A stretch of 64,000 nucleotides of DNA, from positions 277-64,276 of the forward strand of contig NZ_LMNL01000003.1 of NCBI RefSeq assembly GCF_001422985.1, written 5' to 3'. The translations under genes were made by a program, and so were the position numbers. This document shows positions 1 through 64,000 of this stretch, one piece after another; position 1 is the first letter of the stretch; each line of letters starts with the position of its first letter. This DNA is from Methylobacterium sp. Leaf117 (GTDB lineage: Bacteria > Pseudomonadota > Alphaproteobacteria > Rhizobiales > Beijerinckiaceae). Below the pieces are notes generated by a model. That model had not been told where the DNA came from. It was given only the letters and a program-made list of their open reading frames with translations, and made no database searches.

Positions 1-2189
1 CCGTCGGCGTCGGCCTCGACCCGGAGGGTCGTGCCGGCCGCGAAGGCGGCGTTGCCGGCGACGGTCAGGGTGCCGATGGAATTGCCCGGCGCCACCACGG
101 CGCCGGCCTGAACCGCGAGGCCGCCGATCGTGCCGGTGCCGCCGAGGCTGGCCCCGTCGCCCACCGTCACGAGCGCGTTGGCCAGGCTGCCGTCGACCGC
201 GAGCCGGCCCTGGGCGACGCCGACCGGGCCGGACAGGGTGCTGAGGCCGGTCAGCGCGAGGCTGCCGGCGCCGGTCTTGGTTAGGGTGCCGCGGCCGGCG
301 ATCGGGTTGGCCAGGGTGGCGTCGGTGGCCTGGTGGAGGATCAGGCTGGCATTGTCCAGGATGGCGCCCGAGCCGAGGCCGGCGGCGGAAGCCACGAGAG
401 TGCCGCCCGCGATGGTGGTGCCGCCCGCATAGGTGTTGGTGCCGGTCAGCACCAGGGTGCCGCTGCCCGCCTTGGTCAGCGAGCCGCGACCGCCGATGTC
501 GTTGTTGAAGCTGTCGAGGGCCGAGACCCCGCCCTGCGCCGCATCCATCGTCACCGTCACGGCGTCGTTGAACGCGCCGTACCCGTCCGCCGCCGCGTAC
601 AGGTTCAGGCGCCCCCAGCCGTCATAGGTGTTGCCGCTAAGCAGCGGATAGCCGGAGGGCAGGCCCGTGGTCGCCAGAACCTCCCGGCGCTGCGCGTCGC
701 TGAGATAGGGGAAGCGGGTGAGGAGGAGCACCTGCGCCTGGACCGGAACCTCCGCGGCCGTCAGGGGCGTGCCCGCTCCGGTCGGCCGGAAGCCGTAGGT
801 CATCCGGGCGGCGTAGTCCGCCTTGTTCTGCGCGGCATTGCCGAAGGGATCGGCCGCCCGGTTGGCTGCCGTCCCGGCGAGACAGCCGGACACGGTTCCC
901 GCCCCGCAGCTCGCGGCGAGGTAGGCCTGCGTCTGCTGGTAGGCCTGATAGACCGCGTAGGCACCGGCATTGGCCGGATTGGTCCAGTCGATCCGGTTGC
1001 CCGCCGCGTCATAGAGGGCGGCGTAGATGTTGGTGGCGGCGATCGCCGTCGCCTGCATCCGGCCGCCGATCACGTCGAGGGGCGAGTGCATGCCGGCCAG
1101 GATGCGGTTGTTGCCGACCTCGGAGGCGCGAGTGAGGAGTTCCTGCATCCGCTGCGGCACGAGGAAGCCGACCCCCAGGGTTTGGAGATACCCGGAATTG
1201 GTGTGGCCGCTCGGATAACCCCCATCCGCGTAGGCGTTCGTGGTGTTCTTCCGGGGATTCAGCAGCACCGGCACGGCGACATCGGTGGTGACGCGGTAGG
1301 GGCGGGGCGCGGTCCCGATTCCCGGCACGTAGGCACCGACCCCGAAGGTCGTGGGGGTGAAGGCACCGGCTGCGTTGAAGGACCCGACATCGGGGGCCAC
1401 GAGGGGGCGTCCGCCGTTGGCGTCGATCATCGCCTGGGTGACGGTGAAGCCCTTCACCCAGCGCTCCGCGGTTCCGTAGACCGCCGGGACGGGGAAGTTC
1501 GCGAGGTAGCTCGGAACCACGAAATTCGCCGTGTCGGCGGCGGATAGGGCCGTCTTGTTCGTGGTGGCATTGTAGTCGTTGAAGCGGGCCGCCAGGGGAT
1601 CGAGGGCCGGATTGAGGCCCTGATAGCGCCCGAAGACGCGCTTCGAGGGTTCCGTCGAGGCATTGGCCCGGACCGTGTTGTCGATGAAGCCGACGGCCGC
1701 CGCCAGGGGCGTCGCCGTCCCGTCGCCGAACGTCGTCGCGCCTCCGTTCGCGTTCGAACCGGTGTTGAGGCTTCGGCCGTAATCCGCCAGCGTCGTGGTC
1801 GCGTAGGTGGTCGGCGTCAGCTTCGCCGGCCGGGTGCCGGTGAACGAGGCCCCCGCGCCGGTGAGATAGGCGGCGGTGAGGGGACCGAGCCCGTTCAGGA
1901 TGCTGTAGGCCTGCCCGGTGCGGTCGTCATGGATGGCCGCCAGCGTCTGGTCCGCGGTCCGGGCCTGCGTCATCTGAACGACGGTCTGGTAGTTCTGGGT
2001 CATGACGGCGGGATTGGCCGTCATCAACCCGACAAAGCTGTCGAGGACGCGCGGAACGACCGTTCCGGGTCTGACCGAGGTGCTGTTGGTGAAGCCCACC
2101 GGCGGGGATGTCGGGATCTGCTGTGCGGTTGCCCCGAGCGGCAGAAGGCCCGTCGCAGCCAGCAGGGCGGTCTTGAGATGTCTGGACAC
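1..2189 (-). CDS. Secreted PAP2-type acid phosphatase with autotransporter-associated repeats (3' end outside window)
   Basis: The reading frame runs off position 1, so only about 729 N-terminal residues are visible. It starts at a GTG (2189) with GAGG six bases upstream; a second in-frame GTG lies at 2201. Residues 1-23 form a signal peptide ending near ATAQQ. The phosphatase core carries a PSGH motif (residues 326-329) followed by R362-x5-H368-x3-D372, the class A nonspecific acid phosphatase/PAP2 catalytic signature. After about residue 560 the chain becomes Gly/Thr/Ala-rich with the GSGTLVLTGTNTYAGGTT pattern of autotransporter-associated beta-strand (PATR) repeats. The family hydrolyses phosphomonoesters in the periplasm or at the surface. 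A C-terminal beta-barrel would be expected beyond the window and cannot be confirmed here. Confidence 0.82.
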   Translation of the reverse strand, partial: MSRHLKTALLAATGLLPLGATAQQIPTSPPVGFTNSTSVRPGTVVPRVLDSFVGLMTANPAVMTQNYQTVVQMTQARTADQTLAAIHDDRTGQAYSILNGLGPLTAAYLTGAGASFTGTRPAKLTPTTYATTTLADYGRSLNTGSNANGGATTFGDGTATPLAAAVGFIDNTVRANASTEPSKRVFGRYQGLNPALDPLAARFNDYNATTNKTALSAADTANFVVPSYLANFPVPAVYGTAERWVKGFTVTQAMIDANGGRPLVAPDVGSFNAAGAFTPTTFGVGAYVPGIGTAPRPYRVTTDVAVPVLLNPRKNTTNAYADGGYPSGHTNSGYLQTLGVGFLVPQRMQELLTRASEVGNNRILAGMHSPLDVIGGRMQATAIAATNIYAALYDAAGNRIDWTNPANAGAYAVYQAYQQTQAYLAASCGAGTVSGCLAGTAANRAADPFGNAAQNKADYAARMTYGFRPTGAGTPLTAAEVPVQAQVLLLTRFPYLSDAQRREVLATTGLPSGYPLLSGNTYDGWGRLNLYAAADGYGAFNDAVTVTMDAAQGGVSALDSFNNDIGGRGSLTKAGSGTLVLTGTNTYAGGTTIAGGTLVASAAGLGSGAILDNASLILHQATDATLANPIAGRGTLTKTGAGSLALTGLSTLSGPVGVAQGRLAVDGSLANALVTVGDGASLGGTGTIGGLAVQAGAVVAPGNSIGTLTVAGNAAFAAGTTLRVEADAD

Positions 2190-2469
2190 GAAGCCTCGCA
2201 CGGAAAGCAGGCCGAAGCCTTGTTGCGGTGCAGCGCTAGCTTGGCCGTACGACGGGTCCATGACGGAATCGACTGCCGCGCCGTCGTGAGCCGGACCACC
2301 AAATTTCCCGTTATGGTTGTGTTAAAATTGCCGCGATCGGGATGTCTGCGGTTGACGGAGGACCGCGCTGGAGGCCGGTCGAGGTGCGTCCCCGCGCTTT
2401 CACCGCGGCGGACGATCCTCTAAGCCGCAGCCATGCCCCGTGTCCCGGGGCGTCGTGGACAGGGTGCCG

Positions 2470-5016
2470 ATGGACCGCGATCCGATCGCCTTCACCTGGC
2501 GGACCGCGCGGCGCGAGCATGCCGCCGCGGTCGGGCTGGCGCTCGGCCTGGGCGGGCCGCTGGCGCTGCTCGCGCTGCTGTGCCTGCGGGATCTCGTCGG
2601 CGTCCAGGTCCACGACACCGAACCGGTGGGCCAGTTCCTGCGGATCGCCGCGACGCTGCCCTGGCGCTCGCCCGCGGAGGGGCCGTTCGTCGCCTTTGCC
2701 GGCTGGAGCTTGCCGCCGGCCGACCTCGTACGCGCAGCCTTCGTCGGACTCGCGGCCGCGGCGCTGGCCTCCGCCGGCCTCGGCTGGGCCGTGGCGCGCC
2801 TCTGCTTCCACGCCCAGACCCGCACGGTGGCGGCCCTCCAGGGGCGGGTCATGGAGGCCATTCTGCATGCCCCCCCGAGCGCCCGCGACGAGGCCCGTGC
2901 CCTGGCGCAGGCCATGGGCGATCTTCTGGCGCGCCTCGACACCCTGTTCGGATTGGCGATCCTGGTGCCGGCGCTGGCCGTCGGCGCCACCGGCCTCGCC
3001 CTGGTCCTGTCCTGGCTCGCCGCGCCGCGCCTCGTCCCCACCGTGGCGGTCGGGCTGGTGGCGGCCGGGCTGGCCCGGGCGCTGATCCAGCGCCGGATGC
3101 AGGACCGGGCCGCCCTCCGGCTGCGCGCGGGCGGTGCGGCCGGGCGCGCCCTGGCCGATCTGATCCGCCGCATGCCGGCGGTGCGCGCCCACGGGGCGGC
3201 GGCCTTCGAGCGCCAGCGCCTCGCCGCCAAGGGCGCCCACACCCGCGATGCGCTCGAAGCCTCCGAATCCGCCCTGGCCTACGCCCGCGCCCCATCCATG
3301 GCGCTGGCGATCCTGCTTCCGGCGATCGTGGTCGCGGTGGCGCTGTGGCGCGGCCATGACGGCACCACCGCGCCGGTCGAGCCCGGGGCACTGCTGGCCG
3401 CCGGCGGCGGCTTCGCGCTCGCGGTGGTGGCGCTGACCGTGACCCTGCGGATGGCCAGCCTCCACCGGGCCGTCGCGGGGCCGTTTCGCGAGGTCGCCCT
3501 CGACGTGCCGGCGCTGGAAGGCCGGGCCCCGGTGCGGCCGGGCACGATCACGGCCCTGCCGGAAGCGGGAACGCTGGTGGCGCAGGGGGTCGGGGCCTAC
3601 GACCCCGCCACCGGCGAGCGTCTGGCCGGCGTCGACGCCACCCTGCCGATGCCCGGCCACGTCGCCATCCTGGGCGAGCGCGGCAGTGGCAGCCGGGTCC
3701 TGGCCGCGATCCTGGCGGGCCAGCTCGAACCTTCAGCCGGCGCCGTCAGCTACGGTGGCACCGACCTGCGGGCCTTCGAGCCGGAGGCGCGCGCCCGGCG
3801 CATCGCGCTGGCCGGCGCCGAGGCCATCCTGATCGAGGGCACCCTGCGCCAGAACATCCTCTACGGCGCCGCCGTTGCGCCCGACCGCGACGAACTCATC
3901 GCGACCCTGCGAATCACCGGCCTCGACGCCTTCGCGTATGCGCGGGGCCTGGAGGGCACCGTCGACCCGGCGGCCGAGCCGGAGATCGCCCGCGCGGTGG
4001 TCGCCGCCCGCCACGCGGTGCGCGAGGCCCTGGCCGCCGACAAGGCCGGGCGTCTGGTGGAACCCTTCGACCCCGCCCGTTACAACCACCAGGCCACGGT
4101 CGGCGAGAACATCCTGTTCGGCGAGGCGGTGGGGCCGGCCTTCGCGCAGGACCACATCGCCGCCCATCCCTATCTGCGCGCCGTGCTGGAGGCCGAGGGA
4201 CTGAGCCGACCGCTCACCGAGATCGGGCTTCAGGTCGCCCGCAGCCTCGTGGAGATCTTCGCCGACCTGCCGGACGACCACCCGCTCTTCGAGACGTTCT
4301 CGCTGTTCCCGGCCTCCGAGCGCGGCTTCTTCGAGGATCTCGTCGGGCGGCAGCCCGAGGCCAAGGGCTGGCGCCGCGGCCCGGCCGGCCAGCGCGACCG
4401 CAAGCGCCTGATCGGCCTGGCGCTCCGCTACAGCGAGACCCGGCACCGCTTCGGCCTCATCGACGCCGCCTTCGAGGAGCGGCTGGTGGAGGCCCGGCGC
4501 TCGTTCGCGCGCCTGATGCCGCCGCATCTCCGGGGCAGCGTCGAGTTCTACGATCCCGCCCGGCTCACCGCCGCCGCCAGCCTGGAGGAGAATATCCTGT
4601 TCGGCCGCATCAACGGCGAGGAGGCCGGCGCCGAAGCCCGGGTGCGGGCCCTGGTACGCCGGGTGCTGGCCGACGAGGGACTTGAGCCCGCCGTCTATCG
4701 CCTCGGCCTGGAGAGCCGGGTCGAGCCGGGCTTGGCCGGAGGCGGCGCCAGCCTCGGCGAGAACGCCATCGGCCCGCGCGAGCGCATCGCCATCGATCTC
4801 GCCCGCTGCCTGGTGCGCCGGCCCGACATCGTCGTCATCGCCATCGCGCTCGAGGATGGACGGTCCGACGAGATCCGGGCCCGCCTCGGAGCCCTTCGGA
4901 CCGCCCGGGCCGGCCGGGGTCTCGTCGTCTGCCTGCCCGACGCTCGGGCGCTCGACGGGATCGCGCCGTTCGACGCGGTGCTGCGCGTCGAACGCAACAC
5001 GGTGATGGCCGCCTGA
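2470..5016 (+). CDS. ABC-exporter-like protein with degenerate nucleotide-binding region
   Basis: The N-terminal third has about six hydrophobic segments arranged as in type I ABC exporters. A loop at residues 402-409 reads GERGSGSR, so the Walker A lysine and Ser/Thr are replaced. The segment typical of the exporter Q-loop/NILFG region occurs three times (asparagines at 462, 547 and 708); copies two and three share a preceding DPAR stretch. The C-terminal 'signature' reads IGPRERIAIDLARC instead of LSGGQ, and the Walker B-like DIVVIAIALED lacks the usual DE. The protein of about 848 residues is longer than a half transporter. ATP hydrolysis looks impaired; a structural or regulatory role is possible. 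ATG 2470 was chosen; an in-frame GTG at 2440 is the alternative. Confidence 0.75.
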   Translation: MDRDPIAFTWRTARREHAAAVGLALGLGGPLALLALLCLRDLVGVQVHDTEPVGQFLRIAATLPWRSPAEGPFVAFAGWSLPPADLVRAAFVGLAAAALASAGLGWAVARLCFHAQTRTVAALQGRVMEAILHAPPSARDEARALAQAMGDLLARLDTLFGLAILVPALAVGATGLALVLSWLAAPRLVPTVAVGLVAAGLARALIQRRMQDRAALRLRAGGAAGRALADLIRRMPAVRAHGAAAFERQRLAAKGAHTRDALEASESALAYARAPSMALAILLPAIVVAVALWRGHDGTTAPVEPGALLAAGGGFALAVVALTVTLRMASLHRAVAGPFREVALDVPALEGRAPVRPGTITALPEAGTLVAQGVGAYDPATGERLAGVDATLPMPGHVAILGERGSGSRVLAAILAGQLEPSAGAVSYGGTDLRAFEPEARARRIALAGAEAILIEGTLRQNILYGAAVAPDRDELIATLRITGLDAFAYARGLEGTVDPAAEPEIARAVVAARHAVREALAADKAGRLVEPFDPARYNHQATVGENILFGEAVGPAFAQDHIAAHPYLRAVLEAEGLSRPLTEIGLQVARSLVEIFADLPDDHPLFETFSLFPASERGFFEDLVGRQPEAKGWRRGPAGQRDRKRLIGLALRYSETRHRFGLIDAAFEERLVEARRSFARLMPPHLRGSVEFYDPARLTAAASLEENILFGRINGEEAGAEARVRALVRRVLADEGLEPAVYRLGLESRVEPGLAGGGASLGENAIGPRERIAIDLARCLVRRPDIVVIAIALEDGRSDEIRARLGALRTARAGRGLVVCLPDARALDGIAPFDAVLRVERNTVMAA

Positions 5017-5020
5017 TCGC

Positions 5021-5042
5021 CGAGGAAGCAGCGAGGAAGCAG
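5021..5042. repeat. Two 11-bp direct repeats
   Basis: The unit CGAGGAAGCAG occurs twice, head to tail, immediately after the stop codon of the ABC-like gene. No function is apparent. It is one of many very short tandem duplications at gene ends in this window. Confidence 0.7.
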
Positions 5043-5177
5043 CACGGGAGCCCCTCACGTCCCCGGGATAACCGAGCGGCCCCTATTGCCGCCCCAATGG
5101 GATGCGATAGGCAGGTTGGCGTGCATCGTGCACGGCCGTCCGCGACCGAGCGGACGGGGCGCTCTTCAGGGCCGCGC

Positions 5178-6437
5178 ATGGTCTGTCTGTCCCGGAACCC
5201 GGCCCGCCGGATTTCGCTTCTCACGCGTCCGAACCGCCTCGCGGTCCCGGTGCTCCTCGCCCTCGGGGGCCTGATCACCGTCCCGGCCGCCGTCGAGTCC
5301 GCCTCGGCCGCGACGGGCAAGGCCTTCGCGCCGATTCCGGCCGCCACCCTGGCGCTGATGCAGGCCAAGGGCACCACCGCCGCCGCGCCGGTGCTGTTCC
5401 GGGCCTACAAGAAGGAATCCGAGATCGAGGTCTGGAAGCGGGCCGCCAGCGGCCGCTTCGTCCACGTGAAGACCTTTCCGATCTGCCGCTGGTCGGGCCA
5501 GCTCGGGCCGAAGCGCAGGACCGGCGACCGCCAGACGCCGGAGGGCTTCTACACGGTGCCCCAGCGCCAGATGAACCCGAATTCGCGCTACTATCTCTCC
5601 TTCGACGTCGGCTACCCCAACGCCTATGACCGCGCCCACGGCTCCACCGGCTCGGCCGTGATGGTGCATGGGGTCTGCTCGTCGATGGGGTGCTTTGCCA
5701 TGACCGACCCGGTGGCGGGCGAGATCTACGCCATCGCCCGCGAAGCCTTCGCGGGCGGTCAGGCCGCGTTCCAGTTCCAGTCCTATCCGTTCCGGATGAA
5801 TGCCGCGAACATGGCCCGCCATCGGACCGATCCGAACATCGATTTCTGGCGCCAGCTCAAGGAGGGGGCCGACCGCTTCGAGGCCCTCGGCGAGGAGCCG
5901 GCCGTCAGCGTCGTGGCGGGGCGCTACGCCTTCGCGCCCGCCAGAGACCCGGCCAAGGAGGCCATCGTCGCCGCCCACCGCAGGGCCGAGGAAGCCCGCA
6001 TCGCCACCCTGGTGGACGAGGGCAGCGCGGCCGTCCGCACCACCTATTCGGACGGGGCGCAGCACCCGTTCTGGGCGGCGCTCGCCGCCAAGGGCACCTC
6101 GCTCGGGGACGTCAGCCGGCCCGAGGCCCTGGCCTATGCGGGGCAGGAGGTGGTGGTCATCGCCGCCCGGCCGCGTCCGGTCCAGGTCGCCGAGGCGGTG
6201 TGGTCGCGCTGGATCGCACCGGATTCGCTGTTCTCGCGGACCCGGATGCCCGGCTTCGTGCCCGCCCACGAGCGCCCGGCGGCCCGCTTCGCGCCGGTGC
6301 TGACCACGACCGGCGCCGAACCGGGTGGCTATCCGGTCGCGTGGCCGCGTCTCGTCCGCCTGAGCCTGTCGGGCACTCTGCCGCCGCCCGCGACGGGTCC
6401 GATCCGCGACGTCGTCGACGTGCTGGCCCAGCGCTGA
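5178..6437 (+). CDS. Murein L,D-transpeptidase (YkuD/YafK type)
   Basis: This 419-residue protein starts with an Arg-rich stretch and a hydrophobic segment (about residues 17-40) that looks like a signal peptide or anchor ending near ESASA. The catalytic motif spans H164 to C172 (HGVCSSMGCFAMTD), the nucleophile-cysteine pattern of the YafK branch of L,D-transpeptidases, which form or edit 3-3 crosslinks or attach proteins to peptidoglycan in the periplasm. A segment around residues 100-135 (WSGQLGPKRRTGDRQTPEGFY) is also typical. About 200 residues follow the domain without a recognisable fold. ATG 5178 was chosen because it directly precedes the signal-like segment; longer in-frame starts exist. 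Confidence 0.85.
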   Translation: MVCLSRNPARRISLLTRPNRLAVPVLLALGGLITVPAAVESASAATGKAFAPIPAATLALMQAKGTTAAAPVLFRAYKKESEIEVWKRAASGRFVHVKTFPICRWSGQLGPKRRTGDRQTPEGFYTVPQRQMNPNSRYYLSFDVGYPNAYDRAHGSTGSAVMVHGVCSSMGCFAMTDPVAGEIYAIAREAFAGGQAAFQFQSYPFRMNAANMARHRTDPNIDFWRQLKEGADRFEALGEEPAVSVVAGRYAFAPARDPAKEAIVAAHRRAEEARIATLVDEGSAAVRTTYSDGAQHPFWAALAAKGTSLGDVSRPEALAYAGQEVVVIAARPRPVQVAEAVWSRWIAPDSLFSRTRMPGFVPAHERPAARFAPVLTTTGAEPGGYPVAWPRLVRLSLSGTLPPPATGPIRDVVDVLAQR

Positions 6438-6505
6438 CGGGGTGCTGTGGCTCGTCAGACACGACCCGGCCTCGGACCGTCGTGCGGATGATTCCGCTCC
6501 CGGCC

Positions 6506-6523
6506 ATGTGCGGGCTCGCACAT
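6506..6523. promoter_or_regulatory. Perfect inverted repeat upstream of MBL hydrolase gene
   Basis: The sequence ATGTGCG-GGCT-CGCACAT has 7-bp arms around a 4-base centre. It lies in the 230-bp gap between the L,D-transpeptidase stop and the next start. It could be an operator or a small hairpin; there is no T-run to make it a classic terminator. Confidence 0.3.
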
Positions 6524-6667
6524 CGGGGGTCTCGGGGGATTACTACCTCAGAGGCGTTCCACTTCGATCCCTGCACCTGCCCATCGCCGATCTGCTCGAA
6601 CTGGATCGCGTCGGCGCGACGAAAGGCACTCGACCTGAACGGGATCGGGGCACATGGTAATCGAACG

Positions 6668-7567
6668 ATGACCCTCTTCACCCATCCCGCCGCGGAGGAC
6701 GGCCTCACCCTCACTTTCTGGGGTGTGCGTGGTTCGACGCCCGTCAGCGGCCCGGATTACACCGAGTTCGGCGGCAACACCCCGTGCCTGGAGGTCCGCT
6801 GCGGCGAGCGCCTGTTCCTGATCGATGCGGGCTCGGGCATCAATGCCTGCGGCCGGCACCATCGCGACGCGATGCCGAAGGCGATCGACCTGCTCTTCAG
6901 CCACCTGCATCTCGATCACACGGCCGGGTTGCCGTTCTTCAAGCCGGTGGTGCTGGATCCGACCCGGACCCTCAACACCTATTGCGGCAATCTCGACGGC
7001 GCCAGCGCCTCGGAGGCCCTCGATCGCCTGTTCGCGCCGCCGCTGTTTCCGGTGACCCTCGACATCATTCCGTGCCACCTCGCCCATCACGGCTTCAGGG
7101 CGGGCGAGCGACTGACCTTCCCGGACGGGACTTCGGTCGACACCATCCTGCTTAATCACCCGCAGGGCTCCGTCGGATACCGGTTCGAACATGCGGGCCG
7201 GCGGCTCTGCGTGATCAGCGACATCGAGCACAGCGACCCCTGGCCCGATACCGCCCTGACGGATTTCGTGCGCGACGCCGACCTCGTTGTCTATGACGGC
7301 ATGTTCACCGAGGGCGAGTATCCGGTCTGCCGGGGCTGGGGTCACTCAACCTGGCAGAAGGGCGTGGAACTGGCCCAGGCCGCCGGTGTCGGGGCGCTCG
7401 CCATCATCCACCTGCATCCGTGCCACACCGACGCGATGCTGCGCAGCGTCGAGGCCGACATGCAGGCCGTGATGCCCACCGCGTTCATCGCCCGCGAGCG
7501 CCAGAGCGTGGCCGTGGGCGAGCCGGTCCGCGCGGTTCCGCCCCTGGCTCTGGCCCGCAGCGCCTGA
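6668..7567 (+). CDS. MBL-fold metal-dependent hydrolase
   Basis: This 299-residue cytoplasmic protein starts LTFWGVRGSTPV and carries GGNTPCLEV and IDAGSGI, followed by the metal-binding motif H79-L-H81-L-D83-H84. Further ligand candidates are NHPQGS, the DIEHS motif and the C-terminal HLHPCH. The opening WGVRGSTP and GGNT blocks are typical of the PhnP/phosphoribosyl cyclic phosphodiesterase-like branch of the metallo-beta-lactamase superfamily, which hydrolyses phosphodiesters. The exact substrate is unknown. The ATG at 6668 is the only start giving the full N-terminal strand; an ATG at 6654 leads to a stop. There is no obvious operon partner, as the next gene is convergent. Confidence 0.85.
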   Translation: MTLFTHPAAEDGLTLTFWGVRGSTPVSGPDYTEFGGNTPCLEVRCGERLFLIDAGSGINACGRHHRDAMPKAIDLLFSHLHLDHTAGLPFFKPVVLDPTRTLNTYCGNLDGASASEALDRLFAPPLFPVTLDIIPCHLAHHGFRAGERLTFPDGTSVDTILLNHPQGSVGYRFEHAGRRLCVISDIEHSDPWPDTALTDFVRDADLVVYDGMFTEGEYPVCRGWGHSTWQKGVELAQAAGVGALAIIHLHPCHTDAMLRSVEADMQAVMPTAFIARERQSVAVGEPVRAVPPLALARSA

Positions 7568-7619
7568 CGGGCGCCCCGTCCCGAGGGAGGGGCGGCCGGC
7601 CGATCAGGTCCTTGGCGGG

Positions 7620-9092
7620 TTACGTCGTGGTCTCGCGCCCGATGCGGCTGTGGTGACGGCTCCAGGCGAAGTAGATCACCAGTCCGATGGCGAGCCAGAC
7701 GATCAGGCGCAGCCAGGTCTCCGCATCGAGCGACACCATCATGGCAAAGCAGCTGACGATGCCGAGGATCGGCACGAGGGGTACCAGGGGCGTACGATAG
7801 TCGCGGCGTGCATCCGGCTGGGTCCGGCGCAGAATGATGACGCCGACGCAGACGAGAATGAAGGCCAGCAGCGTGCCGATGCTGGTCATGTGGCCGAGTT
7901 CGGAGATCGGCAGGAATCCGCTGAAGGCGCTGGTGAACACCATGAAGAACAGGTTCGACCGGTAGGGCGTCTTCCAGGTCGGGTGGATCTTGGAGAAGAA
8001 GCCCGGCAGCAGGCCGTCCTGGCTCATCGAGTAGAACACCCGGCTCTGGCCGAGCAGCAGCACCAGGATCACGGTGGAGAAGCCCGCGATCACCCCGAGC
8101 GTCACGAGGCTGCGCAACCACGGGAACGGGGTCTGGCCGATGGCGGTGTTCACCGGGGCGGCGTCGCCCTTCATCTGGTCGTAATGCACGAGGCCGGTGA
8201 GGACGCCCGCGAAGGCGATGTAGATCACCGTGCAGATCGCTAGCGATCCCAGGATGCCGATCATCATGTTGCGTTGCGGGTTCTTGGCCTCCTGCGCCGC
8301 CGTCGAGACCGCGTCGAAGCCCACATAGGCGAAGAACACCACCCCGGCGCCCCGCATGATCCCGCTCCAGCCGTACTCGCCGAAGGTGCCGGTGTTCTCG
8401 GGGATGAACGGCACGTAGTTCTGCGCCTTGATGTAGAACAGGCCGACGCCGATCACGACCGCCACCACGGCGAGCTTGATCACGACGACGACGGCGTTGA
8501 CGCGGGCGGATTCCCGGATGCCGATCATCAGGAGCGCCGAGGCCGCCACGATGATGAAGATCGCCGGCAGGTTGACGAGCCCGTGCGCCATGGTGCCGTC
8601 GGGAAGCGCATAGGTCTCGAACGGGGAGCGGACGAGGCTCGGGGGCAGGTTGATGCCCAGGGTGTCGTGCAGGAAGCGCGTGACGTAGCTCGACCAGCTC
8701 ACCGAGACGGTGGCGGCGCCCACCGCGTATTCGAGCACGAGATCCCAGCCGATGATCCAGGCCACGAACTCGCCCATGGTGGCGTAGGAATAGGTGTAGG
8801 CCGAGCCCGCCACCGGGATCATGCCGGCGAGTTCGCTGTAGCACATGCCCGCGAAGGCGCAGCCGATGGCGGCGATGACGAAGGAGATCACCACCGCCGG
8901 GCCGGCATACTCGGCCGCCGCGATGCCGGTGAGCGAGAACAGGCCGGCCCCGATCACCGCGCCGATGCCGAGGGCGATGAGGCTCCAGGGACCGAGGGTG
9001 CGGGTGAGCTTGTTCTCGCCCCCTTCCGCGTCCCGGTTCAGCCGTTCCAGCGATTTGACGCGTGTGAGGTCGCCCGCGAAGCCTGCCGCCAT
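7620..9092 (-). CDS. APC-family amino acid permease
   Basis: This 490-residue integral membrane protein has about 12 hydrophobic segments. The N-terminal TLGPWSLIALGIGAVIGAGL motif (TM1) with its GxG bend is the hallmark of the amino acid-polyamine-organocation family, and the closest look is to the cationic amino acid transporter (YfnA/CAT) group. It probably imports amino acids across the inner membrane by proton coupling; the substrate cannot be read from sequence. The ATG is followed by a cytoplasmic N-terminus with many Arg/Lys. It is transcribed alone, convergent with the MBL hydrolase. The 184-bp gap upstream (9093-9276) holds its promoter; no clear sites were seen. Confidence 0.9.
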   Translation of the reverse strand: MAAGFAGDLTRVKSLERLNRDAEGGENKLTRTLGPWSLIALGIGAVIGAGLFSLTGIAAAEYAGPAVVISFVIAAIGCAFAGMCYSELAGMIPVAGSAYTYSYATMGEFVAWIIGWDLVLEYAVGAATVSVSWSSYVTRFLHDTLGINLPPSLVRSPFETYALPDGTMAHGLVNLPAIFIIVAASALLMIGIRESARVNAVVVVIKLAVVAVVIGVGLFYIKAQNYVPFIPENTGTFGEYGWSGIMRGAGVVFFAYVGFDAVSTAAQEAKNPQRNMMIGILGSLAICTVIYIAFAGVLTGLVHYDQMKGDAAPVNTAIGQTPFPWLRSLVTLGVIAGFSTVILVLLLGQSRVFYSMSQDGLLPGFFSKIHPTWKTPYRSNLFFMVFTSAFSGFLPISELGHMTSIGTLLAFILVCVGVIILRRTQPDARRDYRTPLVPLVPILGIVSCFAMMVSLDAETWLRLIVWLAIGLVIYFAWSRHHSRIGRETTT

Positions 9093-9276
9093 GGGTTTGT
9101 CCTATCCTGGTCAGAAGCGAAGATCCGCGCGACGCCGCGCCGATCCGGGATGCGATGATCTCGCGGGAAAGTCTCGTGCGATGAATCCGTATGCCAGTCC
9201 TTTGCGATCCCGGCGCCTGCCCGCCTGAGTGGCAGATGCCGACGTACGCACCTGCAGGTTTCGGGCCGAACGGTCG

Positions 9277-10101
9277 TCACGGGCGCGCAGCCATCGCCGC
9301 AGCCGCCGCTTCCGAACCCGCGATCAGCGGGCCCAGGATCGCCCGGGCTCGGGCCGTGATGGCCGGGCCGGCAGCCGCGGGCGTTCCGGCGTCGAACGGC
9401 GGCGCCGGGGCGTATTCCGCCACGAGCTGGCTCGTGCGGGCCGCGTCCCCGCCAGCGAGGCGCGCGGAGAGCGCCAGGGCGAAGTCGAGGCCTGCCGAGA
9501 TCCCCGCCGCGGTGACACGGTTGCGGTCGAACACCACGCGCGCCTCCACCGGGATCGCCCCGAGGCGCGGCAGCACTTGGTCCCGTACGCACCAGTGCGA
9601 GGTGGCGCGGTAGCCCCGCAGCAGACCGGCGGCGCCGAGGATCAGCGAACCGGTGCACACGCTGGTGATCCAGCCGGCCCGCGCCCCGCGATCGCGCAGG
9701 AACGCCAGGGTGTCGGCGTCGCGCATCTGGCCGGGCGTGCCGTCGCCGCCCGGCACGAACAGCACGTCGAGGTCGCGCGGGCAGGTTTCGAAGCTCTCCT
9801 CGGCCACGAGCGCGAGCCCGGTATCCGAGGCGACGCGTCCGGCCGTGCGGGCCACCAGGTGGAGCCCGCCTCCGGCGATCCCGGCCAGGAGCGCCTGCGG
9901 CCCGACCAGATCGAGGGCGGTCATGCCGGGATAGAGCAGCATCGCGATGCGCAGCGGCCGTGCGGATGCGGGGACGGGTGCGTCCGGGGCAGACCCATCT
10001 CCGGCCTGGGCCATCCGGGCCGACGCAGCCGTCAGCGCCGCCGCGGTGCCGGCCAGCCCCGCCAGGGTGACCCGGCGGTTGGGACGGTTCGGCGGCGTCA
10101 C
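9277..10101 (-). CDS. Tat-exported DJ-1/PfpI family protein
   Basis: The start is a GTG at 10101 overlapping the stop of the upstream response regulator by four bases (GTGA), so the two are translationally coupled. The protein has 274 residues. An N-terminal twin-arginine stretch (PNRRVTLAGLAG) followed by an Ala-rich hydrophobic segment indicates Tat export. The mature part begins RIAMLLYPGMTALDLVGPQ, typical of the GATase1-like AraC-associated/isonitrile hydratase branch of DJ-1/PfpI. The nucleophile elbow cysteine is C149 in ITSVCTGSL, and FVPGGDG provides the usual glycine-rich loop. No DNA-binding domain follows. The enzymatic role is unknown; its position downstream of a two-component pair suggests it belongs to the same response. 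Confidence 0.85.
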   Translation of the reverse strand: MTPPNRPNRRVTLAGLAGTAAALTAASARMAQAGDGSAPDAPVPASARPLRIAMLLYPGMTALDLVGPQALLAGIAGGGLHLVARTAGRVASDTGLALVAEESFETCPRDLDVLFVPGGDGTPGQMRDADTLAFLRDRGARAGWITSVCTGSLILGAAGLLRGYRATSHWCVRDQVLPRLGAIPVEARVVFDRNRVTAAGISAGLDFALALSARLAGGDAARTSQLVAEYAPAPPFDAGTPAAAGPAITARARAILGPLIAGSEAAAAAMAARP

Positions 10102-10478
10102 GCCGCGTCCGGCCCGACCTCGAAGGACGCGATCGCCTTGATCAGGCTCACCGCCCGATAGGGCTTGGCGAAGAACACGCTGCCCTCGATCAGGCGGGGC
10201 GGCGTCTGCGAGAAACCCGTCGCGTAGATGACCGGCAGGCCGGGACGCAGCCGTCGCGCCGCCTCGGCGAGCTGCCACCCGTCCATCTGCCCGGGCAGCC
10301 GGATATCGGTGAACAGGATGTCGATCGCGGTCTCGGCCTCCAGGATGGCCATGGCGCTCTCGGCGGTGGTGGCCTGGACGACCGTGAACCCGAAATCTTC
10401 GAGATCGGCGGTAATGACTTCGAGCAGAAGCGCCTCATCCTCGACCATCAGGATTCTGGGTTTGGGCGAGCCGCTCAT
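10098..10478 (-). CDS. Single-domain response regulator
   Basis: This 126-residue CheY-like receiver has no output domain. The acidic pocket is in MVEDEALLL (E13/D14), the phosphoacceptor is D58 in LFTDIRLPG, and the conserved lysine is in FFAKPY. The YATGFS segment supplies the Thr switch residue. It sits 15 bp downstream of the ethylene-receptor-like kinase gene and overlaps the following DJ-1/PfpI gene by four bases. It is therefore the likely phosphorylation partner of that kinase, acting by protein-protein contact rather than by binding DNA. Confidence 0.93.
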   Translation of the reverse strand: MSGSPKPRILMVEDEALLLEVITADLEDFGFTVVQATTAESAMAILEAETAIDILFTDIRLPGQMDGWQLAEAARRLRPGLPVIYATGFSQTPPRLIEGSVFFAKPYRAVSLIKAIASFEVGPDAA

Positions 10479-10493
10479 CGTCGTCGCGTTCCG

Positions 10494-11759
10494 TCAGGCA
10501 AAACCGAGGCGGGATACGCGGTCGGCTGGTGCCGTCTTTTCATCGGCAGGCACTGACGATAGCTGGGTTCCGTCGCGTGGCAAGTAGATCCACACCGAGG
10601 TTCCCTGGCCGGGACGGCTCACAATCTCGGCATGTCCATCGGACTGCTTGGCGAATCCGAAGACTTGGCTCAGGCCGAGCCCGGTGCCCTCGCCCACCGC
10701 CTTGGTGGTGAAGAACGGCTCGAAGACGCGGGTCAGGGTCTCCGGGCTCATGCCGGTGCCGCTGTCCTCCACCACGATGGCGACGTGATCGATCGCCGGC
10801 AGGTCGGCGATCCGCGCCGCTTCGGCGGCCGGGATGTTGCGGGTGTGGATCACGGCGCAGCCGCCGTCCGGCATGGCGTCGCGGGCATTCATCGCCAGGT
10901 TCAGCAGGGCGTTCTCGAGCTGGTTCGCATCGACGCAGACGGGCCAGGCCTGCGGCTCCAGGACCAGCTCGGGCTTCTCGACGGCGCCGAGGGACCCGCG
11001 CAGACGCTCTGTCAGGTCGTGGATCAACCCGTTCGGGTCGAGGCGGGCCGGCCGCAGGGGCTGGCGCCGCGCGAAGGCGAGCATCTTCTGGACGAGGGCC
11101 GCCGCGCGCTCCGCCCCCGTGAGGGCGCCGCGCAGGGGGCGATGCATGCCGCTCTCGGCCGGAAGGAAGCGCTCGATCTGGTCGAGATTGCTGATGACGA
11201 CGCCGAGCAGGTTGTTGAAATCATGGGCGACGCCTCCGGTCAGGGCGCCGATCGCCTCCATCTTCTGGCTCTGGCGCAGCATCTCCTCCGCCCGGTCGCG
11301 CTCGGCCGAGGCTTCGTGCAGGGCGGCGAGCGCCGCGTCGCGCTCCTGCACGCGGGCCAGCAGGACGGCGTTGGCCCTGCGCAACTGCTTGGGCGACGGC
11401 AGGGCCAGGGCCCTGCGCAGCAGCATCCACAGGAGGGCGGCCGTCACGATCGAGGCCACCGCCGCCTTGACCGCGGCCTCGGCGGCGTAATCCGGCACCC
11501 ACAGGGTCCAGATTGCCAACAGATGGGTGATGCCGCAGGCCAGGATGAAGAGCGCGAAGGCCCAGACCATCCATCCGAAGACGAGATCGCGCCGCCGGGT
11601 GACGAGGACGCCGAGGGCGACCGGAATGGTGAAGTAGGCCAGCGCGATGATCGCGTCGGAGACCATGTGGGTCCAGATCAGCTCCGGCCGCCACGACAGG
11701 CAGATCCCGTGGGGAGCCAGGCTGGTGCCGTCGAGGAAGCCGGTCAGGGTCTCGATCAT
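10494..11759 (-). CDS. Hybrid-less sensor histidine kinase with ethylene-binding-type membrane domain
   Basis: This 421-residue protein has three N-terminal membrane segments (about residues 33-53, 61-82, 95-116). They carry D35, Y42, I45, P46, I72, C75 and H79, which match with a constant offset of ten the residues D25, Y32, I35, P36, I62, C65 and H69 of Arabidopsis ETR1. C and H of that set bind the copper cofactor used for ethylene. A coiled linker (130-165) leads to a HisKA domain with H179 in GGVAHDFNNLL. The HATPase domain has an N-box NLAMNARDAMP, EDSGTGM and GTGLGLS. The protein is expected in the inner membrane, sensing ethylene or a similar ligand and phosphorylating the neighbouring receiver. 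The family resemblance is strong; ligand binding itself is inferred. Confidence 0.9.
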   Translation of the reverse strand: MIETLTGFLDGTSLAPHGICLSWRPELIWTHMVSDAIIALAYFTIPVALGVLVTRRRDLVFGWMVWAFALFILACGITHLLAIWTLWVPDYAAEAAVKAAVASIVTAALLWMLLRRALALPSPKQLRRANAVLLARVQERDAALAALHEASAERDRAEEMLRQSQKMEAIGALTGGVAHDFNNLLGVVISNLDQIERFLPAESGMHRPLRGALTGAERAAALVQKMLAFARRQPLRPARLDPNGLIHDLTERLRGSLGAVEKPELVLEPQAWPVCVDANQLENALLNLAMNARDAMPDGGCAVIHTRNIPAAEAARIADLPAIDHVAIVVEDSGTGMSPETLTRVFEPFFTTKAVGEGTGLGLSQVFGFAKQSDGHAEIVSRPGQGTSVWIYLPRDGTQLSSVPADEKTAPADRVSRLGFA

Positions 11760-12062
11760 GTCGCGTCTCGACGGGATGGAATCAACCGCCGCAGATCAGT
11801 CCGGCGCAGCGGGCGGCCGTTCCGAATAGGATAACCCGAAGATCAGCCGTCGTTCCAGGTAAAAATATAAACTATATCATGAGCCATTTCAGCTCGGTCA
11901 TGCGCGAGCCTGGGACTTATTGGTTCTTGCACGCATGAATTGTGCTTTGGTTTTTTCCTAATCTCGAAAACTCAAGTCTATCGTGCTTCAGCCGATATCC
12001 GGGGCGGGCGCGCACGGTCGACGGGGCGGACGACGGGCGGCGGAGCCGGGTAACGGCGCCGC
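11760..12062. other. Intergenic region upstream of the kinase operon
   Basis: About 300 bp between the M48 peptidase stop and the kinase start, both on the minus strand. Positions 11860-11985 are conspicuously AT-rich for this genome (for example AAAAATATAAACTATATCAT near 11862). They probably contain the promoter of the kinase-receiver-DJ-1 operon. No coding potential was seen. Confidence 0.4.
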
Positions 12063-13577
12063 CTATTCGACCACGACCTTGTAGGCTTGGCCGACCCGGA
12101 GGTGCGCGCCGCGCTCGAGGCCGTTCAGCACCTGGAAGCGCTCCAGCGGCTTGTCCGGTACCACCATGCGCTGCGCCAGGGTCTCGACGGTGTCGCCCGG
12201 CCCCGCGGTCACGACCACGAGGCGCAGGGCGCGCAGGGTGCGGGTCTCGGCCGGATCGATCGACGACAGGCTCTCGGTCCAGCGTCGGAAGGCCCCGTCC
12301 GGATCGGTGCTGCCCTTGGCCGCCATGATCATCCGGAAGGTCGTCTCGCCGGTCCGGATCGCGGCGAGGCGGAAGGTCCAGTCCTTGCCCCGCGACAGGG
12401 CGGTGGCGGCCGGGTAGCCGGCCACCATCCGGTTCTCCAGGGAGCCGGGCTCGATCACGTCGCTCCAGGTCGCCTTCAGCACCTCGTCGAGGCCCTGGCC
12501 CGGATGACTCTCGACCTGGTCGAACAGCAGGCGGCGGCTGCCCTCGCCGGTGGTGCCCAGCACCGCGTTGCGGGTGTTCTCGATCGAGAAGCCTTCAGGC
12601 ACCTCGAAGGCGATGCCGAGGCCCGGATGGAGGAAGCGGCGCCCGCGCACGACGCCGTCGCCGGGATTGTCGCCGTAGGCGATGCCGTCGATGGCCGCGA
12701 GGTAGCGGGCGCGCTCGTCGACGCCGAGGCCCGGCGCACCGATCAGGCGGCCGGCACGGGTCACCAGGGTGATCCGCTCGGTGGTGCCCGGGTGGGTGGC
12801 CAGCATGTCGGGCTCACCGGCCATGCCGGTGCCGGTCTTCAGCGCCGTGGTGCGGTTCAGGGCGGTGAGGAAGCGCCCGGCCCCGAACGGATCGTAGCCG
12901 GCCCTGGCCAGAGTGCGCACGCCGACGGTGTCGGCCTCGAGTTCCTGGTCGCGCGAGAACCGGGCGAGGGCGAACTTCGACTGGCTCTGCAGCTGCGCGC
13001 CGGTGACGGGATCGTTGAGCACGTCGGCCACCACCTTGCTGACCAGCTGCGAGCGCAGGGCCAGTTCGGTGCGCGCCGTGGCGTGCCGCAGGGTGACGTG
13101 GGCGATCTCGTGGGCCAGCACAGCCGCGATTTCCGAGGTGTCGCTGGCCAGGGCGAGCAGGCCCCGGGTCACGTACAGGCGGCCGCTCGGGAGCGCAAAG
13201 GCGTTGATGACGGGCGAATCGAGCAGGGTGACCGCGTAGGTCTCTTCCGGCCGCTCGGTCGAGCGCACGAGGCGGTCTGTCACGTCGCTGACGAGCTTGA
13301 GCGCGGCCGGCGAGCGATACTCGCCCCCGAAGGACGCCACCAGCTTGGCGTGGTCGGCATCCGAGGCGGTGCGCTCGCGTCCGGTGGTGCGCGGCGCCTC
13401 GCGTGGCACCGCGACCGCTGCCGTCTGCGGCACCGCGCCGGTCTGATCGCCGAGGCAGCCCGAGAGCAGCAGGCCGAGGACCGGCCAGGTGCCGGCGCGG
13501 ACGCCCCGCCGGGCGCCGCGACGGGCCGCGCGCGGCCGGGCGGTCGCGCGCATCGTGAGGCGGAGGATCGAACCCAT
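12063..13577 (-). CDS. M48 family metalloprotease, lipoprotein, with C-terminal LysM-like segment
   Basis: This 504-residue protein has an Arg-rich N-terminus, then a hydrophobic segment ending in the lipobox LLSGC (C41), so it is probably an outer- or inner-membrane-anchored periplasmic lipoprotein. The peptidase motif HEIAH is at residues 156-160 and the third zinc ligand lies in QELEAD (about 211-216), followed by GVRTLARAGYDP, as in BepA/LoiP-like M48 enzymes involved in envelope quality control. The last 60 residues (AGPGDTVETLAQRM ... GAHLRVGQAYKVV) resemble a LysM peptidoglycan-binding module. It starts 5 bp after the stop of the upstream nuclease-like gene, so both are likely cotranscribed. 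Confidence 0.88.
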   Translation of the reverse strand: MGSILRLTMRATARPRAARRGARRGVRAGTWPVLGLLLSGCLGDQTGAVPQTAAVAVPREAPRTTGRERTASDADHAKLVASFGGEYRSPAALKLVSDVTDRLVRSTERPEETYAVTLLDSPVINAFALPSGRLYVTRGLLALASDTSEIAAVLAHEIAHVTLRHATARTELALRSQLVSKVVADVLNDPVTGAQLQSQSKFALARFSRDQELEADTVGVRTLARAGYDPFGAGRFLTALNRTTALKTGTGMAGEPDMLATHPGTTERITLVTRAGRLIGAPGLGVDERARYLAAIDGIAYGDNPGDGVVRGRRFLHPGLGIAFEVPEGFSIENTRNAVLGTTGEGSRRLLFDQVESHPGQGLDEVLKATWSDVIEPGSLENRMVAGYPAATALSRGKDWTFRLAAIRTGETTFRMIMAAKGSTDPDGAFRRWTESLSSIDPAETRTLRALRLVVVTAGPGDTVETLAQRMVVPDKPLERFQVLNGLERGAHLRVGQAYKVVVE

Positions 13578-13582
13578 GCCGT

Positions 13583-14578
13583 TCAGCGCCGCTGCGCCTG
13601 CTCCCCGTCCAGAACTTCGATCATGTCGGCACTCGCGATGTCGAGGGTCGGGCCGCGCCAAGATTCGAGGATGCCCCGGACCCGGAGGTGACGTCCACGC
13701 CAAGCGGTGGCCCGCGGCGCAGGCGTCTTCCCGTCCGCACCCCGGCCACCCGCATCTTGGCCAACGACATCTTGGCCATCCGTGTCCCGGAAGACCGGTC
13801 TCTGCAAACCACGTTCCTGCAACTGGCGCCAAGTGCGTTTCGACACGGTTACCGTAAGCCCGTCCTCACCCTTGCGGGCGAAGTCGAGATAGGTCCGCCG
13901 CGCCCGTTCGCCGACCCACAGGACGGTCCCTTCCGCCACCACGAAACGGCCGATCCGTTCGCGCAGGGCGGGCCCGTCCCGGACCTCGGGGCGGCCTTGA
14001 CTCCAGAGACCGAGCCGCTGGCTCCGGGCTCCGGCCTCGACGGCCAGGAGGGCCGGGCGACACAGGCTGTCCCGCTCACCCGCATCGACCTCGGCGAGGC
14101 CGCCCGCCACGAGGCCGGCCGCGAGGTCCATGGCCTCCGGCTGTCTGCCGGCCTCAGCCTCGCCCGCCCTCGCATGGATCGGGATCGCTTCGACCGGGAT
14201 CGCGTCGACCCGTGACCGGCCCCAGCGGTCGGTGTCACCCCGAGGCACGACGGTCAGGGCGCGGCCCTGTCGCGCGATGAGCCAGGCCCGCGCGGCTTCG
14301 GCGCTCTCCGGGCCGTCCGGCCAGTGCACCCCGTCGAGCACGGCCCGCGCGCCCGAGGCGAGGATCAGTTCGCCCCGGGGGCCGAGCCCAACGAGGCGGT
14401 CCTCCCGCGCGGGCGCCTCACGGCATTCCGGCGCCACGGCCCTGGCCGGGCTCGACAGCGCCGGCAACCCGCTCATGGCAAGGCCGAGGAGCCAGCCCGC
14501 TCTCCACCGGCAGGGCGATGGTCGCTGCGCGATCGTCACGAACCCGGCCCCCGGCTCCCGTTGCGAATCCGGCGCCAT
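13583..14578 (-). CDS. Secreted protein with thermonuclease (SNase)-like segment
   Basis: This 331-residue protein has a signal-peptide-like stretch at about residues 25-47 ending SSPARA. The central part (GARAVLDGVHWPDG, AARAWLIARQGRALTVV, DRWGRSRVDA, GLAEVDAG, ARSQRLGLWS) follows the order of staphylococcal-nuclease-like proteins found in alphaproteobacteria. The classic Arg/Glu catalytic residues of true SNases cannot be assigned with certainty. The C-terminal 100 residues contain a region with repeated DVVGQD/GG motifs and a final RGRHLRVRGILESWRGPTLD stretch like an OB-fold strand pair. It is probably cotranscribed with the M48 lipoprotein gene 5 bp downstream. Nuclease activity is not certain. 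Confidence 0.65.
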   Translation of the reverse strand: MAPDSQREPGAGFVTIAQRPSPCRWRAGWLLGLAMSGLPALSSPARAVAPECREAPAREDRLVGLGPRGELILASGARAVLDGVHWPDGPESAEAARAWLIARQGRALTVVPRGDTDRWGRSRVDAIPVEAIPIHARAGEAEAGRQPEAMDLAAGLVAGGLAEVDAGERDSLCRPALLAVEAGARSQRLGLWSQGRPEVRDGPALRERIGRFVVAEGTVLWVGERARRTYLDFARKGEDGLTVTVSKRTWRQLQERGLQRPVFRDTDGQDVVGQDAGGRGADGKTPAPRATAWRGRHLRVRGILESWRGPTLDIASADMIEVLDGEQAQRR

Positions 14579-14650
14579 TGTCCTCCGCGATCGGGCCGAG
14601 ACAAGGAAGTCTCGGTGTCTCGGAGCGGTTCAGGACGCGTTGCGGCAAGA

Positions 14651-14695
14651 TCGCCACACAAATCGATCGCCACACAAATCGATCGCCACGCAGGA
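14651..14695. repeat. Short tandem repeat, 16-bp unit
   Basis: ATCGCCACACAAATCG is repeated twice (14651-14666, 14667-14682) and followed by a partial third unit with one change. It lies between the nuclease-like gene and the tRNA-Arg gene. No function is apparent. Confidence 0.75.
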
Positions 14696-14769
14696 GTTTG
14701 GGGCGGAGCCCGGAATGCGCCTGCCCGGTTGGCGGCCCCGTGCGATGGTGTTAGGAACGCTCCCGGTGA

Positions 14770-15095
14770 GTCTCCGTAGCTCAGCTGGACAGAGCACAGG
14801 TTTCCTAGATCACAATTGGGCGTCGCGAGGGGAAACCGCGCGGCGGATCCGCTCAAATTCGGGGAACGCTCAACGTCCGCTTCCCGCGGACACAGCCAAT
14901 CCCGAGCCAAGCCCGATGCCCCGACGGGGACCGGGACGGTGTAGAGACTAGACGGGCGGCACCTAAGGACCTCGGCGACGAGGTCTACGGTGAAGGGATA
15001 GTCCAGACCACGAACGCGCCCTCGGGGGTGCGGCGGCGGAAGCCGAAGTGGGATGAAACCTGGGGTCGCAGGTTCGAGACCTGCCGGGGACGCCA
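14770..15095 (+). tRNA. tRNA-Arg(CCU) interrupted by a group I intron
   Basis: The 5' exon (14770-14806) gives the acceptor strand GTCTCCG, D-arm GCTC/GAGC and half of the anticodon arm, CAGGT-TT-CCT. The 3' exon (15056-15095) continues AA-ACCTG, a GGGTC variable loop, the T-arm GCAGG-TTCGAGA-CCTGC, the acceptor strand CGGGGAC, discriminator G and an encoded CCA. Joined, they form a 77-nt tRNA with a 5-bp anticodon stem and anticodon CCU. All stems pair, with one T-G wobble in the acceptor. The intron sits directly after the anticodon. This is the same tRNA that carries a group I intron in Agrobacterium and relatives. Confidence 0.95.
14807..15055 (+). ncRNA. Self-splicing group I intron (IC3-like) in tRNA-Arg(CCU)
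   Basis: The 249-nt intron follows a U (14806) and ends in G (15055), as required for group I introns. P1 forms between exon GGTTTCCT (14799-14806) and the internal guide GGGAAACC (14830-14837): seven Watson-Crick pairs plus the obligatory U-G pair at the splice site. The conserved core is present: GTAGAGACTAGACGGG (from 14941, P7/R element) and GAAGGGATAGTCC (from 14992, S element). There is no homing-endonuclease frame, which fits the short intron class. Splicing should be autocatalytic and is needed to make a functional tRNA. Confidence 0.93.
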
Positions 15096-15208
15096 CCATC
15101 TTTGCTCGGGCGTGCGACGTGTCGCGGCGCCGAGCGCTTCCCCTGGCGGGCTGGCGGGGCTGCGTCTCACGTAGGACGGATCAGGGCCGCCCGCATACGC
15201 CGTGAGGT

Positions 15209-15514
15209 ATGTGTTCGCAGATCGGCGACCACCGGGTAGGCGAATTACCCAATGACACCCGCCTGATCGGCGCGCATCTCGTGATGGTCGATGCGGCCGG
15301 CGACGTGAGCCTGACGGTTCCCTTCGCCAAGGACTTGATACCGCCCGACTTGATACCGCCCGGCAAGGGGGGGCGAGACCCGTCAGTGAAGCGTGGACGC
15401 GAATCTGAACATCGCATCCATAGCGCGGGCGAGCCGACGTCAGGGCATGCGGGTGTCAGGGTATGCGGGTGTCAGGGTTTGCGGGTCCGCGACGCGTCCT
15501 CGATGGCGGCCTGA
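15209..15514 (+). CDS. Possible small hypothetical gene
   Basis: The first ~50 codons (RLIGAHLVMVDAAGDVSLTVPFAKD) use G or C at nearly every third position like real genes here, but the second half runs into short tandem repeats and overlaps the convergent DUF2735 gene. No family is recognised. It may be the remnant of a longer gene or a chance frame. Confidence 0.25.
   Translation: MCSQIGDHRVGELPNDTRLIGAHLVMVDAAGDVSLTVPFAKDLIPPDLIPPGKGGRDPSVKRGRESEHRIHSAGEPTSGHAGVRVCGCQGLRVRDASSMAA
15333..15362. repeat. Two 15-bp direct repeats
   Basis: ACTTGATACCGCCCG occurs twice head to tail in the interval between the tRNA-Arg gene and the DUF2735 gene. No function is apparent. Confidence 0.75.
15438..15485. 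repeat. Three 16-bp tandem repeats
   Basis: Three near-identical copies of TGTCAGGGTATGCGGG (15438-15453, 15454-15469, 15470-15485). The last one covers the stop codon of the DUF2735 gene on the minus strand. Confidence 0.75.
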
Positions 15515-15663
15515 TGATACCAGCTGTCGAAGGCAACCGCCGGCGGCAGGCGTTGCGCCTTCGCCTCCGTCTTGCCGATCAGGCCCGAGGCGTCGGTCGC
15601 CAGATCGCGACGGCTGCGGAACGGCAGAATTTGGGCCGTCTGCTGATGATGTCCACTCGTCAT
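15472..15663 (-). CDS. DUF2735 family small protein
   Basis: This 63-residue protein starts MTSGHHQQTAQILPFRSR and ends WYHQAAIEDASRTRKP. The QILPF block near the start and the C-terminal WYHxAAIxxA block are the two conserved parts of DUF2735 proteins, short soluble proteins common in Methylobacterium and other Rhizobiales. Their function is unknown. The start was chosen at the ATG (15663) where the family similarity begins; longer frames upstream are not supported. The 3' end overlaps a 16-bp tandem repeat. Confidence 0.75.
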   Translation of the reverse strand: MTSGHHQQTAQILPFRSRRDLATDASGLIGKTEAKAQRLPPAVAFDSWYHQAAIEDASRTRKP

Positions 15664-16000
15664 AGGTCGCAGAGTCCTTCGTGTGTCGGGACCTTGTGCG
15701 CGGGTCCTTGCCTGCACTGCCATTGCGGTGCCGTATGGCGAGAGTATAGGCACGGAAGAGCAGGTTTGCATCCTGCAAACCTTGAGAAATCATGAAGTTG
15801 CGAGAAATATAGGCGTGCCACATATTCTTTCAGGATCGGTCAAGACTCCTGACCGATCCGGTCGACGACGGGGGCATGAGTGTTTCTTAACCGTGTTCGC
15901 CCGGATTTCTGCCCGGGGCGAATCGAGGTGCGCTGGCGCAGCGTCTCTGTCCGAACGCCGAAGCTAGACCGCCCATCCCTGAACGGATGGGACCGCGGTG
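15664..16000. other. Intergenic region
   Basis: This 337-bp stretch is AT-richer than average around 15770-15850 and probably holds the promoter of the DUF2735 gene on the minus strand and that of the small gene at 16001 on the plus strand. No further genes or RNA structures were recognised. Confidence 0.35.
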
Positions 16001-16144
16001 ATGAGCTCCAAGATCATTCTGGCACTGACGCTGATCGTCTTCCTGACGACCGGCCGGGCGCCGGGCATGCGGGAGCTGCGCAATCCGGACGCGGAATCCG
16101 GCGCGGCCCGCCTCGTGCACGCCCTCAAGCGGGACGGCGTCTGA
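16001..16144 (+). CDS. Small hypothetical protein with N-terminal hydrophobic segment
   Basis: The 47-codon frame starts MSSKIILALTLIVFLTTGRA, a hydrophobic segment that could be a signal peptide or anchor, then a short charged tail ending VHALKRDGV. Codon use is GC3-rich. No family is recognised and there is no strong ribosome-binding site, so it may be a real small membrane-associated protein or a chance frame. Confidence 0.4.
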   Translation: MSSKIILALTLIVFLTTGRAPGMRELRNPDAESGAARLVHALKRDGV

Positions 16145-16248
16145 TTGTCCACATGATCGGCGGTCAAGAGGCGGGCCGCGCAGGGATGCCGGTTTGACGC
16201 CCGGGAGTGCCGGTCATACCGTTCGCGCGCTTACGAGGGTCGGGCGGA

Positions 16249-16674
16249 ATGGCGGGACAGAAGACCGATGCACGCGACGTGCATGTGGGACAGCGGATCG
16301 CGGAGCAGCGCAAGAAGGCTGCGTTGACCCAGAAGCGCGTCGCCCAGAGCTTCGGGATGTCCGCGGCCCAATTGCAGAAGTACGAGAAGGGCACCAACCG
16401 CATCAGTGCCATCCATCTCGACACCTTCAGCCGGATGACCGGTGTTCCGATCGCGTATTTCTTCGACGGCCTCGACCACGGGGAGACGGCGTCGGCCGGC
16501 GAGGGGAGCGGCCCCGGTTTCTCCGAGCCGGCCCAGCAGACCTATGCCTCCGAAAATCCCTGGTTGGGACTGGCCGAAATCGTGGTGCGCCACGTCAGGG
16601 CGCATTTTCCCGAGGCGGAGCGCCGCCAGTTCGCCGCTGCGCTCCAGGTCATCGACGACAAGCTTGTGGGCTGA
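16249..16674 (+). CDS. XRE-family helix-turn-helix regulator
   Basis: This 141-residue protein has a Cro/CI-type helix-turn-helix at about residues 13-68 (GQRIAEQRKKAALTQKRVAQ, then MSAAQLQKYEKGTNRIS). The C-terminal half (PWLGLAEIVVRHVRAHFPEAERRQF) is a small helical region that may mediate dimerisation. Proteins of this type precede metK in several Rhizobiales, and here the gene lies 142 bp upstream of metK in the same direction, so a role in methionine/SAM control or self-regulation is plausible but unproven. ATG 16249 is preceded by GGGCGG. Confidence 0.88.
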   Translation: MAGQKTDARDVHVGQRIAEQRKKAALTQKRVAQSFGMSAAQLQKYEKGTNRISAIHLDTFSRMTGVPIAYFFDGLDHGETASAGEGSGPGFSEPAQQTYASENPWLGLAEIVVRHVRAHFPEAERRQFAAALQVIDDKLVG

Positions 16675-16816
16675 TCTATCGTCCGGTTCGTTCGCTATGG
16701 CGGATTTATCCGGTCTTTCGGCTTGACCCTCTGCGCCGTGACTGCCAGACATTCGCGCCTGAGACGTTCAGAAAAGGCGCCCCATCCGTCCGGGCGCTCA
16801 GTCCATTGGGGGCTCC

Positions 16817-17995
<1,179 letters not shown>

Positions 17996-17999
17996 CCCC

Positions 18000-26281: not shown

Positions 26282-27667
26282 ATGAGCAACCGGATGTGGG
26301 GCGGGCGCTTCGCGAGCGGCCCCGCCGAGATCATGGAGGAGATCAACGCCTCCATCGGGTTCGACAAGCGCCTCGCGCCCCAGGACATCCGTGGCTCGCT
26401 GGCGCATGTGGCGATGCTGGGACAGGCGGGAATCCTCCCCCCCGCCGATGTGGCTGCGATCGAGGACGGTCTCAAGGCCGTGCGCGACGAAATCGAGGCG
26501 GGGGGCTTCGTGTTCAAGCGCGAACTCGAGGACATCCACATGTCCGTCGAGAGCCGGCTGACCGAGATCGTCGGCCCGGCGGCCGGGCGCCTGCACACGG
26601 CGCGCTCGCGCAACGATCAGGTCGCCACCGGCATGAAGCTGTGGGTGCGCGACACCCTGGACAGCCTGGACGCCCAGGCCGCCGGCCTGCAGAAGGCCTT
26701 GGCCGAGAAGGCGCAGGCCCATGCCGCCACGGTGATGCCGGGCTTCACCCACCTGCAATCGGCCCAGCCCGTCACCTTCGGCCACCATTGCCTCGCCTAT
26801 GTCGAGATGCTGGCCCGCGACCGCGGCCGGTTCCGCGATGCCCGCGCCCGCCTGAACGAGTGCCCGCTGGGTGCTGCGGCGCTGGCCGGCACCTCGTTCC
26901 CCATCGACCGGCATGCCACCGCCGCCGCGCTGGGCTTCGACCGGCCGACGGCGAACTCCCTCGATTCCGTCGCCGACCGCGACTTCGCCCTGGAATCGCT
27001 CTCCGCCGCGGCGATCTGCGCCGTTCACCTGTCGCGCTTCGCCGAGGAGCTGGTGGTCTGGACCTCGGCCCAGTTCAACTTCGTCCGGCTGTCCGATGGG
27101 TACACCACCGGCTCGTCGATCATGCCGCAGAAGCGCAACCCGGACGCGGCCGAGCTGGTGCGGGCCAAGTCCGGCCGCGTCATCGGTGCGCTCACGGGAC
27201 TGCTGATCGTGATGAAGGGACTGCCGCTCGCCTATTCGAAGGACATGCAGGAGGACAAGGAGGGCACCTTCGACGCGCTCCAGGCCCTCTCGCTGTGCCT
27301 GGCCGCCATGACCGGCATGGTGCGCGACCTCGAACCGAATGCCGCGGTGCTCGCCCGCGCCGCCGGCTCCGGCTACGCCACCGCGACCGACCTCGCCGAC
27401 TGGCTGGTGCGGGAACTCGGCTTGCCGTTCCGCGAAGCGCACCACGTCACGGGCCGCCTCGTCGGCACGGCCTCCGCCCGCAATGTCGGCCTGGAAGACC
27501 TGTCGCTGGCCGAGATGCAGTCCGCCGAGCCCCGCATCACCGAGGCGGTCTACGCGGTGCTGGGCGTCGAGAACTCGGTCTCGAGCCGGACCAGCTACGG
27601 CGGCACCGCCCCCGACAACGTGCGCGCCCAGGCCGCACGCTGGATCGCGGCCCTCGCGGACGCATAG
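26282..27667 (+). CDS. argH: Argininosuccinate lyase
   Basis: This 461-residue enzyme catalyses the last step of arginine synthesis, splitting argininosuccinate to arginine and fumarate. It begins [20 protein letters not shown], the conserved ArgH N-terminus. [12 protein letters not shown] and [13 protein letters not shown] contribute active-site residues. [12 protein letters not shown] is the fumarase/aspartase superfamily signature carrying the catalytic serine loop. The length is typical. It is divergent from tlpA. Confidence 0.97.
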
Positions 27668-27758
27668 GCCGAAAGAACCGGCCTCGGGGCAGGTGCGTTC
27701 ACGGCTTAGCTATGTGATGCTGTGTAAGACCTGACCCGAGCCCTTCGGAGATCTTTCC

Positions 27759-28160
27759 ATGACCCCTGAAAGCGCGATTGCGCCGGATGATGTCCCGGCC
27801 CTCGCGGCCGATGCCACGGCCCTGATCGACGTGGCCCTGAGCCGGCTGCCCGAGGCCGACCGGGCCGCCTTCTGGGCCTCGGTGCGCAAGTGCTACAACA
27901 CGCCCTACAACGACCCGAAGCCCCGGGCGCTGCCGCGGGTCCAGGTACCGGTCCAAGGACCGGTCCAAGGACCAGTCCAGGTATCGGTCCAAAGACCGGT
28001 CCAAGTACCGGTCCCGGTGCCGGTCCAAGGGGAGGCTCAGGCCGTCGCGCCCGTCGCCGAACCGGCTCGCACCACGGTCTCGAGCCTCGCGGCAGCCGTG
28101 ATGGCGACGCTGCCGAGCGCTTTTCCGAGTGCCGTGCCGGCGGAGCCGCACGCCGCCTGA
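27759..28160 (+). CDS. Hypothetical protein with Val-Gln-Pro repeats
   Basis: The 133-residue product has a helical N-terminal half (DVPALAADATALIDVALSRL, AFWASVRKCYNTPYND) followed by PVQ/GPVQ-type dipeptide repeats (about residues 66-90) encoded by 12-16-bp units of GGTCCAAGGACC type. The last part is Ala-rich. There is no signal peptide. The N-terminal half looks like a real conserved small domain; the repeats look like recent slippage. No family is assigned. Confidence 0.6.
   Translation: MTPESAIAPDDVPALAADATALIDVALSRLPEADRAAFWASVRKCYNTPYNDPKPRALPRVQVPVQGPVQGPVQVSVQRPVQVPVPVPVQGEAQAVAPVAEPARTTVSSLAAAVMATLPSAFPSAVPAEPHAA
27945..28035. repeat. Degenerate tandem repeat inside a coding region
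   Basis: About seven units containing GGTCCAAGGACC- or GGTCCAAGTACC-like sequence. Several units are themselves palindromic (GGTCC/GGACC), so the region can also form hairpins. Confidence 0.75.
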
Positions 28161-28291
28161 CGCGTGCCGGCGGCGCCCCGGAGCGGGGGCGGCGCCATCG
28201 TCCTGTTTCCTGAAGTCCGCGTGCCTTCGCGCCGCAAGTCCGGACGCGTGGGCGGGGCCTCCCGGCCCGGCACCGTCCCGAAGGGTCCTCC

Positions 28292-28984
28292 ATGCTTCCA
28301 GTTCTGCGGCGCGGTCTCCGGCTCGGGGCCGTCACGATCGTCCTGGCCGGTCCGGTCTCCCTCCTGCCGATGCCGGCCGTGCCCGGCGCGCTTCTCGGCG
28401 CGGCGCAGGTTTTGGCGCAGGATGCCGCGCCCGAGGCGTCCGAAGCGCCCAGCCGGAAGCGCGGCCGGCGCGGGCGCGAGAAGGCCCCCCTGACGGCGCC
28501 GGGCATGCAGCAGGCCACGCCGGTCGCGATCTTCGGCGACTGGAACGTCTTCGCCAACGGCCAGGGCAAGACCCGCGTCTGCTACGCCATCGCCCAGCCG
28601 CAGACGCGTTCGCCCAAGACCCTGAAGCGCGACACGGCCTATCTCTTCGTGACCGTGCGCAAAGCCGAGAACGTGGCCAACGAGGTCGCGGTGATGCTGG
28701 GCTTCCCCGCCAAGCCTGCCAGCAGCCAGGCTAAGGCCAATGCGGGGCCGGCGCCCACCGACCCGACCCTGATCCTCGGCGCCACCCGCTACGGCCTCGT
28801 CACCAAGGACAACAACGCCTGGCTCCAGAACCCGGCGGAGGAGACCCGCGTGGTCACCGAGATGACGCGCACGGCCAAGCTCCAGATCAAGACCACCTCG
28901 ATGCGGGGCAATCCCACCCAGGACGATTACGCCCTGGCGGGCTTCGCCGAGGCGATGAAGCGCGCCCGCGACGAGTGCAAGTAG
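28292..28984 (+). CDS. Invasion-associated locus B (IalB)-like secreted protein
   Basis: This 230-residue protein has a long signal peptide (hydrophobic to about residue 43, ending AQVLAQ), then a basic stretch SRKRGRRGREK. The core (FGDWNVFANGQGKTRVCYAIAQP, YLFVTVRKAENVANEVAVML) has the FGDW...CY pattern of IalB family proteins, periplasmic proteins widespread in alphaproteobacteria whose biochemical role is unclear. The final Cys (DECK) may pair with the Cys of VCYA. Start ATG 28292 was chosen; it stands in a moderately spaced intergenic gap. Confidence 0.78.
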   Translation: MLPVLRRGLRLGAVTIVLAGPVSLLPMPAVPGALLGAAQVLAQDAAPEASEAPSRKRGRRGREKAPLTAPGMQQATPVAIFGDWNVFANGQGKTRVCYAIAQPQTRSPKTLKRDTAYLFVTVRKAENVANEVAVMLGFPAKPASSQAKANAGPAPTDPTLILGATRYGLVTKDNNAWLQNPAEETRVVTEMTRTAKLQIKTTSMRGNPTQDDYALAGFAEAMKRARDECK

Positions 28985-28990
28985 ACAGAC

Positions 28991-29035
28991 GAGCCGCAGG
29001 TCTGCGAGCCGCAGGTCTCCAGGCTACAGGTCTCC
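28991..29035. repeat. Three 15-bp tandem repeats
   Basis: Three units of GAGCCGCAGGTCTCC type lie between the convergent ialB-like and osmoprotectant ATPase genes. There is no clear terminator function. Confidence 0.75.
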
Positions 29036-29058
29036 AGGCGCGCAGCAAGCAGGCGGGT

Positions 29059-30015
29059 CTACGCCCGCGTTGCGGCGTCTCCCGCCTGGGCCGCTTCGTC
29101 CCGGATCGATGACAAGGTGAGATGGGCCGGCGCGCCGTCGCCGGTCAGGTCGAGCCGGTCGGCGCCCGTGGCCAGCAGCAGGGACAGCGCCTCGCGCACC
29201 GAGGCGCCCTTGTCGAGGGCGGGCGCGCCCGGGGCGGCACCGGGGCGCGCCAGGGTGCCGGCGGGGATCAGGGCGAGGCGGCGCAGCGCCCGGTCCTGAC
29301 CGGTGAAGCCGGCCACGAAGGCATCGGCCGGTGCGGCGAGGAGGCGCTCCGGGGTGTCGGCCTGGACGATCCGGCCGGCGCGCATCAGCACCACCCGGTC
29401 GCCCATCCGCATCGCCTCGTCGATGTCGTGGGTAACGAGGAGCACGGTCTTGCCGAGGCGCCGCAGGATGGCGCCGATCTCACCCTGGAGCCGGTCGCGG
29501 GCGACGGGGTCCACGGCCCCGAAGGGCTCGTCCATGAGGAGGACCGGCGGATCGGCCGCGAGCGCCCGGGCGACGCCGACGCGCTGGCGCTGGCCGCCGG
29601 AGAGCTCGTGCGGGCGCCGCCGGCGATACTCGGCCGGGTCGAGTCCCACGAGATCGAGCATGGCATCGACCCGCTCGGCGATCCGGGAGCGGGGCCAGCC
29701 GAGCAGGCCCGGCACGGTGGCGATGTTGTCGGCGACGCTGCGATGGGGAAACAGGCCGACGCCCTGGAGCACGTAGCCGATGCGTCGGCGCAGGGCGACC
29801 GGATCGCCCTGCATCACGTCCACGCCCGCGACGAGGACCCGGCCCGCATCCGGCTCCACCAGCCGGTTGACCATGCGCAGAGTGGTGGATTTCCCGCAGC
29901 CCGAGGGGCCGATCAGGGCGCAGACGCTGCCTTCGGCGACCGCGAGGTCGAGATTGTCCACGGCGGGGCGCCCGGCATCCGGGAACCGCTTGCTCACGCC
30001 CTCCAGGCGGATCAC
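29059..30015 (-). CDS. Osmoprotectant-type ABC transporter ATP-binding protein
   Basis: This 318-residue ATPase belongs to the glycine betaine/choline/carnitine importer group (OsmV/OpuCA). Walker A is GPSGCGKST, the Q-loop is YVLQGVGLFPHRSV, the signature is LSGGQRQRV and Walker B is VLLMDEPFGAVD with the switch His in LLVTHDIDEA. The tail after about residue 250 is shorter than in E. coli OsmV (about 375 residues), so the CBS pair that senses ionic strength is mostly absent. No permease or binding-protein gene is adjacent, so the partners must lie elsewhere. Confidence 0.88.
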   Translation of the reverse strand: MIRLEGVSKRFPDAGRPAVDNLDLAVAEGSVCALIGPSGCGKSTTLRMVNRLVEPDAGRVLVAGVDVMQGDPVALRRRIGYVLQGVGLFPHRSVADNIATVPGLLGWPRSRIAERVDAMLDLVGLDPAEYRRRRPHELSGGQRQRVGVARALAADPPVLLMDEPFGAVDPVARDRLQGEIGAILRRLGKTVLLVTHDIDEAMRMGDRVVLMRAGRIVQADTPERLLAAPADAFVAGFTGQDRALRRLALIPAGTLARPGAAPGAPALDKGASVREALSLLLATGADRLDLTGDGAPAHLTLSSIRDEAAQAGDAATRA

Positions 30016-30051
30016 GGCACGGTTCCGACGTGACGCACGCCGGTCTGCGGC

Positions 30052-30324
30052 TCAGCAGCCCTTGCAGATCGAGCCCATGGTGGTGCGCATCTTGTTGTCC
30101 CAGGCCTTGTCGCGGGCCGCCGAGGCGCGCTGGGCCTTCACCATGTCGGCCTCGGTGGAGGCGCGGGTGTAGGGAGCGCCGCCCCGGTCGCCGCCGCTCG
30201 GCGGCTTGGTCACGCCCGATGCCGTGATGTTCCGTGGAACGGGCGCGCCCGGCGCGGGCTGGGCCAGCACCGGAGCGGCACCGAGGAGAACGGCGAGGGT
30301 CGAAACGACAAGGATGCGGGACAT
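30052..30324 (-). CDS. Small secreted hypothetical protein
   Basis: This 90-residue protein has a clear signal peptide (residues 1-21, ending PVLAQ). The mature part is charged and ends in MGSICKGC, with a Cys pair three residues apart at the very C-terminus. The pair could form a disulfide or bind metal. It lies 36 bp upstream of the osmoprotectant ATPase gene and could be cotranscribed with it. No family is recognised. Confidence 0.65.
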   Translation of the reverse strand: MSRILVVSTLAVLLGAAPVLAQPAPGAPVPRNITASGVTKPPSGGDRGGAPYTRASTEADMVKAQRASAARDKAWDNKMRTTMGSICKGC

Positions 30325-30541
30325 GAGGGCAGACGATCCCCGACAGATTTCAGCGCATGGAGCCGAAGGACGGATCGGTCCGCAGGCCTGACGGCCTGGC
30401 GATCCGCCACTCGCTTCGTTCTGATCCCTACGATGGACAGCGCTTGAAAATATGGCGCCTTGACCATGCCGGACCCCGCCGGAGCCCTGATCAGGTGCGA
30501 AATGGCACCCCTGGGCGGCTTTCGTCGGTCAGGCAGTGCCG

Positions 30542-30862
30542 TCACGGACCGCTGAGAAACCCGATCCGCTGGCGGGCCGGCTGGCCGAGCCAGAGCAGGA
30601 CGGCCCCGATCACCAGTCCGACCAGGGCGGCGGGCGCCAGGGTGAGCGGCAGAACCAGGATCTTCCACAACCAGGGGGCGACGCCCTCGACCGTGCCCTG
30701 CAGGGCGCTCGCCCGGTCCTTGAACAGGGTGAAGGCGAGATCGCTGACGCTGGTGACGCGCACGGCGTCGTTCGCGATGGAGCGCGCGCCGTCATAGACG
30801 AGGCAGACGAAGCCCGCCGCGAGGAAGACGAGGCCGAGGAAGCGGCTGAGGAAACGGACCAT
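30542..30862 (-). CDS. Small conserved membrane protein
   Basis: The 106-residue protein has a membrane segment at about residues 8-27, an amphipathic stretch with DGARSIANDAVRVTSVSD, and a second long hydrophobic region at about 66-97 (LVLPLTLAPAALVGLVIGAV). The layout is that of small inner-membrane proteins common in Rhizobiales, function unknown. Start ATG 30862 directly precedes the hydrophobic segment; longer frames overlap the divergent HAD gene's leader. Confidence 0.65.
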   Translation of the reverse strand: MVRFLSRFLGLVFLAAGFVCLVYDGARSIANDAVRVTSVSDLAFTLFKDRASALQGTVEGVAPWLWKILVLPLTLAPAALVGLVIGAVLLWLGQPARQRIGFLSGP

Positions 30863-31052
30863 CGCACCCGATCGCACCGCCGGCATCCGGGCCGGCCCCG
30901 GAGGCTGAGTAGGAGGGCACGTCGCGGTGCGCAAGCCACCGTCGTCCGAGCGGCGGGCGCTGCGGTTTGCGCGGGATCGCGATCGCGCCATATGCGGGCA
31001 CGGGGCCGCGCGGCGCGGGGCCCATCCGCAGCCCGAGACCCGATCGAAGCCC

Positions 31053-31769
31053 ATGCGCGACGCCTCCCCCCTCCTCGATCCGGTGCCCGCCCCCGGCGAG
31101 ACCGCACCCGCCCTCGCGCTGGTGATCTTCGATTGCGACGGCGTCCTCGTCGACAGCGAGCCGATCAGCCTCGGGCGCCTGACTGCCGGTCTCAACCGCA
31201 TCGGCGTGCCCATCGACGTCGAGACCGTGCGGGCGCGCTTCGCCGGCACCTCGATGGTTTCCATCATGGGCCACATCGCCCGCGATTACGGAGTCACGGC
31301 GCCGGAAGGCTTCGTCGAGGCGGTGAAGGAGGATACCCTGCGGGCCTTCGACACCGAGCTGCGCGCCGTGGCGGGCGTCGCGACGGCAGTGGCCGAACTC
31401 GGCCTGCCGTCCTGCGTCGCTTCGAGCAGCGACCCCGTGCGCCTGCGCCACTCCCTCGGGCTCACCGGCCTGCTGCCCCTGTTCGAGGGGCGGATCTTCT
31501 CCTCGACCCTGGTGGCGCGGGGCAAGCCGGCCCCCGATCTGTTCCTCCACGCCGCCGCCGCCATGGGCGTCGCCCCGGAGGCCTGCCTGGTGATCGAGGA
31601 CAGCGTTCCGGGCGTCACCGCCGCCCGCGCCGCCGGCATGCGCGTCGTCGGCTTCAGTGGCGGCGGTCACTGGAGCCACGATCCGGCGGCGGCCGACCTG
31701 ACCCGGGCCGGCGCCGCCCGGATCTTTCGCGACTATCAGGACCTTGCCGCCATCATCGCGGCCGCCTGA
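31053..31769 (+). CDS. HAD-family phosphatase (phosphoglucomutase/phosphatase-like)
   Basis: This 238-residue protein has the nucleophile motif [12 protein letters not shown] (Asp near residue 29), motif II SSS after CVAS, Lys in [11 protein letters not shown] and motif [19 protein letters not shown]. The four-helix cap between motifs I and II is typical of the DhaK/beta-PGM subgroup acting on small phosphosugars. ATG 31053 is used since the frame upstream is poorly conserved-looking. It stands alone between a divergent membrane protein and a 400-bp gap. Confidence 0.85.
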
Positions 31770-32175
31770 CGCCTCCGGCGCGCGGAGTGCGGGCGCGCCG
31801 CGAAAGAAGCACGCGCCCCGCGCGTCGAGCGGGGCCGTTTGTGCCACGTTTCGCCCTGCATTCGAAAGATCGATCCGTTGACGAAAGCTCGCCGGATGAG
31901 CATCTTGAAGACGTTCGGTGGCCCCCAATCGGGTCGCCGGGCCGCGGTGATTTGAAGTGTGTAGCTTGCGCCGCGTCATCAAACGCTAAAGCACCGCGAT
32001 GCGCGCGCGCCTCGTGGTCCTTCTTAACAAGGATGACTTGCCGTGACTGTCTGCACTGCGCTCCGATCTCCACAGAACGCCCGGTTCCAACGCGGTTGTT
32101 GTCGACGCTGACCTCTCCGTCGCGTCCCACGATCCTGTCCCTGCCGGCCCAAAGCCGGCCACCGGAGTTCCCGTC
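31770..32175. other. Intergenic region of 406 bp
   Basis: Around 31855-31920 and 31975-32040 it is clearly less GC-rich than the genes. It probably holds the promoter of the following small gene. No ORF with gene-like codon use, no strong hairpin and no RNA family were recognised. Confidence 0.35.
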
Positions 32176-32499
32176 ATGCCGCATGCCCAGACCGACGCCG
32201 ATCGGGCATTGAACCGCCTGCACGCCACGCCCGCTTTCCCGGACCACCGGGCGGACCGCGCCCGCAACCGCCTCCATGCCGAGCCGACCCGCATCATCGA
32301 GATCGGCGAGGTCACCGCCGGCATCGCCGTGCCGGAGCCGGGCGGGGTCCGCTTCTTCGCATCGAGCCGCGACTTCGCGCCCCTCGAGGGCACGGTGTTC
32401 CGCAGCGTCGAGCAGGCCGCCCGGGCCGCCCGCGACCGCTTCCGCAGCCAGACCCGCCCGCGGGCCGGCGCCCTCGGGGAACGCCTGCGGGCGGTGTAA
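32176..32499 (+). CDS. Hypothetical small protein
   Basis: This 107-residue soluble protein has repeated short motifs at the start (ALNRLHATPAFPDHRADRAR, then NRLHAEPTRI), a central strand-rich part EIGEVTAGIAVPEPGGVRFFA and a C-terminal helix with many Arg. The repeat of NRLHA six codons apart is visible at protein level. GC3 is gene-like. No family is recognised. Confidence 0.6.
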   Translation: MPHAQTDADRALNRLHATPAFPDHRADRARNRLHAEPTRIIEIGEVTAGIAVPEPGGVRFFASSRDFAPLEGTVFRSVEQAARAARDRFRSQTRPRAGALGERLRAV

Positions 32500-32538
32500 G
32501 CGGGCGACCCGGGCGCATCGCGACACCGGGGGGCGGCG

Positions 32539-33237
32539 TCAGACCGGCCAGGCCGCATCCCGGTAGGCGCCGTCCCAGAACAGGTATTCGAGCCGGGTGG
32601 CCTGGCGGTAGGCCCGGTGCATCCGCGCCCGGACGTCCGGCGAGGCGCCGCGGGCTGCCGCGTCGGTGGCGGCGATCATGGCGGCGACGGCCTCGGCGAA
32701 ATCCTCGCCCGCATAGGTGTCGATCCAGGCCCGGTACGGGTTGTCGGCGCCAGCCCGCGCAACGATGTCCCGGCCGATCTCGGCATAGATCCAGAAGCAT
32801 GGCAGCAGGGCGCCGAGCACCACCTCGTAGGGCTCCGCGTAGGCGGTGGCGAGGAGGTACGACACGTAGTGATCGCAGGGTGGCGAGAGCGGTGTCTCCG
32901 CGAAGGTCGTGGCGTCGATGCCGTAATCGCGGAAGAAGCCGCCGTGCAGCGAGCGCTCCACCACGATCGCGGTCTCGGCCGCGCGGGCGAACTGCACCAT
33001 CCGGTCCGGGTCCGGCGCCTTGGCGGCGGCGAGGGCCAGCGCCCGGCCGAAGCCCACGAGGTAATGTGCATCCTGCACGATGTAGTGGATGAAGCGCGCC
33101 CGGGTGAGGGTGCCGGCGGCGAGTTCGGCGTTGAACGGCATGGTGCGGATGGTCTCGTAGGCCTCCGCGTTGCGCGCCCAGGCCTCTGCTGAGAACGCCT
33201 CGCCCGATCCAGCGTCTGTCGAGACGGCCCTCGTCAT
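32539..33237 (-). CDS. tenA: TenA family thiaminase II / aminopyrimidine aminohydrolase
   Basis: This 232-residue all-helical cytoplasmic enzyme salvages the thiamine pyrimidine by deaminating aminopyrimidine to HMP. Visible family features are FIHYIVQDAHYLVGFGRAL, the mid Cys in LLPCFWIYAEIG (catalytic Cys of TenA) and NPYRAWIDTYAGEDF. The length matches the family. The ATG at 33237 overlaps the stop of the upstream aldose-epimerase-like gene by four bases (ATGA), so the pair is translationally coupled. No other thiamine genes are nearby. Confidence 0.9.
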   Translation of the reverse strand: MTRAVSTDAGSGEAFSAEAWARNAEAYETIRTMPFNAELAAGTLTRARFIHYIVQDAHYLVGFGRALALAAAKAPDPDRMVQFARAAETAIVVERSLHGGFFRDYGIDATTFAETPLSPPCDHYVSYLLATAYAEPYEVVLGALLPCFWIYAEIGRDIVARAGADNPYRAWIDTYAGEDFAEAVAAMIAATDAAARGASPDVRARMHRAYRQATRLEYLFWDGAYRDAAWPV

Positions 33238-34124
33238 ACCCGGCTCTCCGGCTCGAAGGACAGGGTGACGCCGTGGCGGGCGCGCTGGCCCGGGGCCAGC
33301 ATCCGCTGCGAATCCCGCCGCGTGAGGTCGCCGGCGAAGCCCGCCCAGTCGGCATGGCCGGTCCAGCATTCGAGCGAGAGGAACGGGGCCGTCGGCTTGG
33401 TCCAGACCGCCAGATGGGGAAAGTCCGAGACCGCCAGACGGATCGCCGCGCCGTCGGGCCCGGTGAAGCGCATCCAGGCGCTCGCCGCATCCCGGAACAC
33501 CAGGGCCTCGGTGAAGAGGGCCGGATCGAGGGGCAGAGTGTCGCCGTCGAGCGGGACCGGCCGCTCCGCGCGCAGGAGCAGGCCGCCGTCCCCCACCTCC
33601 GGCACGAACGGACGTTCCGGGTGTTCGAACCGGACCGCGTAGCCGCCGCCCGCCGCGCGGGTGCCGCCGGCGAAGGGCCACGGGAAGGCCGGGTGGAAGC
33701 CGAGGCCGTAGGGCAGGGGCACCGTGTCGGTGTTCTCGATCCAGATCTCGAAGTCGAGCAGGCCGGGGCCGACCCGGGCGGTGATGTCGAGGCGGAAGGC
33801 GTAAGGGAAATGCGCGCGGGTCTCGGCGCTGTCGGTCAGGCGCAGGCCGACGCTGTCCGCGGCCCGCTCGATCACCGTGAAGGGCAGGTCGCGGGCAAAG
33901 CCGTGCTGCGGCATCGGGTAGGCCTGGTCGCCCACCTGCACGGTGCCGCCCGAGGAGGCGCCGACCACCGGGAACAGCCACGGCGCGTGGCGATTCCAGT
34001 GCTGCGGATCGCCGCTCCAGAGGTATTCGCGTCCCGCCACCTGCCAGGACACGGGCTCGGCGCCATCGACGTCGATGACCGCCTGCGTGCCGTCGCCGGC
34101 GCTGATCGTAATCCGTTCGCCCAT
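33234..34124 (-). CDS. Aldose 1-epimerase family protein (YeaD/YphB-like)
   Basis: This 296-residue protein has the galactose mutarotase fold. The active-site histidines are in MPQHGFARDLPF and GLGFHPAFPWPF, with the acidic residue expected in the C-terminal SLECWTGHADW. The LGFHPAF form and length fit the LacX/YeaD-like branch acting on hexoses or hexose-6-phosphates. The gene ends in an ATGA overlap with tenA. It starts at ATG 34124; mepA lies 56 bp upstream in the same direction, so all three may be cotranscribed. Confidence 0.87.
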   Translation of the reverse strand: MGERITISAGDGTQAVIDVDGAEPVSWQVAGREYLWSGDPQHWNRHAPWLFPVVGASSGGTVQVGDQAYPMPQHGFARDLPFTVIERAADSVGLRLTDSAETRAHFPYAFRLDITARVGPGLLDFEIWIENTDTVPLPYGLGFHPAFPWPFAGGTRAAGGGYAVRFEHPERPFVPEVGDGGLLLRAERPVPLDGDTLPLDPALFTEALVFRDAASAWMRFTGPDGAAIRLAVSDFPHLAVWTKPTAPFLSLECWTGHADWAGFAGDLTRRDSQRMLAPGQRARHGVTLSFEPESRV

Positions 34125-34180
34125 CTCGCGTCCTGTCGTCCGGCTGGCCGCTCCCCAGATGGGGGCGGCGGGAGGGGTCC

Positions 34181-35221
34181 TCAGCGCGCCTTCAGCACCG
34201 CCCGGCAGGCGGAGGGAAGGGCGGCCATGGTCATCGGAGGCTTCGGGCGCGGCGGTTTCGTCGCCGGTTTCGGATTCAGGATCGCGTCGCTGAACCAGTA
34301 GGCCAGCTCCTCGCCGCAGCCGTCGCCGGAGGGCGGCGGGGCCTGGTCGCCGCACTGGTCCTGGCCCGCCGGGCAGGCGAGGCGGATGTGGTAGTGGTAG
34401 TTGTGCCCGTACATCGGCCGCACCTTCGAGAGCCAGGCCCGGTCGCCGCCGGCCTCGCGGCACAGGGCCTTCTTGATCGCCGGATTGACGAAGAGGCGCG
34501 CCACCTCGCGCTCCTGCGCGGTCATCCGGATCAGCTTGAGGTGCTCGGGAGTCCAGACCCGCGGATCGATGTCGAGGCGGTCGGCCCGGACCACGTTGGT
34601 GGCGGAGGTCTCCTCGCGTTCGGCCCGGCTCATGCGGTGATCGGGCATCGGGGTCAGCCAGATGTCGGCGTCGAGGCCGAGCTGGTGCGAGGCGTGGCCG
34701 GTGAGCATCGGGCCGCCGCGCGGCTGCGACATGTCGCCGACGAGGAGGCCGCTCCAGCCGATGCGGGGCGCCTTGGCGGCCAGCCGCTCCAGGAATTCCA
34801 CCAGCGGCGGGGTGCCCCACATCCGGTTGCGCGACAGGCGCATCACCTGCCAGTTCGGCCCGTCGACGGCCAGCGCCTCGCCGCCCGAGAAGCAGCCCTT
34901 GGCGTAGGAGCCGTAGGCCTCGGCGGGGCCGGGAGCGGGCGTGGTGGCGCGGCCGAACAGGGCCTTGGCGGGGGTGTCCGGCGCGTCCGGATTGGCCAGT
35001 GGCGGCAGGGGTTTCGGGTTGACGCTGCCCCGGTCCTGGGCCTCGGCGCACAGGGGCAGCCCGAGGACCGGGGCGAGGAGCAGGAGGGTCGCGAGGCGGA
35101 GACGGAGGGTCAGCGGAAGGCTCCCGGAATCGCGTCCCCACCGAGCGGGGCGCCGTGAATCAGGCCGAGGATCCAGGCCGAGGTCGAGACCCCCGGGGTG
35201 AATCCTGGATCGTGGCGCCAC
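34181..35221 (-). CDS. mepA: Penicillin-insensitive murein endopeptidase
   Basis: This LAS-family zinc endopeptidase cleaves D-Ala-mDAP crosslinks in the periplasm. The diagnostic blocks are present: TGHASHQLGLDADIWL (His and Asp zinc ligands) and GHNYHYHIRLACP (last His ligand). The Cys residues in SYAKGCF, CREAGGD and CGDQ probably form disulfides, as known for MepA. A hydrophobic signal segment (LATLLLLAPVLGLPLCAEA) lies before DRGSVNP. The start is uncertain: the only standard codon in frame is the GTG at 35221, giving a 50-residue leader before the signal; a non-canonical CTG nearer the signal is possible. Confidence 0.9.
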   Translation of the reverse strand: MAPRSRIHPGGLDLGLDPRPDSRRPARWGRDSGSLPLTLRLRLATLLLLAPVLGLPLCAEAQDRGSVNPKPLPPLANPDAPDTPAKALFGRATTPAPGPAEAYGSYAKGCFSGGEALAVDGPNWQVMRLSRNRMWGTPPLVEFLERLAAKAPRIGWSGLLVGDMSQPRGGPMLTGHASHQLGLDADIWLTPMPDHRMSRAEREETSATNVVRADRLDIDPRVWTPEHLKLIRMTAQEREVARLFVNPAIKKALCREAGGDRAWLSKVRPMYGHNYHYHIRLACPAGQDQCGDQAPPPSGDGCGEELAYWFSDAILNPKPATKPPRPKPPMTMAALPSACRAVLKAR

Positions 35222-35302
35222 GCTAGTCGATCGGGGCTCGGCCCGTCGAGGGCACGCAGCGAAGGTTCGCGAACGCCCCCGGGTAGGACGGAGAAGCCCG
35301 GC

Positions 35303-35827
35303 CTAGTCCACCGGCGAGACGGCGATGCGGATCGAGTCCGCCGCGGCGTTGCTCACCAGCAGGGTGATGGGGGCGGTGCCGAGCTGGAAGCGCACGCTCT
35401 TTGCCAGCATCGGGCAGCCGTGCCGCTGCGTATGCGCCGTGGGCGGCCGGGTGGTGTGTCCGTCCTGGCTTACATCGACCCAGGCCCGGTCCGACAGGGT
35501 GACCTGATAGGCACCGGGCGCCAGCGGCGCATCGAGGTGGAGCACGCCCGCATAGGTGCCGGGCTTCGCCTCCCGCGATGGCGGGAAGGGCGACGCGCCC
35601 TCCGCCAATGGCTTCAGCCCGAGCAGAGCCGCCGGCATCGCTGCCGCCAGCCTGCCGCCGGATTCCACCCGCGGCAGGCCCGCGGCCGAGAACCAGGCCT
35701 GCTCGCGCAGGAGCGACCAGTCGAACTGCGTGCAGGCTGCCGGATCGGCGGTCGGCTGCTGCGCCTGCGCGGCGCTGGCGACCAATGCGAAAACCGCGAT
35801 CGCGGCGATGCGGCGCATCGGCCTCAA
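35303..35827 (-). CDS. Secreted hypothetical protein coupled to molbindin
   Basis: This 174-residue protein has a signal peptide (RRIAAIAVFALVASAAQAQQ). The mature part has two tryptophans and ends in a strand-rich half (GTYAGVLHLDAPLAPGAYQV, SDRAWVDVS, GCPMLAKSVRF, ITLLVSNAAADSIRIAVSP). Two Cys residues could form a disulfide. The ATG at 35827 overlaps the molbindin stop by four bases (ATGA), so it is translationally coupled. A second in-frame start nine bases downstream (35818) is possible. No family is recognised; the pairing suggests a link to molybdate handling. Confidence 0.7.
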   Translation of the reverse strand: MRPMRRIAAIAVFALVASAAQAQQPTADPAACTQFDWSLLREQAWFSAAGLPRVESGGRLAAAMPAALLGLKPLAEGASPFPPSREAKPGTYAGVLHLDAPLAPGAYQVTLSDRAWVDVSQDGHTTRPPTAHTQRHGCPMLAKSVRFQLGTAPITLLVSNAAADSIRIAVSPVD

Positions 35828-36033
35828 TCCACCGCGACCAGAACGTCGGAAGACTTCACCACCGCATAGGCGTCACCGCCCACGGTCAGCTTCAGGCTGT
35901 CAACGGATTCGTTTGTGATCGAGGCGGTCACCAGCTGGCCGCCCGCGATCTCGATCTTCACGTGTGCCGTCGTGGCACCCTTCTCGACCGAGACGACCTT
36001 GCCCTTGAGGACGTTGCGCGCGCTGATCTTCAT
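35824..36033 (-). CDS. mop: Molbindin (Mop/TOBE domain protein)
   Basis: This 69-residue protein consists of a single Mop domain. It opens MKISARNVLKGKVVSVEKGA, and TTAHVKIEIAGGQLVTASIT and the SVDSLKLTVGGDAYAVVKSSDV block complete the fold. Such proteins assemble as hexamers and bind molybdate in the cytoplasm, as storage or as buffer for cofactor synthesis. It is followed by the secreted hypothetical gene with an ATGA overlap. No mod transport genes are in the window. Confidence 0.93.
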   Translation of the reverse strand: MKISARNVLKGKVVSVEKGATTAHVKIEIAGGQLVTASITNESVDSLKLTVGGDAYAVVKSSDVLVAVD

Positions 36034-36181
36034 GAAACCGTGATCCTTGAATTCTTTGGGGCCGGGCGAAGACGTTTCCTCCGGCGGATCGGGACGATGC
36101 CGCGCAGGCAGCCGTGGTGCAAGGCGGCGCGACGCAACCCTGCATCGGAGGTCGGGACCGGAACCGGAGCGCCGGGGCCGC

Positions 36182-36505
36182 TCAGGCCTCGGGATCGTCC
36201 TCCGTCGCGGTTTCCACCTCGGAGACCCGGCGGCGCGACCCCCATTCGGCAAGCACCGCATTGAGGTCGTCGAGGACGAAGTGTCGGGCGCTGTCGCGAT
36301 CGTAGCCCTCGTCCAGCAGGGTGTCGTACTCGGTGAAGACGTGGCGCCCATAGGCCACCAGGGCGAGCCAGGCGGCGGTCTCGGGCTGCGCATTGCGCAG
36401 GCCCGGGCTCGCCAGGGCGCGGTCGATCACCGCCTCGGTCTCGAAATCGGGCAGGCGTGGCGCGAGTCGCGCCAGCGCCGCGGCGACCACCTCGCGCCGG
36501 TTCAT
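36182..36505 (-). CDS. DUF2293 family protein
   Basis: This 107-residue protein opens MNRREVVAAALARLAPRLPD and carries the family block AWLALVAYGRHVFTEYDTLL, with GYDRDSARHFVLDDLNAVL behind it. These features match DUF2293 proteins of Rhizobiales and Actinobacteria. Function is unknown, cytoplasmic. It is alone on the minus strand and faces the 450-bp gap with palindromic repeats upstream. Confidence 0.83.
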   Translation of the reverse strand: MNRREVVAAALARLAPRLPDFETEAVIDRALASPGLRNAQPETAAWLALVAYGRHVFTEYDTLLDEGYDRDSARHFVLDDLNAVLAEWGSRRRVSEVETATEDDPEA

Positions 36506-36950
36506 GCCTCGCCCTCCGTCACCGCCATCCGCCCGGGATCATCGATGCCCTCCGCTCCGCGCCCCGCCGAGGCGCTGGGGTGCGCGACCGCGCGGGAAAA
36601 GTCCACGCCTGTCAGGACTCCGGATGGCACGCCGTGCCTGGCACGGCCCCGGATAACACGCCGTGCCCGGCACGGCCCCCGGATGGCACGTTGTTCGCTT
36701 GAGCAGGGCGCCGGACGTGCTGTCCCGGATCGGGTCGCCAGCGGACGACGCGCGGCCGCGCTCTGCTTCGCTCACCGCGTGTGCGGGGCCGAACCTATGC
36801 AAGCTTTGTGCGCTCTGCGCCCGAACTGATCTGTTTCAGAACGGGTTCTCGCGGCCCGAAAAGGCTCACTGATCCGCAGAGATCGCGTAGACGGCCGGAT
36901 GAATTGCCTGCTGCTTTGCCGTGAATTGTTCGATAATAATTTCATGTCAC
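36506..36950. other. Divergent intergenic region of about 445 bp
   Basis: Between the DUF2293 gene (minus) and the HD-GYP gene (plus). It contains a tandem pair of palindromes (36631-36676) and an AT-richer end (36880-36950) suited to a promoter for the HD-GYP gene. No gene was seen. Confidence 0.4.
36621..36690. repeat. Tandem 29-bp repeats, each with a perfect 17-bp palindrome
   Basis: GCCGTGCC-T-GGCACGGC (36631-36647) and GCCGTGCC-C-GGCACGGC (36660-36676) sit 29 bp apart, each within a repeated unit GGATggCACGCCG...CACGGCCCC. A third, truncated unit follows. They could be paired operator sites or stacked hairpins in the divergent promoter region. Confidence 0.75.
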
Positions 36951-38192
36951 ATGTGTCGCGTCGGGCGACGGAGCCGGACCGCGCATCCGTTGACGGACCC
37001 TCTCGTGACCCAGGACAGTTCCGTTCTCATCGTCTCGGACAGACCGCAACTTGCGGCCCTGCTGTGCCGTGCCGTCGAGACCGTGGTGACCTGCCGCTGC
37101 ATCGAGCCGTTCGAGTCCCTGCCGTCGGTGCTTCCCCTCGTGGCGGTGGTCGACATCGGCGGGGATGCCATGCTGGCGGCCACTTGGATCGCCCGGCTGC
37201 ATGGCTCCCGCATCGCCAGCCTCCAGCTCACCAACCACCCTCCGGTCGGCGTGGGCCGGTCCGCCGCCGCCACCCGGACCCTCCCGTCGAACGCGCCCCG
37301 CACCGTGGTGCTCGCCGCCCTGTTCGGGCTCGTCGGGACCTGGCAGGCGGCGCGCCGGAGCAATGGGGTCAAGGCGGCGGCCAAGTTGCCGGCCAAGTTG
37401 CCGGGCGAGACGCCGGCCCATACGCCCACCGATGCGCCGGCCGAGATGATCCTCCCTCCGGCCGCGAAGGCACCGCGGCGGCGGAAGGTTCGCGCCACCG
37501 CCGAGCGGGCGCGGGCCGCCGTCGCCCTGGTGGCCGACGCCTTCCGGGCGGCCGAGGCCGGGCAGCCTCTGAACCCACAGGAGATCGATGCGGGAACCGA
37601 CCTCATCCTGGAGGCCGTCTCGGAGGCCGGCATCCGGACCTGGCTCGACGTGCTCCAGGGCCATGACCAGCAGCTCTATCAGCACTCCCTCAGCGTCGCG
37701 GGCTATGCCGCTGCCTTCGGGGCCGGCTTGAGGCTGGCCCGCGCCGACCAGAAGCGTCTCGCCCGCGCCGCCCTGCTGCACGATGTCGGCAAGGCCAAGA
37801 TTCCCCTCGCGATCCTGAACAAGCCCGGCCGCCTCACCACGTCGGAAATGGCGGTGATGCGCACCCATCCGGCGCTCGGCGCCGACCTGCTGGGTGCCCA
37901 AAGCGGCTTCGACGCAGCGACCCTCGAGGTGGTGCGCTCCCATCACGAGATGCTGGACGGCAGCGGCTATCCGGACGGCCTCGCCGGGGCGGCGATCCCC
38001 GACCTCGTGCGCCTCGTCACGATCTGCGACATCCATTCGGCCCTGACCGAGCGGCGGCCGTACCGCGATCCGCTTCCCCACGGCGAGGCCTATGCGGTGA
38101 TGCAGGGCATGCTGCCGAAGCTCGATTCCGACCTCCTGGCCGCCTTCCAGCGGCTGGTGCTGCAGGGCGCGCTGGCCGACGCCGTCGCCTGA
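36951..38192 (+). CDS. HD-GYP domain protein, putative c-di-GMP phosphodiesterase
   Basis: The product has about 413 residues. The N-terminal ~120 residues resemble a degenerate receiver (VLIVSDRPQLAALLCRAVET, VAVVDIGGD) without a clear phosphoacceptor lysine. A Lys/Pro/Ala-rich linker follows. The C-terminal half is an HD-GYP domain: HSLSVAGYAAAF, LLHDVGKAKIPLAILNK, MRTHPALGADLL, SHHEMLDGSGYPDGL and CDIHSALTERRPYR. Such domains hydrolyse c-di-GMP or c-GAMP. The start is unsure: ATG 36951, TTG 36990 or GTG 37005; the last two fit the receiver start better, none has a strong ribosome-binding site. Confidence 0.85.
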   Translation: MCRVGRRSRTAHPLTDPLVTQDSSVLIVSDRPQLAALLCRAVETVVTCRCIEPFESLPSVLPLVAVVDIGGDAMLAATWIARLHGSRIASLQLTNHPPVGVGRSAAATRTLPSNAPRTVVLAALFGLVGTWQAARRSNGVKAAAKLPAKLPGETPAHTPTDAPAEMILPPAAKAPRRRKVRATAERARAAVALVADAFRAAEAGQPLNPQEIDAGTDLILEAVSEAGIRTWLDVLQGHDQQLYQHSLSVAGYAAAFGAGLRLARADQKRLARAALLHDVGKAKIPLAILNKPGRLTTSEMAVMRTHPALGADLLGAQSGFDAATLEVVRSHHEMLDGSGYPDGLAGAAIPDLVRLVTICDIHSALTERRPYRDPLPHGEAYAVMQGMLPKLDSDLLAAFQRLVLQGALADAVA

Positions 38193-38202
38193 GGTCCGAG
38201 GT

Positions 38203-38222
38203 CCGAGATCTGCAGATCTCGG
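38203..38222. terminator. Perfect 20-bp palindrome after HD-GYP gene
   Basis: CCGAGATCTGCAGATCTCGG begins 11 bases after the stop at 38192. It can fold as a hairpin and may mark the transcript end, but no U-run follows, so a protein-binding site is equally possible. Confidence 0.35.
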
Positions 38223-38230
38223 CCCGGTGA

Positions 38231-38298
38231 CCCCGAGGACAAAGCCCCCAAGGACGAAGCCCCCGAGCGCGAAGACCCCGAGCGCGAAGACCCCGAGG
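38231..38298. repeat. 15-bp tandem repeats
   Basis: Two exact copies of CCCCGAGCGCGAAGA (38261-38275, 38276-38290) flanked by degenerate units. No function is apparent. Confidence 0.75.
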
Positions 38299-38649
38299 GA
38301 TGAGGATTCCGGCACGATAATGCGTGTCGAACGCGTTCATCTCCCGATCCGTCGCGACTCAGAGAGATCCTCTCCGGCGCATCACGCATTCAAAAGAACG
38401 TTTCATTGATTCTCGGGCGCGCAACGGGCACGTTTTCGTCAGAACGGCGCTGCGAAAACACCGACAAACCGGTTGGTTTCACAGGGCCTATATCTCCCCC
38501 TGCTGAGCCAGGATCTTCGGAATAGTCGTTGTCGTCCAACGTTCGTCTTGAGCGGTGACGCAATGCATCCGAAAAGCCCGGCGCCAGATCTTTTCGACTG
38601 CGCCAATCGGATCGTTGAGCCCGAGCGCGTCGCCCACGAGAGTGAGCTC

Positions 38650-39261
38650 ATGTCTGTGCCCCGCTTGTCACTGCCCCGCATCGTCGGCTTCACCGCCAAT
38701 CTCCAGCGCCCGTCGAAGACCCGCGCTCTGGCCGAGGCGCTGGCCGAGGCGGTCGGAGCCCAGGTCCGGGCCGACATCCGTCTGTTCGACATGGTCGATG
38801 CCGGCACCGGCCTCGGGGCCGCCTGGTCGCGGGATCTGCTGCCGCTGCCGGCCCGCCGCATCGTCGAGGCCATCGAGGGCGCCGACGCGCTCATCGTCGG
38901 CTCGCCGGTCTACAAGGGCGCCTATACGGGCCTGTTCAAGCACCTGTTCGACTTCGTCGATCCGGCGGCTTTGGTGGGCAAGCCCGTGATTCTCTCGGCA
39001 ACCGGCGGCGGCCCGCGCCACGCCCTCGTGGTCGAGCATTCCCTGCGTCCGCTCTTCGGCTTCTTCAGCGCCCACACCATCCCGAGCGCGGTTTACGGCT
39101 CGGACGCCGATTTTCGCGAGGGCGTCCTGGTCGATGACGGCGTGAAGGCTCGCATCGGCGACGCGGCGAACCAGCTCGCGGAACTCCTCACGGCGCGGGC
39201 CGCCCGCGCCGCGTCGCCGGAGGCCGATGCGCCGGTCTCGGCCTTCGCCAGCGCTGGTTGA
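38650..39261 (+). CDS. NADPH-dependent FMN reductase (SsuE/MsuE type)
   Basis: This 203-residue flavodoxin-like protein should supply FMNH2 to the alkanesulfonate monooxygenase of the same cluster. It has VGFTANLQRPSKTRALAEAL (FMN phosphate-binding loop), ADALIVGSPVYKGAYTGLFK (GSPVYKG, the SsuE-type motif) and LSATGGGPRHALVVE. Start ATG 38650 is preceded by GAGAGTGAG; an upstream in-frame ATG at 38563 would add an unconserved leader. The next gene starts 13 bp after its stop. Confidence 0.9.
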   Translation: MSVPRLSLPRIVGFTANLQRPSKTRALAEALAEAVGAQVRADIRLFDMVDAGTGLGAAWSRDLLPLPARRIVEAIEGADALIVGSPVYKGAYTGLFKHLFDFVDPAALVGKPVILSATGGGPRHALVVEHSLRPLFGFFSAHTIPSAVYGSDADFREGVLVDDGVKARIGDAANQLAELLTARAARAASPEADAPVSAFASAG

Positions 39262-39274
39262 GGGCGCGCCCGCA

Positions 39275-40240
39275 ATGCTGTCCCGACGCAGCCTCCTCGC
39301 CGGTGCCGTGGCCGCCGCCATGCCCGGATCGGTCATCCTGCCGGCCGCCGCAGAAGCCGGCAGCTTTCGCATCGGCTACCAGAAGAACGGCATCCTCGTC
39401 GTCGCCAAGCAGCAGGGCACCATCGAGCGGGCGCTGAAACCCCTCGGGGTCACGGTGCGCTGGACCGAATTCTCGTTCGGGCCGCCGGTGCTCGAAGCGC
39501 TCGGCATGGGCGCCATCGATTTCGGCCAGACCGGCGCGCCGCCCCCGGTCTTCGCCCAGGCCGCCGGCAACACCCTCCTGTACGTCGCGGCGCAGGATGC
39601 CGGCGGCTCCGGCGAGGCGATCCTGGTACCGCAGGGCTCGCCGTTGACGACGCTCGCCGACCTCAAGGGCCGCCGCGTCGCCTTCGCCAAGGGATCGAGC
39701 GCCCACTACCTCGTCGTCCGCGCCCTGGAGACGGCGGGGCTGACCTACGGCGACATCGAGCCCGTGACCCTGGCGCCCGCCGATGCGGCGGCGGCCTTCG
39801 CGCGCGGTGCCGTGGACGCCTGGGCGATCTGGGACCCGTACTTCGCTATCGCCGAGCGCCAGCCCGGCACCCGCATCCTGGCCAGTGCCGCCGAGATCGA
39901 GAGGCCCACCAACTTTTTTCTCGGCAACCGGGACTTCACGCATGCCAACGCCCCCGTGGTCCAGGCGGCGGTCGCAGCCCTGGCTGAAGTGGCGGCCTGG
40001 TGCGAAGCGAATCGCCCGGAGGTGGCCGCCCTGCTGTCGAAGGGCACCGGCGTGCCCCTCGATGCGACCCGGCGCGCCGTCGACCGCAGCGTCTACGTCA
40101 TCGCGCCGCTCAGCGAGGCCGTGATCGCCGGCCAGCAGCGCGTGGCCGACCGCTTCCAGGCCCTGGGCCTGATCGCCAACCCCATCCGCGTGCGCGCCGC
40201 CGTGTGGACGCCGCCGGCACCTCCGGCAAGCAAGGGCTGA
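39275..40240 (+). CDS. ssuA: Aliphatic sulfonate ABC transporter substrate-binding protein (first copy)
   Basis: This 321-residue periplasmic receptor starts MLSRRSLLAGAVAAAMPGS, a twin-arginine-type signal ending near PAAAEA. The mature part has IGYQKNGILVVAKQQGTIER, then WTEFSFGPPVLEALGMGAID, then GAVDAWAIWDPYFA: the features of SsuA/TauA-like NMT1 family receptors. It delivers sulfonates to SsuBC. The gene is 3 bp upstream of ssuC. It is clearly related to the second copy at 43468, suggesting either different substrate ranges or duplication. Confidence 0.92.
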   Translation: MLSRRSLLAGAVAAAMPGSVILPAAAEAGSFRIGYQKNGILVVAKQQGTIERALKPLGVTVRWTEFSFGPPVLEALGMGAIDFGQTGAPPPVFAQAAGNTLLYVAAQDAGGSGEAILVPQGSPLTTLADLKGRRVAFAKGSSAHYLVVRALETAGLTYGDIEPVTLAPADAAAAFARGAVDAWAIWDPYFAIAERQPGTRILASAAEIERPTNFFLGNRDFTHANAPVVQAAVAALAEVAAWCEANRPEVAALLSKGTGVPLDATRRAVDRSVYVIAPLSEAVIAGQQRVADRFQALGLIANPIRVRAAVWTPPAPPASKG

Positions 40241-40243
40241 CCC

Positions 40244-41026
40244 ATGACTCCCTCTTTCGGCACCCGCACCCTCGAGCGTCTGACGCCCTGGCTCGTGCCC
40301 GCCGTGATCCTGCTCGGCTGGCAGGTCGCCGCCTCCACGGGCCTCGTCTCCACCCGGTTCATGCCGGCCCCCTCGGGGGTCGTCGCGGCGGGCTGGCAGG
40401 CGGCGCGCAGCGGCGAACTCTGGACCAACCTGTCGATCAGCTTCGCCCGTGCGGCCGTAGGCTTCCTCATCGGCGGCGGCATCGGCTTCGCGCTCGGCCT
40501 CGCCAACGGCCTGTCGCGCCTGTCCGAGCGCCTCACCGACACGACGTTGCAGATGATCCGCAACATCCCGCACCTGTCGCTGATCCCCCTGGTGATCCTG
40601 TGGTTCGGCATCGACGAGGAGGCCAAGCTCTTCCTCGTGGCGATCGGGGTGTTCTTCCCCGTCTACGCCAACACCCTGCACGGCATCCGCTCGGTCGACC
40701 CGCAGCTCGTCGAGATGGGCCGGGTCTACGGCATGTCGGCGACCACCCTGTTCACCCGCGTGGTCCTGCCCGGCGCGCTGCCCTCGATCTTCGTCGGCCT
40801 GCGCTACGCGCTCGGCATCATGTGGCTGACGCTGATCGTCGCCGAGACGATCTCGGCCTCGTCCGGCCTCGGCTACATGGCGATGCAGGCCCGCGAGTTC
40901 ATGCTGGTCGACGTGGTGGTGCTGGCGATCGTGATCTACGCCGGCCTCGGCAAGGCTGCCGACGCCGTCACCCGCCTGCTGGAGCGCCGGTTCCTGGCCT
41001 GGAACCCGGCGTACGGGAACGCGTGA
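40244..41026 (+). CDS. ssuC: Aliphatic sulfonate ABC transporter permease
   Basis: This 260-residue inner-membrane protein has about six membrane segments. It carries the EAA-type ATPase-contact loop [20 protein letters not shown] followed by [19 protein letters not shown]. The start [20 protein letters not shown] is the family norm. It forms the channel with SsuB. It starts three bases after ssuA. Confidence 0.95.
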
Positions 41027-41168
41027 TGCGCCGTTGGCACCTCTCCTCCTCACCAAGCGGGAGGGAGCGCCAGACCTTCGACCAGACCTCCGACCAGACC
41101 TTCGCGGCGTGCCGCTTCACGCCAGCGGCGCTCCCAAAACCCCCTTCTCCCATTCGACGGTCCGCCCC

Positions 41169-42032
41169 ATGCTCGCCACCGCCCTTCGCGTCCCTGACGA
41201 TTCCCAGCTTCGCGAGGACACGCCGATCCGCGACCTGAAACCGCGCGGGGTCGCCGCCCCGAAGGCGCCGGCCCGGGTCGCGCCGCAGGCCTCCGCCACC
41301 GGCATCGGCGTCACGATCCGGGATTTGCGGAAGGACTTCGACGGCCACACGGTGATCGAGGGGCTGGACCTGCACATCCCCGCCGGGCAGTTCGTCGCCG
41401 TGGTCGGGCGTTCGGGCTGCGGCAAGAGCACCCTGCTGCGGCTGATCCTCGGCCTGGAGCAGCCGAGTGCCGGCCGCATCGCCCTCGAATCCGAGGCCCT
41501 GCGCACGCCTTCGAAGCGCATCATGTTCCAGGAGCCGCGCCTGCTGCCCTGGGCCCGCGTCGTCGACAACGTGGCGGTGGGTCTCGGCGAGGGGGGCCGC
41601 AAGGCCGAGCAGCGCGCCAAGGCCGAGGCGGCCCTGGCCGAGGTCGGCCTGTCCGAGAAGGCCGGCAACTGGCCCGCGACCCTGTCGGGCGGCCAGCGCC
41701 AGCGCGTGGCCCTGGCCCGCGCTCTCGTCAGCGGTCCCGGATTGCTCGCCCTCGACGAGCCGCTCGGCGCCCTCGACGCCCTGACCCGCATCGACATGCA
41801 GGCGATGATCGAGCGGATCTGGCGGGCGCAAGGCTTCACCGCCATCCTGGTCACCCACGACGTCGCCGAGGCCGTGGCGATGGCCGACCGCATCCTGGTG
41901 GTGGAGGCCGGCCGCATCGCCCTCGACGTGACGGTCGACGTGCCCCGGCCCCGACGCCGGGGCGACGCCGACCTCGCGGCTCTCGAAGGCCGCATCCTCG
42001 ATCACCTGTTGTCCGAGCGCGCGCCGTCCTGA
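41169..42032 (+). CDS. ssuB: Aliphatic sulfonate ABC transporter ATP-binding protein
   Basis: This 287-residue ATPase has Walker [10 protein letters not shown], the Q-loop [13 protein letters not shown], the signature LSGGQRQRV, Walker [16 protein letters not shown] and the switch His in LVTHDVAEA. An N-terminal extension of about 50 residues precedes the ATPase, longer than usual for SsuB; its middle ([12 protein letters not shown]) is low complexity. The 142-bp gap after ssuC holds no gene; CCAGACCTCCGACCAGACC there is a short direct repeat. The role is to energise sulfonate uptake. Confidence 0.95.
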
Positions 42033-42064
42033 GCGCCGCCGCCTCCCACCACACGAGAGCCCCC

Positions 42065-43228
42065 ATGACTGGACAGACCGACGTTCTCTGGTTCCTCCCC
42101 ACCCACGGCGACGGCCGCTATCTCGGTGCGCAGGAAGGCGCCCGCGACGTCTCGATCGCCTATCTCCGCCAGATCGCCCAGGCGGCGGACGAGCTCGGCT
42201 ATTACGGCGTGCTCCTGCCCACCGGTCGCTCCTGCGAGGATTCCTGGGTGGTGGCCTCGGCGCTGGCGCCCCTGACCAAGCGCCTGCGCTTCCTCGTCGC
42301 CGTGCGCCCCGGCCTGCAGGAGCCCGCGATGGCCGCCCGCATGGCCGCGACCCTGGACCGGATCTCGGACGGGCGCCTGCTGATCAACGTCGTCACGGGC
42401 GGCGACCCCGTCGAACTGCGCGGTGACGGCGTCTTCCTCGACCATGACGAGCGCTACGTCGTCACCGACGAGTTCCTGCACATCTGGCGCGGGCTGATGT
42501 CGGGCGAGACCGTCAGCTACGCGGGCAAGCACCTCAAGGTCGAGGAGGGCCGGGTGATCTTCCCGCCCGTCCAGACGCCTTACCCGCCGCTCTATTTCGG
42601 CGGTTCGTCGCCGGCCGGCATCGAGGTCGCGGCCGAGCATTGCGAGGTCTACCTGACCTGGGGCGAGCCTCCGGCCGGCGTCGCGGAAAAGATCGCCAAG
42701 GCCCGCGAGGCGGCCGACCGCAAGGGCAAGACCTTCTCGTACGGCATCCGCCTGCACGTCATCGTGCGCGAGACCGAGGGTGAGGCCTGGGCCGCTGCCG
42801 AAAACCTGATCTCGCGCCTCGACGACGAGACCATCGCCAAGGCCCAGGCCACGCTCAAGCGCCAGGATTCGGTCGGGCAGAGCCGCATGATGGCCCTTCA
42901 CGGGGGCGACCGCACCAAGCTCGAAGTGTCGCCGAACCTCTGGGCCGGCGTCGGCCTGGTGCGCGGCGGCGCCGGCACCGCCCTGGTCGGTTCGGCCGAT
43001 CAGGTGGCCGACCGCATGAAGGAATACATCGACCTCGGCATCGACCGCTTCATCCTGTCGGGCTACCCGCACCTGGAGGAGGCCTACCGCTTCGCCGAGC
43101 TGGTCTTCCCGAAGCTCCCCCTGCGGGCCACCACCGGCGTCGCGCCCAGCAACGCCCGCAACAACGGCCCCTTCGGCGAGGTCATCGCCAACGACATCGT
43201 GCCCAGCCGCCGCATCGCGGCGCATTGA
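42065..43228 (+). CDS. ssuD: FMNH2-dependent alkanesulfonate monooxygenase
   Basis: This 387-residue luciferase-family enzyme oxidises alkanesulfonates to aldehyde and sulfite using FMNH2 and O2. It begins [15 protein letters not shown], the family start. [41 protein letters not shown] and YFGGSSPAG are the SsuD blocks. The C-terminal [17 protein letters not shown] tail is also conserved. The size is normal (about 380). The gene is 33 bp downstream of ssuB. The sulfite would go to sulfur assimilation. Confidence 0.96.
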
Positions 43229-43276
43229 GGGGGCGACGTCCCCGAACGACGAGAGCCTGGCGGACAGGAGAGCCAC

Positions 43277-43390
43277 CGTCATTCCGGGGCGCCGCAGGCG
43301 AGCCCGGAATCCAGAGCCGCGACAGCGTCGGATTCTGCCCCACCTGTGTTTCTGGTTCCCGGACTCCGCTGCGCGGCTCCGGGATGACGG
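43277..43390 (-). repeat. Dispersed intergenic repeat, copy 2
   Basis: It begins CCGTCATTCCGG, ends CCGGGATGACGG and matches the reverse complement of the copy at 22990-23105, including TCCAGAGCCG and GGACTCCGCTGCGCGGCTCC. It separates ssuD from the second ssuA. Confidence 0.88.
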
Positions 43391-43467
43391 AGAGCAGAGG
43401 GAAGCCGAGCGGCTGGGTTCATCCATCGAACATCGAGCCCGAGCATCCCCGCGTGAAGGAGCCCCCC

Positions 43468-44448
43468 ATGCCCGCCGCCACCCGTGCCCTTGCGCTCCGC
43501 CCCGACGGCACGCGCCGCGCCTGGATTCTCCTCACCGCCCTGGCGCTGCTGACCTTCGGCACCCTGCACGCCCGCGCGGACGAGAAAGTCATCCGCATCG
43601 GCTATCAGAAATACGGCACGCTGGTGCTTCTCAAGGGCAAGGGCCTGCTGGAGCAGCGCCTGAAGCCGCTCGGCTACCGCGTCACCTGGGCCGAGTTCCC
43701 CTCGGGGCCGCCCCTGATGGAGGCGCTGAATGCCGGGGCCGTCGATCTCGGCTCGGCCGGCGAGGCGCCCCCGATCTTCGCCCAGGCCGCCAACCCGGAC
43801 CTGCTCTATGTCGGGCATGAGCCGGCGGCGCCGAAGGGCGAGGCGATCCTGGTGGCGCAGGACAGCCCGATCCGCACGGTGGCGGACCTGCGCGGCCGGA
43901 AGATCGCCCTGAACAAGGGCTCGAACGTCCACTACTTCCTGGTCCGCGCCCTCGAGCAGGCCGGTGTGCCCTACGAGGCCGTGAGCCCGACCTTCCTGGC
44001 GCCGGCCGACGGGGCCGCCGCCTTCGCCCGGGGCGCGGTCGACGCCTGGGCGATCTGGGACCCCTTCCTCGCCTCGGGCGAGCGCAGCACCGGCGGGCGC
44101 ATCCTCGTCGACGGCACCGGCCTCGTGCCGAATCGCCAGTTCTACCTCTCGACCCGCGCCTTCACGGCGGCCAACGGCCCGGCCCTCGACGCCACGCTCG
44201 CCGCCATCGGCGAGATCGACGCCTGGGCCAAGGACAACACCGACGCGGTGGCGGCCGAGCTCGCGCCCTCGGTCGGCATTCCGGCCCCGATCCTCACGGT
44301 GGCGCTGCGGCGCCTCACCTACGGGGTCACGCCCCTGAACGCCGAGACCACCGCCGACCAGCAGCGCGTCGCCGACACCTTCCACCGCCTCGGCCTTCTG
44401 CCGAAGCCGCTCGATGTCGCCTCGGCGGTGCGCAAGCCCGGAAGCTGA
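43468..44448 (+). CDS. ssuA: Aliphatic sulfonate ABC transporter substrate-binding protein (second copy)
   Basis: This 326-residue periplasmic receptor is similar to the copy at 39275. Its signal is Sec-like (RRAWILLTALALLTFGTLHARAD). Shared blocks are IRIGYQKYGTLVLLKGKGLL, then WAEFPSGPPLMEALNAGAVD, and RGAVDAWAIWDPFL. GAAGGA-type ribosome-binding sequence GAAGGA lies upstream of ATG 43468. The gene is separated from ssuD by the dispersed repeat and may have its own promoter. It probably binds different sulfonates and feeds the same SsuBC. Confidence 0.92.
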   Translation: MPAATRALALRPDGTRRAWILLTALALLTFGTLHARADEKVIRIGYQKYGTLVLLKGKGLLEQRLKPLGYRVTWAEFPSGPPLMEALNAGAVDLGSAGEAPPIFAQAANPDLLYVGHEPAAPKGEAILVAQDSPIRTVADLRGRKIALNKGSNVHYFLVRALEQAGVPYEAVSPTFLAPADGAAAFARGAVDAWAIWDPFLASGERSTGGRILVDGTGLVPNRQFYLSTRAFTAANGPALDATLAAIGEIDAWAKDNTDAVAAELAPSVGIPAPILTVALRRLTYGVTPLNAETTADQQRVADTFHRLGLLPKPLDVASAVRKPGS

Positions 44449-44548
44449 GGGCTTGCTGCATCCTTTGGTTGCGTTCCGGTGAGAGAGGTTTAACCTCGGC
44501 GCCTCCCTGCGGATGGGAGGCGGGCATCGCTCAGGCCATGCGAATCTT

Positions 44549-44950
44549 ATGACGGGCCGGACGCTCGTCATCCTCCTCGGCGGGGCGGTCCTTCTCACGG
44601 TGACGACCTTGGTCGCCGTGCCGTTCTGGGCCGTCCTCACGGCCATGCCGGATCGGGCGCGGCCATCCCTCGTGCAGAACCTTCCGCCCGAGTTTGCACG
44701 GGGCGATGCGGCTTTTGCTGCGCGCATCGCCGACACATTCCCGCTCGGCTCGTCGGAAGGGGGCCTGATCTCGCGCCTGCGGGCCGAAGGTTTCAGCAGC
44801 GATCCGCCGGCCGCGAATCCGGCCGAAGGGCGTCGGGCATGGTTCGTGCTCTCGGAGCCATCCTGCACCCTGACGTGGCGCGTAGGCTGGCGGGCGGAGG
44901 ACGGACGCCTCGCTTCGGTGGCCGGAGCGTATGGCGGAACCTGCCTGTGA
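44549..44950 (+). CDS. Hypothetical membrane-anchored protein
   Basis: This 133-residue protein has an N-terminal membrane anchor (LVILLGGAVLLTVTTLVAVP) and a soluble part with ADTFPLGSSEGGLISRLRAE and a C-terminal WFVLSEPSCTLTWRVGWRAE ... GGTCL. Two Cys residues may form a disulfide in the periplasm. The pattern 'lid-sequence then SRLRAEGF' resembles small secreted alphaproteobacterial proteins, but no family is certain. ATG 44549 was used because it opens the hydrophobic segment. Confidence 0.6.
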   Translation: MTGRTLVILLGGAVLLTVTTLVAVPFWAVLTAMPDRARPSLVQNLPPEFARGDAAFAARIADTFPLGSSEGGLISRLRAEGFSSDPPAANPAEGRRAWFVLSEPSCTLTWRVGWRAEDGRLASVAGAYGGTCL

Positions 44951-45167
44951 ACCGCGACCGGTCCGACAGGCTGACCACGCTCGCTCATCATCGCGGTGAC
45001 CGCCGCACGCGCCGCCATCGTGGTCCTGCGCCTTCGCGGTCCGAGACCGCCCGAACCGGTCCCACGCGGTGCTTCGTTCCACGGCAGGCGGTGATCGACG
45101 CCGGCTCCCGTCCTGTGGCCGGCGCAAAGGCGGAAACGTCCCCAACCCGCCGGCGCGTCGGGCGGCC

Positions 45168-46049
45168 TCAGGCCGCCTTGCGGCGCAATGCGTTCAGGAA
45201 CACGCTCTTCTGTTCGCGGGGCAGCATGACATAGTTCGTGCGGTCGGCCACGAACTCCTGGGCGCCGAAGGATTCCACCTCTTCGACCTGGAATCCCGGC
45301 AGGGCGCGCAGGCAGACATAGTCCAGCGATTCGATCAGGCGGGTCAGTTCCTCGCAGCGCTGCCTGCGCCGCAGCATCGTCGCCTGCTCGGCGACGTTCT
45401 GCCGTTCGACGAATGGCAGCACCTCGGACAGGATGAGCGGCCGGTCGCGCCCGATCGTGTCGACCAGGCCCTTGAGGACCTCCAGTTCGCCGCCCTCCAC
45501 GTCGATCTTGATGATCCCGACGGTGTCCGTCCCCAGGGTCGCCAGCACCTCGTCGCCTCGGCTGACATAGATGAACCGCTCGTAGGAACGCTGATTCGCG
45601 CCGGTCCAGAAGCCCTGCACGATGGTGGCCTGGGGATCGACCGCGCTCGAATAGTAAAACGGCACCAGGCAGGCCTGATCGCTGAGGCCAAAGGGGATGA
45701 TCTTGCATCCCTTGATCGCGTTGGCGTCGATCAGATCATACACGTAAGCGCAGCAGGGAACCGACGCCTCGAAGCCGACATAGGCCCGCGACGGCTCGAT
45801 GGACTTCATCTTGAGAAGGATCTGCCCGACATTGACCCCCACATCGACGAAGAGTCCCGGATTCAATTTCAAAGACAATTCAATGAAATCGTGGAAGTAA
45901 TCTTCGTATGACTTCAGATGTTGGGAATGAAAGCTTTTGTTGACCGGAATGTTGAATTTTGTCCCCGATATCATTGCCTTTTTGTAGCTGCCCTCTTTAT
46001 AGAAAACCGATTTCAGTATATCTTTTGCTTTTGAGGCGGCTGAAGACAT
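45168..46049 (-). CDS. FkbM family methyltransferase
   Basis: This 293-residue protein has the SAM-binding motif LFVDVGVNVGQILLKMK, the acidic loop YVGFEASVPC and GIIKIDVEGGELEVLKGL, as in FkbM proteins that O-methylate sugars in surface polysaccharides or secondary metabolites. The first 60 codons and the region upstream (45880-46050) are clearly AT-richer than the rest of the window. The gene stands alone, with no other polysaccharide genes nearby. Horizontal acquisition is likely. The substrate is unknown. Confidence 0.88.
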   Translation of the reverse strand: MSSAASKAKDILKSVFYKEGSYKKAMISGTKFNIPVNKSFHSQHLKSYEDYFHDFIELSLKLNPGLFVDVGVNVGQILLKMKSIEPSRAYVGFEASVPCCAYVYDLIDANAIKGCKIIPFGLSDQACLVPFYYSSAVDPQATIVQGFWTGANQRSYERFIYVSRGDEVLATLGTDTVGIIKIDVEGGELEVLKGLVDTIGRDRPLILSEVLPFVERQNVAEQATMLRRRQRCEELTRLIESLDYVCLRALPGFQVEEVESFGAQEFVADRTNYVMLPREQKSVFLNALRRKAA

Positions 46050-46526
46050 CGTCTATAGTCCCGGATGGATTGAAAAAGCCATCAAGGTCGATATCATCCG
46101 CAGATTGATCCGCAAGACGAATGCGTACTTAAAATTGCTGATCCATCGCCTGTTGCGCGCCAGACACAGGCGATGATCCCGAGTTGAACGGGTGCAGCCT
46201 GGACATGAGAGCGCTCCAACGACGCGTCAGGCGGCTGCATCGGCGGCCATCTGCTGGCGCGAGACCGGAGGATTGGGGCGACGGCGGTGGCCGGACTGCG
46301 CAGGGCCGGATCGTGACGCGCCGAAAAGGTTGAGGCGACGGTGGCCGCCGTCGGTGGCTCGCGTGATTCAGGCCTGTGAACGAGGCACCTCGCACGCTGC
46401 GGCAGCCGGATTTCGGCCGACCGCCGGCGCGACGCTCCGGGCGCGGCCATCCCGCCCACGGCAGGGATGGCCGCCTGACCGGTGCGGACGGTGTCGATCG
46501 GGCGTCCCGCCCGATCGCTCGAGGCG
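46050..46526. other. Intergenic region of about 480 bp
   Basis: The first 90 bp are AT-rich and probably hold the promoter of the FkbM gene. The remainder is GC-rich with Arg-rich frames in every phase and no convincing gene. No repeats were noticed. Confidence 0.4.
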
Positions 46527-49500
46527 TCAGCCGGCCGTCGCACCGGCTCTGCGTTCGCCCTGCGCCGTCAGGCGCTCGAGGAAGGCAGCGGCGAGGCGGC
46601 CGCGCTCGGCCGGGTCGTCGTGGCCCTGGCGCAGGAGCACGCGGTTGTCCCGGCGCTCGATATGGGCGTGGGCCGGCACGGCCAGCGGCGGCGCGTTGGG
46701 CCGGAGGTCGGCCGCCAGACCCTGCGGGCCGCCGCTGAGGCGATGGATGCCGAGCGCCAAGCAGCCGACCCGGAGCCGGGCGAGGGCGATCAGGTCCTCG
46801 AAGGGCGTGGGCGGCGGGCCGAAGCGGTCGACCACCTCGCTGCGTAGGGCCTCGACCTCTTCCGGATTGGTGAGGCGCAGGGTGCGGGTATAGAGGCTCA
46901 GCCGCACTTCGGGCTCGGGCACATAATCCGCCGGCACGGAGCCGGAGAGGCCCAGCCGGATCTCGGGGTTCCAGTCCTCCGCCGGCTCGCCCTTGGCCGC
47001 CCGCAGGGCCAAGTGCAGCAGGTGCTGGTACAGCCCCAGGCCGATCAGCTTGACGTGGCCGGCCTGGTTCTCGCCGACGAGGTCGCCCGCGCCGCGCAGG
47101 TCGAGATCGCGGGCGCTGATGGCGAAGCCCGCACCAAGGCGGTCGAGGGCCTCCAGGGTCCGCAGGCGTTTCTCGGTGGCGGACGACAGCGGCCGGTCCG
47201 GGCGGTGCAGCAGATAGACGACGCCGCGGCGCTGGCCACGCCCGACCCGGCCGCGCAGCTGGTGCAGCTGCGACAGGCCGAAGCGCTCCGCATCCCAGAC
47301 GAGCATGGTGTTGGCGCGCGGTACGTCGAGTCCGCTCTCGATGATGCTGGTGGCGAGCAGCACATCGCCCTCGCCATCGGCGAAGCGCACCATCACGTCA
47401 TCCATCTCGGCGGCCTTGAGCTCGCCATGGGCCACCATGGTCGTCAGGTCCGGCACCAGCTTGGCGAGGCGCGCCGCCATCGGGGCGATGTCCTCGATGC
47501 GCGGGCAGACGACGAAGCTCTGGCCGCCGCGCCGATGCTCGCGCATCAGCGCGTCCCGCATCGCCGCGTCCTCGAAGGCGGCGATCACGGTGCGGATGGG
47601 CTGCCGCACGGAAGGCGGCGTGGCGATGACGCTGAGGCTCTGGAGGCCGACCAGGGCGCTCTGCAGGGTGCGGGGGATCGGTGTCGCGGTCAGCGTCAGC
47701 ACGTGGCCGTCGCCGGCCGCCTGACGCAGGCCCTCCTTGATCTTGGTGCCGAAGCGCTGCTCCTCGTCGATGACCATCAGGCCGAGATCGGCGAAGGCCA
47801 CACCCTTGGCCGCGAGGCAGTGGGTGCCGACCACGAGACGGATCGAGCCGTCGGCGAGCCCGGCCTTCACCCGCTTGGCATCCGCCGGCGAGACGAGGCG
47901 CGAGAGGTGCGCGACCTCCACGCCGAAGCGCGCGAAGCGCCGGGTGAAGGTCTGCACGTGCTGGCGCGCCAGGACGGTGGTGGGAGCGACGATCGCCACC
48001 TGCTTGCCGGCAAACACCGCGGCGGCGGCGGCGCGCAGGGCCACCTCGGTCTTGCCGAAGCCGACATCGCCGCAGACGAGGCGGTCCATCGGCCGGCCGG
48101 AGGCGAGGTCGGCCATCACGCCGCTCACCGCCCCGGCCTGGTCGGCCGTCAGGGCGAAGCCGAACCCGGCGGCGAAGCGCTCCATCTCGCGGTCCGGCGG
48201 CGCCAGCACCGGTGCGCGGACCGCCCGGCGCTTCTCGGCATCCGCCAGCATCACCCGGGCGGCCCGGGCCATGCAGGCCTCGGCTTCGAGGCGACGACGG
48301 CCCCAGGATCCGCCTTCCAGCTTGTCCAGGGTCACGGCCTCGGCCTCGGAGCCGTAGCGCCAGATCCGGTCGGCCTGGGACACCGGAACCATCAGGATGC
48401 CGTCCCCGGCAAAGCGCAGGCGCAGGGCGTCTTCCTGGCCGCCGGTGCCGGTGCTCACCGCCTCCAGCCCCTCGAACACGCAGAGCCCGTTGTCGCGGTC
48501 GACCGCGACGTCGCCGATCCGCAGCTCCACCTCGCCGATGGGCAGGATGGCGCTCGGGCCTCCGCTCGCCACGGTGGCGGCGCGTGCCCCGAAGAGATCG
48601 GCGGCGGCGATCACCGCCATGCCCTGGTCCGGCACCCGGAAGCCGGCCTCGATCGGGGCTTCCAGGATGAGCAGGGCGCCGGACTTGGCCGCGGTCGCCT
48701 CGGCCCAGGCGCCCACCGGGCGGGCCTTGCGGCCGAGCGCCCGCTCGGCGATGCGCACCAGCCGCGCCAGGGGCTCGGCCGGCCCCGTGAGAAGGATGCG
48801 GTCGCCCGCCGTGAGGCGCTCGCGCAGGGTCTCGGCCAGCGCGGTGTTCGGCCGGGCCTTGCGCACGAAGGCCGGCATGGTGAGATCCTCGCCCTCCGCC
48901 GTCTCGGCGTCGGCGACGCGCCGCGCGGCGAGCTGGGTCGCCCAGGCCTCGGGGCTCAGGTAGAGGCCGCCATCGTCGGCCGCCCCGCGCCGGGACCGGG
49001 CTGCGGATTCCCGCCCCTCGGCGATCTGCTCGAAGAAGGCCTGCGCCCGCTCTTCGGCCCCCTCCTCGACGACGAGGCGGGCGTCGGGCACCTGGTCGAG
49101 CACGGTGACGAGAGCCGGATAGAACCGGGCGAGGCCGTGCTCCTGCCCGGTGAAGGGCTCCAGCCGGTGCTCCGAGCCCTCGGCCAGGAGGATCTCGGTG
49201 GCGGGATCGATGACGAGGACCTCGGCATCGGCCAGCGAGCGCTGCGAGACCGGGTCGTAGGAGCGGATCGCGATGACCCGGCCGGCTTCGTACTCGATGC
49301 GGCAGGGCCGGTCGGCGGCGGCCGGGAAGACGTCCACGGTGCGGCCCCAGACCGCGACCTCGCCGGGCTCGTCGACCCGGTCGTCGAGGATGTAGCCGAG
49401 GCGCTGCAGGGCATCGGTGATCGCGGGCGGATCGAGGGCGTCGCCGATGCGGATCTCCAGGTGGGCGCCCGCCCAGGTCTCGGCCGGGGGCACGCGCTGG

Positions 49501-50021
49501 ATCAGCGCCGGGGCGGTGGTGAGCACGATGTCGGGCAGGGCCGCGGTGTCGGTGAGCCAGCGCAACACGCCGGTGCGCGCCCCCATCACCCCGCGCGAGG
49601 GCGAGGCCCGGTCGTAGGGCAGGCAGTCCCATTCCGGATAGAGGGCGACTGTGCGCTCCGGCGACAGCGCCCGGAGGATGCCCGCGATGGCCTCCAGGCG
49701 ATGGCTTTCGCGGGCCATGTGGATCAGGGGCCTGCCGCACTCGGTCAGCCCCAGGAGGGCCACCACCAGGGCGCCGGTGGGCACGAGGGGCGCGACGATC
49801 TCGGGACTGGCGGGGGCCGGGGCCGGCTCGGTCCGCTTGGGCGCGACGGCGTTGCGACCGGCGGCCTTGCGGGGGCGGGTTCTGGATGCAGACGTGTTCG
49901 GCGCGGATGTTTTCGACGCGGATGTTTTCGACGTGGGTGTTTTCAACGTGGGCGTTTTCGGCGTGCGTGCCGGAGCGGGGGAAGCGTGTGCGGAAGACGT
50001 CTCGGTCCTGCGTTTTGCCAT
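46527..50021 (-). CDS. Mfd-family (TRCF-like) DEAD/DEAH helicase
   Basis: This 1164-residue protein has an N-terminal UvrB-like part (ALYPEWDCLPYDRASPSRG). A CarD/RID-like RNA-polymerase-interaction module follows (ELRIGDVAVDRDNGLCVFEG). The RecG-like motor comes next: VCGDVGFGKTEVALRAAAAA (Walker A), DEEQRFGTKIKEGLR (DExx box; DEEH in most Mfd), and the TRG-type DLDLRGAGDLVGENQ. The C-terminal regulatory domain is short. A Ser/Thr/Lys repeat tail of about 35 residues opens the protein, built from 15-bp DNA repeats. It could be Mfd itself or a paralogue. ATG 50021 (MAKRRTETS) was chosen. Confidence 0.88.
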   Translation of the reverse strand: MAKRRTETSSAHASPAPARTPKTPTLKTPTSKTSASKTSAPNTSASRTRPRKAAGRNAVAPKRTEPAPAPASPEIVAPLVPTGALVVALLGLTECGRPLIHMARESHRLEAIAGILRALSPERTVALYPEWDCLPYDRASPSRGVMGARTGVLRWLTDTAALPDIVLTTAPALIQRVPPAETWAGAHLEIRIGDALDPPAITDALQRLGYILDDRVDEPGEVAVWGRTVDVFPAAADRPCRIEYEAGRVIAIRSYDPVSQRSLADAEVLVIDPATEILLAEGSEHRLEPFTGQEHGLARFYPALVTVLDQVPDARLVVEEGAEERAQAFFEQIAEGRESAARSRRGAADDGGLYLSPEAWATQLAARRVADAETAEGEDLTMPAFVRKARPNTALAETLRERLTAGDRILLTGPAEPLARLVRIAERALGRKARPVGAWAEATAAKSGALLILEAPIEAGFRVPDQGMAVIAAADLFGARAATVASGGPSAILPIGEVELRIGDVAVDRDNGLCVFEGLEAVSTGTGGQEDALRLRFAGDGILMVPVSQADRIWRYGSEAEAVTLDKLEGGSWGRRRLEAEACMARAARVMLADAEKRRAVRAPVLAPPDREMERFAAGFGFALTADQAGAVSGVMADLASGRPMDRLVCGDVGFGKTEVALRAAAAAVFAGKQVAIVAPTTVLARQHVQTFTRRFARFGVEVAHLSRLVSPADAKRVKAGLADGSIRLVVGTHCLAAKGVAFADLGLMVIDEEQRFGTKIKEGLRQAAGDGHVLTLTATPIPRTLQSALVGLQSLSVIATPPSVRQPIRTVIAAFEDAAMRDALMREHRRGGQSFVVCPRIEDIAPMAARLAKLVPDLTTMVAHGELKAAEMDDVMVRFADGEGDVLLATSIIESGLDVPRANTMLVWDAERFGLSQLHQLRGRVGRGQRRGVVYLLHRPDRPLSSATEKRLRTLEALDRLGAGFAISARDLDLRGAGDLVGENQAGHVKLIGLGLYQHLLHLALRAAKGEPAEDWNPEIRLGLSGSVPADYVPEPEVRLSLYTRTLRLTNPEEVEALRSEVVDRFGPPPTPFEDLIALARLRVGCLALGIHRLSGGPQGLAADLRPNAPPLAVPAHAHIERRDNRVLLRQGHDDPAERGRLAAAFLERLTAQGERRAGATAG
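49891..49968. repeat. 15-bp repeats in the helicase N-terminus
   Basis: About five copies of GACGCGGATGTTTTC-like units (GTG/GCG variants) in frame, encoding KTSASKTSAP-type repeats at the start of the helicase. The region is disordered in protein terms. Confidence 0.8.
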
Positions 50022-50201
50022 CGGAGAGGTGCGCTGCCCGGCTTGAGATCTGGACTCAGGCAACGCGGTCCAAGGGGGCCGGGCTCCGTCATTCGCCCCG
50101 CCGTCCCCAGTTTGTCGCAGCACCCTCTGGGTGACCTGTGGGTGACCTGTGGGCAGACCTGTGCACAGATCCTTGGATGCCCTCCGGGACGCCCCTTCGG
50201 A

Positions 50202-51695
50202 TCACATCTCCGGGTCGGGCGACGCCTCGAGCCGACCGTCCGCGATGGCCGCCCGGAAGGCGGCGTAGTCGGCCTCGTTCTGGTCGCCATAGGCGAAGGC
50301 CCAGTCGGCCAGGGCCTCGCGCAGGTCGCATTGACGGTCGCGGCCGCAATAGCCCGCGATGGCGGCCGCATCCCCGGTGCGCGCATGCGCCCGGGCGAGC
50401 AGGGCGCCGTAGGCCCAGGAGAAGTAGATCAGCGGCTGCCCGGTCAGGCCCGCCACCGGGATGTCGCCCTTCATGTTCTTCATCTGACGTACGTAGAACG
50501 GCCGCCCGTCGATGGTGGTCCAGCCGAGCAGCGGATCGCCCACCGCCTGGAGCAGGCGCTGGCCGTAGATCACCCGCTCGCCCTCGTGGTCGCCGTAGGA
50601 ATCCGGCATCCCGGACAGGTAGGGCGCGTGGGCCGGCGTCACCGCCTCCTTGACCTGGAGGAAGAGCACGTCCTGGTCGGAATTGCCGCACAGGAGCGCC
50701 ACGTAGGCCCGGGTGCCGACGCTGCCGACGCCGACGACCCGGTGGGCGACGTCGACCACGTGGTAGCGGCTCAGCATGAAGCGGCGCTCGCGCGGCAGGG
50801 TCTCGGCGTAATGCTCCAGGCCGCCGATCACCGCCTCCCGGGTCTCGGCATCGACGCCGGTGAGAATGGGAGGGGCTTCCTTGAAGCGCCAGCCGCCGTC
50901 GGTGCGGCGCTCGCCGACCCGGGCGAGCAGGCTCTTGTTGTGCTTCTTGCGCGCCTTCTCCACCGCCCGGGCGATGACCGCCTTGGAATCCTCGTCGATG
51001 GAGAGGCCGGCGAAGTCGAGCTGGTCGGCCCGCGCCGCCTGATGCCAGACGTCGAGGGGGCCCTGCGGCGCCAGTTCGGTCATGGTGTGCTGGTAGCCCG
51101 CCACCGCCGCGAGGGCAGCCTCGCGGCGCTCGGGCTTGGCGACGCCGTCGGTCCTGGCCGCCACCTCGATGCTGGCCACGAGGCGCTTCAGGTCCCATTC
51201 CCACGGGCCGATCGTCACCTCGTCGAAATCATTCAGGTCGAGGACGATGTCGCGCTGAGGCGTGCCGAACAGGCCGAAATTGGCCAGATGCGCGTCGCCG
51301 TTCATCACCACCGCGATGCCGCTGCGCGGGGTATGGGCGAGGTCCCACGCCATCACGTGCGCCGCGCCGCGCAGGAAGGCGAAGGGCGAACTCGCCATCC
51401 TGGCGACCCGGAGCGGGATCAGGTGCGGCTGGCGCCCGTCATGCGCCGCCTCGATCAGCGAGACCGGGTCGGGCCGGTTGGCGGGCGGGTGCCACGCTCC
51501 GTGAGCCGCGTGCGGCACCGCCTCGCGCAGGGCCTTGCCGGCGTGGCGGCGCTTGTCCCAGGGCTCGCCCGCCTCGCGCAGGTTGATGCGCGGAATGTCG
51601 GCGAGCGGCGCCAGCAGGATGTCGTCGGCCTGAGGCTGCATATCGGTCGCGCTCGACGCGTCAGCGCGCAGGCTGACATCCTGGGGGCATTCCAT
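50202..51695 (-). CDS. DUF2252 family protein
   Basis: This 497-residue protein carries the family blocks MASSPFAFLRGAAHVMAWDL, GDAHLANFGLFGTP, FDLNDFDEVTIGPWEWDLKR, then YHVVDVAHRVVGVGSVGTRA and LFLQVKEA. The layout (GDAHLxNFG, DFD) resembles aminoglycoside-phosphotransferase/kinase-like folds with a HxD-like catalytic loop, and the family is often annotated as kinase-like. Function is not known. There is no signal peptide. The gene is separated by 180 bp from the helicase gene downstream. Confidence 0.85.
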   Translation of the reverse strand: MECPQDVSLRADASSATDMQPQADDILLAPLADIPRINLREAGEPWDKRRHAGKALREAVPHAAHGAWHPPANRPDPVSLIEAAHDGRQPHLIPLRVARMASSPFAFLRGAAHVMAWDLAHTPRSGIAVVMNGDAHLANFGLFGTPQRDIVLDLNDFDEVTIGPWEWDLKRLVASIEVAARTDGVAKPERREAALAAVAGYQHTMTELAPQGPLDVWHQAARADQLDFAGLSIDEDSKAVIARAVEKARKKHNKSLLARVGERRTDGGWRFKEAPPILTGVDAETREAVIGGLEHYAETLPRERRFMLSRYHVVDVAHRVVGVGSVGTRAYVALLCGNSDQDVLFLQVKEAVTPAHAPYLSGMPDSYGDHEGERVIYGQRLLQAVGDPLLGWTTIDGRPFYVRQMKNMKGDIPVAGLTGQPLIYFSWAYGALLARAHARTGDAAAIAGYCGRDRQCDLREALADWAFAYGDQNEADYAAFRAAIADGRLEASPDPEM

Positions 51696-53846
<2,151 letters not shown>

Positions 53847-53949
53847 GCCGAAGCCATGCCTGATCCGGGACGATCGGCGCCCGGAACAGGACCGGGCGTC
53901 GCGTCCTTAGTCCTCGCATCGACCCCCGATGCGAGGAGACCGGCTCACC

Positions 53950-54720
53950 ATGAAGCTGCACGGCAAGCGCGCGCTGATCACCGGCGCGGATTCAGGGATC
54001 GGCCAGGCGGCGGCCGAGCTGTTCGCCCGCGAAGGCGCCGACGTGGCGATCACCTACCACACCGATGCGGACGGAGCCCGCGAGACCGCGCGCCGGGTCG
54101 AGGCGGCGGGCCGGCGCTGCCTCGTGATCCAGAACGATGTCGGCGACCCGGCCTCGGTGGAGGCGACCTTCGCGGCGGTCGCCCGCGACCTCGGCGCCCT
54201 CGACATCCTGGTCAACAATGCCGGCCAGGCCATGAGCGGCATGCCGGTGGCCGAGATGGACGACGCCACGCTCGAGCAGATCCTGCGCGTCAACCTGATG
54301 GCGCCGGTCTTCTGCGCCCGGGCCTTCATCAAGGTCCGGCGCGCCGCAGGCGGACGCGGCAAGATCGTCATCGTCTCCTCGGTCGCCCAGCACCTGCCGA
54401 CCCCGGAGAGCGCCCCCTACGGCATGTCCAAGGCCGGCGTCGGCTCCCTCTGCCGCAGTCTGGCGCGGGAGCTGGCCGAGGATCGGATCAACGTCAACAA
54501 CGTGGCGCCCGGCCTGATCGAGACGCCGATGACGAGCGATCGCTTCGAGAACCCGGACAAGCTCGCCCAGTCCCTGGACCGCATCCCCTGGCACCGGGCG
54601 GGCCAGCCGGACGAGATCGCCAAGGCGATCCTCTACCTCGCCTCGGACGATTCCGACTACGTCACCGGGCACACCCTGGTGGTCGACGGCGGCCTGACCA
54701 TGCAGTGGGGCGGCGCCTGA
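53950..54720 (+). CDS. SDR family oxidoreductase (glucose 1-dehydrogenase-like)
   Basis: This 256-residue classical short-chain dehydrogenase has TGADSGIGQAAAELFA (NAD(P)-binding), NNAG in LVNNAGQAMSG, catalytic Ser in IVIVSSVAQ, Tyr and Lys in YGMSKAGV, and the closing GHTLVVDGGLTMQWGGA. Substrates in this group include glucose and other polyols or 3-oxoacyl compounds. ATG 53950 (MKLHGKRALITG) was used. It follows pgm by about 100 bp, same direction, but no shared pathway is certain. Confidence 0.9.
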   Translation: MKLHGKRALITGADSGIGQAAAELFAREGADVAITYHTDADGARETARRVEAAGRRCLVIQNDVGDPASVEATFAAVARDLGALDILVNNAGQAMSGMPVAEMDDATLEQILRVNLMAPVFCARAFIKVRRAAGGRGKIVIVSSVAQHLPTPESAPYGMSKAGVGSLCRSLARELAEDRINVNNVAPGLIETPMTSDRFENPDKLAQSLDRIPWHRAGQPDEIAKAILYLASDDSDYVTGHTLVVDGGLTMQWGGA

Positions 54721-54752
54721 GGCGCGCGTTGTGGATGGTGGAGCTTGGGCGA

Positions 54753-55085
54753 CTATCCAGGCCGCCGAAGCCCGACGTTCGGGACCGTCTGCGTCCGACC
54801 CAACACGGCCATTCGAGATCTCTTTGTCGATACCCTGAAGCGGACACGACATTCGTTGGGCATGATCAGGCAGCCAAGCGCCAGTACGATGGACTGGTGG
54901 ACCGGAACACCCGCCGTGACGCCGTCCGCCACGGCCCAACTCACGCCGTGGGGCGCCCGCGCGATGTCCCCGGTCGCATACACCCCCGCCTCCGTCATCA
55001 GATTGGCGGCATCCGTGCGGATGACCGGACCGAACGGTCCTTCGTCGAGCGCGCAGCCGAGCCGTTCCGCCAGCGGACTGTTCAT
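54753..55085 (-). pseudogene. C-terminal remnant of a thioredoxin-reductase-like flavoprotein
   Basis: Residues 1-65 (SPLAERLGCALDEGPFGPVI, then TEAGVYATGDIARAP and VADGVTAGVPVHQ) match only the C-terminal NAD(P)/FAD part of NAD(P)/FAD-dependent oxidoreductases, with the GVYATGD FAD-binding motif. The N-terminal two thirds are missing. The remaining 40 residues look unlike the family. The frame begins inside the end of a truncated DJ-1/PfpI gene (55082-55171), as if a deletion had joined two neighbouring genes. Confidence 0.75.
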
Positions 55086-55171
55086 CTGCGTCCGCGGGGC
55101 TTCGTGAACTCCGGTTCCTCCGTCCCCCGGGGGGCGATCAGGATGGCAATGGTCTTGTCCTGAAGGGTCAT
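55082..55171 (-). pseudogene. 5' remnant of a DJ-1/PfpI-type gene
   Basis: The 29-residue frame MTLQDKTIAILIAPRGTEEP... matches the N-terminal start of PfpI/YhbO-type stress proteins and stops abruptly. The catalytic parts are absent. It directly precedes and overlaps the flavoprotein remnant on the minus strand. Confidence 0.7.
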
Positions 55172-55210
55172 GGTTGGCTCCTCTATCGGTGGCGGGAAAA
55201 GGGGTCGGCC

Positions 55211-56293
55211 TCAGGCCGGAATGCTCTCCGGCGAGGCGGTGCTCTCGGCGGTCACGCCGTTCTCCCGGTGGCGGAAGTCGCTCAGCGCCCGGTAGACCTG
55301 GAGCCGAGCCCGCATCACCGAACCGAGCGGCTGGTGCGCCGCGAGGCTGTGCGCGGGGCGGAAGGTCATCACCTCGTCGAAGTAACGCACCCGTTCAGGG
55401 GAGTAGGCGTCCTGCCGGGGTAGGCGGAGCGTCGCCACCGTGCGGTACGGGCTGACCGCGACCGGCCAGTCGACCGACGCGTCCTCGATGGGCTGGCGCT
55501 CGGCGTCAGCCCACAGTTGAGCCTTCAAGTCGAACACCACGTCAGTCTCGCTAAAGAACGCAGCCGCCGCGTGGCGGAAACCATTCTCGTCCCCGTGCGG
55601 ATCAAGGCGCCATTTGGCGAGGTCCCGTTGGGCAGGCGAAGCCGGGATCGCCCCGAGCTTGGCGACGTAGTCGCCGAACCGCATCGGGGCCTGGCTGAAG
55701 TAGCTGTCGGCGAGCGGATGGCTGTAGGGATGGCCGAGGAAATCGGCCATGGCGCTTTCTGTGCCGAAGGCGTGCAGCACTCGGTTGAGGTTGCGGGCTG
55801 TGGCCGCGACGGCGCTCTTCACGCCCTCCGGCAAGCCAGTTGATTTCCCGATGACCGTGCCGTCCCGCAGGAAGCCCGCCGCCGTGCCCGACGGGAAGGT
55901 CGTGCCGGTGGCGAGCACGAAGTCCTGGGTCTCGACATCGTGGCCCGGCAGCTTCTCGCCGGGTACCCCGAAGACCTTGATCGACATGCCGCGGTGGGTC
56001 GACACCCGGTCGCCCAGGATCTCACCGGGCCCTTGCGCGAAGCGCACCGCCACCCTGTGCCTCCCCGGTTTGGCGAACAGGCCCTGTGCGAGTTCCGGAG
56101 GCAGGTTCTCCGGAACGACCAACTCCCCGACGACGCAGGCCGAACTCTTGGCGTGGCTCGCACGTACCGCGTGGTGCTCGCGCTTCTCCACGGTCTGCGA
56201 CTGCTGGGTCATCCCCTGGATGATGCCGTCGATGGACTTCTGCTCGTCCGGGGCGGGCGTCTCGATGTCGGGGGCGTAGCGAAGGTATGTCAT
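55211..56293 (-). CDS. Catalase-like heme protein
   Basis: This 360-residue protein is a member of the catalase-related (SrpA-type) family. It has the distal-His region REHHAVRASHAKSSACVVGEL, the block PPELAQGLFAKPGRHRVAVRF, and QTQDFVLA-like VETQDFVLATGT. It lacks the classical C-terminal heme ligand block RxFxYxDTQ in an obvious form and is shorter than monofunctional catalases (about 480). Function as peroxidase or peroxide sensor is possible. It is divergently transcribed from a related gene at 56468. ATG 56293 (MTYLRYAP) was chosen. Confidence 0.8.
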   Translation of the reverse strand: MTYLRYAPDIETPAPDEQKSIDGIIQGMTQQSQTVEKREHHAVRASHAKSSACVVGELVVPENLPPELAQGLFAKPGRHRVAVRFAQGPGEILGDRVSTHRGMSIKVFGVPGEKLPGHDVETQDFVLATGTTFPSGTAAGFLRDGTVIGKSTGLPEGVKSAVAATARNLNRVLHAFGTESAMADFLGHPYSHPLADSYFSQAPMRFGDYVAKLGAIPASPAQRDLAKWRLDPHGDENGFRHAAAAFFSETDVVFDLKAQLWADAERQPIEDASVDWPVAVSPYRTVATLRLPRQDAYSPERVRYFDEVMTFRPAHSLAAHQPLGSVMRARLQVYRALSDFRHRENGVTAESTASPESIPA

Positions 56294-56467
56294 CGGCGTC
56301 TCCTCGACGTGTCGTCCGCCTGCGGGGTGGTTTGACGAAAGCTGGGATCGGGACGTGGGGTCCGAAGGCCGCCGGATTGCGGCCGTGCCTGGGCGGAGAG
56401 AATGACCGCACCGCCGAAAAGCCGCGCCAGCCCCCTGCCGTTCCACACCTCGTTCAGGGGCGATTGA

Positions 56468-57613
56468 ATGCCGCACAACCCGGAACGTCGCCGGGTTAAC
56501 GGGTGTTCTGTCCTGGCCGCCAGCGGGAGACAGACCTTGCGATCACCGGTGCGATACACTCCCGACGTCGAGGCAATGATGCCGAACGAAGGGCAGACCA
56601 TCGAGCAGCTCAACCAGACCTTCGATAAGATCCTGAACCGGGTCGCGGAAGATTCCGGGCACGCCGTGCGTTCAGTTCACGCCAAGTCCCACGGCATCCT
56701 CGAAGGTGTGCTCAACATCGATGCCGGGCTTCCGCCGGACCTGGCCCAGGGGCTGTTCGCCAATCCCGGCGAGCACAAGGTCTACATGCGGTTGTCGACC
56801 AACGCCGGCGACATCCTCCCCGATGCAGTCTCCCTGCCCCGAGGCCTCGCACTCAAGGTGCTGGACGTCGAGGGCGAGCGCCTGCCGGATGCGGAGGGGA
56901 CGACGCAGAACTTCATCATGGTCAACGGCAAGGTGTTCCAGGCGCCGAACACGGAGAAGTTCCTGGGCAGCCTCAAGCTGCTGGCCGGTACCACGGACCG
57001 CGCCGAGGGGCTGAAGGTCGCCGCCTCCACGGTCCTGCGCGGCGTCAACAAGGCTTTGCATGCGGTGGGCATCGACAGCCCCACCATCGGTTCCCTGGGC
57101 GGCGCGCCCAATGTCGATCCGCTCGGCGAGACCTATTACAGCCTGACCCCGTTCCGGTACGGCGACTACATCGCCAAATTCTCGCTGGCCCCCGTCGCGC
57201 CGGCTCTAACTGCCCTGACCGGTACTGAGATCGACGCCTCCGGCCGCCCGAACGCCATCCGCGAGACAGTGCAGTCCGAGATGATCGGTATCGCCGGCGA
57301 ATGGGAGTTCCGGGTCCAACTCTGTCGCAACCTCGAACGCCAGCCGGTCGAGGACCCGACGGTGGAGTGGAAGGAGGACGAGGCACCGTTCCAGCGGGTC
57401 GGGATTGTCCGGGTTCAGCCGCAGAACAGTTGGGACCCTGCTCGGGTCCAAGCGGTGGACGAGGAGATGCGCTTCAGCGTGTGGACCGGCCTCGCAGCGC
57501 ACCGACCTCTCGGCAACATCAACCGCGCCCGCAACGCCCCCTACAGGCATTCGGCCGAGTTCCGCGAGCGGTTCAATCGCTGCCCGATCCACGAGCCGGG
57601 CGCGGTGAGCTGA
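56468..57613 (+). CDS. Catalase-like heme protein (paralogue)
   Basis: This 381-residue protein is similar to the divergent neighbour: VRYTPDVEAMMPNEGQTIEQ, the distal-His part HAVRSVHAKSHGILEG, LPPDLAQGLFANPGEHKVYM and TTQNFIMVNGKVFQ align with the equivalent blocks of the first copy. The C-terminal half (YYSLTPFRYGDYIAKFS, GLAAHRPLGNINRAR) is also shared. Like that copy it lacks a clear canonical proximal heme motif. ATG 56468 gives an extra 25 residues; a start near 56574 would be closer to the paralogue. They share the 175-bp divergent promoter region. Confidence 0.78.
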   Translation: MPHNPERRRVNGCSVLAASGRQTLRSPVRYTPDVEAMMPNEGQTIEQLNQTFDKILNRVAEDSGHAVRSVHAKSHGILEGVLNIDAGLPPDLAQGLFANPGEHKVYMRLSTNAGDILPDAVSLPRGLALKVLDVEGERLPDAEGTTQNFIMVNGKVFQAPNTEKFLGSLKLLAGTTDRAEGLKVAASTVLRGVNKALHAVGIDSPTIGSLGGAPNVDPLGETYYSLTPFRYGDYIAKFSLAPVAPALTALTGTEIDASGRPNAIRETVQSEMIGIAGEWEFRVQLCRNLERQPVEDPTVEWKEDEAPFQRVGIVRVQPQNSWDPARVQAVDEEMRFSVWTGLAAHRPLGNINRARNAPYRHSAEFRERFNRCPIHEPGAVS

Positions 57614-57763
57614 AGCGACATCCTGAAGTTGCAACTGCTGAAGGTATCGGGAACGGGCGCGACGGCGATGTCTACTTCATCGCTAATCCGCTCGAAAGCC
57701 GACAGGCAGAGATCCACCCAACTCGGACGGTCGGCCCGCGTTCCGAACGGTGGAGATATCCCG

Positions 57764-58126
57764 CTACCGCGGGTTCCGCCAGGTGGTCGTGGCGGGCGCC
57801 GTCGTGACCGGCGTGAGGCTGCCGGTGGCGGCTGGTCCGGCCGCGCGGACCGGGGCGGCGCTTTCCTCGGCCACGTGCAGCCTGCGCGGTGCCACGGAGG
57901 CCCGGCGGGCGGCGCGGACCCGGCGGCGGCGCGGGCGGGGGCTCTCGGAGGTGGCGCCGATATAGCCGCCGACGATGCCGCCGACGACCGCGCCCACCGG
58001 TCCGCCGACCAGGGCGCCGGCCACCGCGCCGGTGCCGACGCCCACCGTGGTCTTGCTCGCGGCGAGCGCAGCCTGCGGCGCCGCGAGCGCGCCCGCGAGC
58101 AGAAGCGCGGTGGTGATTGCCTTCAT
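57764..58126 (-). CDS. Small glycine-zipper secreted protein
   Basis: This 120-residue protein has a signal peptide (ALLLAGALAAPQAALA) followed by a Gly-zipper GTGAVAGALVGGPVGAVVGG (about residues 30-57), which often inserts in or spans the outer membrane or periplasm. The tail is Arg/Ala-rich and low complexity. This is a common pattern for small envelope proteins; function unknown. It stands alone. Confidence 0.72.
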   Translation of the reverse strand: MKAITTALLLAGALAAPQAALAASKTTVGVGTGAVAGALVGGPVGAVVGGIVGGYIGATSESPRPRRRRVRAARRASVAPRRLHVAEESAAPVRAAGPAATGSLTPVTTAPATTTWRNPR

Positions 58127-58281
58127 GATGACCCTAACCCCCTGATTCCGGACGCGTCCCTGGCGGGAGACCGTGACGAAATCGGGGCCGCGCCGCGTCG
58201 CCGCGCGGGTCTGCCCGGTCGGCGGCTCGCGACGGAAGACGCCTGTGCTTTGCGCATCTCAGGCGGAGCGCCGGCGCGCGC

Positions 58282-59598
58282 CTACGCCTCGGCCTGCGGG
58301 AGATGCGCGAGGATGTCGGCGAAACCCGGTCTCTCCCCGATCTCGGGCCGGGTGCAGGCCCCTTCGAGGTGGCGCCAGGGACCGCCCCTGATCCCGGCGA
58401 GGTCCAGGAGTTCGCCGAGCAGCAGGCCCCAGGCCCGCACCTCGACCCGGCGCAGGGCCGCGCCGACGGGGCCGTCCGGCAGGATCGAGGCGGCGCCGAA
58501 ATCGCTGACGACGGCTTGCCCGTCCGTGCCGTCCCACAGGATGTTGTGGCCATAGAGGTCGCCGTGCAGGATGCGGCGGGCGTGGAGATGGGCGCAGGCC
58601 TCGGCCGTGCCGCGGGCGATGCGCAGGGCCGCCGCCGGCGTCAGGGTCAGGCCGGGCGCGTAGACGTCGCGGCTGCAGCTCTCCAGGCTCGGCGGCCCGG
58701 CCAGCACCCGCCAGGACTCCGGCAGGAGCCGCATCAGCAGGCCCTCGCTGCCGTCCGGATGATCGACGACGCGCCCGAGGGCGCCGGTGAGGTGCGGGTG
58801 CGCCCCGGCCGCGAGGCAGGCTTCCATCTCGCGGGCGGGCAGGCCGTCGCTGGTCATGGTGCCCTTGAACAGCTTGAGGGCGACGGCGTCGGCCGCGCCC
58901 CCGTCGCGGCGCCACAGCGCCCGGTGCACCCGGCCCGAGGTTCCCTCGCCCAGGAGGGCGCCGGGTTCGAGCTCGCTCCAGGCCACCGCCGGCACCGCGG
59001 GCAGCACCGGCTCGTCGGCCACGGGATTGCCGGCATAGGAGGTCCAGGCGAGGGCCGGCAGGGTGGCGAGCCAGGGCGGAAGCGCCTCCAGCCGGTTGGT
59101 GGCCAGCCGCACCAGTTCGAGGTTGGCGGCACCCTCCAGGCTGTCGGGCAGGCGCCGCAGGCGATTGCCCGACAGCATCAGCTTCTGCAGCATCGGCCGC
59201 TGCCCGAGGGCGTCGGGCAGGGTGGCGATCTGGTTGTCCGTCAGGGTGAGCCAGCGCAGGGCCGGCGGCAGGGCCTCGCCCGGCACCTCCACGAGCCCGG
59301 TGCCGCGAAAGCCGACCTGGCTCAGGGCCGGGCAGTCGCCGAGCACCGGCGGCAGGCGGGTGAAGCGGTTGCCCGAGCAGAACAGCACGCGCAGGCGCCG
59401 CAGGCGGCCGAAATCCTCTGGCAGCGCCGTGAGGGCGCTGCCGCTCAGGTCCAGCCGTTCGAGACTGTCGCCGAGGTCGAGGATCTCGCGCGGAAACGTG
59501 GTCAGGCCGGGGGGAAAGCGGAGGGCCGTGGCCCCGGCGCAGTCGCCGCGGCGCAGGGCGGCCAACAGGTCCTGTTTCGCGGGAGCGTGTTGGGTCAT
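58282..59598 (-). CDS. Leucine-rich-repeat protein with a serine/threonine-kinase-like domain
   Basis: This 438-residue protein has about six to seven leucine-rich repeats (residues ~35-195): LERLDLSGSALTALPEDFG, LRVLFCSGNRFTRLPPVLG, LRWLTLTDNQIATLPDALGQ, LQKLMLSGNRLRRLPDSLEG and so on. The C-terminal half is a protein-kinase fold: glycine loop GEGTSGRVHRALW, VALKLFKG (Lys), catalytic loop ILHGDLYGHNILWD (HGD instead of HRD) and VSDFGAAS (DFG). Bacterial LRR-kinases of this type are rare. There is no signal peptide or membrane segment. It is 28 bp downstream of xerC and may be cotranscribed. The target is unknown. Confidence 0.88.
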   Translation of the reverse strand: MTQHAPAKQDLLAALRRGDCAGATALRFPPGLTTFPREILDLGDSLERLDLSGSALTALPEDFGRLRRLRVLFCSGNRFTRLPPVLGDCPALSQVGFRGTGLVEVPGEALPPALRWLTLTDNQIATLPDALGQRPMLQKLMLSGNRLRRLPDSLEGAANLELVRLATNRLEALPPWLATLPALAWTSYAGNPVADEPVLPAVPAVAWSELEPGALLGEGTSGRVHRALWRRDGGAADAVALKLFKGTMTSDGLPAREMEACLAAGAHPHLTGALGRVVDHPDGSEGLLMRLLPESWRVLAGPPSLESCSRDVYAPGLTLTPAAALRIARGTAEACAHLHARRILHGDLYGHNILWDGTDGQAVVSDFGAASILPDGPVGAALRRVEVRAWGLLLGELLDLAGIRGGPWRHLEGACTRPEIGERPGFADILAHLPQAEA

Positions 59599-59626
59599 CG
59601 GCGGGGCACGAACAGGCGGGGGCGGA

Positions 59627-60685
59627 TCATGCCCCCGGTCCTAGCGCGGGGCGGGGACCCGGCGCACGGCTTTTCTCGCGCAGCGCCGCCGCCCGGAGCG
59701 GGGCCTGGCCCGCGCGCGGATGGGCGGCATCGAAGGCCTCCATCAGCCGGGTCGCGTCGATCTTGGTGTAGAGCTGGGTGGTGGCCAGGGAGGCGTGGCC
59801 GAGCAGTTCCTGGATCGCCCGCAACTCGCCCTGGCGCGCCAGGAGGTGCGTGGCGAAGGAGTGGCGCAGGGCGTGCGGCGTCGCGCTCTCGGGCAGGCCG
59901 AGCCCGCCGCGCATCGCCGCCACCGCGTATTGAATGATCCGGGGCGAGAGCGGACCGCCCTTGGCGCCCACGAAGAGCGGACCGTCCGGGGCCAGGGCGT
60001 AGGGGCAGGCGGCGCAGTATTCGGCCACCGCCGCCGCGACCACCGGCAGCACCGGCACCATCCGGGACTTGCCGCCCTTGCCCAGCACGGTGACGGAATC
60101 GAGGCCCGGCAGGGGCGCGTCCCGGGCCCGGAGCCCGAGGGCTTCCGAGATGCGCAGGCCCGAGCCGTAGAGCAGGGCCAGCACGGCGGCGTCGCGCGCC
60201 AGCACCCAGGGCTCGCGGGCCTCGCCGGCGCGCAGGTCGGGGCTGCTCATCGCCCGCGCGGCGGCGATCGGGATCGGACGCGGCAGGCGCCGTTCCACCT
60301 TGGGCGAGCGCACGGCGCCCAAGGCCGCCACGGTGCCGTGGCCCTCGCGCTCCAGGTGGCGCGCAAAGGAGCGCAGGCCCGCCAGCGCCCGCATCAGCGA
60401 GCGCCCGCCGACCCCCTCCGCCCGGCGCGCCGCCATGAAGGCGCGCACATCCCGCGGTTTCAACGCGACGAGCTGGGCGATGCCGGGCGTGCCGTGCCGC
60501 CCGGCGCGATGGACCAGGAACTGGCGCAGGTCCCGCACATAGGCCTCGACGGTGTTGGGCGACAGGCGCCGCTCCCGTGCGAGCTCGTCCTGCCAGGCCA
60601 GGGCCTCGGCGCGCAGGGCTGCCTCACCCGGAAACGCCAGGGCGTCGGCGGGCAGCGGGGAGGGGCCGGATGCGGAGGATGCCAT
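59627..60685 (-). CDS. xerC: Tyrosine recombinase XerC
   Basis: This 352-residue recombinase resolves chromosome dimers at dif with XerD. The N-terminal SAM-like core-binding domain has LSPNTVEAYVRDLRQFL. The catalytic domain shows Arg in LLYGSGLRISEALGL, Lys in GKGGKSRMVPV, HxxR in PHALRHSFATHLLA, His in GHASLATTQLYT and the nucleophile Tyr in TQLYTKID. It is somewhat longer than E. coli XerC (298), with extensions at both ends. The LRR-kinase gene follows 28 bp downstream. Confidence 0.92.
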   Translation of the reverse strand: MASSASGPSPLPADALAFPGEAALRAEALAWQDELARERRLSPNTVEAYVRDLRQFLVHRAGRHGTPGIAQLVALKPRDVRAFMAARRAEGVGGRSLMRALAGLRSFARHLEREGHGTVAALGAVRSPKVERRLPRPIPIAAARAMSSPDLRAGEAREPWVLARDAAVLALLYGSGLRISEALGLRARDAPLPGLDSVTVLGKGGKSRMVPVLPVVAAAVAEYCAACPYALAPDGPLFVGAKGGPLSPRIIQYAVAAMRGGLGLPESATPHALRHSFATHLLARQGELRAIQELLGHASLATTQLYTKIDATRLMEAFDAAHPRAGQAPLRAAALREKSRAPGPRPALGPGA

Positions 60686-60878
60686 GCCGCCACTGAAGCC
60701 CGAGAGGCGTTGACGCTCCGTTGCCGAAGGGGCGCGGAGCCGCGCGGGTGGGAGGATTTGATGGCCGGAATGTCGGCTTCCGACCCAAGCCGGGTATGCG
60801 GGGGGATCGTCAAGGCGTCACGAAAGCGATCACAGGTCGGCCTCTCGTCGAAGTTGGCTCGGAGTGGGCATCAGTTAT

Positions 60879-61817
60879 TTAAGCAGCATTGCTAAGACGA
60901 TCTCCAAGATTACGCACCTCTTCAAGAATGCCACCTTTCGGTGCACCTTCGTCTGAGAAGGCGCGTCGCATCGCATGCGTAAGCAGATAGAGTGGCGGTT
61001 TCTGGTTCATTTCTTCGAATGTGACGATTTCCGGCCATCGGTGTACCTGATCAATCAAAGATAATATTCCATGCGCCTCCTTAGAGCAGTCGGTCGTGAA
61101 AGATGCTGGAAATGCTGAGTGATAGGCAATGAATAGAAGCGATCCATAGAAACTTGCGAGGTCTTTGTAGTATTTACTGATGTTAGAGGTCGAGAAGGAA
61201 AAAGGCCCTTCTTGATTCCCCCATCCCATTCTCAGCAAAGATTGTGGATTGAAATGGACAAAATTTGATGCCGCGAAATAGATATACTCGTAGGTATGAA
61301 GCAAGCCTATGTCGGCTGCCATATCTCGCATAGTCGGCCCGTCTCGACGCGTAATACAACGTGCCGCCCAGAACTCTCGCACCCGTCGCCGCGCCACTAA
61401 CGCTGCGTCCTGTCCCTCGTCTTTCCGCGGTGACAAGACGGGTTGAAATGGATTGTTCGCCGAAAAAAACTCCCTTTGTGTCTGGATGCCCTCAGCAAGG
61501 GCCCGGCCAATCAGCAGGGAAGTAAGTTCCTCTTTGTCCGAACCAAGATTTTTCTGCATATATGCTAAAGATATCAGGTCCTCACAAATGCCTCGGAGGC
61601 TGCTAACAAAGACGAACTCTTCGTCCTGATACTTCCTGGTCCTATTGACGGCAACATTGAAATCCACGCATTTGGCTATTGCTGCGGCGGTTAGAGCATC
61701 AAACATTCTTTCCTTCAAAGCGGGCAGAGCTGGTGAAAGAAAACGTTCGCGGCGCCGGATTGACCTGAAGGCTTTGCCGAAAGCGGAGGTGATGGGCGGT
61801 TTTTTGGCGTCGTCCAT
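60879..61817 (-). CDS. Hypothetical protein, AT-richer than neighbours
   Basis: This 312-residue soluble protein is mostly helical, with RGICEDLISLAYMQKNLGSD and a C-terminal part YIYFAASNFVHFNPQSLLRM. This layout (Arg/Glu near a helix, then a 'VHxxP'-like segment) resembles DUF5677-type proteins, often linked to mobile elements, but the match is weak. Base and codon use differ strongly from the surroundings (many A/T-ending codons), suggesting recent transfer. It lies next to xerC. ATG 61817 was chosen; a TTG at 61832 is possible. Confidence 0.75.
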   Translation of the reverse strand: MDDAKKPPITSAFGKAFRSIRRRERFLSPALPALKERMFDALTAAAIAKCVDFNVAVNRTRKYQDEEFVFVSSLRGICEDLISLAYMQKNLGSDKEELTSLLIGRALAEGIQTQREFFSANNPFQPVLSPRKDEGQDAALVARRRVREFWAARCITRRDGPTMRDMAADIGLLHTYEYIYFAASNFVHFNPQSLLRMGWGNQEGPFSFSTSNISKYYKDLASFYGSLLFIAYHSAFPASFTTDCSKEAHGILSLIDQVHRWPEIVTFEEMNQKPPLYLLTHAMRRAFSDEGAPKGGILEEVRNLGDRLSNAA

Positions 61818-62053
61818 AAAATTCTCAAACAAATGGAGGTTTCGGCGGAAAAACTGTGTCTGCTTGTGATGTTTTTAATACGTTACGAGCGGGCACGGAG
61901 GCGACGTCCGCTTCAATGCATTGCCGTTCAGAAGCAGAAAGTCCCAATTCGACTCATTACCGACGCACAGCGTCGGGCCTAACGCCCGCCCTCGATCCGA
62001 AACGGGCCTCCACGGCGCCTCCGGAGCGCGAAGGGCCACCCGCGCTCGCCCCT

Positions 62054-62962
62054 TCACCCCCGCCCCATCCGCTCCGCGAGAAACGTCCGGATCCGCACTT
62101 CGGCCCGGCGCGATTCCGGCAGGCCGAGCAGGGGGTAGACGTGCATCAGGCCGGGTTCCTCGTGGTAGGCGAGGGGGGCTTCCTCCGCTCGGGCGCGGGC
62201 GGCGAGGCGGCGGGCATCGGCGACGAGGATGTCGTGGCTGCCGCAGAACAGTTCGATCGGGGGCAGGTCCCGCAGGGTGCCGAAGAGGGGGCTGACCCGG
62301 GGGTCCGTCCTGTCCCACGCGCCCGCGTACCAGCGCCCGAGGGTCCGGACGCCCGGGCGCATCAGCATCACGTCATCGGGTTCGATCCGGGCCTGCGCGG
62401 GCCTCGATGTGGAGACGTCGAGCCAGGGCGAGATCAGGACGAGGCCCCGGGGCAGGGGCAGCCCGGCATCGCGGGCCTGCATCGCCACGGACAGGGCGAG
62501 TCCGCCCCCGGCGGAATCGCCCATCAGGGCGATCGGCGCGGCATCCCGCATGTCCCGGTAGAGCGCCAGCGTGAAGGCGGTGATGTCGGCGCAGGCGTGC
62601 TCCGGCGTCAACGGATAGAGCGGTACGGTGACGGTCAGGCCCGTCGCGTCCACCATGCGGGCGATGAAGCGCCAGTGGATGCGGGTGATCGGGCTCGTAT
62701 AGGCGCCCCCGTGCAGGTAGATCACCCCGCCCGCGCGGGCCTCCCGGCCGGCGCCCGGGCGCGGCGCCAGGGTGTAGACCTCGCGGCCGTCGCGCAGGCC
62801 CCAGGTCACCGCGAGGCGCCGGCGCAGGGCGCGGCTCGGCCGGGCGGGGTGGGGCCGCTCGGCGATGGCCCGTTCCGGGTCGAGGTCGTCGCGGGCAAGG
62901 TGGCGCCGCCGCCCGGTGAGGCGGATCGCCAGGGCGGCGAGGCGCGCCGTCAGGCTGGTCAC
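62054..62962 (-). CDS. Alpha/beta hydrolase (hormone-sensitive-lipase-like esterase)
   Basis: This 302-residue protein starts at a GTG (62962) that overlaps the stop of the upstream GMC oxidoreductase by four bases. The HSL-family motif is IYLHGGAYTSPIT (oxyanion hole), the nucleophile is in IALMGDSAGGGLAL, and Asp in CGSHDILVADA and His in EEPGLMHVYPLL complete the triad. It likely hydrolyses small esters. Coupling to a GMC flavoenzyme suggests a joint catabolic function. Confidence 0.9.
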   Translation of the reverse strand: MTSLTARLAALAIRLTGRRRHLARDDLDPERAIAERPHPARPSRALRRRLAVTWGLRDGREVYTLAPRPGAGREARAGGVIYLHGGAYTSPITRIHWRFIARMVDATGLTVTVPLYPLTPEHACADITAFTLALYRDMRDAAPIALMGDSAGGGLALSVAMQARDAGLPLPRGLVLISPWLDVSTSRPAQARIEPDDVMLMRPGVRTLGRWYAGAWDRTDPRVSPLFGTLRDLPPIELFCGSHDILVADARRLAARARAEEAPLAYHEEPGLMHVYPLLGLPESRRAEVRIRTFLAERMGRG

Positions 62963-64000
62963 AGCCGGCCCGCGATGGTGTCGCCGACCCGCAGGGCGTT
63001 GGCGATGATGGTCAGGGTCGGGTTCACGGCGCCGATCGAGGGGAAGAAGCTCGCATCGGTGACGTAGAGATTGTCGATGCCGTGCGCCCGGCAATCGAGG
63101 TCGAGCACCGAGGTCGCCGGGTCCGTGCCGAAGCGCAGCGTCCCGGCTTGATGCGCCGTGCCGCCGATCGGCGTGTCCTTGCCGAGGTAGAGCGAGCGGT
63201 CGAACAGGTGCGGATGCACGTCGAGCTTGCCGCAGAGGTCGCGCAGCTTCTGCTTCAGCCGCCGATGCCCCTCCATGTTGCTCTCGGTGAGATCGAGGCG
63301 GACGCGGCCGCCGTCGTAGAAGATCCGGTTCTCCGGCCGCGGCAGATCCTCCGAGGTCAGCCAGAAATCGAGGGAATGCTTGGCGATCCAGTCGAACGGC
63401 TTTTCGGGAAACCATTGCAGGAAGCCCGGCAGGCCCTCGCCGTGGATCTGGGTGCCGTCGGACTTGCCGACCATCTGGATGTGGCCCAGCGGAAAGTCCC
63501 AGTCGTCCGAGCCGAAGTAGAAGTCGTTGAGCCCGAGGGTCTTCTGGAACTTCGTCGGGTTCGGGGTGCGCGAGACCGCCAGCACGGTGGCGTTGTTGTG
63601 GCGCATGTAGTTGCGCCCGACCTGGCCCGAGGCGTTGGCGAGCCCCTGCGGGTGGGCGTCGTTGGCCGAGCGCAGCATCAGCAGGGCCGAGGACAGGGCG
63701 CCGCAGGCCACCACCACGATGTCGCCCGAGACCGTCCGGCTCCGCCCCTCGCGCACCAGCTCGACGCCGGTGATCTGGCGCCCGCTCGGGCTGGTGAGGA
63801 GGCGCTCCACGTAGGCGCCGGTCCAGAGGGTGAGATTGGGGTGCCGGGCCAGCGCCGGGTCGACGCAGATGATCTGCGCATCGGCCTTGCCGTTGGTCAG
63901 GCAGGGATAGCCGTCGAAGGCGTCGCAGCGGATGCAGGCCGAATGCGGCAGGGCCTGGCCGTCGCGCTCGTCGAGCAGCACGCCCACCGGCAGGTGGAAG
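62959..64000 (-). CDS. GMC family oxidoreductase (N-terminus outside window)
   Basis: Only the C-terminal ~345 residues are present. They show VVACGALSSALLMLRSAN (FAD-domain), the substrate-domain stretch GHIQMVGKSDGTQIH, and the C-terminal GMC motif HQAGTLRFGTDP with VTDASFFPSIGAVNPTLTII, where the His of GTAHQAG is the catalytic residue. The Cys-rich SACIRCDAFDGYPCL block is typical of the GMC branch that often pairs with a small gluconate-2-dehydrogenase-type subunit. The enzyme oxidises alcohols or sugars with FAD. The stop overlaps the esterase start (GTGA). Confidence 0.9.
   Translation of the reverse strand, partial: FHLPVGVLLDERDGQALPHSACIRCDAFDGYPCLTNGKADAQIICVDPALARHPNLTLWTGAYVERLLTSPSGRQITGVELVREGRSRTVSGDIVVVACGALSSALLMLRSANDAHPQGLANASGQVGRNYMRHNNATVLAVSRTPNPTKFQKTLGLNDFYFGSDDWDFPLGHIQMVGKSDGTQIHGEGLPGFLQWFPEKPFDWIAKHSLDFWLTSEDLPRPENRIFYDGGRVRLDLTESNMEGHRRLKQKLRDLCGKLDVHPHLFDRSLYLGKDTPIGGTAHQAGTLRFGTDPATSVLDLDCRAHGIDNLYVTDASFFPSIGAVNPTLTIIANALRVGDTIAGRL

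Follow-up and report, generated by a model that had tools for sequence, protein, structure and literature searches.

One histidine kinase gene in the window, that is, in the whole stretch of 64,000 nucleotides that was analysed, raises the question of whether a bacterial receptor with a complete predicted ethylene site still reports ethylene, a question that can be tested. In bacteria, ethylene receptors are established for Synechocystis and Azospirillum, and many proteobacteria are predicted to have them (PMC11819568, PMC7700396); according to PMC11819568, few of these receptors have been tested so far. The idea of such a receptor is not new, and the interest of this locus lies in a variant of helix 3 rather than in the presence of a receptor. 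Among open-licence papers that contain both "Methylobacterium" and "ethylene receptor", no title dealt with a Methylobacterium ethylene receptor, which may nevertheless be listed in a survey or review, and Methylobacterium goes unmentioned in the main text of PMC11819568. The earlier note had assumed a plant-associated genus. The DNA was judged Methylobacterium-like because its closest relatives with a name are Methylobacterium sp. Leaf108, M. oxalidis, and Methylorubrum podarium; Methylobacterium has been described as a leaf-dwelling genus (PMC3395638).

The kinase gene and its sensor domain occupy the following positions:

10494..11759, minus strand: histidine kinase, 421 aa, ATG start (open reading frame and Pfam)

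11400..11684, minus strand: ethylene-binding-type transmembrane domain, kinase residues 26-120 (Pfam ETR1_N)

The predicted protein consists of an ETR1-type N-terminal domain, a helical linker, and a CckA-like DHp/ATPase core. No PAS or GAF domain was found in it by Pfam, and the alignment shows a direct helical linker. Residues 26-120 match the Pfam family ETR1_N (PF25487) with 107.4 bits (cut-off 27), and this domain is the single match in the whole 5.32 Mb genome (E 1.1e-31), which excludes a chance resemblance to ETR1_N. Compared with solved structures, the kinase core is closest to kinase 5idj, while none of these structures matches the sensor domain by sequence up to E = 1. The phospho-acceptor was assigned by alignment to His179 in the H-box GGVAHDFNNL; HATPase_c scores 70.1 bits and HisKA is weak, under its cut-off (Pfam). 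The translation thus carries the motifs of an active kinase, namely a phospho-acceptor histidine and ATP-binding motifs. The earlier note had given the coordinates of this reading frame correctly and had listed seven key residues of the ETR1 site at a constant offset of ten; each of them (D35, Y42, I45, P46, I72, C75, and H79, including the copper ligands C75 and H79) was found at its position in the translation, and the offset holds against the ETR1 numbers as quoted there. By domain and site, as read from its translation, the protein is a genuine member of the bacterial ethylene-receptor family. According to PMC11819568, the fragment AzoEtr1(1-130) binds 14C-ethylene, and ethylene binding by the window protein is likely from its sequence, whereas unchanged signalling is less likely than binding.

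The earlier note overlooked two changes in helix 3, a two-residue gap and the loss of the helix-3 proline:

11462..11463, minus strand: site of the 6 bp (two codons) absence in helix 3 (codon alignment, spacing)

11415..11417, minus strand: Arg115 codon, in place of the helix-3 proline (P110 of ETR1) (alignment)

The 6 bp gap is in frame and lies between A99 and A100, right after K98, which itself is kept; its placement within two GCG codons is arbitrary. In the codon alignment, each of the ten close relatives has these 6 bp and the window copy does not; the absence was read from one assembly of one strain, which leaves a small risk of an assembly error. Of 72 scored sequences, 71 have a spacing of +7 between the equivalents of K91 and S98, and the window copy has +5; a proline stands at +19 in 69 of the 72, the window copy has Arg, and two others also lack it. 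This scoring covered 72 of 84 distinct open reading frames, the 12 unscored ones including L131, L132, and L156 (from genome G032). L131 and L132 have strong domains missed by the pattern, and by eye their K-to-S spacing is 7, with the proline present in L131 and absent from L132. The length between the tryptophans flanking helix 3 is the standard 26 in L156 and L109 and 24 in the window copy; the helix-3 stretch of G032 is thus of normal length. The transmission elements of helix 3 (the K91-S98 spacing and P110), common to most family members, are therefore not found in the window copy. This change concerns signalling and leaves the assignment of the binding domain unaffected. An altered sensor also occurs in L140 (genome G464), where Gly stands in place of Cys75 and Arg in place of the helix-3 proline, so that binding and transmission positions are altered together.

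The shortening is also visible in the distance from H79 to the phospho-histidine, which is 102 in 42 proteins (41 from the genus and L005), 88 in two, and 100 here, in a comparison restricted to CckA-like kinases. The phospho-histidine pattern was located in 61 proteins, 15 of which have other distances and represent other kinase types or extra domains. The values 88 and 102 differ by two heptads; L156, the eroded G032 protein, has 97. Neither spacing nor alignment revealed a linker insertion that would make up for the loss, the total distance still being 100 versus 102.

According to PMC6586836, helix 3 passes the signal in ETR1 models, and S98 and P110 seem to be needed for transmission; in plants as well, transmission of ethylene via helix 3 rests on models (PMC6586836). 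The authors of the AzoEtr1 study align K91 with K98, which is modelled as contacting the aspartate (PMC11819568). In another histidine kinase, changes of linker register left the light responses either inverted or unchanged (PMC11164954), which makes an altered output likely here, in a direction that is not predictable. Structure models from six sequences gave an unbroken helix at residues 91-118 for the window copy and a helix broken at residues 113-114 for the Leaf108 relative, both with low confidence (pLDDT 64.8 and 67.2, pTM 0.43 and 0.45), and this difference is only suggestive.

We consider it probable that the locus encodes an AzoEtr1-type two-component system with a bacterial ethylene receptor, in which the site is intact and the output is altered through helix 3. 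Two kinase chains would pair in the membrane, Cys75 and His79, positioned by Asp35, would hold Cu(I), and Cu(I) would bind ethylene. In the relatives, the signal would reach the phospho-histidine domain via helix 3 and the uninterrupted helical linker, and the kinase/phosphatase balance would then shift toward the adjacent single-domain receiver. The window species has an intact site but a helix 3 that lacks two residues and its proline, so binding has probably been kept and the output probably re-set, that is, locked, weakened, or inverted relative to the relatives. The residues, the gene order, the co-occurrence, and the deletion were observed directly; copper, ethylene, and the direction of the output are what we infer. 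More specifically, with the site untouched, the helix re-phased by two, and the proline kink gone, the ethylene output might be opposite to that of the sister species or absent, a proposal that we make only tentatively. An ordinary working receptor, in which the helix-3 change is tolerated and the response is as in the relatives, seems somewhat less plausible still. It would fit the intact site and purifying selection, the retention of the receiver and of the gene row, the sequences that lack the proline (two others of the 72, plus L132 by eye), and the finding that some kinases function after linker changes, even off their natural register (PMC11164954), but the deletion lies in the signal-passing helix, is uncompensated in the linker (100 versus 102), and occurs in no other scored sequence.

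The earlier note had suggested that the system senses host ethylene. The complete site and the binding of ethylene by its relative AzoEtr1 favour this claim, yet it assumes transmission, and as stated it is unsupported, because the copy is uniquely shortened in helix 3 among the scored sequences.

The kinase is accompanied by two downstream genes:

10098..10478, minus strand: single-domain response regulator (receiver), 126 aa, 15 bp after the kinase stop (Pfam Response_reg)

9277..10101, minus strand: DJ-1/PfpI family protein (Pfam DJ-1_PfpI; proposed GTG start)

The receiver has no output domain by Pfam, and it is presumed to be co-transcribed with the kinase. The proposed GTG start of the DJ-1 gene overlaps the receiver stop by 4 bp. 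The DJ-1/PfpI protein, encoded next to the receiver, has a twin-arginine-like N-terminus (NRRVTLAG); its gene is a candidate for an exported output. The order of permease, DJ-1, receiver, kinase, M48 protease, and nuclease-like gene is common to five other species (L171-L175); L176 has the kinase and receiver at the same site without DJ-1, and eight other species (L177-L183 and L185) have different neighbours. In sister species, the same genes stand at the same chromosomal site and encode a longer helix 3.

Within the genus, 45 of 111 genomes have an ETR1_N match, 44 of them above the cut-off, and 42 of the 111 carry the full seven-residue site. A receiver (E <= 1e-30) was found in all 42 full-site genomes and in five of the 69 others, where at most 39 candidates were scored per genome and absence of a receiver holds within those; it adjoins the kinase in 41 of the 42, the exception being G072. 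Fisher's test on this co-occurrence gives p 2e-25, which is not a true probability since the genomes are related. Judged by co-occurrence and adjacency, the kinase and the receiver belong together. All seven residues are present in 42 of 48 distinct genus reading frames and in 27 of 36 elsewhere; the six exceptions in the genus are the extra copies in G048, G050, and G051, a sub-cut-off match in G095, and the proteins of G030 and G032, the G030 protein being divergent and distant from its receiver. In G050 and G051, a second divergent copy (L154, L155) lacking the histidine ligand (AFLALCQ) is found beside an intact receptor in the genome.

Outside the genus, the domain was matched in 28 of 385 genomes of a class sample and in 42 of 297 genomes of an order sample (37 above the cut-off), both samples including the genome of the window and a few genus members; class-sample matches were in part retrieved as loci, and order-sample matches were taken as counts. 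Plasmid matches number 19 in 72,556 records, with alignments reaching query residue 91; seven are from Azospirillum, and others include isolates from lake water, activated sludge, an intertidal site, and root nodules. Matches from such non-plant sources indicate that plant association is only part of the picture, and they make the word "host" in the claim of the earlier note an inference. They also bear on the explanation that the ligand of the domain is copper or some other small molecule instead of ethylene, its likeness to ethylene receptors being a shared Cu(I) site. Besides these sources, this explanation might draw on the lack of an ACC deaminase match in the genome at E <= 0.001, but this absence says little on sensing; the retention of all seven ethylene-site positions, beyond the metal ligands, and the binding of ethylene by AzoEtr1, the closest tested relative, make this explanation improbable. 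Two plasmid loci were noticed as well: positions 2995-4462 of L163 (NZ_CP063447.1, plasmid p2 of Novosphingobium sp. ES2-1) encode an ethylene-domain kinase and an overlapping receiver near a type II Cas9 gene, and positions 1062-6270 of L162 (NZ_OW485604.1), a Rhodovastum atsumiense plasmid, encode an ethylene-domain PAS kinase with a transposase gene on each side.

Conservation of the system within the genus is not uniform. The earlier note had held that loss of C75/H79 in closely related strains keeping the operon would speak against its reading. C and H are present in 45 of 48 distinct genus reading frames, including all those adjacent to a receiver, which agrees with that reading; against it, the retained pair of G032 (L156) has changes at five of the seven sites (to Gly, Cys, Val, Leu, and Val), its C and H being unchanged, and G054 and G091 have a receiver without the kinase. 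In the latter two genomes, the M48 gene is followed by the receiver at a distance of 188 and about 207 bases, respectively, the kinase is absent between them, and no convincing kinase remnants were found in these intervals. The receiver of G091 has seemingly lost its conserved lysine. The G054 receiver (L166, 4650-5030) is intact at the syntenic site lacking the sensor kinase, and another kinase may use it. G072 has a kinase interrupted near residue 270, the two parts of which lie at the ends of two contigs (L159, L184): the part with residues 1-277 meets stop codons 217 bases short of a contig end, and residues 264-395 precede the receiver at the start of the other contig, possibly reflecting an inserted element at an assembly break. 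The kinase homologues of G044 (L158, 1986-3172) and G038 (L181, 6961-8149) are in two frames near residues 310-326, either by frameshift or by sequencing error.

In comparison with ten relatives, dN/dS is well below 1 in both halves of the window kinase, and the dN of the sensor domain is lower than that of the kinase in every pair. In the tree, from which the broken or truncated kinases L094, L099, and L090 were left out, the window copy branches from within its clade (97/89), which makes the deletion private to this copy, and it has the longest end branch (0.24) of the 11-member clade. Compared with their counterparts in sister species, the window sensor, kinase, and receiver have evolved somewhat fast, and M48 and DJ-1 have not; the amino-acid permease is fast too, so the rate signal is not specific and the evidence for decay is mixed. 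Decay of the window system, with the receptor heading for loss and, whether or not it binds, no longer of importance to the cell, is possible but unlikely. The long end branch, the faster sensor, kinase, and receiver, and the losses and erosion in other species (G032, G054, and G091, with broken kinase frames in G072, G044, and G038) are what such a process would leave, but the frame is open here, the catalytic motifs are kept, dN/dS stays well below 1, and the fast permease deprives the rates of specificity.

An ethylene receptor with an intact site and an altered output thus remains the preferred reading. A leaf-living genus has full-site copies in 42 of the 111 sampled genomes, and sister species differ in the length of helix 3. 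The protein is short, with no PAS or GAF domain in between, and its natural two-residue change in helix 3 makes a simple test pair with the relatives.

Among known systems, the kinase core and the receiver of the window score best or near best against CckA/PRK13557 (NCBIfam), but far under the curated cut-offs, and the receiver is a separate protein in the window. Plant ETR1 has the same seven binding residues, and its K91, S98, and P110 correspond by residue numbers to positions +0, +7, and +19 of the relatives; in contrast to the window kinase, where no GAF domain was found, it has a GAF domain after the transmembrane domain (PMC6586836), and it signals mainly via a serine/threonine kinase (PMC11819568, PMC7700396). 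SynEtr1 (Slr1212) of Synechocystis, likened here by description, is likewise a bacterial ethylene receptor with a phosphorelay to a response regulator (PMC11819568); it is a light receptor too, and its regulator turns on the transcription of a small RNA (PMC11819568), whereas the window receiver lacks an output domain. Plasmid p2 of Novosphingobium sp. ES2-1, typed as conjugative, encodes a kinase followed by an overlapping receiver, also with no PAS visible in the alignment; its helix 3 is normal, and its H79-to-phospho-His distance is 88, compared with 100 in the window and 102 in the relatives. AzoEtr1 of Azospirillum brasilense has 525 aa and a PAS domain, unlike the window kinase with 421 aa and none found, and the description of its locus in PMC11819568 names no DJ-1 neighbour; the Azospirillum Sp7 locus has another kinase core type (H-box AHEMSQP) and a helix 3 of standard length with the proline. 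Nevertheless, AzoEtr1/AzoRR-etr1 and the window pair share the same D35, C75, H79, and K98 numbering and a single-domain receiver directly downstream of the receptor kinase (PMC11819568).
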